Source: a virus
Length of the DNA stretch: 50,515 nucleotides
Virus record (IMG/VR): IMGVR_UViG_3300010885_035038
Location: 1 to 50,515 of that record
Strand: one strand, 5' to 3'
A program made the translations under genes and the position numbers. The notes under the pieces were generated by a model. The model was not told where the DNA came from. It made no database searches and saw only the letters and a program-made list of their open reading frames with translations. Within the stretch, counting starts at the first letter, position 1; the number at the start of each line of letters is the position of its first letter. Of this stretch, positions 1-50,515 are shown piece by piece.

Positions 1-30
1 GGGCGCCAAACCCGAAGCCTGCCTTAAATA

Positions 31-97
31 AATGTTTGTGTTGGACGCCCACCACTCCCACCGTCCTGTTCCTAAAAGGAATAGGTGGTGGAGAGAG
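31..97 (+). repeat. Recurring intergenic hairpin element R1
   Basis: First of four related elements (31-97, 683-756, 1546-1614, 3237-3312). Each begins AATGTTTGTGTTGG or a close variant, continues with a C-rich CCCACCACT block, forms a hairpin and ends in GAGAGAG. In this copy CCACCGTC pairs with GGTGGTGG and TTCC with GGAA around a TAAAA loop. The stem sequence differs between copies while pairing is kept by compensating or wobble pairs. The role is unknown; it lies upstream of promoter-like boxes rather than at gene ends. Confidence 0.75.
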
Positions 98-107
98 GTC
101 GCCTTTC

Positions 108-124
108 GTTACACAATTGTTACC
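108..124 (-). promoter_or_regulatory. GTAAC direct-repeat operator-like site (copy a)
   Basis: Read on the minus strand this is GGTAACAATTGTGTAAC, two TAAC half-sites 11 bp apart. It is one of eight such pairs in the first 4 kb. It sits between hairpin R1 and the promoter-like box at 134. Confidence 0.6.
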
Positions 125-133
125 TTCTGGGGC

Positions 134-163
134 TTGCGCTGTCGGCTGGGTATGCACTAAGGT
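134..163 (+). promoter_or_regulatory. Putative promoter for the first gene
   Basis: TTGCGC is followed after 18 bp by TAAGGT, within a block GGCTTG...TAAGGTGG that recurs at 4009-4038. A start codon with a strong Shine-Dalgarno follows at 194. The -10 match is poor, so an activator or a phage-specific factor may be involved. Confidence 0.4.
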
Positions 164-193
164 GGAACCATGATGAGGAGAAGAGGTGAGAAC

Positions 194-352
194 ATGGAAG
201 ATAAAGAGTTTACATTCATTGCCACGGTGCGATTGACTGGGTGGGGTAAGACGGAGCGCGAAGCCAAGGACGCTGCAACTGATGAGTTGCTGGGTGACTT
301 GCTTGACTTCGTAGACATTCGTCTAGCCACATCGGAGGAAGCCGAAGCGTAA
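194..352 (+). CDS. Small acidic phage protein, 52 aa
   Basis: I do not recognise a function. The reading frame is open from 170, but the ATG at 194 follows a purine-rich GAGGAGAAGAGGTGAG block at good spacing, so I take it as the start. The sequence has a short beta-like segment (EFTFIATVRLTGWGKT) followed by a helix rich in Glu, Asp and Ala, the pattern of a small alpha/beta domain. It is the first gene of the left early cluster and is probably expressed from the promoter at 134. Confidence 0.6.
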   Translation: MEDKEFTFIATVRLTGWGKTEREAKDAATDELLGDLLDFVDIRLATSEEAEA

Positions 353-415
353 GAGGTAAGTGAGCCCTGAGCATGGCTAATAACTGCTCACCACTTAAGA
401 CTATTTGGAGGAATT

Positions 416-589
416 ATGTTTTTTGCTTACATCACTATGTTTGGTTACGGTTTTATTCTAGGTGTGTGTGCGTGTTACATCTGGGCTGATAATTACAACA
501 AGCGCCAGGAATTACAGCGCCAGGCTGACCTAGACACTGGCACACCTATCAAGGCACAACTTGACCGCGAGTGGGAGGAGTGGCAGTAG
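416..589 (+). CDS. Small single-pass membrane protein, 57 aa
   Basis: The ATG at 416 is preceded by TTTGGAGGAATT, a clear ribosome-binding site. Residues 2-24 are hydrophobic (FFAYITMFGYGFILGVCACY) and form one transmembrane helix. The remainder is a charged helix (NYNKRQELQRQ) ending in EWEEWQ, probably cytoplasmic. A strong terminator follows 14 bp downstream. Function is unknown; a small membrane protein in an early phage region could act in superinfection exclusion or membrane remodelling, but nothing in the sequence proves this. Confidence 0.7.
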   Translation: MFFAYITMFGYGFILGVCACYIWADNYNKRQELQRQADLDTGTPIKAQLDREWEEWQ

Positions 590-602
590 CCACTTCTCCT
601 TC

Positions 603-651
603 GGGCCCGCCAGTCACCTCCTCATCACGGCTGGCGGGCCCCCCTTTTTTT
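603..651 (+). terminator. Rho-independent terminator
   Basis: GGGCCCGCCAG (603-613) pairs perfectly with CTGGCGGGCCC (631-641), followed by CCC and seven T. It closes the 194-589 transcription unit. Confidence 0.9.
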
Positions 652-682
652 AGGGCGCCCAGCAAAGCTGCCCGAAGGCCCT

Positions 683-756
683 AATTTGTTTGTGTTGGCG
701 CCCACCACTACCCACCGCCTTTCCACTCGTACCTCGTGGAATAGGTGGTGGAGAGA
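683..756 (+). repeat. Recurring intergenic hairpin element R2
   Basis: Second copy. CCACCGCC pairs with GGTGGTGG and TTCCAC pairs with GTGGAA around a TCGTACCTC loop, with a TA bulge shared by all copies. The opposite strand of the C-rich block reads GGTGGGTAGTGGTGGG, which could also form a two-tier G-quadruplex. Confidence 0.75.
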
Positions 757-762
757 AATTTT

Positions 763-781
763 GTAACGATTAGGTAACGAT
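763..781 (+). promoter_or_regulatory. GTAAC direct-repeat operator-like site (copy b)
   Basis: GTAACGATTAGGTAACGAT has two GTAAC half-sites exactly 11 bp apart. It starts 7 bp after hairpin R2, the same order as at R1 and R3. Confidence 0.65.
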
Positions 782-869
782 ACCCGAAATTGGTATGCAG
801 GGGTCCTGCACATGCATTAGGGTGGTACTTGTACCTGCAACTGGGCAGGCGCAAGAGAGGGAGAATACA

Positions 870-1091
870 GTGAAGACACTGACGGAGATACGCGACGCTA
901 TCGTTGCACATTTCGGTAATAGTGCCATGTACTCTGAGAATGAGGCATGGCTAGACGGGCAAGTCAAGGGACTAATTTTGTGGCGCGTGTTTGCCATGAA
1001 GCCTGAAGGCACTGTCACGGAGTACTACAATTTTGTATCTACCCTAGGAGTCGCGGAGGCTTACCTAGGCGCCATGAAGAGGAGCAACTAA
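870..1091 (+). CDS. Phage protein of unknown function, 73 aa
   Basis: The frame is open from 795, but the first codons overlap the promoter-like region. The GTG at 870 follows GAGAGGGAGAA, so I take it as the start. The protein has an N-terminal amphipathic helix (LTEIRDAIVAHF) and a mixed alpha/beta remainder with aromatic residues (ILWRVFAMKP). No known motif is visible. Its stop codon overlaps the ATG of the next gene, which implies translational coupling. Confidence 0.6.
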   Translation: MKTLTEIRDAIVAHFGNSAMYSENEAWLDGQVKGLILWRVFAMKPEGTVTEYYNFVSTLGVAEAYLGAMKRSN

Positions 1092-1372
1092 TGAACAACG
1101 ACGTATTCACTAATCTTATGCCCACACTAGAGAGTCCTGCCATGCGTGAGGCTGTCACGGAATCTATGAACGGGGAGGTAACTTATTGGGGCAAGTTCCT
1201 GTTCGTCGTGTCTAGCAATAATGGCATGGACGCTATCGTTATCCGCCTGACGTACACGCCATACGGAACCGACTATGACGTGAACCTTGAAGTCGTGAAA
1301 ATTTTCAAGGGTGAAACGGCGCACACGGACGCGCAACGCATGGCAATTGACTTAGAAGTTGGGAGGTGGTGA
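1091..1372 (+). CDS. Phage protein of unknown function, 93 aa
   Basis: It starts at the ATG that overlaps the previous stop (TAATG) and is followed almost at once by a 31-residue zinc-binding gene. The middle is a run of beta-like segments (KFLFVVSS, MDAIVIRLTY, YDVNLEVVKIF). No recognised family. It probably forms one three-gene operon with its neighbours, ending at the terminator at 1477. Confidence 0.65.
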   Translation: MNNDVFTNLMPTLESPAMREAVTESMNGEVTYWGKFLFVVSSNNGMDAIVIRLTYTPYGTDYDVNLEVVKIFKGETAHTDAQRMAIDLEVGRW

Positions 1373-1374
1373 CC

Positions 1375-1470
1375 ATGGTGGCATGCATTGAATGTGGGCG
1401 AAAGTTCGACCTATTGGACGATACGGACGCGCAGGAGTGGTCTTACGGGCACGACTGCGAGGCCCAGTAA
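1375..1470 (+). CDS. Zinc-binding microprotein, 31 aa
   Basis: The ATG at 1375 lies 2 bp after the previous stop and is preceded by GGGAGGTGGTGACC, a strong ribosome-binding site. The peptide has C4, C7, H26 and C28, a CxxC ... HxC arrangement that could hold one zinc ion. At 31 residues it is below the size cut-off of most gene callers. It is one of several miniature zinc-ribbon genes in this phage. Its position before a terminator and the tight spacing support a real gene. Confidence 0.6.
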   Translation: MVACIECGRKFDLLDDTDAQEWSYGHDCEAQ

Positions 1471-1476
1471 GTCAGG

Positions 1477-1508
1477 AACCCCTGAGCCACACGGCTCGGG
1501 GGTTTCTT
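1477..1508 (+). terminator. Rho-independent terminator
   Basis: AACCCCTGAGCC pairs with GGCTCGGGGGTT around an ACAC loop, followed by a T-rich tail (TTTCTTC). It ends the 870-1470 unit. Confidence 0.85.
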
Positions 1509-1545
1509 CATGCCCTGAGTTCCGCGGGCCCCGCGCCCCAGCCAC

Positions 1546-1614
1546 AATGTTTGTGTTGGCAGCCCACCACTCCCACCTGCCTTCCACTACGTGGAATAGG
1601 TAGGTAGAGAGAGA
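1546..1614 (+). repeat. Recurring intergenic hairpin element R3
   Basis: Third copy. TTCCAC pairs with GTGGAA around a three-base loop, extended by ACCTGCC with GGTAGGT across the usual TA bulge. Both arms changed relative to R1 and R2 while pairing is kept. The GTAAC pair follows immediately. Confidence 0.75.
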
Positions 1615-1632
1615 TAACGATTTGGTAACAAT
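1614..1632 (+). promoter_or_regulatory. GTAAC direct-repeat operator-like site (copy c)
   Basis: ATAACGATTTGGTAACAAT has two TAAC half-sites 11 bp apart. Exactly 16 bp separate the last C from the TTGACG box at 1646. Confidence 0.65.
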
Positions 1633-1645
1633 TTGGTGCTGGGGC

Positions 1646-1675
1646 TTGACGCGGCGTCGATTGTGTGCATGGCGC
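1646..1675 (+). promoter_or_regulatory. Putative promoter
   Basis: TTGACG is a good -35 box. Downstream is GTGTGCATGGCGC, with ATGGCG 17 bp after the -35. The -10 is weak, as in the sister promoters at 3352 and 3754, which share the TGTGC block, so activation through the upstream repeat pair is plausible. Confidence 0.4.
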
Positions 1676-1678
1676 ATT

Positions 1679-1697
1679 GTAACGATTGTGTAACTAT
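1679..1697 (+). promoter_or_regulatory. GTAAC direct-repeat operator-like site (copy d)
   Basis: GTAACGATTGTGTAACTAT has two GTAAC half-sites 11 bp apart. Sixteen bp separate it from TTGACA at 1711, the same spacing as copies c, f and g. Confidence 0.65.
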
Positions 1698-1710
1698 GTG
1701 GCTGTGGCTA

Positions 1711-1739
1711 TTGACAGATAGCAAAGAGTATGCTCCGCC
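1711..1739 (+). promoter_or_regulatory. Putative promoter ahead of a structured segment
   Basis: TTGACA is a consensus -35 box. The expected -10 position holds TCCGCC, which is poor; TATGCT occurs 12 bp after the -35, which is short. It would transcribe the structured stretch 1741-1820. Confidence 0.35.
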
Positions 1740-1740
1740 T

Positions 1741-1820
1741 CTCAGAGCCACGGAGAGACGAGAGACCCCCATCTGGTAGTAATCACCCCAGCCCACCTCT
1801 GAACGGGGCTCTGTGGAGTT
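1741..1820 (+). ncRNA. Candidate small structured RNA
   Basis: CAGAGCC (1743-1749) pairs perfectly with GGCTCTG (1807-1813), closing a loop that contains further complementary stretches. The segment sits between a TTGACA box at 1711 and another operator pair at 1822 and has no open reading frame with a ribosome-binding site. I see no obvious T-run terminator, so its 3' end is uncertain and the call is tentative. Confidence 0.3.
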
Positions 1821-1821
1821 T

Positions 1822-1840
1822 GTAACGATAAGGTAACAAT
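1822..1840 (+). promoter_or_regulatory. GTAAC direct-repeat operator-like site (copy e)
   Basis: GTAACGATAAGGTAACAAT has half-sites 11 bp apart. It lies 26 bp before the TTGTGC box at 1864, about one helical turn more than the 16 bp seen at copies c, d, f and g. Confidence 0.65.
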
Positions 1841-1863
1841 AGCCCGTAATAGCCTCTTTGGGC

Positions 1864-1897
1864 TTGTGCTTGTCACTGGTCACGGGCAAGATAGGAC
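1864..1897 (+). promoter_or_regulatory. Putative promoter for the 1936-3119 unit
   Basis: TTGTGC is followed at once by TTGTCA; TAGGAC lies 16 bp after the second. The block begins GGGCTTG, as at 132 and 4007. A gene with a clear ribosome-binding site starts 39 bp downstream. Confidence 0.4.
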
Positions 1898-1935
1898 TAT
1901 GGCAAAGTGCCACAAGGTCAAGAGAGGAACACGAC

Positions 1936-2466
1936 ATGACCGAGCAAGAACTGCAAGACCTGCCCGTGGGGCAGTTAGTTACAAAGTGCCTAGAACAGCA
2001 GGCACTGGCGGACACTATGACTGAAGCGGTGCACGACTTGAAGCGTGAGCGTTGCGAGTTTCGGGACGACGTATTCAAGGCGATTAAGGCATCACTGACT
2101 CGCGCTATCAACGACGACGTACTGGAGCAGGAAGAAGCCGAGGGTATCTTCGACATGTTCGCTACGCGCTTGAACGTTGAGGACAAGTGGCAGAACCCAT
2201 TCGCTAAGAAGTGGACAGTGACCGTGCGCTACCTAGACAACAAGGTGCTCGTGGTGACTAACATCATCGCGGACGATGCGGACGACGCTATCGCCGAGGT
2301 AGAGGGCAACATTACCGTGGAAGACCTGACCATGACATGCAAGTTGTCATACACGGGCGACTTCGACGAGGACGACACGGAGGAACTGGAGCACGAAAGC
2401 CCAGACTGGGACGTGCTGGACGACGTGAAATTCACGGCTGAACTCGCGGAACTTGCTGAGGCGTAA
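1936..2466 (+). CDS. Acidic phage protein of unknown function, 176 aa
   Basis: The start is the ATG at 1936, preceded by AAGAGAGGAACACGAC; the frame is open from 1858 but that part covers the promoter. The N-terminal half is helical and charged. A beta-rich middle follows (WTVTVRYLDNKVLVVTNIIA), and the C-terminus is strongly acidic (FDEDDTEELEHESPDWDVLDD). Such acidic tails occur in small phage proteins that mimic DNA or bind basic host proteins, but no family is recognisable and that role is conjecture. Confidence 0.65.
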   Translation: MTEQELQDLPVGQLVTKCLEQQALADTMTEAVHDLKRERCEFRDDVFKAIKASLTRAINDDVLEQEEAEGIFDMFATRLNVEDKWQNPFAKKWTVTVRYLDNKVLVVTNIIADDADDAIAEVEGNITVEDLTMTCKLSYTGDFDEDDTEELEHESPDWDVLDDVKFTAELAELAEA

Positions 2467-2537
2467 TCTCCTCTCCGCCCAGCCGACCTGAACATGTCGT
2501 GAAACTGTTCACCATTCACCTATCAGAGGAGCAACAC

Positions 2538-2843
2538 ATGAAGACCAAGACCAAGGACATCTGGGAGTTTCTAGAACTGCCAGCCCGTAACGCTGAAGAC
2601 GTCAAGGCACTCTTTGAGTGGAGCCTGAACTGCCAGCAGGACAAGCCCAACGTGTGGACACTGTTCCTGCACACTATCGGCTACGCACAAGAGCGCTGGG
2701 GCGACAATAGGGCCCTGAACATGGACGAGTTGGCGCTCGGATACGTTGAGCAGGACTACCTCGCGGACGCGTTGAAAGAATACAGCGGAGCGCCACGCGA
2801 CGTTGAAGACTGGCTAGACGAACTACACACCAAGGAGGGCTGA
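2538..2843 (+). CDS. Phage protein of unknown function, 101 aa
   Basis: The ATG at 2538 follows CAGAGGAGCAACAC, so the in-frame ATG at 2499 is probably not used. The protein is helical and acidic (DIWEFLELPARNAEDVKALF ...) with several Trp and Asp residues. No motif is recognisable. It lies in one operon with the zinc-ribbon gene 4 bp downstream. Confidence 0.65.
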   Translation: MKTKTKDIWEFLELPARNAEDVKALFEWSLNCQQDKPNVWTLFLHTIGYAQERWGDNRALNMDELALGYVEQDYLADALKEYSGAPRDVEDWLDELHTKEG

Positions 2844-2846
2844 GAC

Positions 2847-3119
2847 ATGCTAGAGGGAACAATAGGCGCGTACAAGGGCACGGAATGCGCACACAAGAAC
2901 TGCTACGCGTCCGTGCTGGCGCCAGAAGTCATAGAGAACTGGCTGTGCCCGTCACACCGAGCCTGTCCACGTTGCGGAAGTGCCGTTATGGACTTCCCAG
3001 CACTTTCACGCACCGACAACAAGACCAAAATCTGCTCACCCTGCGGACAGATTGAGGGCATAGAAGACCTCGTGACAGGGCAACCTCTCCCCCAGTGGCT
3101 CTGGCAGGTGAACGACTAG
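2847..3119 (+). CDS. Zinc-ribbon phage protein, 90 aa
   Basis: Residues 14-19 contain CAHKNC, followed by CPSH and then CPRCG and CSPCG, giving a two-part zinc-binding protein. The stretch FPALSRTDNKTKIC between the last two CxxC pairs resembles a sequence common in small actinophage proteins of unknown role. It is the last gene before a strong terminator. Zinc ribbons of this size usually mediate protein-protein or nucleic-acid contacts; the partner cannot be read from the sequence. Confidence 0.75.
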   Translation: MLEGTIGAYKGTECAHKNCYASVLAPEVIENWLCPSHRACPRCGSAVMDFPALSRTDNKTKICSPCGQIEGIEDLVTGQPLPQWLWQVND

Positions 3120-3137
3120 CCAACCAAGCCCCAAAAG

Positions 3138-3168
3138 CCCTCCAGCCTCACGGCTGGGGGGTTTTTTT
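3138..3168 (+). terminator. Rho-independent terminator
   Basis: CCCTCCAGCC pairs with GGCTGGGGGG around a TCAC loop, followed by seven T. It ends the 1936-3119 unit. Confidence 0.9.
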
Positions 3169-3236
3169 ATGCCCAAAATCAGGCAGCCGAGCCCCCACCA
3201 GCCCACACAGCGCCCAGACGCGCCCACGGCGCACCA

Positions 3237-3312
3237 AAATGTTTGTGTTGGAAGCGCCCACCACTACCCTCCGCTTTCCACTTCGTGGAATATGTGGAGT
3301 GGAGAGAGAGAT
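3237..3312 (+). repeat. Recurring intergenic hairpin element R4
   Basis: Fourth and most divergent copy. TTCCAC pairs with GTGGAA, and the outer stem is CTCCGC with GTGGAG instead of CCACC with GGTGG. No GTAAC pair follows this copy; a TTGACT box appears 40 bp downstream. Confidence 0.7.
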
Positions 3313-3351
3313 TGTGGGTGCCGTGCGAGCCGAACTGGCACCGATTGCCTA

Positions 3352-3380
3352 TTGACTTTGAGCCGAAAGTGTGCTATGGG
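3352..3380 (+). promoter_or_regulatory. Putative promoter into non-coding DNA
   Basis: TTGACT, 17 bp, TATGGG, with TGTGC just upstream of the -10, as at 1646. No protein gene lies downstream for about 700 bp. Confidence 0.45.
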
Positions 3381-3402
3381 GCTTCGTCAAGCCAAAACGG
3401 CT

Positions 3403-3436
3403 GAGAGAGCGAAGAGAGCGAGAGAGCGAAGAGAGC
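3403..3436 (+). repeat. Exact 17-bp purine-rich tandem duplication
   Basis: GAGAGAGCGAAGAGAGC occurs twice head to tail. The strand is nearly pure purine, so it could form a triplex or act as an unwinding or protein-binding tract. Confidence 0.85.
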
Positions 3437-3441
3437 CCGAT

Positions 3442-3470
3442 TTGACAAAAAGGCTACTGGCTAGTATGCG
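3442..3470 (+). promoter_or_regulatory. Putative promoter into non-coding DNA
   Basis: TTGACA, 17 bp, TATGCG: a perfect -35 at ideal spacing. It starts 5 bp after the purine tandem repeat. No gene follows directly. Confidence 0.45.
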
Positions 3471-3521
3471 CCAGAGGCTAACTGGGCGTACCAGCAGATG
3501 AGGGCTGTGTCGGCTGGTAGA

Positions 3522-3556
3522 CCTATGTGATACCTGCCTCCCTATGTGATACCTGC
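3522..3556 (+). repeat. 16-bp direct repeat, 19-bp period
   Basis: CCTATGTGATACCTGC occurs at 3522-3537 and 3541-3556. A related TGTGATAC is found at 3681-3688. The arrangement resembles iterons or a transcription factor site. Confidence 0.8.
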
Positions 3557-3630
3557 TAGTGGACGCTGTGATGTAACTATGACCATAGATAGCCCCCATT
3601 GAGAGCCCCCACGAACTATGAGCATAAAGA

Positions 3631-3648
3631 TAACGATTGCATAACTAT
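3631..3648 (+). promoter_or_regulatory. TAAC direct-repeat operator-like site (copy f)
   Basis: TAACGATTGCATAACTAT has half-sites 11 bp apart. Sixteen bp further lies TTGCTC at 3662, a weak -35, with GATACA about 16 bp beyond it. Confidence 0.55.
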
Positions 3649-3703
3649 CCTCTCTCCCCTATTGCTCTCTCTATGTGTTGTGTGATACAGGCAAATGAGC
3701 CAG

Positions 3704-3740
3704 CCCGAAAAATCCTTCTAGGTAACAGTTTGATAACAAT
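3704..3740 (+). promoter_or_regulatory. Repeated CCCGAAAAA block plus operator pair (copy g)
   Basis: CCCGAAAAATCCTTCTAG (3704-3721) recurs with one mismatch at 3949-3966. Here it abuts GTAACAGTTTGATAACAAT, a TAAC pair with an 11-bp period. Sixteen bp later comes TTGACA. Confidence 0.6.
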
Positions 3741-3753
3741 GCCCTAGACGGTA

Positions 3754-3782
3754 TTGACACCAGCCCCAAAACGTGCATTGAG
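3754..3782 (+). promoter_or_regulatory. Putative promoter
   Basis: TTGACA with CGTGCATTGAG downstream; ATTGAG lies 17 bp after the -35. The weak -10 and the preceding TAAC pair match the 1646 promoter. Confidence 0.4.
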
Positions 3783-3948
3783 CCCAAAACAGCCCAAAAC
3801 CCCATTATCACGGCTCCAGACTATGTGTCAAATCTTGCCATACAGGCACGTTCAGGTCATAGGTGGTGTGATTGTATGCAAAACGGGTCTACGTGGCTCT
3901 ACGGGGCTCCTAGGGCTCTCTATGGGTGAACAGGGCAAAATGGGCTAA

Positions 3949-3988
3949 CCCGAAAAACCCTTCTAGCATGGCGTTATCTAATTGTTAC
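3949..3988 (-). promoter_or_regulatory. Second CCCGAAAAA block plus inverted operator pair (copy h)
   Basis: The plus strand has CCCGAAAAACCCTTCTAG at 3949-3966. At 3973-3988 the minus strand reads GTAACAATTAGATAAC, the operator pair in reverse orientation. Confidence 0.55.
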
Positions 3989-4008
3989 AAAATAAGTGCC
4001 CAATCGGC

Positions 4009-4038
4009 TTGTTCTCTGTCAGCGCTTGTGCGTAAGGT
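4009..4038 (+). promoter_or_regulatory. Putative promoter for the main left-arm operon
   Basis: TTGTTC, 18 bp, TAAGGT, inside a GGCTTG...TAAGGTGG block shared with 132-165. It lies 42 bp ahead of the first gene of a long, gap-free operon (4080 to about 10073). Confidence 0.45.
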
Positions 4039-4079
4039 GGAGGCATGGCAACAACGCCAGACCCCGAGAGGAGCACAGC

Positions 4080-4280
4080 ATGAACAGCACTGTTCAGGTT
4101 GGCGATACCGTGCAAGTCACATCAGGCAGTAAGCGCAACGCAACTGGTGTAGTGACTTTCATTGGTGAAACACACACGAGCAAATGGTCAGTGGCACATG
4201 TCCGCTGTCTATGTGGTGACACATTCACCACTGGTCTATCAGTAATCAAGGTAATCACGAAAGGCGAGGACAATGGGTAA
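4080..4280 (+). CDS. Small SH3/KOW-like protein, 66 aa
   Basis: The ATG at 4080 follows GAGAGGAGCACAGC. The sequence VQVGDTVQVTSGSKRNATGV followed by VTFIGE has the hydrophobic and glycine spacing of a KOW or SH3-like beta barrel, the kind found in transcription elongation and ribosomal proteins. A single CxC pair (CLC) lies near residue 45. It opens the large left operon and overlaps the next gene by 8 bp. The fold is inferred from pattern only. Confidence 0.6.
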   Translation: MNSTVQVGDTVQVTSGSKRNATGVVTFIGETHTSKWSVAHVRCLCGDTFTTGLSVIKVITKGEDNG

Positions 4281-4425
4281 GCGGATTGTCAAGTGGAAAG
4301 ACCCATACGAGTACCTAGACGTATGCGACAAATGCGACGATAAGAAGTGGGTTCGCGTATTGGGTGACGGGGAAAGTCAAGTTTGTTGGAAATGCGATAC
4401 AGAACGAGGTAATGATGATGAGTAA
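4273..4425 (+). CDS. Zinc-ribbon microprotein, 50 aa
   Basis: This short gene overlaps its upstream neighbour by 8 bp; AAGGCGAGGACA provides the ribosome-binding site. C18, C21, C38 and C41 form two CxxC knuckles (VCDKCDD and VCWKCDT) separated by 16 residues, a complete minimal zinc ribbon. The tail is acidic. It also overlaps the start of the next gene. Confidence 0.7.
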   Translation: MGKRIVKWKDPYEYLDVCDKCDDKKWVRVLGDGESQVCWKCDTERGNDDE

Positions 4426-4675
4426 TCACCCAGATGAATGGTACGAAATCCAAACCGTGGACGGGGAGGTAGAGGACATTCGTGACTACCTGTCCCTATC
4501 ACGTCCAGAGGCTGAACCTACCGCTTGGTACGTTCAGTACGAGGGTGTGGAGTCAGATAGTGAACTAACCGTGTACGGAGACGTGACACGTCAAGAAGCC
4601 ATTGACACTGCGACCAGAGCAATCAAGCGTGAAGGCAGACTGCCTCACGGTATCTACAGGAGGAGGGCCCAGTAA
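4415..4675 (+). CDS. Phage protein of unknown function, 86 aa
   Basis: Three in-frame ATGs stand in a row (4412, 4415, 4418) after CGAGG; the second or third has workable spacing. The protein is acidic, then beta-rich with a Trp/Tyr cluster (AWYVQYEGVESDSELTVYGD) and a basic C-terminal helix. No family is recognisable. Its stop overlaps the next start. Confidence 0.6.
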   Translation: MMSNHPDEWYEIQTVDGEVEDIRDYLSLSRPEAEPTAWYVQYEGVESDSELTVYGDVTRQEAIDTATRAIKREGRLPHGIYRRRAQ

Positions 4676-4974
4676 TGACTGAGACCAAAATGCTCACAGC
4701 AGTGAGTTACTACGAGGTGCTCGTGCCAGACGGCTACAGCACTATCCACGCCTACAATCAGGGCAATTACACATTCATTGAAAGTGAACTCGTCGCTAGC
4801 GACTCTCAAGGGCTCACTATCTACGCCGTGGTAACACGTGATGACTACAATCAGGGTGAATACGCTGTGCCAGCCCTATTCTTCAGCAAGGTTGAGGCTC
4901 AGGCATACGCCGACAGCCTGACTCCCGACTACGAGGACGGTATGTTCATCGTCGCGGAAATGCTGGTGAACTAA
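4675..4974 (+). CDS. Phage protein of unknown function, 99 aa
   Basis: It begins at a TAATG overlap with the previous gene, with AGGAGGAGGG just upstream, one of the strongest ribosome-binding sites in the operon. The protein is acidic and aromatic, alternating short beta-like and helical segments. No motif is identified. Confidence 0.65.
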   Translation: MTETKMLTAVSYYEVLVPDGYSTIHAYNQGNYTFIESELVASDSQGLTIYAVVTRDDYNQGEYAVPALFFSKVEAQAYADSLTPDYEDGMFIVAEMLVN

Positions 4975-5171
4975 TGAACGCGAAGGTGACATTCGTATCC
5001 GACTACTTCGTCCTCATGACGACCGTTGATGACGACGGTATCGCGGACCTTGAGGACGGCACATGGGACGAGGCAATCGCGCAACGAGCAGATGAACTCG
5101 TCAGGCGTGAGACTGGGTTCAGCCCACTACGATTTGCGAACGACTACGAGATTGAGGAGGTGTCGCTGTGA
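4974..5171 (+). CDS. Phage protein of unknown function, 65 aa
   Basis: The ATG overlaps the previous stop (TAATG). The N-terminus is beta-like (AKVTFVSDYFVLMTTVD), and an amphipathic helix follows (WDEAIAQRADELVRRE). It is a small alpha/beta protein without a recognisable family. Its end overlaps the GTG start of the next gene. Confidence 0.6.
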   Translation: MNAKVTFVSDYFVLMTTVDDDGIADLEDGTWDEAIAQRADELVRRETGFSPLRFANDYEIEEVSL

Positions 5172-5389
5172 ACCAATTCTTGACCAACAAGCCCGTACCG
5201 CTGGAGTTGCTACCAGCCCTGCTGGACGCGTACCGCTGTGTCCAGTACGGATACCCTACCCACGCCATCAGGCTCCCTGAGCACACCAAACCTCCACAGG
5301 AGGCGTTCAGGGACGAGGACGGCTGGTACGTCACAGCACTTGACCTGTTCACAGTGTATGAACTACAGTTACCTAACAACAAGGAATAG
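5168..5389 (+). CDS. Phage protein of unknown function, 73 aa
   Basis: It starts at GTG 5168 in a GTGA overlap with the previous stop, with GAGGAGGTG upstream. It contains a helical LPALLDAYRCVQYGYP segment and an acidic aromatic C-terminus. No function can be assigned. Confidence 0.6.
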   Translation: MNQFLTNKPVPLELLPALLDAYRCVQYGYPTHAIRLPEHTKPPQEAFRDEDGWYVTALDLFTVYELQLPNNKE

Positions 5390-5398
5390 AGGAGAACA

Positions 5399-5572
5399 AT
5401 GAACGCTACAAGCGAACAGTACACATACGCCAGTGAGGGCTGGCTATGCATGGACTGCAACACTGCACCGATTGACGAGTACGGCTGTCAGGCATTTATG
5501 AAGAGTGGCGAGCCCGTGTGCGTTGATTGCTGTCACTGTGCAGACCACGACGAGAACTACAAGGAGAACTAG
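5399..5572 (+). CDS. Cysteine-rich zinc-finger microprotein, 57 aa
   Basis: The ATG at 5399 follows AGAGGAGAACA. The 57-residue protein has C17 and C20 (CMDC), C30, and a CVDCCHC cluster at 41-47 with H50, enough ligands for one or two zinc ions. It is one of at least seven miniature cysteine-rich genes in the window. Its stop lies one base before the next ATG, so it is embedded in the operon. Confidence 0.7.
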   Translation: MNATSEQYTYASEGWLCMDCNTAPIDEYGCQAFMKSGEPVCVDCCHCADHDENYKEN

Positions 5573-5573
5573 C

Positions 5574-5879
5574 ATGGCAATTATCACAGCAACATGGTCA
5601 ATGAGCCTTGACGAGGAGACCCTTATCAAGGAGATGTTAGCGACAGGCGAGTACGGGCTGGGTGCACACCCAATCACTGACGAGAGTCTTATGGAATTCT
5701 TCCGTAACTGGGCTTTTGGTCTTGACCCACTGACCTATCGTGACGAGTGGGCTCGTAACCCACTGTGTTACTACCACCTAGAAGTCAGTGAGAACTACGC
5801 TGGCAAGCAACTATGGGTAGCCTCGTACTTCCCAGACAATGCCACAGACACAATGAAAGAGGCGGTGCAGTCGCTATGA
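5574..5879 (+). CDS. Phage protein of unknown function, 101 aa
   Basis: I take the ATG at 5574 because AAGGAG lies 7 bp upstream; the frame is open earlier but that overlaps the zinc-finger gene. The protein is mostly helical with a central WAFGLDPLTYRDEWARNP segment. It overlaps the next gene by ATGA. Confidence 0.65.
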   Translation: MAIITATWSMSLDEETLIKEMLATGEYGLGAHPITDESLMEFFRNWAFGLDPLTYRDEWARNPLCYYHLEVSENYAGKQLWVASYFPDNATDTMKEAVQSL

Positions 5880-6037
5880 AGTACAACGTGATGATTGAAC
5901 TTGTCATTGACCCAGAGGTCTATGACCAGTATGAGACCTTTGATTTGGCTGACGTAGTGTACGACGAGGTATTGGACTTACTACGCACAGACATTATGTC
6001 CGCGTGTGTAGTGAAAGAACTAGAAGAGGTAAAGTAA
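5876..6037 (+). CDS. Small acidic phage protein, 53 aa
   Basis: It starts at an ATGA overlap and ends at a TAATG overlap. It begins with a beta-like YNVMIELVI segment and is otherwise helical and acidic. No motif is seen. Confidence 0.6.
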   Translation: MKYNVMIELVIDPEVYDQYETFDLADVVYDEVLDLLRTDIMSACVVKELEEVK

Positions 6038-6222
6038 TGAACAAGAACGAACTAGCGGATTTGATTGAAGACCGCTTCACACCATTTGCTTTCAAGTGTG
6101 ATTGTGACGGTAGCCACATGGATTGTGCAGAGGTACGCCATAGCGCCTCTGGCTGGGCCCAGCGTGACACTGTGGCTCGTATTGCCAAGTTCATCAGGGA
6201 GACCGCTGATGAAACTATCTGA
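6037..6222 (+). CDS. Small cysteine-containing phage protein, 61 aa
   Basis: Start is the ATG in a TAATG overlap, with AGAAGAGG upstream. It carries CDCDGSHMDC at residues 21-30, a possible metal-binding CxC...HxxC cluster, between two helices. No named family. Confidence 0.6.
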   Translation: MNKNELADLIEDRFTPFAFKCDCDGSHMDCAEVRHSASGWAQRDTVARIAKFIRETADETI

Positions 6223-6541
6223 TGTATCCGAGCGTGACTTAGGCGTCTGGGTGACGGGAGCGACCGTGCACACAGCCGTTGAGCAGAACCTTGAGATTAT
6301 CAAGGGCGCTATCAACACGTGGGGCTGGACAGCCTACGACATGAAGACATGGAAGACGTGGTACGACCTGCACACCATGGACGTGCCACGCGAGCCCACA
6401 GCGGACGACCTAGAAGACCTGTCATGGATTTTGGACGAGGCTGTGGAGTGGCTCACGAGCCAGTTACCTGCAGGGTTCTACTTCACATTCTGCGACACCG
6501 ATTTCATTCTTACCCACGAGGACTACGAGGAGAGCCAGTGA
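6209..6541 (+). CDS. Phage protein of unknown function, 110 aa
   Basis: The start at 6209 overlaps the previous gene by 14 bp and follows CAGGGAGACCGCTG. The frame is open from 6065, but that part overlaps an established gene. The protein is acidic and Trp-rich (WGWTAYDMKTWKTWYDLH). No recognisable family. Confidence 0.6.
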   Translation: MKLSDVSERDLGVWVTGATVHTAVEQNLEIIKGAINTWGWTAYDMKTWKTWYDLHTMDVPREPTADDLEDLSWILDEAVEWLTSQLPAGFYFTFCDTDFILTHEDYEESQ

Positions 6542-7044
6542 CTACTTGCCTACGTTGTGGTACGAGCGTATCGTTTGAGAATGTCAGCGAGGGATACTTT
6601 GCAGTGTGCCCACAGCATGATGAAGACCTTTACGAGATTGAAGTGGAGAATACAGTGAAACTACGAGAAGAACTAACGAGCAAGCCCTGCGGAGCATACG
6701 CGCTCATCCGCTGGAACGACAAAGAGCAACTGACCAGCACGGTCTACTTCTCCTTTGAACCTAACCCAGACGGAGACGATGAATACATCTACCCACTGTC
6801 AGGCAAGTCCGATGAGCAGGTCTTCTATGGCTGTGACAACGGACTACCTGAACTACTATCCATGCTCAACCCAGACGACTACCTGCACGACTTCACGGTA
6901 CTGGAGATAGGAGAACTCGTGTACCCAATTATTCTTCAGGGTATCTGCGACTCGTGCACGGTGGATGCTACCGTGACACGACACTACAAGCCTGACGACT
7001 ACTACGACTGGTGCACCAACTGCGATGAACAGGAGAGCAAGTAA
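6538..7044 (+). CDS. Two-knuckle zinc-binding phage protein, 168 aa
   Basis: GTG 6538 overlaps the previous stop (GTGA) and is preceded by GAGGAGAG. Near the N-terminus CLRC is followed by CPQH; near the C-terminus CDSC is followed by CTNC. The acidic, aromatic core between them shows no known motif. Because the cysteine pairs lie at both ends, the ends may close on each other or form two separate knuckles. An internal GTG at 6655 with GAGAATACA upstream could give a shorter product. Confidence 0.6.
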   Translation: MTTCLRCGTSVSFENVSEGYFAVCPQHDEDLYEIEVENTVKLREELTSKPCGAYALIRWNDKEQLTSTVYFSFEPNPDGDDEYIYPLSGKSDEQVFYGCDNGLPELLSMLNPDDYLHDFTVLEIGELVYPIILQGICDSCTVDATVTRHYKPDDYYDWCTNCDEQESK

Positions 7045-7385
7045 TGAAGACAGTAATTAACCTTGACACGGAGACGTGGCAGGATAAGTACGTACTGACC
7101 AACAACGTCAATGACCGAGAGAACGCCTCGTGGCAAGATGAGGACGGCAACGGAGCGATGTACGAGACCTACGGAGATGACCTGCTCACTCTCTTTGAGG
7201 TGCACAAAGCGCTGCCTAATCACGTCTGGACGTATGGAGACGGAGACGACGATGGAACCTACATCGTCAATGGCTACAGCCGAATCAATGTCATTGGGTA
7301 CTTCATCACAAAGAACGCGTGGGCTGAAGACGAGATTATTATCGTCGAAGTATCACCAGCAGACTCAACCAAGGAGACCGAGTAA
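7044..7385 (+). CDS. Acidic phage protein of unknown function, 113 aa
   Basis: It starts at the TAATG overlap after CAGGAGAGCAAG. It is strongly acidic throughout, with a DGDDDG stretch and beta-like segments near the C-terminus (INVIGYFITK). No recognised domain; its stop overlaps the next start. Confidence 0.65.
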   Translation: MKTVINLDTETWQDKYVLTNNVNDRENASWQDEDGNGAMYETYGDDLLTLFEVHKALPNHVWTYGDGDDDGTYIVNGYSRINVIGYFITKNAWAEDEIIIVEVSPADSTKETE

Positions 7386-7597
7386 TGGAAATCATAAACA
7401 CCAAATGCCTAGACTGTGGCAATACCAGCAGGTTCATTGTTCCCTACATTGACCGAGCCATGATTGTCTACAACGAGCACGGAGACGTAGTTGATGAGTA
7501 CACAGTTGGCTACCAGTCATACGACGACGAGCGGACTATCTGTGGCATAGACACCTGTGGCTCAGACAACCTGAACATCTACCAAAAGGAGAACTAA
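7385..7597 (+). CDS. Zinc-ribbon protein, 70 aa
   Basis: The N-terminal TKCLDCGNTSRF is the first knuckle of a zinc ribbon. The second half is ICGIDTCGSDNLNIY near the C-terminus. A beta-hairpin-like middle (MIVYNEHGDVVDEY) separates them. The architecture matches a small rubredoxin-like ribbon. Confidence 0.65.
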   Translation: MEIINTKCLDCGNTSRFIVPYIDRAMIVYNEHGDVVDEYTVGYQSYDDERTICGIDTCGSDNLNIYQKEN

Positions 7598-7598
7598 C

Positions 7599-7781
7599 GT
7601 GGACATGCTAACGTTACGAGCGCACCTACAAGATAACCTAATCACCTACCTATCCGAGGTAACAGCGTGTGAGTTTCACGGCTCAAACCTAGACGATGAA
7701 GTGATTGACACCGTGTGTCAGATAGTCATTGACACATTCAACAGCGCGTTCTTTGCGCCAGCACCCAGCGAGGAGAACTAA
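7599..7781 (+). CDS. Small helical phage protein, 60 aa
   Basis: I use the GTG at 7599, which lies 6 bp after AAGGAG; the internal ATG at 7605 is an alternative. The protein is predicted helical with acidic residues and a Pro/Ala-rich C-terminus. No motif. Confidence 0.55.
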   Translation: MDMLTLRAHLQDNLITYLSEVTACEFHGSNLDDEVIDTVCQIVIDTFNSAFFAPAPSEEN

Positions 7782-7782
7782 C

Positions 7783-7965
7783 ATGGCTACATACCGAGTG
7801 TACGTAAAGGTCGAATACATCGTAAAAGCGGACTCATCTGATTATGCCTTACAACTGGTGAGAGATGGAGCAGAGTTTCCGTTGCTCCCGTTCACTGAGA
7901 CCAATTACTGCGACAGGTCAGAAGTAGTACTGGCACACCTGATAACAGACAAGCGAGAGGCGTAA
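7783..7965 (+). CDS. Phage protein of unknown function, 60 aa
   Basis: ATG 7783 follows GAGGAGAACTAAC and begins one base after the previous stop. It opens with a beta strand (TYRVYVKVEYIVKA) followed by a helix (DYALQLVRDGA), the pattern of a small DUF-like alpha/beta domain. No precise family. Confidence 0.6.
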   Translation: MATYRVYVKVEYIVKADSSDYALQLVRDGAEFPLLPFTETNYCDRSEVVLAHLITDKREA

Positions 7966-7969
7966 GCGC

Positions 7970-8215
7970 ATGGCTAAGTGGCAGGCAAGCAAGAGCGATG
8001 TATCACCACGTAAGGGATACATACCAGAGATTGAAGTTGAAGCAGACCCATACGGCTGCGGAGCCTACAACTGTTTGAAGTGTTACCCATACCAGTACTC
8101 CTGCGACTGGTGCAGTGAACTATTTCCAGAGCGCATACCAAACGGTAGCGCCTACCAATGCGCTGAGTGCGACTATGAAGCACCAGCACGAGAGGATGAA
8201 GAGAGTCATGTCTGA
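7970..8215 (+). CDS. Cysteine-rich zinc-ribbon protein, 81 aa
   Basis: The protein has C30, then CLKC, CDWC and CAEC, four cysteine clusters in about 45 residues, ending in an acidic tail. It probably binds two zinc ions. The overlap with the next start (8208) supports operon membership. Confidence 0.65.
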   Translation: MAKWQASKSDVSPRKGYIPEIEVEADPYGCGAYNCLKCYPYQYSCDWCSELFPERIPNGSAYQCAECDYEAPAREDEESHV

Positions 8216-8612
8216 TTATTACTTTTGGATGGCAGAAGACCCTACCTACTACACGAGCCACCCAGCACAGAGCGACCATGGGTGGGTCTGTCGTGTGTCA
8301 GTCAAGGAGCGCCACACCACCAATAAGACCTACCTAGAAGTAACACTACCCATCAGTTGGTACGGCAACGTGCTCCTGTATGGGTACGTCTGTGCGCTTG
8401 CTGGGTACGAAAATGCTCACAGCACCTACGACTTCAGCAATGCAGAGCGCGTAGCGGAGAAGCCCCACAAGTGGGGAGACCTGGCCCTGCAGTACCTTGT
8501 GCAAGAGTGCAAGTACAACAACGTTGAAGACTTCACCGAGGCTATCGAATACTACGGTGGCACAGTCAATGAGAGTAACTACACGGAAGAGGAAGAGGAG
8601 GACAGCGAATGA
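8208..8612 (+). CDS. Phage protein of unknown function, 134 aa
   Basis: The start at 8208 overlaps the previous gene by 8 bp, with GAGAGGATGAAGAG upstream. The N-terminus is aromatic (YYFWMAEDPTYYTSHPAQ) and the tail is a run of glutamates. No domain is recognised. Confidence 0.65.
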   Translation: MSDYYFWMAEDPTYYTSHPAQSDHGWVCRVSVKERHTTNKTYLEVTLPISWYGNVLLYGYVCALAGYENAHSTYDFSNAERVAEKPHKWGDLALQYLVQECKYNNVEDFTEAIEYYGGTVNESNYTEEEEEDSE

Positions 8613-8863
8613 TTTATCTCAAAGAGTACATAGGTAAAACAATCAGAGACGAGCGCATCCGTCAAAACCTAGCCGTGAGAGACGTTTGTTACACTGCTGG
8701 AGTATCTGTGGGATACTTGAGTGAAGTTGAGCGTGGCATGAAAGACCCATCAAGTAAGTTCATCTACTCAGTGTCAGAGGCTTTGGGGATGACTATGAGC
8801 GAGTTATTGCTACGCACACTTACTACCATTGAACTAGACAATAGGAGCAGAGCATGGCGTTAG
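8609..8863 (+). CDS. XRE-type HTH regulator resembling ClgR, 84 aa
   Basis: Residues 8-68 form a helix-turn-helix. The stretch VSVGYLSEVERGMKDPSS closely matches the recognition region of actinobacterial ClgR (in M. tuberculosis, VSLGYLSEIERGRKEPSS, from memory). Host ClgR activates clpP and clpC transcription and other proteostasis genes, and is itself turned over by Clp protease through an alanine-containing C-terminus. This version is about 30 residues shorter and ends RSRAWR, without such a tail, so it may escape that turnover. It could act on host clp promoters or on the repeated GTAAC sites of this phage. The start overlaps the previous stop by ATGA. Confidence 0.75.
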   Translation: MIYLKEYIGKTIRDERIRQNLAVRDVCYTAGVSVGYLSEVERGMKDPSSKFIYSVSEALGMTMSELLLRTLTTIELDNRSRAWR

Positions 8864-9117
8864 ACGCACTCGCAGACATTAGTATCAGCACACCGAGAGA
8901 TAATCTTACGGTCAAAGATGTGAGAGAGTTTATTAACTATCTCACCACGCTTGGTGTAACAGATGAGCACGTATTCCTAGATGGATACTTAGTGTTTGAT
9001 TACCAGACCAGCAACGTAGACATTATCCAGTGCCCAGCACATCTCTACGATGGAGACGAAGAGCCCAAGGTAGACTTCATCGTCTCGGCTCACTTCTGCC
9101 CAGAGCAGTGCCCGTAG
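8854..9117 (+). CDS. Phage protein of unknown function, 87 aa
   Basis: ATG 8854 follows AGGAGCAGAGC and overlaps the ClgR-like gene by 10 bp, so the two are probably translated together. An N-terminal helix-forming region (TVKDVREFINYLTTLGVTDE) is followed by beta-like segments and a C-terminal CPEQC. No named family. Confidence 0.6.
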   Translation: MALDALADISISTPRDNLTVKDVREFINYLTTLGVTDEHVFLDGYLVFDYQTSNVDIIQCPAHLYDGDEEPKVDFIVSAHFCPEQCP

Positions 9118-9125
9118 GAGAAGAG

Positions 9126-9380
9126 ATGCCCTACCGTATCCACATCAACAGCAATACCCTGCGTTCAAATAAGAAGCATGGGACTAGCAAACCTCCTATC
9201 ACTATTCGTAAGGGCAACAAGGTCATAGGTTATGTGAACGCTCTCAAAATACTGGGAGAGAGTACAGTAATGTATCAGCCAGACAATCCGCTGCCGTGTG
9301 GTGCTAAGGTATGGATTGAAACAGAAGCACCAATAGAGATTACGGAATCAGGAGAGACACTAAATGACTACACTAAATGA
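9126..9380 (+). CDS. Phage protein of unknown function, 84 aa
   Basis: ATG 9126 follows TAGGAGAAGAG. The protein is basic at the N-terminus (SNTLRSNKKHGTSKPPITIR) and then beta-rich. Its basic charge among mostly acidic neighbours suggests nucleic-acid contact, but no motif confirms it. Confidence 0.6.
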   Translation: MPYRIHINSNTLRSNKKHGTSKPPITIRKGNKVIGYVNALKILGESTVMYQPDNPLPCGAKVWIETEAPIEITESGETLNDYTK

Positions 9381-9627
9381 GACGTTGGTAAACAATGGAT
9401 ACGAAGGCGTTTACACCTTAGATGGCTTTGACGAAGCGTTCATTGGCATAGGGGTGAGATGCAGTAAAGACCCACTACCAATTTACTCATGGGAAAAAAT
9501 GGTAGAAGTTCTTGTACAACGTGATGGCATGGATGAAGATGAAGCTATGGAGTACATTAGTTTCAACTCTTTAGGTGCATGGTTTGGAGAGAAAACGCCA
9601 ATCATTATGTTACCTCTTGATGCGTAA
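9364..9627 (+). CDS. Conserved-looking phage protein, 87 aa
   Basis: The protein contains DGFDEAFIGIGVRCSKDPLP and a helical MVEVLVQRDGMDEDEAMEY, a pattern I associate with a widespread small phage protein of unknown function. It overlaps both neighbours (16 bp upstream, TAATG downstream). Confidence 0.7.
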   Translation: MTTLNETLVNNGYEGVYTLDGFDEAFIGIGVRCSKDPLPIYSWEKMVEVLVQRDGMDEDEAMEYISFNSLGAWFGEKTPIIMLPLDA

Positions 9628-9770
9628 TGGGATACCAATACGACTTCTTTGCTGAGGAATGGTCTTACGTATGCCGCACCTGTAACACAGAGATGTTTGC
9701 ACCTACTAATAACGATTTGAGATACAACCATTGGAAGCACACACACGAAACTTGCCTTGGTGGCTGGTAG
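9627..9770 (+). CDS. Zinc-finger microprotein, 47 aa
   Basis: It starts at the ATG in the TAATG overlap with the previous gene. C16 and C19 (CRTC) are followed by H35, H38, H40 and C43, giving a CxxC...H...C type finger in only 47 residues. It belongs to the same class of miniature metal-binding genes as those at 1375, 4273 and 5399. Confidence 0.65.
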   Translation: MGYQYDFFAEEWSYVCRTCNTEMFAPTNNDLRYNHWKHTHETCLGGW

Positions 9771-9782
9771 AAAAGAGAGATA

Positions 9783-10073
9783 ATGACTTACGATTTTAAT
9801 AAGTTTGAAGGAGATGTAGCCGAGTTGTTAGTAACGGCAGGAGAACTGTTAATAAGTAAACAGAGAGACTATGGGCCGTATAACATTAGCCGAGCCCCAG
9901 GTGGCCCTCTTAACGGTTTGCGTGTGCGTATCTTTGATAAGGTATCTCGCATCAACAATTTAGTAGACACGGGTGCTACGCCAGAGAATGAGTCTTTGAG
10001 AGATTCATTCTTAGACCTAGCTAACTACGCTGTTATTGCTCTTATGGTTCTTGATAACAAATGGCCAGAGTAA
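9783..10073 (+). CDS. DUF1599 / nucleotide-modification-associated domain 1 protein, 96 aa
   Basis: The sequence has the family signature KQRDYGPYNI, followed by GGPLNGLRVRIFDKVSRINNLV and a C-terminal DLANYAVIAL. Members of this small family recur in phages near nucleotide metabolism or DNA-modification genes; the biochemical activity is not established. It is the last gene of the left arm, ending 17 bp before the convergent terminator. The start ATG 9783 follows AAAAGAGAGATA. Confidence 0.75.
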   Translation: MTYDFNKFEGDVAELLVTAGELLISKQRDYGPYNISRAPGGPLNGLRVRIFDKVSRINNLVDTGATPENESLRDSFLDLANYAVIALMVLDNKWPE

Positions 10074-10089
10074 CGCCTACCAACACAAA

Positions 10090-10125
10090 CAAAATGCCCC
10101 CAGCCAATCGGTTGGGGGCATTTTG
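10090..10125. terminator. Bidirectional terminator between convergent arms
   Basis: AAAATGCCCCCA pairs with TGGGGGCATTTT. The A-run on one side and T-run on the other make it work on both strands. It separates the plus-strand left arm from the minus-strand genes that fill the rest of the window. Confidence 0.9.
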
Positions 10126-10134
10126 CTGTCTTTA

Positions 10135-12162
10135 TTAAGGAACTTCACACGCGTCTGTGGTGCAGAACTTCTCACCAATAGCATCAGCACCTAGACCAGC
10201 GTACACATCTGAGAAGTCAATCCGCAGCAACTTGTTGGTGTATGCCTCGTACTCTTCCTGTGTAATCTGGGCAAATGGTAGTTGCTTGTAGGGGTTATCT
10301 TCTACAAGCTTCATCATCGGCAGGAACGATACGGACTTCAACTTGCCATCGTACATAGACAATACCTTGCCCACATCGTTCTTCTCATCTTCAGAATCAA
10401 ACGATACGGTCACTGATACAGAGTTGTCTGACCAAAATTCTTGCGCCATGGCAGCTAGGTTAGCTTTTTCATAAATAGATACCTCACGTTCAGAACGCTT
10501 TGCTTGTGACTTGATAGGGAAGAACACCACGCTGGTAGTCTTTGGCGATTCCTCTGCTGGCTCTACCGTGTAGCCAGCGTACTCAAACAAAGGAAGCATA
10601 GGGTCACTGTTTGACATGCGGATTGAGCGTAGGAAGTACTCGCCACCTGGAGTCCAGTGAACACCTGGGCTCTCACCCGCAAGGATACTTACTGTGCCTG
10701 ATGGCTTTACCGTGGTCATCTTGATTGATTCACGGATACCTAGCCACTCGCTGTAGGTCTCGTCGTAGTGCTTGACTGTAGCGTAGCCTGTGTTCATCCA
10801 CTCACGAAGCTTAGTAACACCATTACGGTCAAAGAAATTAGCGATACCAGACATTGACGTACCAATACGACGGTTACGTTGCATGATGGCGTTAGTTTCT
10901 TCCCAGTGGGTAGGTAGAAGTGTAACGGTCTTGGCATACAGGTAAGCAAACTTCAACGTACGCTTGTAGTCCTCTAGGCTGTCATGGCGGTTGAGGAATG
11001 TCTCCACGAGGGTACAGCACTCAAATGACTCTAGGCTCTGCTCCGCACAAGGGTTGTACCCTGCTGCTCGCCAATCCTTATTGGTTGGGGCATCTGTTAG
11101 ACGACCGTACTGGCGTGTAACATCCATCCATAGGACTCCTGGCTCACCATTGAGGGCAATACCCTCTACAATGCCACTCAAGTCATCCCCAACTTTTACT
11201 TCCACAGAGTTATTGCTCATCCATGCCCAACCTGGGGCATCTGGGTCGTAGGAGTTGCGTACAGGGAATACCTTTGGGTTCTTAAGGCTCAAGAACTTCT
11301 CATCATGTAACTGACCCATGAGTAGTTCAGCAGAACGGCGTACGTTACCGCTAACTACACACACGCCAATAAGATTGCCAATGTCAGCAAGGTCAGTCTT
11401 AGTAAGTAATTGACCCTCACGACCAGCAAATAATTTATGCAGTTGGGCATGCAGTGCCTGCAATGGTGCTGGGCCTGCAGCAGTTCCACCAAAAGTTTTA
11501 ATTGGTTCACCTTCTGGTCTAATCTCGCTGTAATCAAAATCTAAACCGTGCTGGTCTGGTCGCAAGTAACTGTTGATTAACAAAGCAACTGAATCTACCC
11601 AGCCCTCACGGCTGTCTGGGATGACTACACTATTAGCTGGCTCTAAAGGCGTATAAATAGTAAACTCTTTGTCAGCACCCTTGTCATCAAATCCAACGCC
11701 AACACCAAGCATTGACGCTTCCATAAGGAACGCAAATGGTTTAGCAGGGTTGTGCTTTGTCATAGCACTAGTGGATACGAATGAGCAGTTCTGCAAAGCT
11801 GCTGAGTTTTTCTGCTCATTAACTAGTGGTGTGCCCATCATCCATAGCCCACGACCTGGAGGTGTCCACTTAAAATTGAATAAACGGTCAAACGCATCCT
11901 TGGCTGATGACTGTGCTTTTTTTTCATTCCAAGGCAAACGGTTAGTCTGGCAGTGGTCTTTTTGAATGGAATACATGCCATTAATTACACGGGTACAAAT
12001 ATCCAGCCATGTTTCTTTAGTACCGTCTTCTTTCTTGCGTGAATACTTTGTAAGAAATGTAATTTCCCCTACTGAATTGCCTCCAGCGTCCTCGTATCCC
12101 CAAGGAACTTTCTTACCCTCGTACGTTGCTACGAAGTCGTCGGCTAACTTAAATGACAGCAT
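10135..12162 (-). CDS. nrdJ: Adenosylcobalamin-dependent ribonucleoside-triphosphate reductase (class II)
   Basis: This 675-residue protein reduces ribonucleoside triphosphates to deoxy forms using a cobalamin-generated thiyl radical, feeding phage DNA synthesis. The class II monomeric (Lactobacillus RTPR-type) cysteines are all placed as expected: C126 (ALQNCSF), C372 in NPCAEQSLES (radical cysteine), C383 in ECCTLVE 11 residues later, and the C-terminal pair C667 and C672 for re-reduction. VKPSGTVSILAGESPGVH is also typical. Cobalamin must come from the host. The start ATG follows AGGATAAGC. The 72 bp upstream contain two inverted repeats that may control it. Confidence 0.95.
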   Translation of the reverse strand: MLSFKLADDFVATYEGKKVPWGYEDAGGNSVGEITFLTKYSRKKEDGTKETWLDICTRVINGMYSIQKDHCQTNRLPWNEKKAQSSAKDAFDRLFNFKWTPPGRGLWMMGTPLVNEQKNSAALQNCSFVSTSAMTKHNPAKPFAFLMEASMLGVGVGFDDKGADKEFTIYTPLEPANSVVIPDSREGWVDSVALLINSYLRPDQHGLDFDYSEIRPEGEPIKTFGGTAAGPAPLQALHAQLHKLFAGREGQLLTKTDLADIGNLIGVCVVSGNVRRSAELLMGQLHDEKFLSLKNPKVFPVRNSYDPDAPGWAWMSNNSVEVKVGDDLSGIVEGIALNGEPGVLWMDVTRQYGRLTDAPTNKDWRAAGYNPCAEQSLESFECCTLVETFLNRHDSLEDYKRTLKFAYLYAKTVTLLPTHWEETNAIMQRNRRIGTSMSGIANFFDRNGVTKLREWMNTGYATVKHYDETYSEWLGIRESIKMTTVKPSGTVSILAGESPGVHWTPGGEYFLRSIRMSNSDPMLPLFEYAGYTVEPAEESPKTTSVVFFPIKSQAKRSEREVSIYEKANLAAMAQEFWSDNSVSVTVSFDSEDEKNDVGKVLSMYDGKLKSVSFLPMMKLVEDNPYKQLPFAQITQEEYEAYTNKLLRIDFSDVYAGLGADAIGEKFCTTDACEVP

Positions 12163-12234
12163 GCTTATCCTATTCTATTGTTTCTATGATTAGTGCAGTT
12201 CCGTAAAGGAACAAAGGGTTCCTATAATATAGGA
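12163..12234 (-). promoter_or_regulatory. Leader of nrdJ with two inverted repeats
   Basis: TCCTATAATATAGGA (12220-12234) is a perfect palindrome around one base, directly after the upstream gene's stop. GTTCC and GGAAC (12198-12212) form a second hairpin. There is no T-run, so an operator or mRNA-processing site is more likely than a terminator. Confidence 0.4.
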
Positions 12235-13707
12235 CTATTCTTCAATACCTTGCTGAATAATGCGAGTAACTTGCTCTTCGCCGTATCCGCCATTAGGTAA
12301 CTCCGTTAGACTTTGAGCCTTTTCACCAAAAATTTGGGATAAAACTCCGCCCCCATTTTTAGCTTCAACTGTCATCCTAACGTATGATGATGTATCTTCC
12401 AAATCCTTCATTGTCTTCAATAGTTTAAACAACCTATCTACTTCTTGACTAGTGTTGGGGTCTGGATATCCACCATTCATTTCTTCCGCAAACCTTGCAA
12501 ATGCTATGCGTTGCCCTTGCATTTCAATTATTGCGTTAAGTAATGATTGCAGTTGTTCTTTAGTTTTTACTTCTACTGGCAAACTAAACGCACACGTATT
12601 ACTTACCTTAAACGCGGGGCAATTAGAGGCCACAAAACATGTATCGCACATACGCAAACTTGTAGCATTAGAACGAATCAGCGGAACATCACGAATGATA
12701 TCTATACCGTTTTCATCTTTCTCAACAACCGTCTTAATCTCTGTTCCAAATACAGGTAACATCATCATGTCTTGAGGATTTCGCGCTTCAAACTTCCGCA
12801 GTTGACCCCCCTTACTATCATGTACAACAGGGGTGTTTTCCGAGTTATCGCTACCCTGCACATTTACCGAGCTATCATATATGTCGGCATCGTCTGCGTT
12901 GTGGCTAGTCATGTTAAACCTTTTCTCATACTGGTCGTATGACCATAGGGCTAACTTAGCCACTTCTACTGGGTCGTCACCTACTATTTTATCAAAATCA
13001 AGCCCAGCCTTCTCATAGACTGCCTTATATCTTGGACGAGCTTGGTCTTTCATCTTCTTTGGGTAGCGTACTAATTTAGTCCCATCCCATACAATGGTTT
13101 CACCGCGCATCATAGGGGACAACCACGACTGTGTAGAAGCTGTTGCTACTTGAATTTGTCTAAGGTTATCGGGTTTAGCACACGCTAACGCATGGAATGT
13201 TGTACCAAACTGTGTAGTCAATGCTCTCGTTTTTGCAGCTAATGACACATCCGCTTCAATAATGGCGTAAGGTATCGCAATATCTTTATACTGCTGACAC
13301 ATATCCACAATTTCCGCATACGAATGGTCTGCACGTATCGTAGCCCAAAACTTTTCTTCATCAGACCATGCAGCTTCACGTTGTAATTTAATTGCATGCT
13401 TATCTAAAATAGGATGGTCAATCTCAATAAATGAATTAATCCTATCCAGGTTATGCGCCAAAAAATCTTCATACGCTATTGCAAATGTTTCTAAATCATC
13501 TGCGCTTATTTGGGCATTTTCAGGCAAACCTGGATGCACATAAATGTTCATATAATCTGGAAAATAATTATCCAAAAAATAACGTTTATTTTTAGGTAAC
13601 CCTCGTTGTGTTAATCTCCAAAAGGATACGCCAACATTGCGTACCTTCATAGACTCCATAATAACTCGGTTACTTGGAACATCTGCACCTAAGTAAATTA
13701 GCTCCAC
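12235..13707 (-). CDS. Large zinc-knuckle protein of unknown function, 490 aa
   Basis: I do not recognise a named family. The first 260 residues alternate strands and helices (ELIYLGADVPSNRVIMESM, VGVSFWRLTQRG, IPYAIIEADV) in a way that could be a barrel-like enzyme. Near residue 350 comes CDTCFVASNCPAF followed by SNTCAF, a four-cysteine metal site. A helical region follows. The GTG start is preceded by GAGG at good spacing and overlaps the HAD-like gene by 10 bp. The company of nucleotide and sugar enzymes suggests a role in base, nucleotide or tRNA metabolism; that is inference. Confidence 0.6.
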   Translation of the reverse strand: MELIYLGADVPSNRVIMESMKVRNVGVSFWRLTQRGLPKNKRYFLDNYFPDYMNIYVHPGLPENAQISADDLETFAIAYEDFLAHNLDRINSFIEIDHPILDKHAIKLQREAAWSDEEKFWATIRADHSYAEIVDMCQQYKDIAIPYAIIEADVSLAAKTRALTTQFGTTFHALACAKPDNLRQIQVATASTQSWLSPMMRGETIVWDGTKLVRYPKKMKDQARPRYKAVYEKAGLDFDKIVGDDPVEVAKLALWSYDQYEKRFNMTSHNADDADIYDSSVNVQGSDNSENTPVVHDSKGGQLRKFEARNPQDMMMLPVFGTEIKTVVEKDENGIDIIRDVPLIRSNATSLRMCDTCFVASNCPAFKVSNTCAFSLPVEVKTKEQLQSLLNAIIEMQGQRIAFARFAEEMNGGYPDPNTSQEVDRLFKLLKTMKDLEDTSSYVRMTVEAKNGGGVLSQIFGEKAQSLTELPNGGYGEEQVTRIIQQGIEE

Positions 13708-14195
13708 GATTCAACCTCAGGAAGTTCTTCTTCTTCCATAAGTCGAATATCCTCGTCGTACAACCCTTGTTGTAGGTCTAATTCACCAGTAATTTCATCC
13801 CAACTTTTTTTACCGCTTCGCCCATCTGGCCTAAACTCTGGACGAATGTATTGAGGATGCACAAAAAGCATGACAATAACACCAACCTCTAACAACTTTT
13901 TAGTTAATTCCAAATCGTTAGTGACTACAAAATCAATTTTTCCTTTGCTTCTAATGGTGTCTATGGCTTTCATTTCAGGTTCCCCTAAAACATCTTCTTC
14001 AATCTGCCATAAATCATCAATATTTTTAGACAAGTTATTTGTTTTTAGCCACACTGAAGTTTTTTCTTTGTCCGTAGTCATTAAAATAACACGGTAGTTT
14101 TCATTAAATGACTTGTAAATAGCTGCGCCATCAAGAATAATGGATAAGTCTCGCTCTTTACGAATAACCCCATCAATAAACATTAAGACTGACAA
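13698..14195 (-). CDS. HAD-like fold protein, 165 aa
   Basis: SVLMFIDGVIRKER at the N-terminus has the strand-plus-aspartate pattern of HAD phosphatases, although the second motif-I aspartate is not visible. VILMTTDKEKT could correspond to motif II and DFVVTNDLELTKKL to a later motif. If it is a true HAD enzyme it is degenerate; it could also be a Rossmann-like non-enzyme. I use the TTG at 14195 because it completes the first strand; an ATG at 14183 in a TAATG overlap is the alternative. Confidence 0.5.
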   Translation of the reverse strand: MSVLMFIDGVIRKERDLSIILDGAAIYKSFNENYRVILMTTDKEKTSVWLKTNNLSKNIDDLWQIEEDVLGEPEMKAIDTIRSKGKIDFVVTNDLELTKKLLEVGVIVMLFVHPQYIRPEFRPDGRSGKKSWDEITGELDLQQGLYDEDIRLMEEEELPEVESWS

Positions 14196-14311
14196 TCTTT
14201 ACACCGCTTTCCTAAATTAGGGGTGTACATGACGTTATTCTTTAATTCATGGCATATATCGCATAATAATAAGGGGGCTTCCCAACTACCGTCATCAGTT
14301 ACAAATGTCAT
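14183..14311 (-). CDS. Zinc-ribbon microprotein, 42 aa
   Basis: A tiny gene squeezed between the glycosyltransferase and the HAD-like gene. Its ATG overlaps the glycosyltransferase stop (ATGA) and its TAA touches the next in-frame ATG. CDIC (17-20) and CKDC (37-40) form a minimal zinc ribbon. The double coupling argues strongly that it is translated. Confidence 0.7.
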   Translation of the reverse strand: MTFVTDDGSWEAPLLLCDICHELKNNVMYTPNLGKRCKDCQS

Positions 14312-15024
14312 TTTAGTTGGTCCAAACCTTCTCCAGGAATGTTATGTTGCAACCACATATCATGGTGAACTGCGTCTACCCAAATACGTTTGTGATGCTG
14401 AAGTATCGCACCTGTGTGGGCTACCATAGGAATATTAGACTGCTGTAGCTTGGAACAGAATGATAGGTCTTCAGACAACCACTTGTTACCACCAATAGGC
14501 CCATCTTGGAACCAACACCAGTCTTGATTGTTTTCATCATGTGAGGCGCGAACTGTTTGCAAGGCTTTACGGCTTAGTAGTAAGCATCCTGTGCCAGCAG
14601 CCACTACATCTATAACAGAATCTTTTTCATAGTCATCCATAGGTAAAATGGCGCCGTCCTCATTTTGCTTAAAAATAAGAGGAACTGGACGTAAGTTTGG
14701 CCCATCCCACAACGCAGCAAAATATAGACCTGCAACAACAGGGCGCTCCATAGCATCTGCTGTAGCACACAGTAAATCAAAAGTAGGTACAGAAATACGT
14801 TCATCCGCATCTAGCATCAACAACCAGTCGTCTGTAGTATTGTCAAGAAAATGTTTGACCATGATATTGCGGCTTTTAGCCAGCAATCCAGTTCCTTCTA
14901 CACAATAATACGAACCAATCTTTTGACCCTTTTGGCGAATAATTTCCATAATAGACAAGGCAAACTCAGTGTCAATTTCCCCACCATGGGCCCAGCCAAT
15001 GGCAACAGTTTCTTTTGTCTTCAT
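14308..15024 (-). CDS. GT-A fold glycosyltransferase (family 2-like), 238 aa
   Basis: The protein has a nucleotide-sugar binding N-terminal half, a DWLLMLDADERISVP segment with the metal-binding DxD (DAD) motif, and a GTGCLLLSRKAL region typical of family 2-like transferases. It would move a sugar from an activated donor to an acceptor: phage DNA, a virion protein or the host surface are all possible. It lies between a nucleotidyltransferase-like gene and nucleotide-metabolism genes. ATG follows TTGGAGTAATA. No signal peptide, so it acts in the cytoplasm. Confidence 0.8.
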   Translation of the reverse strand: MKTKETVAIGWAHGGEIDTEFALSIMEIIRQKGQKIGSYYCVEGTGLLAKSRNIMVKHFLDNTTDDWLLMLDADERISVPTFDLLCATADAMERPVVAGLYFAALWDGPNLRPVPLIFKQNEDGAILPMDDYEKDSVIDVVAAGTGCLLLSRKALQTVRASHDENNQDWCWFQDGPIGGNKWLSEDLSFCSKLQQSNIPMVAHTGAILQHHKRIWVDAVHHDMWLQHNIPGEGLDQLK

Positions 15025-15067
15025 TATTACTCCAAATTGTATAGTTGTTAAGATAAACCTATCATAT

Positions 15068-15997
15068 TTAATGTATTTTATGGGCTCTTCGTATTAAAGT
15101 AGCGGCATCTGGTAATTCCATACCATACGTTTGCGTAGAAAAATTAGTGTTAGCAAGATGGCGCACCTCGTGCAATTTTTTCATCGCTTGAACAATACCT
15201 GAACGCTTACCTGCCTGCCAACGGTAGTTAGCATAGTCTGCATATCCCTGACCACTTTGACTAAACGCTGCACCTCTAGATGTATGAATATCTTCAAACA
15301 AAGCTGAACCTTGTAGCACTGCATGTGACAACATTGTTTCAGCATTTAATCGCATCGCGGTGTTAGTTGCATTTTTAACTTGGTCTAATGCAGTGGCGTA
15401 ACGTTTAACAATAGTAGTAGCTTGTGATATGTCACGTTCAGTTGCTACATCCCAATCTGGGTGAAAAGGGGCTTCTTGTTCAACTGGAGGAACAACCCAT
15501 GTATCATTTGTAATAGAATAAGCCGCATAAGGTTTAATAGCCTCAATACTCGGCGACAAATTTACATAAAACGTGAGCTCAAAAGTGCTCATAAAATCGT
15601 GAGTTCGTGGATGCAACTCATTCTTAAACCCCTGATTAATTTCATCTGCGATTTCTTTATCGCTCCAACCTAAATATTCTTTATTAGCTTGGCGAAACTT
15701 TACAAAATCAACTGCAATCAAACAATCAAGGTCAGCAGGTTCTCGGTTTGCGCTCCATTGATACGAAACGCCAGAACCAGCTAAATAAGCAGAAGTCCAT
15801 GCGGTAGGTTCGTTGTACCCCAACTCTAAATGATTTATTAACAACGTAAGAATTGCGTTACGTACAACAGGGCGTAACTGGTAGTCAGTAAAAATACGCG
15901 GGTCTAACTTTTTGTTAGGTTTACTAAAATATGAAGTATCCCCAGGCTCAACATCAACTTCTTGTGCATTTTTGGCTAACGCTTCGTAATAGTTCAC
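15068..15997 (-). CDS. Nucleotidyltransferase-like protein, 309 aa
   Basis: AGSGVSYQW followed by REPADLDCLIAVDF fits the GS...DxD signature of the pol-beta-type nucleotidyltransferase fold. The remainder is helical, including a late helical domain (QAMKKLHEVRHLANTNF). Substrate unknown. GTG 15997 overlaps the upstream stop (GTGA), with AGGACATTTG upstream; a TTG three bases earlier is an alternative. It may supply an activated group to the glycosyltransferase or act on RNA. Confidence 0.65.
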   Translation of the reverse strand: MNYYEALAKNAQEVDVEPGDTSYFSKPNKKLDPRIFTDYQLRPVVRNAILTLLINHLELGYNEPTAWTSAYLAGSGVSYQWSANREPADLDCLIAVDFVKFRQANKEYLGWSDKEIADEINQGFKNELHPRTHDFMSTFELTFYVNLSPSIEAIKPYAAYSITNDTWVVPPVEQEAPFHPDWDVATERDISQATTIVKRYATALDQVKNATNTAMRLNAETMLSHAVLQGSALFEDIHTSRGAAFSQSGQGYADYANYRWQAGKRSGIVQAMKKLHEVRHLANTNFSTQTYGMELPDAATLIRRAHKIH

Positions 15998-16197
15998 CAA
16001 ATGTCCTTGTCCTGCGTAATATTAATATCAAATCTTTTTTTAGGATTAGGTAATTCTTCTAGCAATGGTGTCATAAAACCGCACTGAACATGCGCTGTAG
16101 TAAACCGATTAACTAAAAGTAATGCGGCATCTTCTCTATGCACATCTACATCCACTTGGATAGCAGCTGCACATGAACATGAAAGTTCTATGTACAT
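15994..16197 (-). CDS. Small phage protein, 67 aa
   Basis: ATG 16197 follows AAGGCGATATTT. It has a CSC pair near the N-terminus (MYIELSCSCAAAIQVDVDV), a helical AALLLVNRFTTAHVQCGF and a short basic C-terminal part. No family is identified. Its stop overlaps the nucleotidyltransferase start. Confidence 0.6.
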   Translation of the reverse strand: MYIELSCSCAAAIQVDVDVHREDAALLLVNRFTTAHVQCGFMTPLLEELPNPKKRFDINITQDKDIW

Positions 16198-16244
16198 AAA
16201 TATCGCCTTACTATAGGGTATGCATCTATTCTACCCCTTGGCGG

Positions 16245-16790
16245 CTATTTATACATGCCCTTCTGCTCATTATGCTTTTGCATATTAAATGATTTAACAG
16301 GACAAAAATCGCACAAATACACCTTTGGCCCTGTAGAACCTGCTTTGTCTAGACCAGCCTCTTTACGCTCTGCATCCGTATCGGGTTTAAGAAGCTTCTT
16401 GTCAGACTTATAATCAGCACACTGTCCCTTAGGGCGGTTATGGTCGCTATAACAACGCATTGCGTCCTCAGCAAATTGATTCTTGGTAGCGTAAAAGTTA
16501 GTCTGAAAGGCGTCAAGACCCTCAGAACCGCCCTTAATCTGCTTTACAATCTCTTCCTGAATCTTAGGCACAGCCCAATACTTGAACGGAAACTTCATAA
16601 GTAACCCAATATGCTCCACAGGCTTTTGGTGCTTAGACACAAGAATATTTAGCAGCGTATCTGTAGCTGGGTCACCATCATAATCAGGTAACTCTTCAAT
16701 TGTCTTACAGTTACGGCAAACTAGCACACGAATCATCGGTTCGTCTGCATTACCTTTTGCGCCTAAATCTACTGCTCCGCTAAAATCCAT
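16245..16790 (-). CDS. Phage protein with two cysteine pairs, 181 aa
   Basis: The N-terminal VLVCRNCKTIEELPDYDGDP and the C-terminal YLCDFCPVKSF are CxxC pairs at opposite ends. Between them is a basic helical region (DKKLLKPDTDAERKEAG). The arrangement resembles uncharacterised actinophage proteins of about this length. Role unknown. Confidence 0.6.
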   Translation of the reverse strand: MDFSGAVDLGAKGNADEPMIRVLVCRNCKTIEELPDYDGDPATDTLLNILVSKHQKPVEHIGLLMKFPFKYWAVPKIQEEIVKQIKGGSEGLDAFQTNFYATKNQFAEDAMRCYSDHNRPKGQCADYKSDKKLLKPDTDAERKEAGLDKAGSTGPKVYLCDFCPVKSFNMQKHNEQKGMYK

Positions 16791-16826
16791 ACACCAAGTT
16801 TACCATAAAGTCAACTTGATAAGTTT

Positions 16827-17306
16827 TTAGTCGTTTGACCTTGTTTTCCAACCTCCACGGCGTTTTTTAGCCGCTTCGGAATGTGCCTGTTGGGCAGTCT
16901 TTGCAAACTGTGGGGAAACTGACGCCCCTCGCATTTTAATAAACCCTGAACGAACGGCTTCATAATACTGTGGATTAGGGACAAAACGCTTAGTTGTAGG
17001 GTCAATTAAAGTATGACCAATACGAATCTCGGCTGACTGTGGGTCCCATGTAGCGCCGTATGGTGCATCTGTTGTGTCAGCGGCGTCAGGAAGTGATGAG
17101 TTTTCAATTTCTTCACCAGCTGCACGTTTACGCCAAGACTGCTCAACATGTGCCGCGCCAGCTTCACGAGCATGACGTGCTTCAGTAACAGGACGACGAT
17201 ACTCAATATGCTCTGCGCGAGTCATATCGGTACTAGGTGGAGCACCAGTACCTGGGGCTCCTGGCTTTAAATACCCTCGGTCGTCAACATTAGGGTTGTC
17301 AGCCAT
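16827..17306 (-). CDS. Hydrophilic protein of unknown function, 159 aa
   Basis: A low-complexity, charged sequence begins PNVDDRGYLKPGAPGTGAPP and continues with HIEYRRPVTEARHAREAGAA, then ends RRGGWKTRSND. It probably contains much disorder, as in virion-associated or scaffolding proteins. It starts in a TAATG overlap. No enzyme motif. Confidence 0.55.
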   Translation of the reverse strand: MADNPNVDDRGYLKPGAPGTGAPPSTDMTRAEHIEYRRPVTEARHAREAGAAHVEQSWRKRAAGEEIENSSLPDAADTTDAPYGATWDPQSAEIRIGHTLIDPTTKRFVPNPQYYEAVRSGFIKMRGASVSPQFAKTAQQAHSEAAKKRRGGWKTRSND

Positions 17307-17728
17307 TAGTAACCTGGTCTACGGCTGGGGTCTCCCGCACGGTCAGGAGGCGATTGAAGAGTATGCGATAAGGCTGTAGCCGCAGACCGATTATCTGACT
17401 GGTCTGGTCTATGCTCAGGGTCTACATCTTGTACACAAGCTCCACATTGACCATAAAATCTATGCCAATCATCCATAGGTTCAGTAGTTCCACAAGTATC
17501 ACAGGTACTGTGACTAGGCTCATCTGCTTGAGCGCCAATCGCATTTCCTCTGAAATTAGCTGGAAGTGAACCATGAGCAGTTGCACAAGAGTTGCAAATA
17601 GTTCCTACTCCTGGGATTTCGCCATGAGGAAAAACTCCGCCACCGTCTTCCATTGACGCAAAGTACGGATGCGGGTGATTACCACCATCAAAATGGTCAG
17701 AATGCTCGCAGTTACAACTGTCAGCCAT
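17306..17728 (-). CDS. Cysteine/histidine-rich protein, 140 aa
   Basis: It starts with CNCEHSDHFDGGNHPHPYF, then CNSCATAHG, CDTCGTTEPMDDWHRFYGQC and GACVQD. These give two or more zinc sites. The C-terminus is hydrophilic. A strong AGGAGC lies upstream. The family is not recognised. Confidence 0.6.
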   Translation of the reverse strand: MADSCNCEHSDHFDGGNHPHPYFASMEDGGGVFPHGEIPGVGTICNSCATAHGSLPANFRGNAIGAQADEPSHSTCDTCGTTEPMDDWHRFYGQCGACVQDVDPEHRPDQSDNRSAATALSHTLQSPPDRAGDPSRRPGY

Positions 17729-17730
17729 AA

Positions 17731-17937
17731 TTATGCTCCTGGATTTACTTGATTAGTTTCTTCAGAATTAATAAACCCATAATTCATGTACGGGTGCAAA
17801 CCTGAACGATTAGCAACAACAGTTTGGTCGCCCATACCTTCAGCAACAGTAGTATTAGGGCGGCGCTTACGGTACTTACCGTCGGTGCTGCCTTCTTTCA
17901 TTTCCGCGTTCGGGGAACGACGATAAGGAACTGTCAT
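17731..17937 (-). CDS. Small basic phage protein, 68 aa
   Basis: A basic N-terminus (TVPYRRSPNAEMKEGSTDGK) runs into KYRKRRPNTTVAEG, then a short C-terminal part ends NQVNPGA. Probably disordered. The start overlaps the end of the neighbouring gene. Confidence 0.5.
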   Translation of the reverse strand: MTVPYRRSPNAEMKEGSTDGKYRKRRPNTTVAEGMGDQTVVANRSGLHPYMNYGFINSEETNQVNPGA

Positions 17938-18170
17938 TTAGGGGCCATCCTATTTCTAACGTGCTCGGTTGCATCTCGGTTATGGCAAGGTGAACACTTT
18001 TCAGTATGCATTGCCTGAAATGGGTCAAGAAGTACACCGCACTTAGTGCACCCTTTACTACCATTGTAGAGGGTTTTTTTCATATTTTGTTGGGCAACTA
18101 AGGAAACATCTTCTGCCCCAGACATACCTTCGCCAGTAGCATCCGTCATTAATCCTGGATTAATAGCCAT
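17934..18170 (-). CDS. Zinc-finger protein, 78 aa
   Basis: C-terminal CTKCGVLLDPFQAMHTEKC leads into CSPCHNRDATEHVRNRM. Two CxxC pairs 17-20 residues apart form a single zinc ribbon, with a possible additional His. It overlaps both neighbours. Confidence 0.6.
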   Translation of the reverse strand: MAINPGLMTDATGEGMSGAEDVSLVAQQNMKKTLYNGSKGCTKCGVLLDPFQAMHTEKCSPCHNRDATEHVRNRMAPK

Positions 18171-19087
18171 TACTGCACCGTTGTTGGATTTAGGTATGCG
18201 GCTCTAGCCGCATTGTTTAGCATTAAAGGGGCTTTATTAGGCCTAGGAGTATAATAGTGAGGTTGAGAAAAATTATAGGCATCTACAGATTGACCAGGTT
18301 GTGCAGTACCTTGTGAGTAAGGGTTATCATAAGTAAACCCGTTACCTGCAATATGCAAAGCATTTGGTTGCGGATTTGGTGCTGGCCTATCCAAATCATT
18401 ATTTTTACGAACAAAAGCAGCCTGCGCAACTTGATTCATAGTAGCACCACGAGTACCTGGAGTACCTGACCCACCTACAGCTGTATTAGCAGCCGAAACC
18501 AATTCCGCATTAGTATACCCACGTTTAGCAGGCTTTGACCTAGCTTTGCTACCAAATGGAACAAATCCAGGATACTCACCAGTAAGGTCTCTATTTGGTC
18601 TAATATCATGTATTTGTTGAGGACTAAATCCCATCATGTCACTTATGGAAGCGCCTACAGGATTAACTGAACCAGGTGTTCGTTGTAAGCCATAAAGTTG
18701 TGGAAAGAATTGCGGGCTTTTTACAATCCCTGTAGGAACAGGGTTACTATCGCTTACAGGAACAGTGGGCTGAGGTGCTTTATATCCAGGAGTTTGGTAC
18801 TGGCTCCAAGCTTTACCTGTAACCTTTCCCATATTGCCCACTCCCCAATTAGGGAAAGTATTGCCAAATGCTGGTTTACCCATGTATGTACTACGTAATC
18901 CATTACCCGTGCCTGTAGTAGCAGGTGGAGTATTTGTAGTATCAGGAATTTTAAAAGGTCCAGGACCTCCGCCTGCAGTTGTACGGTTTTGTAAAGCCGA
19001 ACCAGTAGCTACGCCAGTAATATTTGTTGTTGGAGCTGGCCCAGGAGAAGGCATAGGCCCAGGAGAAGGGGATGGAGAAGTGGCCAT
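18170..19087 (-). CDS. Proline/glycine-rich protein, 305 aa
   Basis: Low-complexity sequence rich in Pro, Gly, Asn and Ser (SPSPSPGPMPSPGPAP at the start). It has no predicted enzymatic core and no signal peptide. Such proteins in phages are often minor virion or decoration components, but position gives no proof. Confidence 0.55.
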   Translation of the reverse strand: MATSPSPSPGPMPSPGPAPTTNITGVATGSALQNRTTAGGGPGPFKIPDTTNTPPATTGTGNGLRSTYMGKPAFGNTFPNWGVGNMGKVTGKAWSQYQTPGYKAPQPTVPVSDSNPVPTGIVKSPQFFPQLYGLQRTPGSVNPVGASISDMMGFSPQQIHDIRPNRDLTGEYPGFVPFGSKARSKPAKRGYTNAELVSAANTAVGGSGTPGTRGATMNQVAQAAFVRKNNDLDRPAPNPQPNALHIAGNGFTYDNPYSQGTAQPGQSVDAYNFSQPHYYTPRPNKAPLMLNNAARAAYLNPTTVQ

Positions 19088-19434
19088 TAAACACCATATC
19101 CTAACGTGTTTCTAGATGAACTTTGTGCTTGAGCCGCAGGGTTAGGTGTATCCACGCGCTCTGTCATCGGGACATTTAACTCAATCATATCTTCAATGCC
19201 GTATTCACGGGTATTATAACCATATTTATCTGGAAATAACTCCACTTGAGGCAAATTGGGTCGCACATACTGTTGAATAGCTTCAGCGGGCATAGTCCAC
19301 GTTTGTAAAGCTTGTGACAACATTTGTTCTTGATTACTAGGAAATGGCCCAATGTATGCTTGAGGAGGGTAAGCGGCTTCTGGCTTAGCAATCCAAGGGC
19401 GATTGCTGTAAACACCACTAGGGGTATTAGGCAC
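19087..19434 (-). CDS. Phage protein of unknown function, 115 aa
   Basis: A Pro/Tyr-rich N-terminus (PNTPSGVYSNRPWIAKPEAA) precedes a helical MLSQALQTWTMPAEAIQQYV and a second acidic half. It starts close to the divergent leaderless gene at 19462, leaving 27 bp between the two starts. Confidence 0.55.
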   Translation of the reverse strand: MPNTPSGVYSNRPWIAKPEAAYPPQAYIGPFPSNQEQMLSQALQTWTMPAEAIQQYVRPNLPQVELFPDKYGYNTREYGIEDMIELNVPMTERVDTPNPAAQAQSSSRNTLGYGV

Positions 19435-19449
19435 TTAAGCCTCCTATGC

Positions 19450-19461
19450 TAATATATCTAT
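19450..19461 (+). promoter_or_regulatory. Leaderless-type promoter
   Basis: TAATAT ends 6 bp before the ATG at 19462, so a transcript would begin at or next to the start codon. No Shine-Dalgarno is present. The same 6-bp geometry occurs at 33458-33469 on the minus strand. Confidence 0.5.
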
Positions 19462-19635
19462 ATGTCTTATATTTTAACTAATGAACAGTATGCGCGTCTG
19501 TCTGAATACTTTGAATTAGCTCTATCCGCAATTAGTGACGATGAACAAATGCGTTTGCTTTCCATGGAACCTGGCCTGCGTGACATGCTCCGTCAGCTAC
19601 GTAAACCATCACCAAACGCATCTAATCGTTTTTGA
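19462..19635 (+). CDS. Inverted leaderless small gene, 57 aa
   Basis: The only convincing plus-strand gene in the minus-strand part of the window. The sequence MSYILTNEQYARLSEYFELA and the helical DDEQMRLLSMEPGLRDML stretch read like a folded all-helical protein. It ends inside the 3' end of the convergent neighbour, overlapping it by 43 bp. The family is not recognised; it could be a regulator or antitoxin-like protein. Confidence 0.65.
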   Translation: MSYILTNEQYARLSEYFELALSAISDDEQMRLLSMEPGLRDMLRQLRKPSPNASNRF

Positions 19636-20489
19636 TAAGACTGCCCCTTACGGGCATCTCCTTGAACCCTATCTTCATCAAAACCGCGTTCAATATTTTT
19701 TCCCACAGTCCATGTAATGGCCTGCAAGTCAAGAGGCCTAATACCCAATGAAGCTGCAACTCTTTGATGATGCCGCTCATAACCTTCATATCTAGTTTCG
19801 TTTCCATTTTTAAGAGCGGCAGAACTAATACCTCTACTACTAGTCCATGGGCGCATAGCATCTGCAACCATATCGGATGAACGACCATCAACTGTCACAT
19901 CTTGACTGCTTCCTGGGTCCCCAATATTTCTTGCAAAAGAATTTGTTTTAGGTGCAGTTCTTCTAGGCAAAACATCCTCAACATCTTCTTTCCCATGCAT
20001 CAAACGGTACGCTTTAACCAAATTAGCATCTGTAGCTTTACTAATACCTTTTCCGTGTAGGATTTCAGTAACAGCTTGTGACCTAGGAGCTGACACAAGG
20101 TTACCTTCTGTGTTTAAAACTTTTGGTTGATTCGCCGAAGCATGAATATGCAACCAATGTTCAGGCGTTAACTTAGCCAGCTCATCAAAAGCTGAAATGT
20201 TATCTCGTTCCCAATCCATATTAGGAGAAACCGCGGCCACAATTCCAGCGCCAGTTCGCATATCAATACTGGTTCCACTAATCGCAGACTTTGTAGCTTC
20301 ATGTACTCTGTCATACCATTGGGCACCAAAAGTTTTTTCAGAATCTGTTGCGGCTAAATAAATATTGCGTAGACGACGAGTAACTCTTAATGGATGTGGG
20401 TCAATATTAACACCAGTAACTTTTCCAGGCTTTTTGTCTTGTCCTGGAACCCAAAGAACACCCTTATTATTTTCACTATTATCAGCCAT
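19593..20489 (-). CDS. Conserved-looking phage protein, 298 aa
   Basis: The C-terminal part has DVTVDGRSSDMVADAM and YERHHQRVAASLGIRPLDLQ followed by AITWTVGKN, a pattern I have seen in actinophage proteins of unknown function (possibly the family called DUF7178). The N-terminal half has an AAVSPNMDWERDN segment. I cannot name an activity. Its 3' end overlaps the inverted gene at 19462. Confidence 0.6.
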   Translation of the reverse strand: MADNSENNKGVLWVPGQDKKPGKVTGVNIDPHPLRVTRRLRNIYLAATDSEKTFGAQWYDRVHEATKSAISGTSIDMRTGAGIVAAVSPNMDWERDNISAFDELAKLTPEHWLHIHASANQPKVLNTEGNLVSAPRSQAVTEILHGKGISKATDANLVKAYRLMHGKEDVEDVLPRRTAPKTNSFARNIGDPGSSQDVTVDGRSSDMVADAMRPWTSSRGISSAALKNGNETRYEGYERHHQRVAASLGIRPLDLQAITWTVGKNIERGFDEDRVQGDARKGQSYQKRLDAFGDGLRS

Positions 20490-20962
20490 TACTGATATTC
20501 CTTTGGGTATACCTCAGACACGCGCTGTAAATGCTCATTATGTGCACGAATAAACTTTTCTGGGTCCATATCAATTGGACCATTGACCTTAGGGTCAGGA
20601 TGACTAATATTTGTACAATCTAAAGTTCCGTGCTTATCATGAGTATGGTCAATATAGATACCGCCATGCCAAGTAGACGTCCATTTACCTGTTTTATGCT
20701 CAACATAGTGGTCACCATCTTCATCTTTTTTAACCATATGTGCTGGAAAACTACGCATTCTCCGTAACGCATCAGCTTGAGCGGCAATTTTAAAACCGCC
20801 CTTCTCACCAGTTAAAGCCATCTCCAAACCATCAAAGATGTGTTCTCCCAATGCACGTCCCTGCATTTCACGGGATTCACGCTCACTAATACCAAAATCT
20901 GCAGGATTAAGATTAGGGGTACGGCTATCGTCAGAACTTCTATCTTTAGGTGCTTCAGTCAT
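20489..20962 (-). CDS. Phage protein of unknown function, 157 aa
   Basis: Hydrophilic N-terminus (APKDRSSDDSRTPNLNPADF), then beta-like segments with several His residues (GGIYIDHTHDKHGTLDCTNI). The histidine cluster could bind a metal. Overlaps the next gene. No known family. Confidence 0.55.
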   Translation of the reverse strand: MTEAPKDRSSDDSRTPNLNPADFGISERESREMQGRALGEHIFDGLEMALTGEKGGFKIAAQADALRRMRSFPAHMVKKDEDGDHYVEHKTGKWTSTWHGGIYIDHTHDKHGTLDCTNISHPDPKVNGPIDMDPEKFIRAHNEHLQRVSEVYPKEYQ

Positions 20963-20964
20963 TA

Positions 20965-21504
20965 TTATCTCCAGCTTGGACGCATATTAGCAAGTTGTGA
21001 AACTCTTTTTTCATTCATAGCATAAGGGGAGTCGCTACGAACATTAGGGCCAGCTTTACCATCATTAGGTAAATGGGGTGCTGGAACCAACTTCTGATTC
21101 TCAACGTGACGCAAAGATTGCCAAACCTGACCATTATATTGGGCTTTCATTTGACGTTGAATGCCCCGCTCTGGGCTTAACTCAGTGGGGTAATAATAAT
21201 CACTAGGGTCAATACGCTCACCACGGTGAACACCACGCTGGTAGCCACGTTGACCAAGACGCTGCTTTAAACTATTCAGAACAGTATCTGACGTGCTTGA
21301 AGGCCGTCCACGGTCATCACGACGTGAACGAATCGTGCCTAGGTACCCATCAGGATATTCTGCAGAAGGTACACGGCCTACACCAAGGCGCAAAAAATCA
21401 AGGTCACCACGAGCTACAGGCTGACCGCCACCACCAAAAGTAGTATTAGTGCCGTATAAACCATTGGCGCCTAAATTTTGCACATTCTGATGAGCTTGAG
21501 GCAT
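20965..21504 (-). CDS. Arginine-rich phage protein, 179 aa
   Basis: Gly/Arg/Tyr-rich composition (LRLGVGRVPSAEYPDGYLGT and GQRGYQRGVHRGERIDPSDY) suggests a disordered, nucleic-acid- or virion-binding protein. No motif. Confidence 0.5.
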   Translation of the reverse strand: MPQAHQNVQNLGANGLYGTNTTFGGGGQPVARGDLDFLRLGVGRVPSAEYPDGYLGTIRSRRDDRGRPSSTSDTVLNSLKQRLGQRGYQRGVHRGERIDPSDYYYPTELSPERGIQRQMKAQYNGQVWQSLRHVENQKLVPAPHLPNDGKAGPNVRSDSPYAMNEKRVSQLANMRPSWR

Positions 21505-21524
21505 ACCCCTATTTTACGGCTAAT

Positions 21525-22541
21525 TTAACGAATAGTTGACCTAAACTCCGTACCAGAATACACACCCCAACCATCCATGATGTGTACGTTCTCAATAGTA
21601 AACTCGCCAGTGTCTTTATACCAAATAACACCAATACCCTGTTGCCAGTTCTCGTACTGTTTTACTGGGTGTAGGTTTAGCATCGTTCCGCCCTTGTAAG
21701 AAGGTACTGCGCCATCAATACGGCAAAGGCACCCTGGACTGTAAGCACCATTCTGTACCGCTCCGCCACTAGTGTCGTGGGTCTTGTACAACAACTCCAT
21801 GCGATGTGAGTGCCCATAGATTGTGGATTCGTGGTGATTAGCACTAATATGTTTCATAGCGGTGGAGCCATTACTAGCCGCTGCTGAACCATGACGAGCC
21901 ACCAGACGATGATTTATGTAGTACTTGTCTGCTGGATAACCTGATACATGCGTTACGTTACCAATGCTTTTAAGGTTAAGTAGATGTGGAATACCAATGA
22001 TTGGGTCTGGCGCTCCTACTTGTCGTACTTCTGACAAATTCTTAGCCATAGCCGTAATGTACCGAGTAGGTCGGCAGTCGTGATTTCCATCAATATAGAC
22101 AATTTCAGCATGTGGAGCAAATGCCCGCTGGCTAGCAATATAGTCATGCGCAGCTTTAAGGGATAAGTTTACGGTGCCCTCAAATGTAGGTTCTGTAGCG
22201 TACTTGCCAAACATAGGCAAATCAAGGGTATCACCTAGATTAATAACTTTATCAATGCCATATTCTTCTTCTAAAGCGGCAATAACCTGCATGGCCACAT
22301 TAATAGCGTGTACATCATGGAATGGGTCTAAAGTCCCATCTTCATATTTACGAAAACCAATTTGTGTATCAGGAAGGGCTACTGCAAGTTTCCAATCGTT
22401 CTTTTTCTTATTTTTTACTTTGGCCTTTGACAACTTTGGCAACTCAGCAGCTTTAGCTTGAATAAGGGATGTGGATGTATCTACCTGTGGGTCTGCTAGT
22501 GCTTCAAATAAAATGTCTAATAAATTTATGCTTTTGGACAT
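21525..22541 (-). CDS. Calcineurin-like metallophosphoesterase, 338 aa
   Basis: The family motifs are present in order: LPDTQIG near residue 55, NLGDTLDLP, DGNHDCRPTRY, and GHSHRME near the C-terminus. The catalytic Asp, Asn and His ligands for two metals are there. Phage members are thought to act on nucleotides or nucleic-acid ends. ATG 22541 after TGAGGGGTACTTGTAC is preferred over the TTG two codons earlier. Confidence 0.85.
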   Translation of the reverse strand: MSKSINLLDILFEALADPQVDTSTSLIQAKAAELPKLSKAKVKNKKKNDWKLAVALPDTQIGFRKYEDGTLDPFHDVHAINVAMQVIAALEEEYGIDKVINLGDTLDLPMFGKYATEPTFEGTVNLSLKAAHDYIASQRAFAPHAEIVYIDGNHDCRPTRYITAMAKNLSEVRQVGAPDPIIGIPHLLNLKSIGNVTHVSGYPADKYYINHRLVARHGSAAASNGSTAMKHISANHHESTIYGHSHRMELLYKTHDTSGGAVQNGAYSPGCLCRIDGAVPSYKGGTMLNLHPVKQYENWQQGIGVIWYKDTGEFTIENVHIMDGWGVYSGTEFRSTIR

Positions 22542-22765
22542 GTACAAGTACCCCTCATGTGGGTCTTAAATGTTGTCAGTTGAAAAGTAAGTTTGTATGG
22601 CTGTAAATCCATATATAACCCAGACACATTAAGGTTTGACTTACTCTGTAGCTTTTCAAACACTTCATTGGTTTGCTTATCTTGCTCTGCTAACCACTTA
22701 CCAACCAAACACTTTGTCCGCTGTGGCTTTCCTTCTAAATGCTCTTGCAAAATATCAGCAATCAT
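22526..22765 (-). CDS. Small HTH-like protein, 79 aa
   Basis: The layout CLVGKWLAEQDKQ, then SGLYMDLQ, then TFKTHMRGTCTC resembles small actinophage DNA-binding proteins in which a helix-turn-helix ends in a basic helix and a CxC tail. Overlaps the phosphoesterase by 16 bp. Confidence 0.55.
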   Translation of the reverse strand: MIADILQEHLEGKPQRTKCLVGKWLAEQDKQTNEVFEKLQSKSNLNVSGLYMDLQPYKLTFQLTTFKTHMRGTCTCPKA

Positions 22766-22825
22766 TTTTTTCTCCTAGATAGTAGCCAATTAGTTTAGAT
22801 TAGCACATTATGTGGCGGAGAAACG

Positions 22826-22856
22826 ACAAAACCCCGCCTAAGAATAGACGGGGATT
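22826..22856 (-). terminator. Rho-independent terminator
   Basis: On the minus strand CCCCGTCTA pairs with TAGGCGGGG (one G:U), followed by TTTTGTCGTTT. It ends the transcript of the 22870-23202 gene. Confidence 0.8.
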
Positions 22857-22869
22857 TGGCTAACTAATG

Positions 22870-23202
22870 TTAGTTGTGGTCTGAAGCACCCATATAAAAA
22901 TTAGGCGCACTGCGATTAATGGCAGAAGCAAAAATACGACCATTTGCTAGAGTAGCGGCTGCTGTGGGCTCAACGTGAGCTTCAAAACCTACAGAAACTC
23001 CGTAGGCAGCTCCATTACGTTCACGGGGAGCATATGTGCGAATACCATAAGGCTGAAAAGCTGGGTCATTTGCTTTAGCATTCATACGAGCGGCAAGCTT
23101 AGTGTAATGAGAAGGCTCAGCAGATGCGTTAACTGCGTTAGCGCTATCTGGAAAAGCACTACCAGGAACTGGAGCCAAAGGGCTAGGGTTAACTGACGAC
23201 AT
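22870..23202 (-). CDS. Phage protein of unknown function, 110 aa
   Basis: A Pro/Ala-rich N-terminus (SSVNPSPLAPVPGSAFPDSA) is followed by an Ala-rich helix and a beta-like GAAYGVSVGFEAHVEPT. It looks like a small structural or decoration protein, followed by its own terminator. Ribosome-binding site TGAGGTTTTATT. Confidence 0.55.
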   Translation of the reverse strand: MSSVNPSPLAPVPGSAFPDSANAVNASAEPSHYTKLAARMNAKANDPAFQPYGIRTYAPRERNGAAYGVSVGFEAHVEPTAAATLANGRIFASAINRSAPNFYMGASDHN

Positions 23203-23262
23203 AATAAAACCTCATTAATAGATAGGTACCTTAGTAAAGTCTAAATGAAAACAAAAAATAAA

Positions 23263-23541
23263 TCAGTCTGAAACAATGGTAAATACGATGGCTGAAATGT
23301 CACCATCGTGGCTTTCAATGGTGGTAAAACCTGGAATACACTTCAAATCTAGCCCTCTTGGCGCCGTGTATCCTCTAGCAATTGCAATAGCTTTTACTGC
23401 CTGATTTACGGCACCTGCACCAATAGCGCGAAGCTTGCAGCTATGGTTTTCATAAATACTATGCGCGATAGCAGACGCTACAGATTGTGGGTTAGACCCA
23501 GCACTTACTTTAAGTACTTGGTCTTCTGGTATTTCGGACAT
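23263..23541 (-). CDS. SpoVS-family protein, 92 aa
   Basis: LKVSAGSNPQSVASAIAHSI and the GAGAVNQAVKAIAIARGY segment match the Stage V sporulation protein S family, small Alba-like proteins. In sporulating Bacillus, SpoVS affects sporulation and cell division; the phage role is unknown but nucleic-acid binding is likely. Length agrees with the family (about 86 aa). A GAGG ribosome-binding site precedes the ATG. Confidence 0.85.
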   Translation of the reverse strand: MSEIPEDQVLKVSAGSNPQSVASAIAHSIYENHSCKLRAIGAGAVNQAVKAIAIARGYTAPRGLDLKCIPGFTTIESHDGDISAIVFTIVSD

Positions 23542-23595
23542 ATTTTATACCTCATAGTGATAGAACGGTTAATCTAAGTATGAAGCAAAAATTGC

Positions 23596-24147
23596 CTATT
23601 TTCTTGGAGAAGTCAACTTATCGTACACTTCTTTTTCGTACTCAAAATCATGTTTATTTCGCACAATTCTAGCTAGACTATAAGAATCAGCAGCGTTATC
23701 GTCAGTAAATTCAACGCCCCACTTTTTGTACACTTGAAGTAAAATTTGATTCTTGTCCACACGCCCTTTATTAGTTACATATTTTTTAAGACTAGTTGGT
23801 GGAACAACTAAAGGGAAAGCGGCTTCATCTGTTTGAAAGCGATATTTATCAAACAGCGCAAGCCTAATCATTCCACCCAATTCACCAGCCATATTAGCCA
23901 TCTGGCTTCCAAACGCATAGCCTTCAATAGCAACGGTTTCAACATGGAAAGTATCCAAAAAGCCGAGCATAAAAGCCCTAGCTTTATAAAGCCTTTCAAC
24001 ACCCGTTCCATCAAGTTTCTTCACCTCTGTGTAGTAGTTATCTTTAGAGTCGATAGCAGTAATAGCAAAGCCTGAATAAGATTGGTCTATACCAATAGCT
24101 ACTGCGCCTTGAAGATTTGTTGAACCCCAAATTTTTGGATTAGACAT
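23596..24147 (-). CDS. RuvC-like Holliday junction resolvase, 183 aa
   Basis: RNase-H-fold endonuclease that cuts four-way DNA junctions made during recombination or replication. The acidic residues are in place: GIDQSYSGFAIT (first Asp at about 21), VAIEGYAFGSQ, and DDNAADSYSLARI at the C-terminal end. It may resolve concatemers before packaging. The start at 24147 removes 31 residues that would overlap the upstream gene; an 8-bp overlap remains. Confidence 0.8.
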   Translation of the reverse strand: MSNPKIWGSTNLQGAVAIGIDQSYSGFAITAIDSKDNYYTEVKKLDGTGVERLYKARAFMLGFLDTFHVETVAIEGYAFGSQMANMAGELGGMIRLALFDKYRFQTDEAAFPLVVPPTSLKKYVTNKGRVDKNQILLQVYKKWGVEFTDDNAADSYSLARIVRNKHDFEYEKEVYDKLTSPRK

Positions 24148-24373
24148 TTCCCAATCCAACTCTTTGTAAGGAAGCACAAGGATAAACCTGAGACTGTTCA
24201 ACCCCATCAATAATCTCTTTGCAAAATCCACAGTTGCCATTTACATTCGGGTGACGTTCTAAGTGCCTACGTTGAATCTCCAAATAAGTTGGAAGCTGTG
24301 CTTTTTTCTTACGAGATTGTGAACCATACTGAGCCAACAATTCTTCTCGTTTTTTAGCAGTATCTCTACTCAT
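24140..24373 (-). CDS. Small zinc-finger protein, 77 aa
   Basis: A basic helical N-terminus (MSRDTAKKREELLAQYGSQS) is followed by GNCGFCKEIIDG and a later PCASL. The ATG at 24373 overlaps the stop of the microprotein upstream (ATGAGTAG), so it is probably translated by coupling. HNH-like spacing is not complete. Confidence 0.6.
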   Translation of the reverse strand: MSRDTAKKREELLAQYGSQSRKKKAQLPTYLEIQRRHLERHPNVNGNCGFCKEIIDGVEQSQVYPCASLQRVGLGNV

Positions 24374-24470
24374 TGTCTTCTGCAACCTCTGCGTAACATT
24401 CCCAACAATTAATAATAGCGGCTCGGCCACCATGTCTACGGCAATTAGAAAACTCTATATCATCATTCAT
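24366..24470 (-). CDS. Zinc-binding microprotein, 34 aa
   Basis: This 34-residue gene starts in an ATGA overlap with the upstream gene's stop and ends overlapping the next start. C10, H13, C22 and C25 (CRRH ... CWEC) form a minimal zinc site. Dual coupling and the intact motif support it as real. Confidence 0.65.
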   Translation of the reverse strand: MNDDIEFSNCRRHGGRAAIINCWECYAEVAEDNE

Positions 24471-24709
24471 TTTTTTCCCCACTTCTCTAATACCGTAATG
24501 CTTTTTAGTACTTGTGCAAGATAAAGGTCTAGGTCAAATACACGAACACCATCAGTAAAGTGCAAGTAAGTTTGTTCGCCCTCTTTGTTAGTAGGAACAT
24601 GCATGTACCTACCCTCCATAGCACCTTTAGCATCTTCTTGGAATTCAAGGCGAATCAAATCGCCATTGGTCAAATCTTTAAAGGTGTTGGCTAGTTCTTC
24701 TATGGTCAT
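24467..24709 (-). CDS. Phage protein of unknown function, 80 aa
   Basis: An acidic N-terminal helix (TIEELANTFKDLTNGDLIRL) is followed by a beta-like core and a C-terminal helix (LAQVLKSITVLEKWGKK). A small alpha/beta protein with no known family. Confidence 0.6.
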   Translation of the reverse strand: MTIEELANTFKDLTNGDLIRLEFQEDAKGAMEGRYMHVPTNKEGEQTYLHFTDGVRVFDLDLYLAQVLKSITVLEKWGKK

Positions 24710-24722
24710 TACTGCTCACCGT

Positions 24723-25208
24723 CTAACTAAAGTCATGCGTGAAATCGCATCTTGTACACTGTTGACCAAATGTTCCATAGGTTTTCCAATCATGCACTTC
24801 ACACTTTCTTTTATTTTCCTGCTCACCGTCTAACGCTTTGATAGTTGGGCATGGATAATCGCTTAAACAATCAGCGCACATTGTCCAGTCTTCAATGTAT
24901 TCCCCACAACAATCTGGGTCACCACATACGCTGTCGTTGGCATCTATTTCTTTATGCAACGCACGTACACGAACAATCATGGAGTTGAGGTTATCGACTT
25001 CATCCGATAGTGTGCGAACAAATGCTGCGGGGTATCCAGTTATCTCACCTGAACCAATGTTAATAGTTTGCCCATCCAAATTAGTTGATGCTTTTGCCTC
25101 AGCGTACAACAGTGCTTCCGACTCGTACAAACCAGCCTCTTCAGCAATGCGTATCATGTCGGATAAAGCTTCCCTACGAATACTAGCTTGGTTACTGTAG
25201 TCGCACAT
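24723..25208 (-). CDS. Zinc-finger protein, 161 aa
   Basis: An N-terminal helical half precedes a cysteine-rich half: CGDPDCCGEYIEDWTMCADC, CPTIK, then CEVHDW and CTRCDF at the C-terminus. It probably binds two or more zinc ions. It sits among the recombination genes. Start overlaps the upstream stop (TGATG). Confidence 0.6.
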   Translation of the reverse strand: MCDYSNQASIRREALSDMIRIAEEAGLYESEALLYAEAKASTNLDGQTINIGSGEITGYPAAFVRTLSDEVDNLNSMIVRVRALHKEIDANDSVCGDPDCCGEYIEDWTMCADCLSDYPCPTIKALDGEQENKRKCEVHDWKTYGTFGQQCTRCDFTHDFS

Positions 25209-25699
25209 CAGGTTGTAAACTTACTAACCCTGGAGCTAAACCCGCTAGAAGTACGGCGGGTTAGTTCACGACTAATAAACGCGCAATCACGCTCAATGTT
25301 AATATGAAGCATCTCCATACCCTTACGATAATTATGCTGAACTTCATACTTATATTCAGCTTCTTGCACTGTATCCTCCACAGCCACCAAAGCTTTAATA
25401 GCAGCAACCGTCATTTTAGGTTGAGTATGCTTAGCAGTAAACTCTGCCTCAATAAAATCTAATTTTTTCTTTGCAGCAGATTCATCCATAGCAGCAACAG
25501 TAACTTGAGCAAGAATAAAAGATAAATAAGCATTATATTCTTGCCACAATCTCATCACACCTAAATCATCAAGGTCAGTAATATCAAAAGGCATATCTGG
25601 AATAACACCTTCAAACTCTGTTTCAACCCCAAACCCTTGACTACGCATAGTATCTAACGCCAAGTTAGCACTGTCCCCCAAACGCATATTAATTGTCAC
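25208..25699 (-). CDS. Helical protein adjacent to Cas4-like nuclease, 163 aa
   Basis: A predicted all-helical protein (YNAYLSFILAQVTVAAMDES and ALVAVEDTVQEAEYKYEV). I take GTG 25699 because GAGG lies 6 bp upstream; ATG 25687 is an alternative. It overlaps the nuclease by 11 bp, so it may be a partner of that enzyme, for example a recombination accessory, but no motif proves it. Confidence 0.55.
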   Translation of the reverse strand: MTINMRLGDSANLALDTMRSQGFGVETEFEGVIPDMPFDITDLDDLGVMRLWQEYNAYLSFILAQVTVAAMDESAAKKKLDFIEAEFTAKHTQPKMTVAAIKALVAVEDTVQEAEYKYEVQHNYRKGMEMLHINIERDCAFISRELTRRTSSGFSSRVSKFTT

Positions 25700-26555
25700 T
25701 GTACACCTCGCACTTCTTGCACATAGTGCCATTGTTAACATTACAAGCGGGTGGGGTGTTGTTCTTTACGGCCTCAACAATAGATGAAGCAGCGTCAAAC
25801 AATTCAGTAACACCAAAGTCAGACTTACTAACTACAATCTCTTTACGCCTTTGGTCAACCTTAGACTCATAAATAAAGACAGCCTCTTTAGGGTGATTTT
25901 TTGGGTCCATAAGTTCAAGTAGCTTCATGTAGACCTGGGCCTGCATGAGATGCCCATAGAATGGGGCGTTTAATGTAGACCAATACTTTTTAAAATCGTT
26001 ACCCGAATCAATCCAACCCGATGGGTCTTCCCAACGAACAGTACCCTCGCCAACAGATTTAATTTCAAGCAGTAAATCTTCACCAAGACCCTTAAGCCAA
26101 CCATCAGCATGGCCAGAAATCATATGCTCTTGGCTGAATACAGGAACTTCTTCATACACCATATGCTGTGCGCAAGTATCTGGAAGTTCAGACGACAAAG
26201 CATAGGTAGAGTCTCCGCAATGGTCACAGTACCATTTACCGTAAAGCTTGCCCATACCTCGGAACCAGTTCTGCCAGCGAGCATGGATACGATGACCTTC
26301 CTCAAACACAATAGCCAAGTCAAGGCTGATAGGACGAGGAGCAGGCTCTTCACCCTTAAGCAAGTAGTACTGTGCACGATGGCACCAGTCAGGCTTAATC
26401 ATCTCTGATGGATGAATGATTGTAGTAGAACGGCTTCTATCTACAGGTAGCCCTAAGTAATAACGCTCTACTGAACCTAATACACGCGTAGGTTTCTTAC
26501 CTGCGTCAACTAGCTTCTTAAGTGTTCCACTTAGTTTTTGGGTTTTCTGGGTCAT
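25689..26555 (-). CDS. Cas4-like PD-(D/E)XK exonuclease, 288 aa
   Basis: A metal-dependent nuclease: EMIKPDWCHR holds the N-terminal cysteine, SGHADGW (D151) and LLLEIKSV (E164, K166) are the active-site motifs, and CNVNNGTMCKKC near the C-terminus completes a probable four-cysteine iron-sulfur site. Such phage Cas4-like enzymes resect DNA ends for recombination. The start at 26555 follows AAGGAGCACCCAC. It is followed by the helical protein and preceded by a zinc protein and WhiB. Confidence 0.8.
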   Translation of the reverse strand: MTQKTQKLSGTLKKLVDAGKKPTRVLGSVERYYLGLPVDRSRSTTIIHPSEMIKPDWCHRAQYYLLKGEEPAPRPISLDLAIVFEEGHRIHARWQNWFRGMGKLYGKWYCDHCGDSTYALSSELPDTCAQHMVYEEVPVFSQEHMISGHADGWLKGLGEDLLLEIKSVGEGTVRWEDPSGWIDSGNDFKKYWSTLNAPFYGHLMQAQVYMKLLELMDPKNHPKEAVFIYESKVDQRRKEIVVSKSDFGVTELFDAASSIVEAVKNNTPPACNVNNGTMCKKCEVYSDN

Positions 26556-26829
26556 GTGGGTGCTCCTTCTTTTTGTTGTATTCGTTCCAACCATATTGTC
26601 CAGAATGTTTTTTACAAGTGTAAAATTCATAGTCTAATAAGGCTCTATCGCATACCTTACACGACCTCTTAGAGTTAGGCAACTTAGATACCGTTACCTT
26701 TGCTCCACTAGTTGTAGTAGTGACAGAAGGAGATGGTGAATACACAGCTACTTCACATCTATGAGTAGATGTACGCCACCAAGTTTTGCAATCTGGACAT
26801 TTAAAAGGAGTATAATCAATGTCGCTCAT
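26518..26829 (-). CDS. Zinc-binding protein, 103 aa
   Basis: FKCPDCKTWWRTSTHRC and CKVCDRALLDYEFYTCKKH give several metal ligands in two groups. The middle is Ser/Thr-rich and probably disordered. The ATG at 26829 lies in an ATGA overlap with the WhiB stop. No known function. Confidence 0.6.
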   Translation of the reverse strand: MSDIDYTPFKCPDCKTWWRTSTHRCEVAVYSPSPSVTTTTSGAKVTVSKLPNSKRSCKVCDRALLDYEFYTCKKHSGQYGWNEYNKKKEHPHDPENPKTKWNT

Positions 26830-27140
26830 TTGTTGTCTCTTTCTACCCATTCTTTAAGGGTCATACCATTTAATTTAGCTTTACGGTGTAAAGCATTTCT
26901 TTCTCTACGACTAAGCCCACCCCAGATGCCGTATTCCTCATCATTATTGTGTGCATATAACAAACAGTATACCCTAACTTGGCATGGAGGTTTGCCGTCT
27001 TTGCCCAAACAAACTGCCTTAGATTGGGTAGCAATTTCTGTATATAGGTCTTTATCTCTAGGGGGAAACCACAATTCTGTGTCCATACCCTTACACTTAG
27101 CGGATGACCGCCAATTTTCTACATCTAATGGTTCTCGCAA
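26826..27140 (-). CDS. WhiB-family iron-sulfur regulator, 104 aa
   Basis: WhiB proteins hold a [4Fe-4S] cluster and regulate transcription through the primary sigma factor; they are confined to actinobacteria and their phages. Four cysteines (about 16, 44, 53, 59) and the GIWGGLSRRER turn motif are present. The second and third cysteines are 9 residues apart (CLGKDGKPPC) instead of the usual CxxC, a six-residue insertion. The TTG at 27140 has AGGAG at 5 bp; a GTG two codons earlier lacks spacing. Confidence 0.85.
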   Translation of the reverse strand: MREPLDVENWRSSAKCKGMDTELWFPPRDKDLYTEIATQSKAVCLGKDGKPPCQVRVYCLLYAHNNDEEYGIWGGLSRRERNALHRKAKLNGMTLKEWVERDNK

Positions 27141-27457
27141 GAGCACTCCTGAAGCTTTTGGCGAAGCTCCAGGAAATCATCTTCAGTAAGCATTACATAA
27201 TTTTCATTATTAACATGAAAACCAAGCACAGGCATCCTGCCGTCAAGGATTGCTTCCTTAACAATTTTTTCCAGGACCTCCGCTTTAACGGATACCTGTT
27301 TTTTGCCTGTCCACTTATGCTCTATAAGTAGGTCATCAGAACGAACGTCACCTTTACGGCTCCAAAAAGCACCAGAGGCAGCAATAGCGCCGCCCCCAAC
27401 TGCTTTAGCAAGTCTGTTCTCATGCTTCTTTGATTGAATCTGACCTTCAGACCGCAT
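27125..27457 (-). CDS. PD-(D/E)XK endonuclease / resolvase-like protein, 110 aa
   Basis: GDVRSDDLLIEHKWTGKK holds the Asp and ExK residues of a PD-(D/E)XK nuclease and is preceded by a basic KHENRLAKAVGG helix. It is small, as archaeal-type Holliday junction resolvases and single-domain phage nucleases are. It directly follows recA with an 11-bp overlap, which suggests a joint role in recombination. Confidence 0.7.
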   Translation of the reverse strand: MRSEGQIQSKKHENRLAKAVGGGAIAASGAFWSRKGDVRSDDLLIEHKWTGKKQVSVKAEVLEKIVKEAILDGRMPVLGFHVNNENYVMLTEDDFLELRQKLQECSCENH

Positions 27458-28505
27458 CAATAACCTCAACAACATACTTAGAGCCAACCCGTACTGTTTC
27501 CAATACATCTTTCTCTAAGGTTTCCTTAAGGTCAACCTCTTCTCTAATAGATTTTACCACAGCATCAGCACCTTGCCATTTACGGTCACCATAAGAATAG
27601 TAAGCACCAGCACGGGTAATAATTTTGTTGATAATACCTAAAGCAACAATTTCTTTAGCAAAGTCGTATTCTCCAGCCACAGCATTGTTACAGCTATCAA
27701 AATAAAAATCTACATAAGCAACTTGTTGAGCAGGAGCCGACTTGTTTTTAATGGTACGAATCTTAATAGTCTGACCAACTTTATGCTTTTCTTGACCAGT
27801 TCCCTCTTCAATCCATTCATCACGCTTAACCTCAAGGCGAGTAAAGAACGCATAATTCTTAGCTTCTCCACCTGGAGTAGTGCGCGGGTCACCATACATT
27901 ACACCAATCTTCATACGGAACTGATTAATAACAATGCCAATGAAAGGACGTTCATATTCAACTAGTGAGCGACGAGAAGCATGCCCCATCTTGCGGAAAA
28001 ACTTACCCGTAAGCAAGGCCCCACGACCAACGGTAGCCTCATCCATATTCTTTTCATCTTCTGTAATAGGGACAAGAGCAGGTAAAGAATCAATAACTAC
28101 ACAGTCAACAGTTTTACTTTCTACAAGCTGAAGCACTGATTCGTATGCTTCTTCCATAATATTGGTAGAAATTACATACACGCGAGAAGAATCAACACCA
28201 CACATCTCTGCATACTGTGGTACCCATGTCTCAGCAGCAACCCATACTGTAGTAAAGTCTGGGTCACGTTTTTGATTAGCTGCTACAGTCTTGAGAGCTA
28301 CAGCAGTCTTACCATTAGAGGCTTCACCTACAATTTCATGCCATTGATTTACTGGAAAACCACCGCCAAGAATAACATCAAGCGCAAGAGAACCTGTAGG
28401 AAAACGTTTCATTACATCATCTTTGATGTTTGACCCTAGAACAATCATGTCTGAGCCAAACTTTTTGTTCAAGCTGGCTACTACTTTAGCGAGGTCTGCA
28501 TCCAT
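27447..28505 (-). CDS. recA: RecA-like recombinase, 352 aa
   Basis: Strand-exchange ATPase. Walker A is GEASNGKTAVALKT (about 60-73), Walker B is VDCVVIDSLPAL, and IVINQFRMKIG with GGEAKNYAF matches the L2 region. The length equals bacterial RecA (about 350). The start at 28505 follows GAGGACAACTA and overlaps the upstream stop; the seven residues before it are not needed. A phage recA beside two nucleases points to a recombination-dependent replication or repair module. Confidence 0.9.
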   Translation of the reverse strand: MDADLAKVVASLNKKFGSDMIVLGSNIKDDVMKRFPTGSLALDVILGGGFPVNQWHEIVGEASNGKTAVALKTVAANQKRDPDFTTVWVAAETWVPQYAEMCGVDSSRVYVISTNIMEEAYESVLQLVESKTVDCVVIDSLPALVPITEDEKNMDEATVGRGALLTGKFFRKMGHASRRSLVEYERPFIGIVINQFRMKIGVMYGDPRTTPGGEAKNYAFFTRLEVKRDEWIEEGTGQEKHKVGQTIKIRTIKNKSAPAQQVAYVDFYFDSCNNAVAGEYDFAKEIVALGIINKIITRAGAYYSYGDRKWQGADAVVKSIREEVDLKETLEKDVLETVRVGSKYVVEVIDAV

Positions 28506-28807
28506 TAGTTGTCCTCTACTTCCCACTTAGACCCTGTAGTCTCCATGTTCATAAGCCAAGCAATAATGGACTTACGCATCTTGATTGACCCACGAGCAAA
28601 AGCAGCTTCTGTATCAGCTTTAAATTCTGGGGTATGGTAAAGAAGTTCGTACTTAGTACGGTATTCATCCCGCTCTTCTGTTACTTCGTTAAGACTTACT
28701 TTAGTGTCAAGAAACATTCGTTCAGTACGCTTGAGGTCTTGCCTCATAATCTGTAAATCGAATAGTGCTTCTGCTAGTTGTAGTTTTAATTTTCGTTTAG
28801 TTACCAT
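28505..28807 (-). CDS. Coiled-coil protein, 100 aa
   Basis: A long helical stretch (LQLAEALFDLQIMRQDLKRT and beyond) predicts a coiled coil, with a short hydrophilic end. The start at 28807 follows AGGACACATC and overlaps the upstream stop. Operon position between recA and a zinc protein; role unknown. Confidence 0.6.
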   Translation of the reverse strand: MVTKRKLKLQLAEALFDLQIMRQDLKRTERMFLDTKVSLNEVTEERDEYRTKYELLYHTPEFKADTEAAFARGSIKMRKSIIAWLMNMETTGSKWEVEDN

Positions 28808-29190
28808 CAGATGTGTCCTATAATTCCTTGTGGGTTCCAATTATTTGCAGTAGAAATTTGTTTAGCTGGAGTAGCTGGGCCACCACCAGGCTGTGAAATA
28901 CCTTTACCTACACCTGAGCCAGACTGCACGATAGGGTAGCCACAGTCATAACATTTAGCACGAGCGGCCATACCCGACATACTTCCCTCAGGGACTACAC
29001 CACCATAGTTTCCACTGCCACAACCTGGGCAACGAGAAGCTACAGAGCTATTTGTAGGAACCCTTGGAGCATCTTGTGGCTGTTGGGGATTAAACGGAGG
29101 AGCTGCTGGAACAAGTTGTGTAGGAGGAAGTGATGGTAACTGATTAGGAACATTACCATTTAGTTTACGTGCGTACCAATCAGAACTCAT
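28807..29190 (-). CDS. Zinc-ribbon, proline/glycine-rich protein, 127 aa
   Basis: The disordered N-terminus (NQLPSLPPTQLVPAAPPFNP) leads to CPGCGSGNYGG and CYDCGYPIVQ, one zinc ribbon, then a Gly/Pro-rich tail. It could bridge replication proteins or nucleic acid. No family name. Confidence 0.6.
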   Translation of the reverse strand: MSSDWYARKLNGNVPNQLPSLPPTQLVPAAPPFNPQQPQDAPRVPTNSSVASRCPGCGSGNYGGVVPEGSMSGMAARAKCYDCGYPIVQSGSGVGKGISQPGGGPATPAKQISTANNWNPQGIIGHI

Positions 29191-29648
29191 TATTCTACCT
29201 CAGTTACAAAGGTGCCAGGGTTGACAACAATCCCTAGTTGTAGCGCTGCAGAAAATGCTGGTACCAAACATGAAAGAGCAATATTTGTAAACATGTCTGC
29301 GATTTGTTTTTTTGCTTCGTCTTCATCAATATCTTCAGGCATTGATATTCCAAAAAATTTTATCTGCTCAGAAAAAGATTCAGCAGTTACTAAACCACTA
29401 ATGTCAGAAAACATAGCAAGAAAGTTTTCGTAAGGCTCCAAGTTTTTTAAACGATTTTGACTTTCTTTAATTTCCATCTCTTCACCTTCAGCACTAATAG
29501 GGTTAAAACCTAATGCTTCAGCACGTTTGTTAGGATGTTTAACTTTAGTGTCGTAAAGATACCACCGTACAAGTGTGCTTGTAGGCACAGCTTTAGTTTC
29601 AATGTAAAACCCAGGCTCTTCAAAACGCTTCCAAAATTTCCAATTCAC
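29190..29648 (-). CDS. Phage protein of unknown function, 152 aa
   Basis: A Trp/Phe-rich N-terminus (NWKFWKRFEEPGFYIET) is followed by an acidic helical C-terminal half. Starts at a GTGA overlap with the polymerase stop, implying co-translation with polA. Function unknown. Confidence 0.6.
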   Translation of the reverse strand: MNWKFWKRFEEPGFYIETKAVPTSTLVRWYLYDTKVKHPNKRAEALGFNPISAEGEEMEIKESQNRLKNLEPYENFLAMFSDISGLVTAESFSEQIKFFGISMPEDIDEDEAKKQIADMFTNIALSCLVPAFSAALQLGIVVNPGTFVTEVE

Positions 29649-31624
29649 TTTGCTTCACCCCAACGATTCACTACTTTAATATCCGCTATCAAAGGTACCG
29701 ATAATAATTGTATACCCTCCATAGCATCCCTAATTGCTTCCACAGTTTCATCCACCTTGTCTTCGGGAGTCAACGTAACCAGTTCATCATGAACAGTTAA
29801 TAGTATACGGGCACCTTCAGGCAAACGGTTGTGTGCCCTAATCATAGCTAACTTAATAATATCTGCTGCAGAACCCTGAATGCGGGTATTAAATGCTTGG
29901 CGTTCTGCGCCAGCTCTCACCATATGGTCATTAGAAGTTATCTCAGGAAGAAACCTTTTACGCCCTAAAATTGTTTCAACATAGGGGGTAGAAAACTTAC
30001 GTGCTTTAGCTAAAATCTTTATACGATACGAAGCCACGGCAGAAAATTGAGCCCCAAAACGGTCCAGCAAATCCCTAGCTTCTGTAGTACTACAACCAAT
30101 CTGGCTAGCAATCTTAGCGGGGCCTACACCATAAGCCATAGCAAGCACAAGAGTCTTACCAGCCTTACGGTCTACACCCATAGTGTCACCCACAGTGGTG
30201 TAAATGTCCCTACCCTCAAGATAGTTTTTCATCATAATTGGGTCTTTTGCCATAGACGCGATGACACGCGGTTCAATTTGAGAGTAATCCGCCACCACAA
30301 GTCGGTACCCTTCGGGCGCATAAAAAAGATTTCTGATAGCTTTTCCATGAGAAGTATGAGGAGCAGGGACATTTTGTAAGTTAGGGTTACGACTGCTAAA
30401 GCGGCCAGTTTCAGCCCCGTGCTGTACGAAATCACAATGAATCCTGCCATCAATAAGAAGCGATTCTTTTTGTTCACGTTTCTCTTTACCTCCTGTAGTA
30501 CGTACTACCTCACCACCAAGATAAGGAACGACATATGTGGTACTTAACTTATTTAAATCAGAGTATACAAGAAGCGCCGAAACTAAAGGGTCACTACCTC
30601 TAAACTCTTCTAAAGCGTCAGCCGCTACAGAGTAATCAGAATAAGTTAACGGCTCTTTATTATCTTTACGCTTTTGTCCTGCAGGAGTAAGTTTACGGGC
30701 CTTGAGCCCACGGCCACCATCTTTTTTACTTGAGTAAAGAATAAATTGTTTCTCAGTATTAGAGTTGATATTAAATACCCTACCCGCAATACTAAAAATA
30801 TTAGCGCGAGCCTCTTCAATATCTATACGTAGTTGAGCATCTAAAACTGTCAAAGCATCTACATCTACAGGAGCACCAGTAAGCTTCATATCACAAAGCA
30901 CAGTAAGCACGTCCATCTCTAAATCCATTACCTGGTTAAAGCCACCATCTTCAATTTTTTTCTTTAAAGACTTCCACAACAGAAATGTGTACTTGGCATC
31001 AAGGTAAGCGTACTTTGCTACATCATTGAATGAATATTTTTCTACCTCTTTACCCACACCTTTTACCATCTCATAGCCAAACTCACGCTTCAAACAATCA
31101 TCTAACCCACACTTATTTTTGTTACGGTTATCACTGAGAAAGGATGCAATCATTGTGTCAAAGTATGGTCCTGTAGGAACTTCTCCACCGTAGTATTTGG
31201 CTACAGAAGTAAGGTCAAAGATTAAGTTATGACCTACGGTAATTATATTTTTGTTAAACATTAAAGGCTTTAGCGCTGCAAATACTTCTGCTGGGTAAAG
31301 CTGCTCTGGAGGGTCACCAAATATTTTGTTAGCTTTTTTCTTATCTTTTGAGTAGTCACTAGCACGAGGAGTAAGCCCTGCCTCCACACGTTTAACTCCA
31401 GCATCCGTCAATGGAAAAATATCCTCAACAAAATCACCATTAGGGTGACCCATCGGAATAACATCACATCTACCATGAGTAGCAAAAGAAATCCATAAAA
31501 CTTCGTTTACAGGAGTTAGACCTCGTTGTGGCCCAACAGTTTCAACGTCAAAAGCAAAAGCATCTTGGTGCAAGTACTGACGCACCATTTCATGTAACTG
31601 GTCAAGAGTAGTAATAATATTCAT
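29645..31624 (-). CDS. polA: Family A DNA polymerase with 3'-5' exonuclease, 659 aa
   Basis: The phage replicase. The exonuclease domain has FAFDVETVG (D26, E28), VGHNLIFDLTS and YAYLDAKYTF near 206. Polymerase motif A is DYSQIEPRVIA (D446), motif B runs from R486 (RKAGKTLVLAMAYG), and motif C is LLTVHDELV (D613). It lacks a 5'-3' exonuclease domain. The residue equivalent to E. coli Pol I F762 is Leu (L494), a variant found in some viral polymerases. ATG follows GGGGACTTT. Confidence 0.95.
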   Translation of the reverse strand: MNIITTLDQLHEMVRQYLHQDAFAFDVETVGPQRGLTPVNEVLWISFATHGRCDVIPMGHPNGDFVEDIFPLTDAGVKRVEAGLTPRASDYSKDKKKANKIFGDPPEQLYPAEVFAALKPLMFNKNIITVGHNLIFDLTSVAKYYGGEVPTGPYFDTMIASFLSDNRNKNKCGLDDCLKREFGYEMVKGVGKEVEKYSFNDVAKYAYLDAKYTFLLWKSLKKKIEDGGFNQVMDLEMDVLTVLCDMKLTGAPVDVDALTVLDAQLRIDIEEARANIFSIAGRVFNINSNTEKQFILYSSKKDGGRGLKARKLTPAGQKRKDNKEPLTYSDYSVAADALEEFRGSDPLVSALLVYSDLNKLSTTYVVPYLGGEVVRTTGGKEKREQKESLLIDGRIHCDFVQHGAETGRFSSRNPNLQNVPAPHTSHGKAIRNLFYAPEGYRLVVADYSQIEPRVIASMAKDPIMMKNYLEGRDIYTTVGDTMGVDRKAGKTLVLAMAYGVGPAKIASQIGCSTTEARDLLDRFGAQFSAVASYRIKILAKARKFSTPYVETILGRKRFLPEITSNDHMVRAGAERQAFNTRIQGSAADIIKLAMIRAHNRLPEGARILLTVHDELVTLTPEDKVDETVEAIRDAMEGIQLLSVPLIADIKVVNRWGEAK

Positions 31625-31631
31625 AAAGTCC

Positions 31632-31679
31632 CCTAAAAGCCACTAGCCGCAGGTAAGGGGGTGTCCTACGGCTAGTGGC
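31632..31679 (-). terminator. Strong hairpin between ssb-like and polA genes
   Basis: GCCACTAGCCG (31639-31649) and CGGCTAGTGGC (31669-31679) are an 11-bp perfect inverted repeat. On the minus strand it is followed by TTTTAGGGG, so the T-run is short. It may partially terminate or stabilise the SSB mRNA. Confidence 0.6.
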
Positions 31680-31692
31680 GGTCTATGTGTTA

Positions 31693-32367
31693 TTAGAGAA
31701 GGTCGTTAGCAATCTCAGTGAGTTCAGCAACTGAGTGCTCACGGATATCTGAACGAACATATGGCTCTACAGCCGAAAGAAAATCATTAACCTCGTCCAC
31801 ATTGAGGTCGTACTCTTCTGATAAATCACGTTCTTTGACAGAGTTTAAGTTGTAAACAGTGGTTTGCATCTTACCTGTACGGCTGATAGACCAGAAATGC
31901 TTGTTTAGCGGACCAAACTTATCTGAGTTAGCAATGGCCAATGTGCGGTACAAACGTGGAGTAGCAGTAAGAATCTGACGGCTAAACCCTGTATCAGCAG
32001 AGAAGTTTACAATGCTAAATGAACGCTTGTCCTCAGCCTTATGCCCCAAGATGTTACACAATGGGCACACAGCACCTAGGCAAACATATGAGCGCTTACC
32101 CTCAGTCTTCTGAGACAAGAAATGCATTTTGTAAGTGGCAAAAGGACCACTAGGGTCAAGGAACTTAATGAGTTGAGCACGGTCGCTCTGACGGAACTCA
32201 GTTGGGTACTGGTTTGTTGAAACAGAAAGCTTTTCAGCGTCATCCCAACCAGAACCAATTGATGTGGTAGTGCTAGTAGCCTGCTCAGGACGAGCATCCA
32301 AATCAAAGTCATCCTCAAAAGATGAGGTGGCCTGATACTTATCTTCTTCAATCTTGTTAACGCTCAC
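31693..32367 (-). CDS. Probable single-stranded DNA-binding protein, 224 aa
   Basis: An acidic, disordered N-terminus is followed by a core with CPLCNILGHKAEDKRSFSI (one CxxC) and beta strands (FSIVNFSADTGFSRQILTAT), then an acidic C-terminal part. The layout (zinc motif within an OB-like core, abundant location ahead of polA) resembles T4 gp32-like and actinophage SSBs. It would cover ssDNA in replication. The call rests on pattern and gene order, not on a clear family motif. Confidence 0.6.
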   Translation of the reverse strand: MSVNKIEEDKYQATSSFEDDFDLDARPEQATSTTTSIGSGWDDAEKLSVSTNQYPTEFRQSDRAQLIKFLDPSGPFATYKMHFLSQKTEGKRSYVCLGAVCPLCNILGHKAEDKRSFSIVNFSADTGFSRQILTATPRLYRTLAIANSDKFGPLNKHFWSISRTGKMQTTVYNLNSVKERDLSEEYDLNVDEVNDFLSAVEPYVRSDIREHSVAELTEIANDLL

Positions 32368-32407
32368 GGTAAATTTTTCCTTAAAGTAATTAGTGTGATT
32401 AATGTAT

Positions 32408-32857
32408 TTAATTATTAAGACTTAGATTATTCCAAGCCTCTGAAAGTTCTTGTGAAACTTCCTTATGTTCGGACCAATCTATTCTATCTACAGATAGTAG
32501 TCCATGATTTCCAAAAATGTCAATCGCTGTCTCAATCATACTACGAGTGTACAATCTACGACCTCTCCTGATATCTCCGTTCTTATCTGTTACATCAGGT
32601 AGTCTATACATAGAAGTGGGCAGTTGTCCATTTGCCATCCATAAACGCAATGTCACAATTGGACGACCAAGCGCATCTGCTAGAGCACCTAATGTAAAGA
32701 ACTCTATATCTTGCCCGTTTACTTTCTTAACGTAAGGGCGAGCGTCCCAAGTTTTAAGCTCTGGCTTTGGTTTTTCAACTAAAGTTCTTCTCTTACGTTT
32801 ACTCCCAGGGTAGTACACATCTACCTCAGAAAATAAATCGTCAATAAAATCTTCCAT
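32408..32857 (-). CDS. MerR-like HTH protein, 149 aa
   Basis: FFTLGALADALGRPIVTLRL followed by WMANGQLPTSMYR matches the N-terminal winged helix of MerR or excisionase-like proteins, here preceded by a 50-residue basic segment. It likely binds DNA and regulates the replication genes or helps an origin complex. No effector domain is visible. Confidence 0.7.
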   Translation of the reverse strand: MEDFIDDLFSEVDVYYPGSKRKRRTLVEKPKPELKTWDARPYVKKVNGQDIEFFTLGALADALGRPIVTLRLWMANGQLPTSMYRLPDVTDKNGDIRRGRRLYTRSMIETAIDIFGNHGLLSVDRIDWSEHKEVSQELSEAWNNLSLNN

Positions 32858-32859
32858 GA

Positions 32860-33267
32860 TTAACCCTTAGGTGTTATCAAAGCCCAAATGATTTTTGCGG
32901 GGAACATTTTATCAAAGTCTTCTTCAGTAATCTCACCCTCAAAATAAGCAGTACTAATAGCTTCCTCATCTATAACAGGAACCATTTTAATGCATTTTTC
33001 ATGAATGCCTCTAGCCTTAAGAATTTCCTCAGCCACTTCAATATCTAAAGACTTAGATACTTTACGTTGAAGTGTTGCGTTGTTTACACCAGACACTTCA
33101 TCATTAATCTCTACAACAATGTGGCCATCTGAGTTCTCAACACCGTGCTCAGAAATACCTTCACGGATAAGTTTCTTAACATCATTTTGAAGGCTAGTGA
33201 GTTCTTTAATGCGCTCATCAAGCACAACCTTTTGTCGAACGTTTTCAATAATATCTACGAGTTTCAT
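32860..33267 (-). CDS. Phage protein of unknown function, 135 aa
   Basis: An N-terminal coiled-coil-like helix (DERIKELTSLQNDVKKLIRE) is followed by a mixed segment (HIVVEINDEVSGVNNATLQR) and an acidic C-terminus. Start follows GAAAGGGGCAAAG. Three genes upstream of polA in the same orientation. No known family. Confidence 0.55.
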   Translation of the reverse strand: MKLVDIIENVRQKVVLDERIKELTSLQNDVKKLIREGISEHGVENSDGHIVVEINDEVSGVNNATLQRKVSKSLDIEVAEEILKARGIHEKCIKMVPVIDEEAISTAYFEGEITEEDFDKMFPAKIIWALITPKG

Positions 33268-33304
33268 CTTTGCCCCTTTCGGCTAATGGATACTCTAGCA
33301 CACA

Positions 33305-33457
33305 TTACTGACGGTTTCGTGCAGCTTTCAAATACTCATAAAAAGCATTAATTACTAGACTAGTAACTGTAATACCATCTTCTTTGGCTTGAGCTTGAAC
33401 AGCCTCCCATAGCTCATCATCCACACGGACGGTACGAGCTTTAGCTGCTTGAGACAT
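33305..33457 (-). CDS. Ribbon-helix-helix (CopG-like) regulator, 50 aa
   Basis: KARTVRVDDELWEAVQAQAK plus EDGITVTSLVINAFYEYL form the canonical strand and two helices. Dimers of this fold bind short operators. The promoter region upstream (33458-33558) holds two 15-bp direct repeats and a palindrome, the likely binding sites. TACAAT ends 6 bp before the ATG, so the mRNA is probably leaderless. Confidence 0.75.
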   Translation of the reverse strand: MSQAAKARTVRVDDELWEAVQAQAKEDGITVTSLVINAFYEYLKAARNRQ

Positions 33458-33558
33458 ACATATATTGTACCTAAATGTAATAACAATTGCAGTGTAATGC
33501 AACATTTATGTTACGTTTATTGCAGTCTAATGCTTGAATAGTAACAAGTAAGTGTTAC
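33458..33558 (-). promoter_or_regulatory. Control region of the RHH regulator
   Basis: On the plus strand ATTGCAGTGTAATGC (33486-33500) and ATTGCAGTCTAATGC (33519-33533) form a direct repeat with a 33-bp period, three helical turns. GTAACA and TGTTAC form a palindrome at 33541-33558. On the minus strand TACAAT ends 6 bp before the start codon, a leaderless-type -10. Confidence 0.6.
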
Positions 33559-33591
33559 TTTCCAAGCAACGCTATCAATTTCACAGCACCC

Positions 33592-33664
33592 CCCCCCCTG
33601 CTGGATTCGAACCAGCGCCACGCAGGGTAGAAACCTGCTGCTCTATCCCCTGAGCTAAGGAAGC
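33592..33664 (-). tRNA. tRNA-Arg (anticodon TCT), unusual acceptor stem
   Basis: The D-arm, anticodon arm (GCAGG TTTCTAC CCTGC) and T-arm (GCTGG TTCGAAT CCAGC) are good, with anticodon TCT reading AGA and AGG. The acceptor is odd: 5' GCTTCCT faces AGGGGGG, giving two G:T wobbles and a G-G mismatch at the first pair. The 3' side continues as a ten-G run (33589-33598 on the plus strand is all C). CCA is not encoded. It may be degenerate or misread. Confidence 0.7.
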
Positions 33665-33665
33665 T

Positions 33666-33749
33666 TGGTGGAGCTGCAGAGAATCGAACTCTGGTCCTAA
33701 AGCGTACCGTCGTGCGGTCTTACGCCCTAGTCGAAACCTATCCAGCCCC
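33666..33749 (-). ncRNA. tmRNA-like RNA reduced to the tRNA-like domain (84 nt)
   Basis: Not a standard tRNA: no D-stem and no usable anticodon stem-loop. The 5' end is GGGGCTG followed by GATAGGTTTCGAC, and the 3' end is CAGAG TTCGATT CTCTG then CAGCTCC and ACCA. These are the conserved ends of actinobacterial tmRNA. The acceptor pairs nt 1-7 with 74-80 and includes G3:U, the alanine identity pair. A 10-bp helix (nt 20-29 with 44-53) in the place of tmRNA P2 closes onto a 14-nt loop; the mRNA-like region and pseudoknots are absent. CCA is encoded. It should be charged with alanine and bind SmpB and EF-Tu but cannot encode a tag. It might be a decoy or a decayed tmRNA. Confidence 0.7.
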
Positions 33750-33750
33750 G

Positions 33751-33830
33751 TGCTGCACCTTGGAATCGAACCAAGCATGCCATAGGCCACGGATTTACAG
33801 TCCGCTTCCCCACCTTGGGGAATGTGCAGC
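33751..33830 (-). tRNA. tRNA-Tyr (anticodon GTA)
   Basis: Acceptor GCTGCAC pairs with GTGCAGC, the anticodon stem (GCGGA CTGTAAA TCCGT) presents GTA, and a long variable arm (GCC TAT GGC) marks a class II tRNA as expected for bacterial tRNA-Tyr. The T-arm has TTCGATT. Discriminator A; CCA not encoded. One base separates it from the tmRNA-like RNA. Confidence 0.85.
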
Positions 33831-33838
33831 GGGTCTTA

Positions 33839-34075
33839 CTACTCTACTACTGGGGTAGGAAGAGCATCTAGCGCTTCCTGGTAAGTGATTAGAACGGCTT
33901 CAGTCTCAGCGATTTGTGCCACAGCTTCGGTGACACGTTTTTGACTAGCAAGTGCTTCAGCAGTCTTCAAATTAAGTTCCTGCTGATACCCCTGGTAAGC
34001 CAGTTGCTGAATAGTATTCTCTAGGATTGCTCGCTTCTGTTCATCAGGAATCAAAGCACTAAAATCCGTAGCCAT
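33839..34075 (-). CDS. Helical coiled-coil protein, 78 aa
   Basis: An amphipathic, probably coiled-coil sequence (AILENTIQQLAYQGYQQELN and QKRVTEAVAQIAETEAVLIT). Its ribosome-binding site is AAGGAGAAATAT. It lies next to the RNA cluster. No family. Confidence 0.6.
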   Translation of the reverse strand: MATDFSALIPDEQKRAILENTIQQLAYQGYQQELNLKTAEALASQKRVTEAVAQIAETEAVLITYQEALDALPTPVVE

Positions 34076-34119
34076 ATATTTCTCCTTAGTGTGTGTTGAG
34101 TAGTAGATATCCTAGCACG

Positions 34120-34584
34120 TTAATACCAGCGCTTATGCTGCCATTCTGACCAAGCGTTGCACGGCGTCCCGTAGCGACCTTTGATGTACTTGAGCCCCCA
34201 TTTGATTTGCGTATAGGGGCTATTACGCCAGTCTGCTCCTACGGCAGACATTTTACTTCCAGGGAGAGCTTGCGGTATCCCATGCGCTCCCGAAGAGTTA
34301 TGGGCGGAAACGTTCCACCCACTTTCATGGTTCCATAGCATGATTAAGCAGGAGTACTGCTCACCACACCAACCGTATTGTTTAGCCATGTATTGTCTTG
34401 CGACTTGTTTATTGAATTGTGGGGAGGCATACGGTAGCCGTTTATAAGACCTTGAAGCAACCACGCTGCCACAAAGTCTATGTTTTTCATTAGCGTTAGC
34501 CTGGTCCTGGGCCGTGGGTAGCGATACAAGCAAGCCTGTAAGAAGCGCCACAGCGGGAACCAGACGTTTGGTTCTGTCTAACAT
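34120..34584 (-). CDS. Secreted lytic transglycosylase-like protein, 154 aa
   Basis: Residues 1-31 form a signal peptide (basic RTKR, hydrophobic VALLTGLLVSL, cleavage near ANA). The mature part has WNHESGWNVSAHN with the probable catalytic Glu, then SSGAHGIPQALPGSKM, typical of the SLT/Rpf-like lysozyme fold. It would cleave peptidoglycan outside the membrane, in lysis or cell entry. A signal-peptide-bearing lysin does not need a holin to cross the membrane. No cell-wall binding domain is visible. Confidence 0.8.
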   Translation of the reverse strand: MLDRTKRLVPAVALLTGLLVSLPTAQDQANANEKHRLCGSVVASRSYKRLPYASPQFNKQVARQYMAKQYGWCGEQYSCLIMLWNHESGWNVSAHNSSGAHGIPQALPGSKMSAVGADWRNSPYTQIKWGLKYIKGRYGTPCNAWSEWQHKRWY

Positions 34585-34618
34585 ACTCTTTTATTTTACC
34601 ATGTGTTTTTAATTAAAC

Positions 34619-36205
34619 TTAAACTGAGCTACCGATTAAAAAAGACCTCAAAGAAGCAAGTGTTAAATCTACTCCACCCTCAACATCAATACCTTCACCA
34701 TCCATAACAGCATTAGCTATTGAACTTTTCTGCTGTAAAGCCGCGTACTGTCGTATTTCAATAGAGCCTGATATTAAAAGGTCTTGGATGACGATGGTTT
34801 CCCATGTGCTGGATGCTCGTTTAATGCGTCCGTTTCTTTGCGTCGCTGCACCAGATGACCAAGGCAAATCATAATTAACCAACAAATTGGCGGCAGGCAA
34901 ATCCACACCATAACCCCCAGCATCACTGCTGATAAGGACACGAATGCTAGGGTCTGTGTTAAGAGCAATTTTATTCTCCTCTTTTGTTTTAGCGTCTAAC
35001 TTACCAGTATAAATTTTAGAACGTTCTTTTCCAATACGTTCTTGAATAATGTCTACCATATCTACATAAGAAGCAAAGATAACACACTTGTTATCGGTCC
35101 TTTGGTCTAAAAAGTTATTGACATATTCAATCAAAGTTTCAAGCTTAGGGCTAGAGGTAACTCCATCAAGAAAATTTTCTTCTACTAACTCATAAGCGTA
35201 TTTTGAACCCTCGCCTGAGCCATTAATATATTTTTCTTTACTTACTCTAATAAGGTCTGGATGTGAGCAAAGCATTTTAAGTGCTTGTATCTTAGACATA
35301 ATAGCTCCACGAACTTCATCAGCTAAAGGATTACTAGAACGTTCGTAACCGTAATGCGCAAACACATTAAACGATGAACCAAACATAGACTGAGCATTGT
35401 CTAAATCAAACAACAAATCTTTAGTAATTTTTGAATAAAGCTTTGCAGCTTTTCTATCAAAAGAAATAATTAAAGGTTCTTTATGAATAGAGTCAGGGAG
35501 ATAAGGAGCTACATCCTCATCTTTTTGTGACTTACGTACCGAAGCTTCTTTCATTTTATTATGCAAAGTAGGAAGATTACGGTATCGGTCTACACCACCC
35601 CAAGTGTTTCTAACAATAAAAGATTGGTCAAAGATATCAAACCGACCCAACACTTTAGAATCAACAAATTGCATGATGCTGTATAACTCTTCTGGTTTAC
35701 CATTTTCAATAGGAGTACCCGTAAGAGCAAACTTGTAGTTAGCGCCGCTTAACTTTTTTACATGACGAGAGCGCTTGGACTTAAAAGATTTAATAGCAGT
35801 AGCTTCATCTAGTACCACAAAAGACCTAGGAAGTTTTTTTACAATCTCCCAATCATTAACTACTTGTTCGTAGTTCATAATAATGTAATCAACGCCAGAC
35901 ATTTCCCAGTCCATAGCCTCAGCATATTGCGCTTTACGTTGCTTAGGCGTTCCATCAATTACTAACGGTCGTGATGAGCTATCAGTAAACTTAATAATAG
36001 AGTTAGCCCATTGATACTTTAAACTAGAAAGACAAATGACTAGACCTGGCCCTGCAATCTTACTCTCATCTTGCAAACGCTCTATAGCTGCAATAGTGAG
36101 AACAGTTTTTCCAAGGCCAAGGTCATAGGCAACTAACATTTTTTGTTGACTACACATGCGGTCAACAGCGTCTACTTGATAGGGAAGTAAAGTTCCCGTA
36201 AACAT
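34619..36205 (-). CDS. SNF2-type superfamily 2 helicase, 528 aa
   Basis: DLGLGKTVLTIAAIERL (Walker A near 28-34), SFVVLDEATAIKS (motif II), ALTGTPIENGK (motif III), and the C-terminal VLISSDAGGYGVDLPAANLL with RNGRIKRAS are Snf2-family motifs. The enzyme would translocate on DNA, possibly for recombination, replication restart or protein displacement. Its ATG lies just beyond the neighbouring stop. It sits in the replication cluster. Confidence 0.85.
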   Translation of the reverse strand: MFTGTLLPYQVDAVDRMCSQQKMLVAYDLGLGKTVLTIAAIERLQDESKIAGPGLVICLSSLKYQWANSIIKFTDSSSRPLVIDGTPKQRKAQYAEAMDWEMSGVDYIIMNYEQVVNDWEIVKKLPRSFVVLDEATAIKSFKSKRSRHVKKLSGANYKFALTGTPIENGKPEELYSIMQFVDSKVLGRFDIFDQSFIVRNTWGGVDRYRNLPTLHNKMKEASVRKSQKDEDVAPYLPDSIHKEPLIISFDRKAAKLYSKITKDLLFDLDNAQSMFGSSFNVFAHYGYERSSNPLADEVRGAIMSKIQALKMLCSHPDLIRVSKEKYINGSGEGSKYAYELVEENFLDGVTSSPKLETLIEYVNNFLDQRTDNKCVIFASYVDMVDIIQERIGKERSKIYTGKLDAKTKEENKIALNTDPSIRVLISSDAGGYGVDLPAANLLVNYDLPWSSGAATQRNGRIKRASSTWETIVIQDLLISGSIEIRQYAALQQKSSIANAVMDGEGIDVEGGVDLTLASLRSFLIGSSV

Positions 36206-36206
36206 G

Positions 36207-36623
36207 TTAGCTAGGCATCTTAGTTAGCTGTAGGTCAACATCGTTATACTGTGAAGCCCAACCAAGATACTTCTTACCCCAATGCTTTTCAAACCATTCA
36301 ATACGCACTTCACCAATAAAATCAGGTTGAGGTGAATCAGTACCAATGACTACACCCTTCTTGTCTGACTGCATCGCTACGTGCCCATACAAGCCACCAT
36401 CCCAAAAATGAACGGCGCCAATGGCAGCCTTCTTTGGGTCAGTATGTCGATGCTCCTTGGGAACATGATTCCAAGCATCAATTGCTGACGCATACTTTAC
36501 TGGCAAGCCCCAAGCGTCCTGGCACGTCTTGTGACAATGACCTAGAAATCCTGCCTTGTGATTCAAGCGCCATACATTCATATGTGAAAACGCTTGAGTT
36601 CCTGTAATTCGTGATGTTGCCAT
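36207..36623 (-). CDS. Probable NlpC/CHAP-like hydrolase, 138 aa
   Basis: GFLGHCHKTCQDAWGLP has a Cys in position for a catalytic residue and GGLYGHVAMQSD a His, as in NlpC/P60 or CHAP peptidases; GAVHFWDGGLYGHV is the strongest part. This pattern recurs in actinophage proteins thought to cut peptidoglycan. No signal peptide. The assignment is tentative because it is short and lacks flanking domains. Confidence 0.55.
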   Translation of the reverse strand: MATSRITGTQAFSHMNVWRLNHKAGFLGHCHKTCQDAWGLPVKYASAIDAWNHVPKEHRHTDPKKAAIGAVHFWDGGLYGHVAMQSDKKGVVIGTDSPQPDFIGEVRIEWFEKHWGKKYLGWASQYNDVDLQLTKMPS

Positions 36624-36632
36624 CTGTATCTC

Positions 36633-37565
36633 CTAGACTTTTTCTAAACCATATCTTATGGAATGTATAGCTGAGTCTACACCATAAAAAACTTCAGCTT
36701 TACTCATGGCTCCAATGTCTTTGGCATCGGTCTGTTTATAGTTAAAAAACCATGCTTCTATACCTGTTTTGTTGCATTGCAACAAAGCCTTATTTGATGC
36801 TTCAATACCAGCTTTATCGTTATCCAAAGCAAAAATAATTGTGTCAAATCTTTGTAAGTACTTCATCTGTAAGTCAGATATAACGGCGCCATATATAGCC
36901 AATCCACCTGGAAGGCACAGGGACTCAAGCCGAACCACATCTAATGGAGACTCAACAACAATCACAGTGTCGCCAATATATTTGTCATAACCAAACATAG
37001 ATGTACTTTTCTTTACACCTGATGGGTAGTTCTTGAAAGACCTGGTTGCGTAACCCTTCTCTTGCCAACCCATTAACTTTCCAGTCTCTAGGTTCCGTTG
37101 AGGAATAATCCAACATTCAGTTCTGGTATCCCACAGTATCTCGTGTTTCCTAGCAGCATCAGGATGTAGACCTCTAGACTTCAAGGCGTCTATTGGTGGT
37201 TCAGTAAATGCTGATAAAGATGCTTCAGAGATGTACACTAAATCTTCAAATACTTGTTTTGGTTTAGATATAGCCCGCTCAAAACGTTCACTTAACTCTC
37301 CACCCTCAGACAACCACTCAATAGCATCTTCCCAATTTTCATACCCACGAAGTTTTGCAACTAGCGAAACAATGTTTCCACGAAAATCGCAAGAGAAACA
37401 TATGTGCGCACCTGTGTCAGCATTGATGTACCAAGAAGGATTTCGGTCTTGCTTTCCTGTACGTTCAACATGTGCAGGACAAAACCCTTGAACTTCATCC
37501 CCACGAGAATTGACATGCTCAATACCTAAATCATCTAGTAAACGTTCCATCTCATCTACGGTCAT
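36633..37565 (-). CDS. DnaG-like primase, 310 aa
   Basis: The N-terminal zinc finger (FCPAH at 28-32, then CFSCD at 56-60) is the CHC2 type. TVIVVESPLDVVRLESL and IIFALDNDKAGIEASNKA are toprim motifs. A DnaB-interaction domain is missing, as in many phage primases. It makes RNA primers for lagging-strand synthesis with the DnaB helicase encoded next to it; the two genes overlap by ATGA. Confidence 0.85.
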   Translation of the reverse strand: MTVDEMERLLDDLGIEHVNSRGDEVQGFCPAHVERTGKQDRNPSWYINADTGAHICFSCDFRGNIVSLVAKLRGYENWEDAIEWLSEGGELSERFERAISKPKQVFEDLVYISEASLSAFTEPPIDALKSRGLHPDAARKHEILWDTRTECWIIPQRNLETGKLMGWQEKGYATRSFKNYPSGVKKSTSMFGYDKYIGDTVIVVESPLDVVRLESLCLPGGLAIYGAVISDLQMKYLQRFDTIIFALDNDKAGIEASNKALLQCNKTGIEAWFFNYKQTDAKDIGAMSKAEVFYGVDSAIHSIRYGLEKV

Positions 37566-38791
37566 ACATCATCACCATTCATCTCACGAAAATCACCAGT
37601 AGCCCAATCCCAGTAAAGAGAAACATCCATAGGACTAGTATTACGACCAGCAAGAATTTTTAACAAACGTGTATCATCTACATTTTCATCTTCTTTTTGA
37701 AGACCAAAAGCAACATCAGCATCTTGACCAAATGAAGAAGAGTAACCGATAGAATCCAAAGTCACATTACCCTTATTAGTTTTCCAATTAAGTACTTGGG
37801 TAGAAATAACAATTGGAATTTGATAACGCTGAGCCAAACGCTTTAAATTACGAGTAATGTTAGTCAAAGCCAGAGAAGTATTATGCTCACCAGATTGTTC
37901 ATCGGTCATCAGATACACACCATCAATAAACATAATGTCTGGTTGTAGTGCTTGAATCTTATTAGCAATTCCTGAAACAGTGTTGCTAGAAATAGCATCA
38001 GTCAACCAAAACTTATGTCGCATCTGCTTCATACTACGAAGCTTGGCCTGATACCTAGCCTCTTCTTCATTAGTCAAAGTTCCAGTAGTTAAACGATGAT
38101 GAGAAATACGAGAGCGCATAGCGTCATAACGATTTAACTGCTCATTATTATTCATTTCAAAAGATTGAAACACTGGAACAGCACCATGAACATGCACATT
38201 ATGAGCCCACTGCAAAAGCAAAGTTGATTTACCAGTCTTAGGCGGAGCAACCACAACAATTAACTGACCTGGTTGAAGACCACTAGTGACTTTATCAATA
38301 GATTCAAAACCAGTAGGAAGTCCACGTAAACCATTAGGAAGACGCTTACGCTCAAGATACTCATCCCAACGCTTTTCAGCATCCTCAGTAATATCAATAT
38401 CACTTACGGGAGCAAGCCCATCTTCAGAAAGCTTAATAATGCCCTTTTGAAACTCCATGACAGCATTTTCATGGTCCTGCTTTAATTCAATTTGTTCAAT
38501 AGCTACACGAAGAGAACTATTAATAATAGCTACACGACGAGACTCAATGACTTTATCAATCAAAAACTCAATTGTGTCTGGAATAATTTCAAACTTATAT
38601 GTAGGAAAGTTTTCTAAAATTACAGATTCACTAGGGCACTCACCATAGTTAGTAAAGTGCCTATGTACAAACTTCCAAACTCTTTTATCTTCATCAATAG
38701 TAAACCAAGAATCATTAACATTACGATTGAACAAAGGAGATAAATCTCTATCATTTAATGCTCGGGATAGTAATCGGTTTTCATAATTCAT
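37562..38791 (-). CDS. DnaB-like replicative helicase, 409 aa
   Basis: The ATPase domain has VVAPPKTGKSTLLLQW (about 180-195), IMFIDGVYLMTD (Walker B) and SYSSSFGQDADVAFGLQKED near the end. The N-terminal domain is short, matching phage DnaB. The start follows AGGAGAAAAT. It pairs with the DnaC-like loader at 39506. Confidence 0.9.
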   Translation of the reverse strand: MNYENRLLSRALNDRDLSPLFNRNVNDSWFTIDEDKRVWKFVHRHFTNYGECPSESVILENFPTYKFEIIPDTIEFLIDKVIESRRVAIINSSLRVAIEQIELKQDHENAVMEFQKGIIKLSEDGLAPVSDIDITEDAEKRWDEYLERKRLPNGLRGLPTGFESIDKVTSGLQPGQLIVVVAPPKTGKSTLLLQWAHNVHVHGAVPVFQSFEMNNNEQLNRYDAMRSRISHHRLTTGTLTNEEEARYQAKLRSMKQMRHKFWLTDAISSNTVSGIANKIQALQPDIMFIDGVYLMTDEQSGEHNTSLALTNITRNLKRLAQRYQIPIVISTQVLNWKTNKGNVTLDSIGYSSSFGQDADVAFGLQKEDENVDDTRLLKILAGRNTSPMDVSLYWDWATGDFREMNGDDV

Positions 38792-38799
38792 ATTTTCTC

Positions 38800-39195
38800 C
38801 TAAAAGTCCATTCCTAAACGACCATACATCAACTGATGCTCTGGGTCAATCACTCCAATAACCTCTGGCCTAAAAGCTAAATCTGCTGCCAGTTTTTTTG
38901 GTGACACATAGTAACTAAAATCCCTAAAAGGATTTACTCCAGCGCGTTCAATTTTATTAAATATTTCTTCTAACTCTGTTATTTTGTAGTCAAAAGAAAC
39001 TAACTCTAACGTAACTTCAGCACGACTTGTGTACAAAAATAATTTGTTTAACAAAAATCTATCAAAATCAAGATGCTCAGAAGTACGACTAAAAAATTTA
39101 AACTTTTTATACGTCGTAGTCATTTTAATAAATAAAATGTCAGCGTTTACTAATACTCTTTTAGGAGCAGCATTACTTATATCCCCCTTATACAT
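38800..39195 (-). CDS. Phage protein of unknown function, 131 aa
   Basis: Lysine- and phenylalanine-rich sequence (MTTTYKKFKFFSRTSEHLDF) with a C-terminal acidic half (LELVSFDYKITELEEIFNKI). Start follows GAGGTCTG. Lies between the helicase and SWIM-domain genes, so a replication role is possible; no motif supports it. Confidence 0.55.
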   Translation of the reverse strand: MYKGDISNAAPKRVLVNADILFIKMTTTYKKFKFFSRTSEHLDFDRFLLNKLFLYTSRAEVTLELVSFDYKITELEEIFNKIERAGVNPFRDFSYYVSPKKLAADLAFRPEVIGVIDPEHQLMYGRLGMDF

Positions 39196-39197
39196 AT

Positions 39198-39494
39198 TTA
39201 ACAGACCTCAATTTCCCCAAATTTAATCATAAACTCTCGGAAAGCATCATTAGATTCCATAGCTTTATCGGCATCTGCATCCGTACAATTGGTAGAAATT
39301 CTTAAAGGATAAGACCCACCATTTTGTTTAACTTTAGAGTTTACAAACTTAATATGCATACAAGTTTTTTTTGCCACATACCCTGGACAATTACAAACAA
39401 ACGATTTATCTTCTGTAATACTAACTTCATAAATACCTGGCCCAGGAGCGGCACTCTTACTTAAAAAAATTTGAATCAACTTAGGCTCTTGCAT
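39198..39494 (-). CDS. SWIM zinc-finger protein, 98 aa
   Basis: The CxCx(n)CxH signature is present: VCNCPGYVAKKTCMHIKFV. SWIM domains bind DNA or proteins and occur in recombination-associated factors. The start at 39494 follows GAAGGAGACTTCA; five upstream codons are open but lack a ribosome-binding site. It sits two bases from the preceding gene. Confidence 0.7.
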   Translation of the reverse strand: MQEPKLIQIFLSKSAAPGPGIYEVSITEDKSFVCNCPGYVAKKTCMHIKFVNSKVKQNGGSYPLRISTNCTDADADKAMESNDAFREFMIKFGEIEVC

Positions 39495-39505
39495 TGAAGT
39501 CTCCT

Positions 39506-40315
39506 TCATCGGCGTAGGTCTCCTCTAATAGATTCTAGTTCAATTGTGGCAAAAGCTTCATGTATAAACGAACCAGTTGCAGAACCATACTCTGCTTCCC
39601 AAGCCTTAACAGGAAGATTAGTAGTCACAATTGTAGGAAGACCAAGGTTAAACCGCGAGCGCAGAATGTCATGAAGCAAAGTGCTCTGCCACCCACTAGC
39701 TGACGTATGCTCCTTACCTACATCGTCAATAACAAGAACCCTAACATTGTAAGCATCATCATCACAGTCACCGTGAATACCAAGAAAGAGCCTCTCCTGG
39801 TCATCTGTATGGTTGTTGATAAGATTTCCTTTGAGAGCCACAATGTCGCTAAAAGTAATAAAATAACAAGGCTTAACAATTGACATTCCTTCCTTTACTA
39901 CAAATGGCTCAAACGAAAAAGTACGAAGCATCTCTTGAATTATTGTCAACGCTAAAGCAGTCTTTCCCTGACCAGGTTTACCAACAAGCATTAACCCCTT
40001 ACCACAAGATTTTGCACCATCAGCCCTAATAACCCTGCCCTCATGAACGGCACGAACCCATCCTTTACAAGCAGCCATATCATCTTCTGTAATATCTGTG
40101 CAATCAGAAAACTCCCAACCAATACGAGCCTTGGGAATATTAGCCAACCTAATCCATGTACTTCTACGTACTGGTAATTCACTTAGAGGAATCATTCTTC
40201 TCCTTAGAGGCATTTGCAATCCACTTGCTATACGGTCAATAGTTTCTTTAGTAAGGCCAGCCTGACGGTAATCCCGCTCAGCATCATCTTCCCACTCGCG
40301 CTTCATGTTACTCAT
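39506..40315 (-). CDS. DnaC/IstB-like helicase loader, 269 aa
   Basis: AAA+ ATPase: LVGKPGQGKTALALTIIQEM (Walker A) and VRVLVIDDVGKEHTSASGWQ (Walker B plus sensor) with TIVTTNLPVKAWE, characteristic of DnaC-type loaders. It would load the neighbouring DnaB on phage DNA. The start at 40315 follows AGGAGTGGTTGT. It overlaps the winged-helix protein upstream by 8 bp. Confidence 0.85.
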   Translation of the reverse strand: MSNMKREWEDDAERDYRQAGLTKETIDRIASGLQMPLRRRMIPLSELPVRRSTWIRLANIPKARIGWEFSDCTDITEDDMAACKGWVRAVHEGRVIRADGAKSCGKGLMLVGKPGQGKTALALTIIQEMLRTFSFEPFVVKEGMSIVKPCYFITFSDIVALKGNLINNHTDDQERLFLGIHGDCDDDAYNVRVLVIDDVGKEHTSASGWQSTLLHDILRSRFNLGLPTIVTTNLPVKAWEAEYGSATGSFIHEAFATIELESIRGDLRR

Positions 40316-41216
40316 ACAACCACTCCTGTGACTTTTTGGCTTGAGATACAGCTTCTTCAAGTTCCTCATCAGACCTTAGCGTTGCTCTGGCCTTACCTGC
40401 AAACTCATCTGCTCGTTTAATAAACAATTTCCATAAGTGTTCACCACTATTATACTTTTCCCACTCAATAGCTTCACAAAATAAGTTAATCATTTCGTAT
40501 TCAATTTCGCCATTAGTGTCAAGGCGCTTACGCATACCACCGATAGCCTTAATAAAATCCGTAGCCTTAACTGTCCAAGGTGGAATGTTCCAATGAAACT
40601 CTACGCGGTAAGCAAACTCATAAGCCACGTCACTACAAGTCCACAAATGTTTTGGCATGCTATCCCGATGGATAATACCTTTCTTTTGCTTATCTACATT
40701 TTGAGCCGCATAACGTTCCTTGGCTTTCTTTAGTGTGTTTTCTCGCTCACCACGGTCATCATCTGTAACAGTGCTCTGAAAAAACTCGTAAGGCATTTCA
40801 GTCTCCTTTTCTTTTAAATCTAAAAATACATTCTGGTAGTCAGGTTTTCCATCTTCGGAGTATTCTTTACTTTCTAGCTTTAAAGTATTATAGCCATTTA
40901 GCTTATTCTGCTTAAAAAGAAGGTCGGATAATCCGACTCCCGAGCCAGCTACTATAGTCAGATTTTCAGGAATCGGAAAACCAGACCCCACAAGATAAAG
41001 AATAGCGCTCTCCGTAATAGTGCATTCAGTACGCAAATCGCTACCGATACGAATTTTTTTACGGCTAACATAACCTAACAACTCTAGTTCCTTTAAGGTA
41101 GACAAGTACATATGCCTTCCTCCGTCCCTAAAATGGCCCTGTACGGCTTCTACAGTAGGTTTAATACCTAGATACACGCAAGCTACTAAAACCCCAGTAG
41201 CTCTTGCTGAGGTCAC
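40308..41216 (-). CDS. Winged-helix replication-initiator-like protein, 302 aa
   Basis: The N-terminal 60 residues (YLSTLKELELLGYVSRKKIR) look like a winged helix; the C-terminal part is helical (IEYEMINLFCEAIEWEKYNS). The gene directly precedes the DnaC-like loader, as DnaD-like initiators often do. It may recognise the origin. GTG start in a GTGA overlap with the SLOG-like gene. Confidence 0.6.
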   Translation of the reverse strand: MTSARATGVLVACVYLGIKPTVEAVQGHFRDGGRHMYLSTLKELELLGYVSRKKIRIGSDLRTECTITESAILYLVGSGFPIPENLTIVAGSGVGLSDLLFKQNKLNGYNTLKLESKEYSEDGKPDYQNVFLDLKEKETEMPYEFFQSTVTDDDRGERENTLKKAKERYAAQNVDKQKKGIIHRDSMPKHLWTCSDVAYEFAYRVEFHWNIPPWTVKATDFIKAIGGMRKRLDTNGEIEYEMINLFCEAIEWEKYNSGEHLWKLFIKRADEFAGKARATLRSDEELEEAVSQAKKSQEWLYE

Positions 41217-41857
41217 TTTGTGAGGCCTTTTTGTAACTTCTTAATAAAAGCTTCAGCAAAAATACCAGCCACAACACCAGCCACAACATTAATAGCTTCA
41301 TACAATGGGTCTTCATAGACTTCTTCTTCGTCTTCTACAAGGTCTTGCGAAGTCTCTATGTCCGTTTCTTGTTCCCGATTATCTAACTCAACTTCACTTA
41401 ATTGCTCTGATTTAGGTATCTCTATAGGCTCGGATTTAGTGGTATTTCCAATAATTTTTATTTCGCACAGGCCATTGGTCAAATCAAGTGCTGGAAAACC
41501 GTACTCTGTTAATATTTCTACAGCTTTTAGGCATGCTTGGTCTTCATCATTCCAAAGAACAAAGCCAATTAAATTTTTTTCAAGTTGACAAACATCAACA
41601 ATCGGTGAAATCGTTTGTTCACGAGGTACAGTAGTAGGTATTCCCATCATTATTGACCCACGAGTCATCTGCGCAAAAACAGATTTGCCTTTATCCACAG
41701 CATATTGGGCGGCCCATATTTGACCCTGAGAAGCTTCTCCATCTATAGCTAAATACACTATAAGTTCTGGGTTAGCGTAAAGATAATCATCCAATAGGGC
41801 TTCAACATTAGCCCTACTAGTTGTTCCACTACCTGTAATTAAAATTGAATCAATCAC
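41213..41857 (-). CDS. SLOG-like nucleotide-binding protein, 214 aa
   Basis: SILITGSGTTSRANVEALLD at the N-terminus matches the Rossmann-like GSGxxxR phosphate-binding loop of the SLOG/DprA/LOG superfamily; LAIDGEASQGQIWAAQYA is the next conserved part. A long acidic linker follows, then a C-terminal helix (AINVVAGVVAGIFAEAFIKK) that may associate with membrane or a partner. SLOG proteins bind nucleotides or nucleotide second messengers. GTG after AAGGAGACATT. Confidence 0.6.
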   Translation of the reverse strand: MIDSILITGSGTTSRANVEALLDDYLYANPELIVYLAIDGEASQGQIWAAQYAVDKGKSVFAQMTRGSIMMGIPTTVPREQTISPIVDVCQLEKNLIGFVLWNDEDQACLKAVEILTEYGFPALDLTNGLCEIKIIGNTTKSEPIEIPKSEQLSEVELDNREQETDIETSQDLVEDEEEVYEDPLYEAINVVAGVVAGIFAEAFIKKLQKGLTK

Positions 41858-41898
41858 AATGTCTCCTTAGACGTTAGGAGACCAACTATACACAAGAA

Positions 41899-42303
41899 CT
41901 AGGTAGCATCAAATTCAGGGTAAGCGTAAACCAAATCCACGCTGCTTAATGCCCCATTACAAAGATAAGCTGTACCATTACCTGTAAAAGCATAGGTAAC
42001 AGTAGTTGACCAAGGCCATGCGTCATTTAAAATAGTAAAAGAAGTAGGGCTAACAATTGAATGTATAACTGCGTTACAAAAATTGGCTGTTAATGTAGAT
42101 GCAGAACCATCAGCAGTTGTAGAAAAACCTGTAATATTTACTTGGGCGCCTGGAAAAAAATTATGTTCTTCTCTAGTAGTATACGTAATAAGCATCTTAA
42201 ATGCGCTAGCACTTGTTCCGTAGTATTGGGAAGACGCTGAGGGAACTGCAGCTGTACAATATGCAGCAGCGGCTGCTGAACTAATTTTTTTAACATTAGG
42301 CAT
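41899..42303 (-). CDS. Putative tail-fibre associated protein, 134 aa
   Basis: An Ala/Ser-rich N-terminus (SSAAAAAYCTAAVPSASSQY) is followed by a beta-rich stretch (EEHNFFPGAQVNITGFSTTA). It lies directly after the large tail-fibre gene and overlaps its end by 8 bp, so I infer a virion role, perhaps a fibre chaperone or adapter. No motif confirms it. Confidence 0.5.
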   Translation of the reverse strand: MPNVKKISSAAAAAYCTAAVPSASSQYYGTSASAFKMLITYTTREEHNFFPGAQVNITGFSTTADGSASTLTANFCNAVIHSIVSPTSFTILNDAWPWSTTVTYAFTGNGTAYLCNGALSSVDLVYAYPEFDAT

Positions 42304-45300
42304 AATAAATCATATCCGATGCTCTAGTATCAATAAACGCTTGCCCTGTAAGACGATTGTTATACAAGTAACTTTGCGAACCATTTTCTGAACTTTCCCA
42401 CATAGAATCTCTAGTAGTTTCATGGCTATATCCATCAAAACCTCCGTCAAAATAAGAATTAACAGTAAGAGATTTTTCAATTAATACTGAATCTAAATAC
42501 ATAGTTGTATCAGATGCTCCAGTGAGTGAAGACTTATAAATAATCATGGTTGCATAAACTGCTCCAGCTGGAGCTTTAGCGTCATTACCATCAACAGCTT
42601 GTGAAAGAGAAACTCTAGTCCATTCGTTTGCGGCAACTGTAGTATTTGTTCCATTAATTGTAGAACCTATTTTTGTACCCGTATTATCATACCAGTCAAC
42701 AAATACTTGAAAACTTCCCGCTTCAGTAGATTTAACATATGCACTAAACGCGTAGTAGTTACTTGCTGATACTATTACATCAGTTCCATTTACGTTAATA
42801 GTTTTATTACTTGCGCTTGCTCCATTTACCATAATTGCAGGTATGGAACCTGTAGAACCACTTTGATAATACATACCTGCGGTGTAGGCCGCCGTATTTG
42901 CGGCGATAGTTATTTTTCCACATTGGCTTGAAGTGTAATATGTAGAGTTATCTGTGGTAACAACTCCACTTGAAACAGGAGCTTTGAGCCAACCAGAAAC
43001 AGATGATTCAAAATTTGGGTTGGGGCAAAGATTTATTCGGTTAGCTTTAACTTCTAAGCGGTTAACTCTAGCGTCTTCAAATACAGTAGTTCTTGTGGTA
43101 GTTGTTGGAAGCACAATTACGGAACTGCTACTCACCGCCCCTGTTCCGTTAGCGTTATTTGTTACATCAATATATGTTGCATTTGCATTAGAAATAACAT
43201 ATGAGCCAGTATATGTTCCAGTACCAGTAGCCCTTGAAATGCTATACACTGTTGCTGTTTGTCCTATAAGGCCTGGTTGTATTGGGGTACCTGGGTTATT
43301 ACATGTGTATCTTACTGTCGTACCGTTTCCAGTAGCGGCTGTAACTGGATAGGTAGCTGTGTAAGGAACATCCACAGCTGGAAGTGATGCACAATAACCC
43401 GTAACCGCCGTCGCAGTTACGCTTCCACTACCTAATGAGTAGTTAAATGTATACAACTTTTTCTTAGAGTTTTGGCTAACCGAAGTAATTGTTGCAGGAG
43501 TACCTGTTGGAGTATTAAATCTGTTTGAAGTAGTATCAGAAGTATACACCGCTACTTTTTGTCCGCTTAAAAAGTTATGTGGAGTTTTTGTAGTGATAGT
43601 TACAGTTCCGCTTGTTTTAGAAGCTTTAATGATAGCTGTTGGGGCAATTAACATTGCGGCATCAGCAAAATAACCACCACTATTTCCAGTAGTTACGTTA
43701 GTTAAAGAAAATACAGGTTGAACAAAAGCAGCATTTGACGGGCTTACATCACACACAAAAGTTGGATACCAAGTGTTTTTAAAATTGTAATTAGTGACTG
43801 GAGTAGTATTAGTGGGCGCATTTGTAGTTGCGCTACTCGTACTAATTATATTTCCTGAACTGTCGTACCATTGAAGTTTAGCCGCGGTATCAACTGTGTT
43901 ATTACCGTTTGCATTAAAATGAATAACAAATCCATATGGAGTGTTAGGGCTAACAGGGTAGGAGTCAACTACAGAATCAGATAGTAAATTAGTTGAACCT
44001 CCCTCAATTTTTAATGTTGATTTAAATGCTGTGCTAGTTGGCCGTGTAAAATATAAAGTTGTTCCACTAGGAAGACTTGAGGTTAAAGAGTTAGATAAAG
44101 TTAATACTTTTGATGTTATGTCAGTTATGTATGTATTTACAGGTATAGATACATGCCCAGTAACAAAATCTCCTACATTAGCTACAAATGGGCGAAGGGG
44201 AGTGGATGTACCTCCACCAATTTTATTTAAACCAGCAGAATAAGCTTGAGTAGTAATTGATTTACGCACACCTGAATAAAAAGTTACAGTAGAACTTTCA
44301 GCTGAAGGTGTAATTTTCATCATTGGAGAAGTCAAATTATTAGCTACAGCAATTTTTGAAATGTTAGCGGTTGGGTCCGCGCTAGTATTACTTAGTGGTA
44401 CAGAAGGGGCAGTACTTACTGTAAAAGTTGTTGGGCTATTTATTTTTGTTACTACAGTGTTAGTTACAAATTTTCCAGGACCAGAAACAACAATAACTTT
44501 TGCTCCTTGAATTAATTTGGATGTATCATCACACGTAATAAGTGTTCCATTACCTGCGCAATTTGTTAAAAGCAAGCTAAAACGAGTTCCTTGGTCATTG
44601 TCGTATGCATAATAAGGGTCTAATACACTGTTGTAAGGCTCAACATTATTTGTTGTATACATATAAACCCCACCAGTAGCAGTGCCTATTTCTAAAACAC
44701 CAAAAATACCACCAGCGCCATTATTATTACTTGGGCCAAAGGAGTATGCATAACCCAAAGCTGCAGAAAGATAAGCAGCAGAATTAGAAGCTGCTGGGTC
44801 TGGATACCACATACCAGTGCTTTCTACAAAAGAAGAAGTATTGTAATCAAACAATAAATTTTTAGGCTTAATTACATTTATTGGATATCCACTATAAGCT
44901 TCAAGATAATTAGAAACACCAACTGAAGAACCGTTAAGTTTAAATATTTTAATAATATTTTTTGCAAGGACTCTAGCTTGAGCAAGGTTACTTGTTCCAA
45001 AATATTGAGCACCCAGTTGACTAAGAGTTTTGTTTAAAAGCAATTCATCAGCATTTTCAATATCAGTAGCTGTAAATATTGTTTTATTTTTTTGAGTATA
45101 CAAATCTAATTGAAATGCAAACAAACTAATAAAGTCATCTAAGTCTTGGTTAAAATCTCCATTTAAAGTTTTTGTGTAAAAGTTTGGAAGATGGTCAAAA
45201 ATAATATCTTTTGTTCCTTTAACAAGAACAACACCATTAGCGTCAGTAACTCTTGACGTATGCACTACGTCTACAGAAACCTCACCAAGTTTTTTCCACT

Positions 45301-45976
45301 TTAGATATTTATAGTTGTATGTATCTGGTGTGGCAGCCACTCCATTATTAGTATTGTAGTAAGAAACAAATAATGAGTAATAGTATTTAGAAGAATTTAA
45401 ATTAGCACCAACTTCTCCATAACCAATATTTGTTTCAGACGCCAAACTAGAACCATTATCATAAATATGATAAAGATTTTTTACACCAAGTTGTGTCGAT
45501 GGTGTATCCGCATTAGGAAAAGAACTTTGAGGGATTTTAATTTTATCGTTTAACCCAAAATTAGAACCAGAAGTATTAACAGTAAAACTACCAATAGTAG
45601 CGTTATTTAATGTTATTCCTTGCCCCTTTGGTAAATTTTTTCCATCTGTAGAAACCATTTGAATAGGGTAAGTAATAGTTCCTGAGGCACATGTTGCCGT
45701 TGCTGAAATACCAGCCCAATCAACAGTAAAACCTGTTGCGGCGCCATTAGTTACAGTAGATACTGTAAAAATTACATCATTAGTAGAGGTACTATAAACT
45801 TGAATGCCATCACTCGGTGATTGAGGATATCCAGTAGTACTTCTTACTACATACAAGTTAAGCCAATTAAGAGTTGCGGGAAGCTCTGGCCAACTAATAT
45901 GAGTAACACCATAATTTGTTGGGTTAGCTGTAAGTTTTACTTTGTCTACAGCATCTACAACATGTAGGTTAGCCAT
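42296..45976 (-). CDS. Large tail-fibre/baseplate protein, 1226 aa
   Basis: The first 380 residues resemble a phage tail protein I-like base (QDLDDFISLFAFQLDLYTQK and NKTLSQLGAQYFGTSN). The rest is beta-rich repeats (Thr/Asn/Ser-rich), with a carbohydrate-binding-module-like segment near residues 1015-1190 (RINLCPNPNFESSVSGWLKA), and ends ARASDMIYYA-like. This gene probably carries the receptor-binding part. It follows the baseplate J gene, the usual order. The last third could vary between relatives. Confidence 0.75.
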   Translation of the reverse strand: MANLHVVDAVDKVKLTANPTNYGVTHISWPELPATLNWLNLYVVRSTTGYPQSPSDGIQVYSTSTNDVIFTVSTVTNGAATGFTVDWAGISATATCASGTITYPIQMVSTDGKNLPKGQGITLNNATIGSFTVNTSGSNFGLNDKIKIPQSSFPNADTPSTQLGVKNLYHIYDNGSSLASETNIGYGEVGANLNSSKYYYSLFVSYYNTNNGVAATPDTYNYKYLKWKKLGEVSVDVVHTSRVTDANGVVLVKGTKDIIFDHLPNFYTKTLNGDFNQDLDDFISLFAFQLDLYTQKNKTIFTATDIENADELLLNKTLSQLGAQYFGTSNLAQARVLAKNIIKIFKLNGSSVGVSNYLEAYSGYPINVIKPKNLLFDYNTSSFVESTGMWYPDPAASNSAAYLSAALGYAYSFGPSNNNGAGGIFGVLEIGTATGGVYMYTTNNVEPYNSVLDPYYAYDNDQGTRFSLLLTNCAGNGTLITCDDTSKLIQGAKVIVVSGPGKFVTNTVVTKINSPTTFTVSTAPSVPLSNTSADPTANISKIAVANNLTSPMMKITPSAESSTVTFYSGVRKSITTQAYSAGLNKIGGGTSTPLRPFVANVGDFVTGHVSIPVNTYITDITSKVLTLSNSLTSSLPSGTTLYFTRPTSTAFKSTLKIEGGSTNLLSDSVVDSYPVSPNTPYGFVIHFNANGNNTVDTAAKLQWYDSSGNIISTSSATTNAPTNTTPVTNYNFKNTWYPTFVCDVSPSNAAFVQPVFSLTNVTTGNSGGYFADAAMLIAPTAIIKASKTSGTVTITTKTPHNFLSGQKVAVYTSDTTSNRFNTPTGTPATITSVSQNSKKKLYTFNYSLGSGSVTATAVTGYCASLPAVDVPYTATYPVTAATGNGTTVRYTCNNPGTPIQPGLIGQTATVYSISRATGTGTYTGSYVISNANATYIDVTNNANGTGAVSSSSVIVLPTTTTRTTVFEDARVNRLEVKANRINLCPNPNFESSVSGWLKAPVSSGVVTTDNSTYYTSSQCGKITIAANTAAYTAGMYYQSGSTGSIPAIMVNGASASNKTINVNGTDVIVSASNYYAFSAYVKSTEAGSFQVFVDWYDNTGTKIGSTINGTNTTVAANEWTRVSLSQAVDGNDAKAPAGAVYATMIIYKSSLTGASDTTMYLDSVLIEKSLTVNSYFDGGFDGYSHETTRDSMWESSENGSQSYLYNNRLTGQAFIDTRASDMIYYA

Positions 45977-47694
45977 TAAGCCGCACCACCAGTAGTAGTA
46001 ATAGTAAAGTAGTTTGCATTATACATTGGAATTTCGTTAATTCCGCAAGTTAAATCTCTAGAGCCAGAAGCTGTACCTGCGTTACCAGCAACTGTAATAA
46101 CATCATTTGCAGCAAATGTACAAGTTCCACTTAATGTTACGGTATTAGTTGAAAGTACACCGTTCCATGTAACGTTAGTTACTGTTTTTCCAACAGCCGC
46201 ATTAGTTGTATCTCCGTTAACCGCAGTAATTTTTGCGTTGTTCATAATTCCACAGGTTTCAGCAGTAATAACAACAGAAGTACTTGCAGAGGTAGATGCG
46301 GATACTGTTCCTGTTTGAGAATACAATCCACTAGTTTGATTCACATTTACAGGAAGCTTTTCGTAATCATTAATAGTTACGTAAGATACACCCTCAACAT
46401 TTCTAATGGCTGAATAAACATCTCCTTCAGAAATAAAATCATTAAACGTTACGTTATCAAAATTAAATAAAGTTGCTAATGCACTCTGCACAGATAATTT
46501 AACATTATCCGCACTATATTGAGGTAGTACAGCAACTACGGCATTAAGATATGGGTAAACTGACACAGCATCATATAAATTTAAAGACGTACCAGGAGGC
46601 GTTTTCCCTGTAAAATATGTAGACACTTTATTTTTAACTGTAGTAGAAGTGTTTCCCCCACCAGAAGCTGCAAGATACAATGCAATTGACGCAAACGATG
46701 TTGCAATAGCTTTTGCTTTAGCTACCCCATCTACACCTAATGCTAAATTAGCGTAGTCATCTGCTGAAACGGCCCTATTTAAAGAACGCAATTGTTTAGG
46801 TGCGTTTATACGAATAGAGTCAGTTGATTCTGTATCCGAACCTCCAGTAATTGCTGAAGTGTTAGTTACTTTTACTAAAGACGTAGTTAAACCCGCCGTA
46901 TCTATAACAGTTATTGTACCGCTTCCAACATTACCAAAAGACGCAGCTGTTTCTGTATAACGATAAACTGCATAAATAATTTGTCCATTTGGAGGTACTC
47001 GTCCTGATATCCCGTCTCCAAAATTAATGTAAGTTATTCCATTAGCATTGGTGTACACAGAATACACTGGGTCATCTGAACCATAATCAATTAATGACGA
47101 TACTAAACTATATGTAAGACTACCTACCGTAATAGATAGTTTTGAGTCAATAAACACTCCAGCATCTGGAAGTGCAAACGTTTGATTAGAAGTACCATCT
47201 GAAATACCAATAGCAGTTGAATCAGATACTTTACCTTGTGTCACAGTTACAAAAGCGCTTCCATTGGTTGCGCCTACTGTAACATCAGAATCAGTAGTAA
47301 AATCAATAGCTGGAGTATTTCCATCAGAAGTAGTGCTAACAGATGTACCCTTAGGAACAGTTACTGGGTTTGCGCTAGTGTTTGTAATTTTCACGCTTCC
47401 TGTAGCAGCTATAAGGCCATTTGGTGCGTACCCAAGAATAGATGCTAAACGTAAAACAGTTTCCCGTTGAGTAGCTGTATCAATAAATGATTCATTAGCT
47501 GCACGGTCAATCTGATAATTTAACAAATCTCCAAGATATGAAAATAGTTCAATTAAAACAATACCAAAATCACTAGAGTCACGAGAAGTCCATTGAGGTG
47601 CAAAATTACTAATTAGCGCAATAAGGTCATCTCGGATAGACTTATAATCGCGTGAAGTGTAATCCATTTGTGGAATATACATATTGTCAGCCAT
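45976..47694 (-). CDS. Baseplate J-like protein, 572 aa
   Basis: PQMDYTSRDYKSIRDDLIAL and SSDFGIVLIELFSYLGDLLN mark the start of the baseplate J-like family, a wedge component of contractile tails. LRSLNRAVSADDYANLAL in the middle is also typical. The C-terminal part is beta-rich, as in extended members. It is next to gp25-like and gpD-like genes. Confidence 0.9.
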   Translation of the reverse strand: MADNMYIPQMDYTSRDYKSIRDDLIALISNFAPQWTSRDSSDFGIVLIELFSYLGDLLNYQIDRAANESFIDTATQRETVLRLASILGYAPNGLIAATGSVKITNTSANPVTVPKGTSVSTTSDGNTPAIDFTTDSDVTVGATNGSAFVTVTQGKVSDSTAIGISDGTSNQTFALPDAGVFIDSKLSITVGSLTYSLVSSLIDYGSDDPVYSVYTNANGITYINFGDGISGRVPPNGQIIYAVYRYTETAASFGNVGSGTITVIDTAGLTTSLVKVTNTSAITGGSDTESTDSIRINAPKQLRSLNRAVSADDYANLALGVDGVAKAKAIATSFASIALYLAASGGGNTSTTVKNKVSTYFTGKTPPGTSLNLYDAVSVYPYLNAVVAVLPQYSADNVKLSVQSALATLFNFDNVTFNDFISEGDVYSAIRNVEGVSYVTINDYEKLPVNVNQTSGLYSQTGTVSASTSASTSVVITAETCGIMNNAKITAVNGDTTNAAVGKTVTNVTWNGVLSTNTVTLSGTCTFAANDVITVAGNAGTASGSRDLTCGINEIPMYNANYFTITTTGGAA

Positions 47695-48116
47695 TACATA
47701 CCTTCAATCTTTTCGCCAGCTAAGGAAAGTGACGATGTATCTATTTTAACAGAATCTTGCTTACCTGAAGGTAAGGAGTAATTAACATTAATTACTAAAT
47801 ATCCACCAGTAACATCATATGAAGGTTGTACATCATTTAGTTCTAGCTCAGGTAACCAAGATATAAATAATTCATTAATGGCTCTAATAGCTTCTTCAAT
47901 AATAGATTGAGAAGGCTCAAAGAGTAAAGAACTTAAATCAATACCGTAATCAGAATACCAAATTCTTTCCAATGCTCCAGTAGAAACTAAAGATAATATT
48001 TTATTTTTCCACATTTTTGTATTAGTTTCCGTAATAGTGCTTACTCTACCTTGCTGGTTAAAGGAAAAAGGGTAATCAATCATGTAGCTATTATTAGCTT
48101 GTGTGTAGTTAGCCAT
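47694..48116 (-). CDS. gp25-like baseplate wedge protein, 140 aa
   Basis: IDYPFSFNQQGRVSTITETN is the start of the gp25/lysozyme-like baseplate family, and the IINELFISWLPELEL-type region is in the middle. It joins the wedge in myoviruses. The start at 48116 follows AGGAGCTTTTTA and overlaps the previous stop. Confidence 0.85.
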   Translation of the reverse strand: MANYTQANNSYMIDYPFSFNQQGRVSTITETNTKMWKNKILSLVSTGALERIWYSDYGIDLSSLLFEPSQSIIEEAIRAINELFISWLPELELNDVQPSYDVTGGYLVINVNYSLPSGKQDSVKIDTSSLSLAGEKIEGM

Positions 48117-48370
48117 TAAAAAGCTCCTAGCCATAGTGGGAAATTAGGGTCTCCGCCTTCGAACATTACCCAGACACCTGTTCCAATAGCGCCAGCTACT
48201 GTGGAGTTGATAGGCCACGCCCAACCTGTAACGGCGTTCCCTAAAATTTGAGGAACACGCATTTTAATTCTATTTTGATTCTTAGGGTCATTAGTATCTG
48301 ATACAACCCCACGGTAGATACCAAAAAATCTTTTATCTTGAATGTCCCCAGTAAAAACATCACTATACAT
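48116..48370 (-). CDS. gp5-like OB-fold baseplate hub protein, 84 aa
   Basis: FGIYRGVVSDTNDPKNQNRI, KMRVPQILGN and VWVMFEGGDPNFPLWLGAF are the OB-fold signature of the gp5/VgrG N-terminal domain. It is only 84 residues, so it holds the OB domain alone, without the needle. Overlaps the gpD-like gene by 8 bp. Confidence 0.85.
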   Translation of the reverse strand: MYSDVFTGDIQDKRFFGIYRGVVSDTNDPKNQNRIKMRVPQILGNAVTGWAWPINSTVAGAIGTGVWVMFEGGDPNFPLWLGAF

Positions 48371-49700
48371 CTAGGACTCCCATAGCTTTAAGTCTATTTT
48401 GTACAGCAAGTGTTTTAGCAGTAACTGTATGATTTACTGTAGTAGCTGAGTGGGGTAAATCATTAACCCAAGTAGATGCAGTATTGCGAGCACTTTCCAT
48501 AAGCTTAGGTCGTTTTGTAATTTTACTAAATCCAGGATTATTATATTTACTAGACCCTTTTTTTAAAGATGACTTTTTAGATGTTGCTTTATTTTTTGTT
48601 CCAGAAACAAGTTTTCTTACTTTAATTGGATTAGGCGCAACCACAAAATTTTGACTTAAAGGATTTGCTGAACCTAATGAATCAGAACCAACTAATAGTT
48701 TTGTTGTGTACTTAAAAGTATTTTGCGACGTTTCAACCACATGATGCTGTGCAGCAATAACCACCCAGTACCCAGAATAATCTGGTCCTAAACCAGTTAA
48801 ATACACAGGTTGGTCTGGGCTGATATTTGGGGTACCTATAACTTCAATCTGAGCACGGTAAGAAAGTCTATTACGGGCATCAGCAGCTTTGGCCTCATAC
48901 TCTACTTCTTTTGCTGATGGTGCTACCACGTCTGTTTTGTAGTTATCAAAAAATTCTGTAGTAGCTTGAGTGTTAATAGTAGTTGGTCTAACTTGATTAG
49001 TCATTACAGTAGATTTAGCTGTCCGTGGGTCAACTCCACCAATTTGAACAGCAGACTTTTGGGCGTCAAAATATTTAATACTCTCACCAATAATTAAATT
49101 AAACGAATAAATAGTGTGCCCTTTAGGGTCACCAGATTCACGCATAACAAAATTTTGGCATGTATCTTTGTAATTATGAAAATCAGTAATTAATTTTTTA
49201 AAATGGATTGTAGTATTCTCTACCCTAAATGTGTATCCACACTGTTGAGCTAAACGAGAAACAAATTGAAAATCACTGATACCTGGCTGAATAATTTGAG
49301 AATAAATACGCGGATGGGCCTCAAAATCAATAGCAAAATTATGTTCAGTGGCTATCTGCTGCACAACTTTATCCGCTGTTGTGTTTTCAAAAACTCTTTG
49401 CTTAGGTTGTTTCATTGTGTAAGACGCACCAATAATATCAATTTCTGTTTCTCTAGTCTTAGGAGTTACATGAGGGCGTATGCTATGCACGTACCCTACA
49501 AAGTTTTGTGTACCATCTACTCCACGAAGCAAACATTCAACAGGGTCTCCAGGTTTTATGTTAGAGTACTGAATATCCCAATCTCTAAGTTTTACTGTAG
49601 CAAATTCATGCGCGTATCTATCTTGATGCAAAACAAAAGACGTAATTCTTTTTGGTGGGTTTTGAGATGAAGGAAATTTTAAAGATACGTAATTAAACAT
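48363..49700 (-). CDS. gpD-like tail hub protein, 445 aa
   Basis: The layout YVSLKFPSSQNPPKR, then RDWDIQYSNIKPGDPVECLL, VVQQIATEHNFAIDFEAHPR and SDFQFVSRLAQQCGYTF matches phage late-control gene D and the gp27-like hub family. It forms the trimeric hub on which gp5 sits. The C-terminal 110 residues are basic and linker-like. Myovirus-type baseplate order is kept on both sides. Confidence 0.85.
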   Translation of the reverse strand: MFNYVSLKFPSSQNPPKRITSFVLHQDRYAHEFATVKLRDWDIQYSNIKPGDPVECLLRGVDGTQNFVGYVHSIRPHVTPKTRETEIDIIGASYTMKQPKQRVFENTTADKVVQQIATEHNFAIDFEAHPRIYSQIIQPGISDFQFVSRLAQQCGYTFRVENTTIHFKKLITDFHNYKDTCQNFVMRESGDPKGHTIYSFNLIIGESIKYFDAQKSAVQIGGVDPRTAKSTVMTNQVRPTTINTQATTEFFDNYKTDVVAPSAKEVEYEAKAADARNRLSYRAQIEVIGTPNISPDQPVYLTGLGPDYSGYWVVIAAQHHVVETSQNTFKYTTKLLVGSDSLGSANPLSQNFVVAPNPIKVRKLVSGTKNKATSKKSSLKKGSSKYNNPGFSKITKRPKLMESARNTASTWVNDLPHSATTVNHTVTAKTLAVQNRLKAMGVLDV

Positions 49701-49974
49701 TAGGTATCCTTAAAATAGTTCCAGGAATAATATTAAATAAATCTGTTACTTCAGGATTATATTCAGCAATAGTCCACCATAAAGCTGGGTTTTGAAAGTA
49801 TTGTTGTGCCAACCCGTGAAGAGTTTCTCCAGACATGTATGTATGAGTTGTATATGTAATAGAATGCAAACTATCAAATGTGTATAAAACAATAGGTAAA
49901 ACTGCACCGTTTTCTTTTTTAGTAAAATAGTCAACGGTGGAATCTACGTAGCGTGATTCATTATAAATAGGCAT
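49693..49974 (-). CDS. LysM-containing tail protein, 93 aa
   Basis: YMSGETLHGLAQQYFQNPAL, WWTIAEYNPEVTDLFNIIPG and TILRIPNV match a single LysM-like module, as in gp53-type baseplate wedge proteins that bridge tail and hub. It overlaps the hub gene by 8 bp and starts where the next gene ends. Confidence 0.8.
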   Translation of the reverse strand: MPIYNESRYVDSTVDYFTKKENGAVLPIVLYTFDSLHSITYTTHTYMSGETLHGLAQQYFQNPALWWTIAEYNPEVTDLFNIIPGTILRIPNV

Positions 49975-50515
49975 TACTTTGTCGCCAATCCAGCCGTAGC
50001 CATCAAGTTAAATTGAATAGACACTTCTGAAATCATTGGAACCATATTTTTAGAAAAAGAAATATGACTAATTGCCATGCTATTTACATACCCAAGATAG
50101 CTAAGAGGTCCAATGTCTACACGAAGAAGCGTAGGGCTCAAAAATCCAATGTCAGAACTCTTACGCCCTGTAGCTTGATTAACCCAGCCTGGACCATTAA
50201 TAGCTTTATACAAGTATTCAATATCTGCAAGAGTTCCATATTTTTGTAAGTCTTTAACTTTTTTAGTAAACGTGTTATTAAAATTTGCGTCTAAACTATT
50301 AGTAGCAGAATAAAAAGAAGACTTTGCATAAAACTTTGCTAACAAATCATATGTAGTAACATCATTAGGATACTTTTGCGATACAGCATTTTTAGGTATT
50401 GATTTAATGCAAGCAAAATCGTTAGTTCTATCAATACGTAAAGTAAACGATAAGTACTCCCCACTAGGGAATGCCCCAGCAACAGATACAAATTTGTCTG
50501 CAAAAGATGGAGTTA
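49974..50515 (-). CDS. Tail/baseplate protein, 5' end cut by the window
   Basis: The frame stays open from 49974 to the right edge, giving at least 179 residues. A TTG at 50345 is not a believable start because the frame continues past it. Readable pieces include SVAGAFPSGEYLSFTLRIDR and LLAKFYAKSSFYSATNSLD, then SDIGFLSPTLLRVDIGPLSY. The position before the LysM gene suggests a tail-tube-end or baseplate protein. No family is certain. Confidence 0.7.
   Translation of the reverse strand, partial: TPSFADKFVSVAGAFPSGEYLSFTLRIDRTNDFACIKSIPKNAVSQKYPNDVTTYDLLAKFYAKSSFYSATNSLDANFNNTFTKKVKDLQKYGTLADIEYLYKAINGPGWVNQATGRKSSDIGFLSPTLLRVDIGPLSYLGYVNSMAISHISFSKNMVPMISEVSIQFNLMATAGLATK

What the first reader, a model, noticed from the sequence alone, without database searches (positions are those of the whole stretch)
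33666..33749. 84-nt tmRNA-like RNA that keeps only the tRNA-like domain
Seen: the 5' end (GGGGCTG, then GGTTTCGAC) and the 3' end (TTCGATT loop, CAGCTCC, CCA) are those of actinobacterial tmRNA, but only 84 nt lie between them. nt 20-29 pair with nt 44-53 in one unbroken 10-bp helix (two G:U), in the place of P2, capped by 14 nt. There is no room for an mRNA-like region or any pseudoknot. Known: AlaRS recognises G3:U70, and SmpB binds the tmRNA D-loop region and acceptor arm. Inferred: the RNA could be charged and could recruit SmpB and EF-Tu but could not supply a tag, so it could be an anti-trans-translation decoy. Decay of a phage tmRNA is the main alternative. Full-length tmRNAs are known in some actinophages; I know of no described TLD-only form.
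Basis: partly seen in the sequence, partly recalled or inferred. Interest (0 to 1): 0.88.

Follow-up and report, generated by a model that had tools for sequence, protein, structure and literature searches.

The report
Tag-less tmRNA family in phages
Many unrelated bacterial viruses carry a tiny, strongly conserved RNA that copies only the tRNA-like end of the host's ribosome-rescue RNA (tmRNA) and lacks its message part, so it probably interferes with or short-cuts the host's rescue of stalled ribosomes; until now this had been noted in one phage.

Summary
The element is real. Window 33749-33666(-) matches Rfam tmRNA RF00023 at 70.9 bits, with 303 model positions (tag, pseudoknots) absent. 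It is neither decay nor an assembly error. Scans of IMG/VR gave at least 244 viral contigs with the same 62-91-nt element; 168 analysed loci fall into 81 unrelated gene neighbourhoods. Only 7 of ~85,000 prokaryote species have one. P2 covaries at 7 of 7 pairs. G3:U70 occurs in 68/68 unique copies found without constraining either base, while the next pair takes four forms. Records tested lack SmpB and rarely have a full tmRNA. Syntenic relatives of the window phage keep it with compensating P2 changes. Streptomyces and Stenotrophomonas phage isolates carry it unannotated. The breadth, invariant alanine identity and conserved capped P2 appear undescribed. Best reading: an alanylated, SmpB-dependent, tag-less tmRNA that blocks or replaces host trans-translation.

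The parts
33666..33749 (-). TLD-only tmRNA-like RNA (whole element, 84 nt with encoded CCA)
   Evidence: Rfam RF00023 70.9 bits; family model R1 77.0 bits, E 4.9e-19 (the window is one of the 80 sequences R1 was built from)
33743..33749 (-). acceptor stem 5' strand GGGGCTG; G3 at 33747
   Evidence: sequence; pairs 7/7 with 33670-33676
33670..33676 (-). acceptor stem 3' strand CAGCTCC; U70 at 33672
   Evidence: sequence; G3:U70 in 68/68 family members found without constraining it
33666..33669 (-). discriminator A73 (33669) and encoded CCA
   Evidence: sequence; A73 in 128/128 unique relatives
33730..33742 (-). D-loop region with GGTTTCGAC (no D stem), the SmpB-contact region in tmRNA; its last C also opens P2
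   Evidence: sequence; SmpB contacts U17 and G19 (PMC8363625); TTCGAY in 51/68 relatives when not imposed
33721..33730 (-). P2 5' strand CTAGGGCGTA
   Evidence: 10 pairs with 33697-33706; family covariation
33707..33720 (-). apical element AGACCGCACGACGG: A-rich bulge then CCG/CGG mini-hairpin
   Evidence: matches family motif AARnCC...GG; A29 and C33 at least 90% conserved in A1
33697..33706 (-). P2 3' strand TACGCTTTAG
33677..33693 (-). T arm CAGAG-TTCGATT-CTCTG
   Evidence: 5/5 pairs; helix 4 of A1 pairs in 99.8% of cells
33592..33663 (-). tRNA-Arg(tct), 2 nt downstream; same arrangement in relatives L104 and L131
   Evidence: ARAGORN; alignment
33750..33830 (-). tRNA-Tyr(gta), directly abutting the 5' end; absent from relatives L104 and L131
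   Evidence: ARAGORN

Best explanation
It is a functional member of a widespread phage family of tag-less tmRNAs. The RNA is transcribed and end-processed like a tRNA (inferred). It is charged with alanine by host AlaRS through G3:U70/A73 (inferred from an invariant identity element), and bound by host SmpB at the D-loop and by EF-Tu at the acceptor/T arm (inferred by homology to the TLD). It then enters the A site of ribosomes stalled on truncated mRNA. With no resume codon and no tag, it can accept the nascent peptide but cannot direct tagging. The most likely net effect is dominant-negative inhibition of host trans-translation, by occupying SmpB and stalled ribosomes. The short P2 with its bulge and capped hairpin replaces the pseudoknot ring as a stable end. 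Shown: homology, architecture, conservation, phage restriction, single copy. Not shown: expression, charging, SmpB binding, physiological effect.
For: RF00023 match. Family in at least 244 viral contigs, 81 neighbourhood groups, 7 of ~85,000 prokaryote species. Covariation score 0.661 against 0.160 shuffled, P2 7/7 pairs. G3:U70 68/68, acceptor 7/7 pairs in 68/68, pair 4:69 in four types; G3:U70 27/28 and A73 28/28 in a second free scan. D-loop TTCGAY in 51/68 when not imposed. No phage SmpB in 50 records, so host SmpB is the only candidate partner. Long tmRNA in only 2 of 79 records with a mini (Tomas, Riptide), and there the mini's D-loop is eroded. A TLD-only molecule strongly inhibits tmRNA (Mao 2009 as cited in PMC4131195). 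A truncated tmRNA with SmpB and EF-Tu was crystallised on the ribosome (cited in PMC8363625).
Against: No expression or biochemical data for any member. Inhibition reportedly does not need charging, so strict G3:U70 is not explained by titration alone. Some members (BRock, Riptide, Tomas, L358, L377) have altered D-loops. No recurrent neighbour gene points to trans-translation. The 2009 experiment was read only through citing papers.
Confidence: 0.55

Rival explanations
1. Tag-less ribosome rescue: the charged RNA with host SmpB takes the nascent chain on stalled ribosomes, which are then recycled (peptidyl-tRNA drop-off and hydrolysis) without a degradation tag, to the phage's benefit rather than as an inhibitor.
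For: Invariant G3:U70 and A73 imply that charging matters, which rescue needs and titration does not; same homology evidence as the best explanation.
Against: A TLD-only molecule inhibited tmRNA in E. coli (PMC4131195, PMC11915505). I know of no established step that recycles a ribosome holding peptidyl-TLD.
Confidence: 0.2
2. An alanine-accepting tRNA-like RNA for another purpose: Ala-tRNA-dependent transfer, or a decoy for a host RNase or defence system that recognises tmRNA or tRNA.
For: Acceptor, T arm and P2 are the most constant parts, while the D-loop varies in 17/68. About a fifth sit near tRNA genes; Streptomyces members sit in tRNA arrays near an RNA ligase.
Against: Retention of the tmRNA-specific GGNTTCGAC D-loop and P2 geometry in most members.
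Confidence: 0.15
3. Decay product or assembly error of a full phage tmRNA.
For: Full tmRNAs are common in viral contigs; a few minis (Alone3, Tomas) look eroded.
Against: Same short form in 81 unrelated neighbourhoods. Intermediate sizes are rare: 11 loci, against at least 120 for the mini pattern and at least 120 for the full-length pattern. Strong covariation; synteny with compensation.
Confidence: 0.03
4. Attachment-site fragment of an integrative phage.
For: tmRNA genes are common integration sites (PMC11915505).
Against: Both halves are present with covarying P2. Tyrosine integrase in only 9/51 records, none in the window record.
Confidence: 0.02

Closest known systems
Mycobacterium phage DS6A 'TLD only' tmRNA (tmID 11587)
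   Same: [quoted passage not shown] proposed inhibitor by SmpB titration (PMC4131195)
   Different: A single case; its sequence was not held here, so shared apical motif and homology could not be tested
Canonical one-piece tmRNA (Rfam RF00023), including phage tmRNAs of Wildcat, Bxz1 and Tomas
   Same: Acceptor with G3:U70 and A73, GGNTTCGAC D-loop, T arm, P2 starting at C20 and the GAC linker
   Different: No mRNA-like region, tag or pseudoknots; P2 closed by a conserved bulge plus mini-hairpin
CDS-less ~65-bp plastid tmRNAs of Mallomonadaceae
   Same: TLD without a tag reading frame (PMC11915505)
   Different: Organellar; only two sequences reported
Truncated tmRNA used in the SmpB-EF-Tu-ribosome crystal structure (ref. 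15 of PMC8363625)
   Same: A tmRNA lacking the pseudoknot ring and mRNA-like domain that binds SmpB and EF-Tu on the ribosome
   Different: Engineered, not natural

Membership tests
tmRNA (RF00023) | Covariance-model score above gathering | tested here: met
   70.9 bits against 47
tmRNA (RF00023) | G3:U70 and A73 in a 7-bp acceptor | tested here: met
   Sequence; family 68/68 G3:U70, A73 128/128
tmRNA (RF00023) | D-loop without D stem, GGNTTCGAC | tested here: met
   GGTTTCGAC at 33730-33738
tmRNA (RF00023) | mRNA-like region with tag reading frame | tested here: not met
   303 of 374 model positions skipped; 14-nt cap only
tmRNA (RF00023) | Pseudoknots PK1-PK4 | tested here: not met
   No room in 84 nt; the model positions that hold them are skipped
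tmRNA (RF00023) | SmpB binding, alanylation, trans-translation | not testable with these tools
   Needs biochemistry
TLD-only tmRNA (DS6A type) | Little more than the TLD, in a phage genome | tested here: met
   84 nt in a virus record; definition from PMC4131195
TLD-only tmRNA (DS6A type) | Homology to the DS6A sequence | tested here: inconclusive
   DS6A record not found by either accession tried
tRNA (Ala) | D stem and 5-bp anticodon stem with 7-nt loop | tested here: not met
   ARAGORN makes no call; 10-bp P2 with 14-nt cap, no D stem
Permuted (two-piece) tmRNA | Acceptor 3' part precedes the 5' part | tested here: not met
   5' and 3' halves in standard order; only RF00023 and tRNA matched

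The most novel reading that the evidence does not exclude
Phages of many bacterial groups encode a dedicated class of alanylated, tag-less tmRNAs that work actively on stalled ribosomes (charging required) to take over or switch off host trans-translation: an RNA-only counter-measure with its own conserved apical module.
Probability: 0.5. Interest if true: 0.88.

Novelty: new variant of a known kind. Interest (0 to 1): 0.74.

Why it matters
Trans-translation is near-universal and often essential in bacteria, and no common natural inhibitor of it is described in the papers read here. A compact RNA kept as a single copy in at least 81 unrelated phage neighbourhoods would show that phages routinely interfere with ribosome rescue. 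It would explain the odd DS6A case, give a natural template for trans-translation inhibitors, and make a direct test possible in Streptomyces phages that are already cultured. It also shows that standard annotation (ARAGORN; databases that reject truncated tmRNA, PMC11915505) misses the class.

Tried and rejected
Ordinary tRNA: no ARAGORN call, no anticodon arm. Local deletion or decay: rejected by breadth, bimodal length and covariation. Attachment-site remnant: few integrases. Phage SmpB partner: none in 50 records. Recurrent neighbour gene: none; the best protein family reaches only 5 of 81 groups. Plasmids: no match to five diverse minis. Bacterial carriers: 1 of 296 genomes in the phylum of the Terracoccus carrier, that genome being the query itself. 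Sigma-70 promoter near the element: none found. DS6A sequence: not held under the accessions tried. Mao 2009 full text: not held. BLAST hits to T arms in phages such as Synechococcus S-CAM1, Pseudomonas SM1, Xanthomonas Rb1, Achromobacter JWDelta and Mycobacterium PegLeg scored only 23-38 bits with R1 and are not claimed as minis.

Full report
OBSERVATION. On the minus strand, 33749-33666 reads GGGGCTG-GATA-GGTTTCGAC-TAGGGCGTA-AGACCGCACGACGG-TACGCTTTAG-GAC-CAGAG-TTCGATT-CTCTG-CAGCTCC-A-CCA. Rfam tmRNA RF00023 matches end to end at 70.9 bits (gathering 47), E 1.2e-25, skipping 303 model positions: the mRNA-like region and all pseudoknots. Folding energy is -32 kcal/mol, z = -2.75. ARAGORN finds only the flanking tRNA-Tyr (abutting) and tRNA-Arg (2 nt away). 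The window is a whole IMG/VR virus record of a myovirus-like phage: baseplate wedge proteins, DnaB-like helicase, DNA polymerase, UvsX-like recombinase, ribonucleotide reductase.

A FAMILY, NOT A DELETION. A second scan left the acceptor free (72 loci; a few are chance matches). A third fixed only the apical hairpin and T arm (95 loci). Together at least 244 viral contigs carry it; overlap between scans suggests about 160-190 loci for the first pattern alone, so that sample was most of them. With the first pattern plus A73, only 7 contigs among ~85,000 prokaryote species genomes match. Clustering by shared neighbouring proteins puts 168 loci in 81 groups, with no recurrent neighbour gene. Of 162 minis, 34 lie within 500 nt of a tRNA, 21% against 7.6% for random positions.

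SELECTION. In 80 non-redundant members (A1) the four helices pair in 89.3% of cells, with a covariation score of 0.661 against 0.160 shuffled and 0.10-0.16 for slid controls; P2 shows changes on both sides at 7/7 pairs. The cleanest test is the scan that fixed neither G3 nor U70 nor anything 5' of the apical hairpin. Of 68 unique members (a few from cultured phages already fetched), 68 have 7/7 acceptor pairs and 68 have G3:U70, while the adjacent pair 4:69 is G:C 41, C:G 15, U:A 10 and A:U 2. The 5' end was placed where acceptor pairing is best, which favours full pairing but not a G:U at that one position. In the free-acceptor scan, 27/28 new unique members have G3:U70 and 28/28 have A73; the exception (L128) is a chance match across an ordinary tRNA. 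G3:U70 is the AlaRS identity element of tmRNA (PMC8363625). The D-loop TTCGAY is present in 51/68 when not imposed.

RELATIVES OF THIS PHAGE. L104 and L131 are syntenic relatives whose longer shared proteins are mostly about 50-77% identical to the window's. Both have the mini at the same place, 2 nt before the same tRNA-Arg(tct), with near-identical TLD arms and a rebuilt P2: window CTAGGGCGTA/TACGCTTTAG, L104 CTAGCAGT/ACTGTTAG, L131 with one U:U mismatch. tRNA-Tyr is seen only in the window phage. The window's DNA polymerase is closest, at about 40% identity, to Streptomyces phages GiJojo, pSt2308, Alone3, LuckySocke and BRock, the same phages in which BLAST and model R1 found the mini (GiJojo by BLAST only). 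In the six Streptomyces phages BRock, pSt2308, LuckySocke, Alone3, Tomas and Riptide it follows a tRNA-Val and is unannotated. Streptomyces phage Shaeky and Stenotrophomonas virus Jojan60 also have it (75.2 and 72.2 bits).

GENOMIC LOGIC. In 79 whole records that carry a mini by pattern or R1, RF00023 finds a single mini in 74 (it misses the ones in G025, G044, G365, Tomas and Riptide), and a long tmRNA only in Tomas and Riptide; permuted tmRNAs were not searched for. Tomas's long tmRNA is annotated with a tag. The minis of Tomas and Riptide have degenerate D-loops and lower R1 scores (43 and 53 bits). SmpB is absent from 50/50 records, so any SmpB partner is the host's. Tyrosine integrase is in 9/51 records and not in the window.

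MECHANISM. By homology the RNA has what is needed for AlaRS, EF-Tu and SmpB and nothing needed for tagging. A truncated tmRNA with SmpB and EF-Tu has been crystallised on the ribosome (cited in PMC8363625), and a TLD-only molecule strongly inhibits tmRNA, chargeable or not (Mao 2009, cited in PMC4131195; also PMC11915505). I did not read the 2009 paper itself. Phage Wildcat's own full tmRNA is its most highly expressed lytic gene (PMC7474061), so titrating amounts are plausible. I therefore favour interference with host trans-translation. Because inhibition does not need charging but evolution keeps the charging element almost without exception, I think the RNA most likely acts inside stalled ribosomes as alanyl-RNA rather than as a passive sponge; this is inference. 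Tag-less rescue is the main rival.

NOVELTY. TLD-only phage tmRNA was reported once (DS6A, 2014), and CDS-less plastid forms in 2025. In the papers searched I found no report of a widespread family, of the apical module, or of these phages (bioRxiv and most subscription journals are not held). PMC11915505 screened RefSeq viruses but rejects truncated forms, and a phage survey used ARAGORN (PMC9004378), which misses minis. Hence a new variant of a known kind, with the breadth as the main advance.

LIMITS.

Noticed in passing
window 33591-33600: A run of ten G at the 3' end of tRNA-Arg(tct) leaves position 1:72 unpaired (G:G); possible homopolymer sequencing error or a strained tRNA. Relatives L104 and L131 have only five G.
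   Followed up: partly
L308 and L310 (Streptomyces phages Tomas, Riptide): Phages with both a full tmRNA and a mini whose D-loop has eroded while G3:U70, P2 and the apical hairpin remain: a natural test of which parts are still needed.
   Followed up: partly
L166-L176: Rare intermediate elements of 94-124 nt with TLD ends and a larger insert; possibly separate mini classes with their own structures.
   Followed up: no
L021, L044, L055, L105, L114: Shortest class (62-67 nt): P2 is a plain hairpin with no bulge or mini-hairpin.
   Followed up: no
   Followed up: no
L299:2445-2819 (Stenotrophomonas phage Marzo): Annotated 375-nt tmRNA overlaps tRNA-Leu and tRNA-Thr; annotation looks doubtful.
   Followed up: no
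window 12235-13707 (-): Queuine tRNA-ribosyltransferase-like protein (PHROG 887), no Pfam hit; possibly a DpdA-type DNA-modification enzyme.
   Followed up: no
window 1-50515: GC content falls from 0.53 to about 0.33 along the contig, and the main genes switch from plus to minus strand near 10 kb.
   Followed up: no
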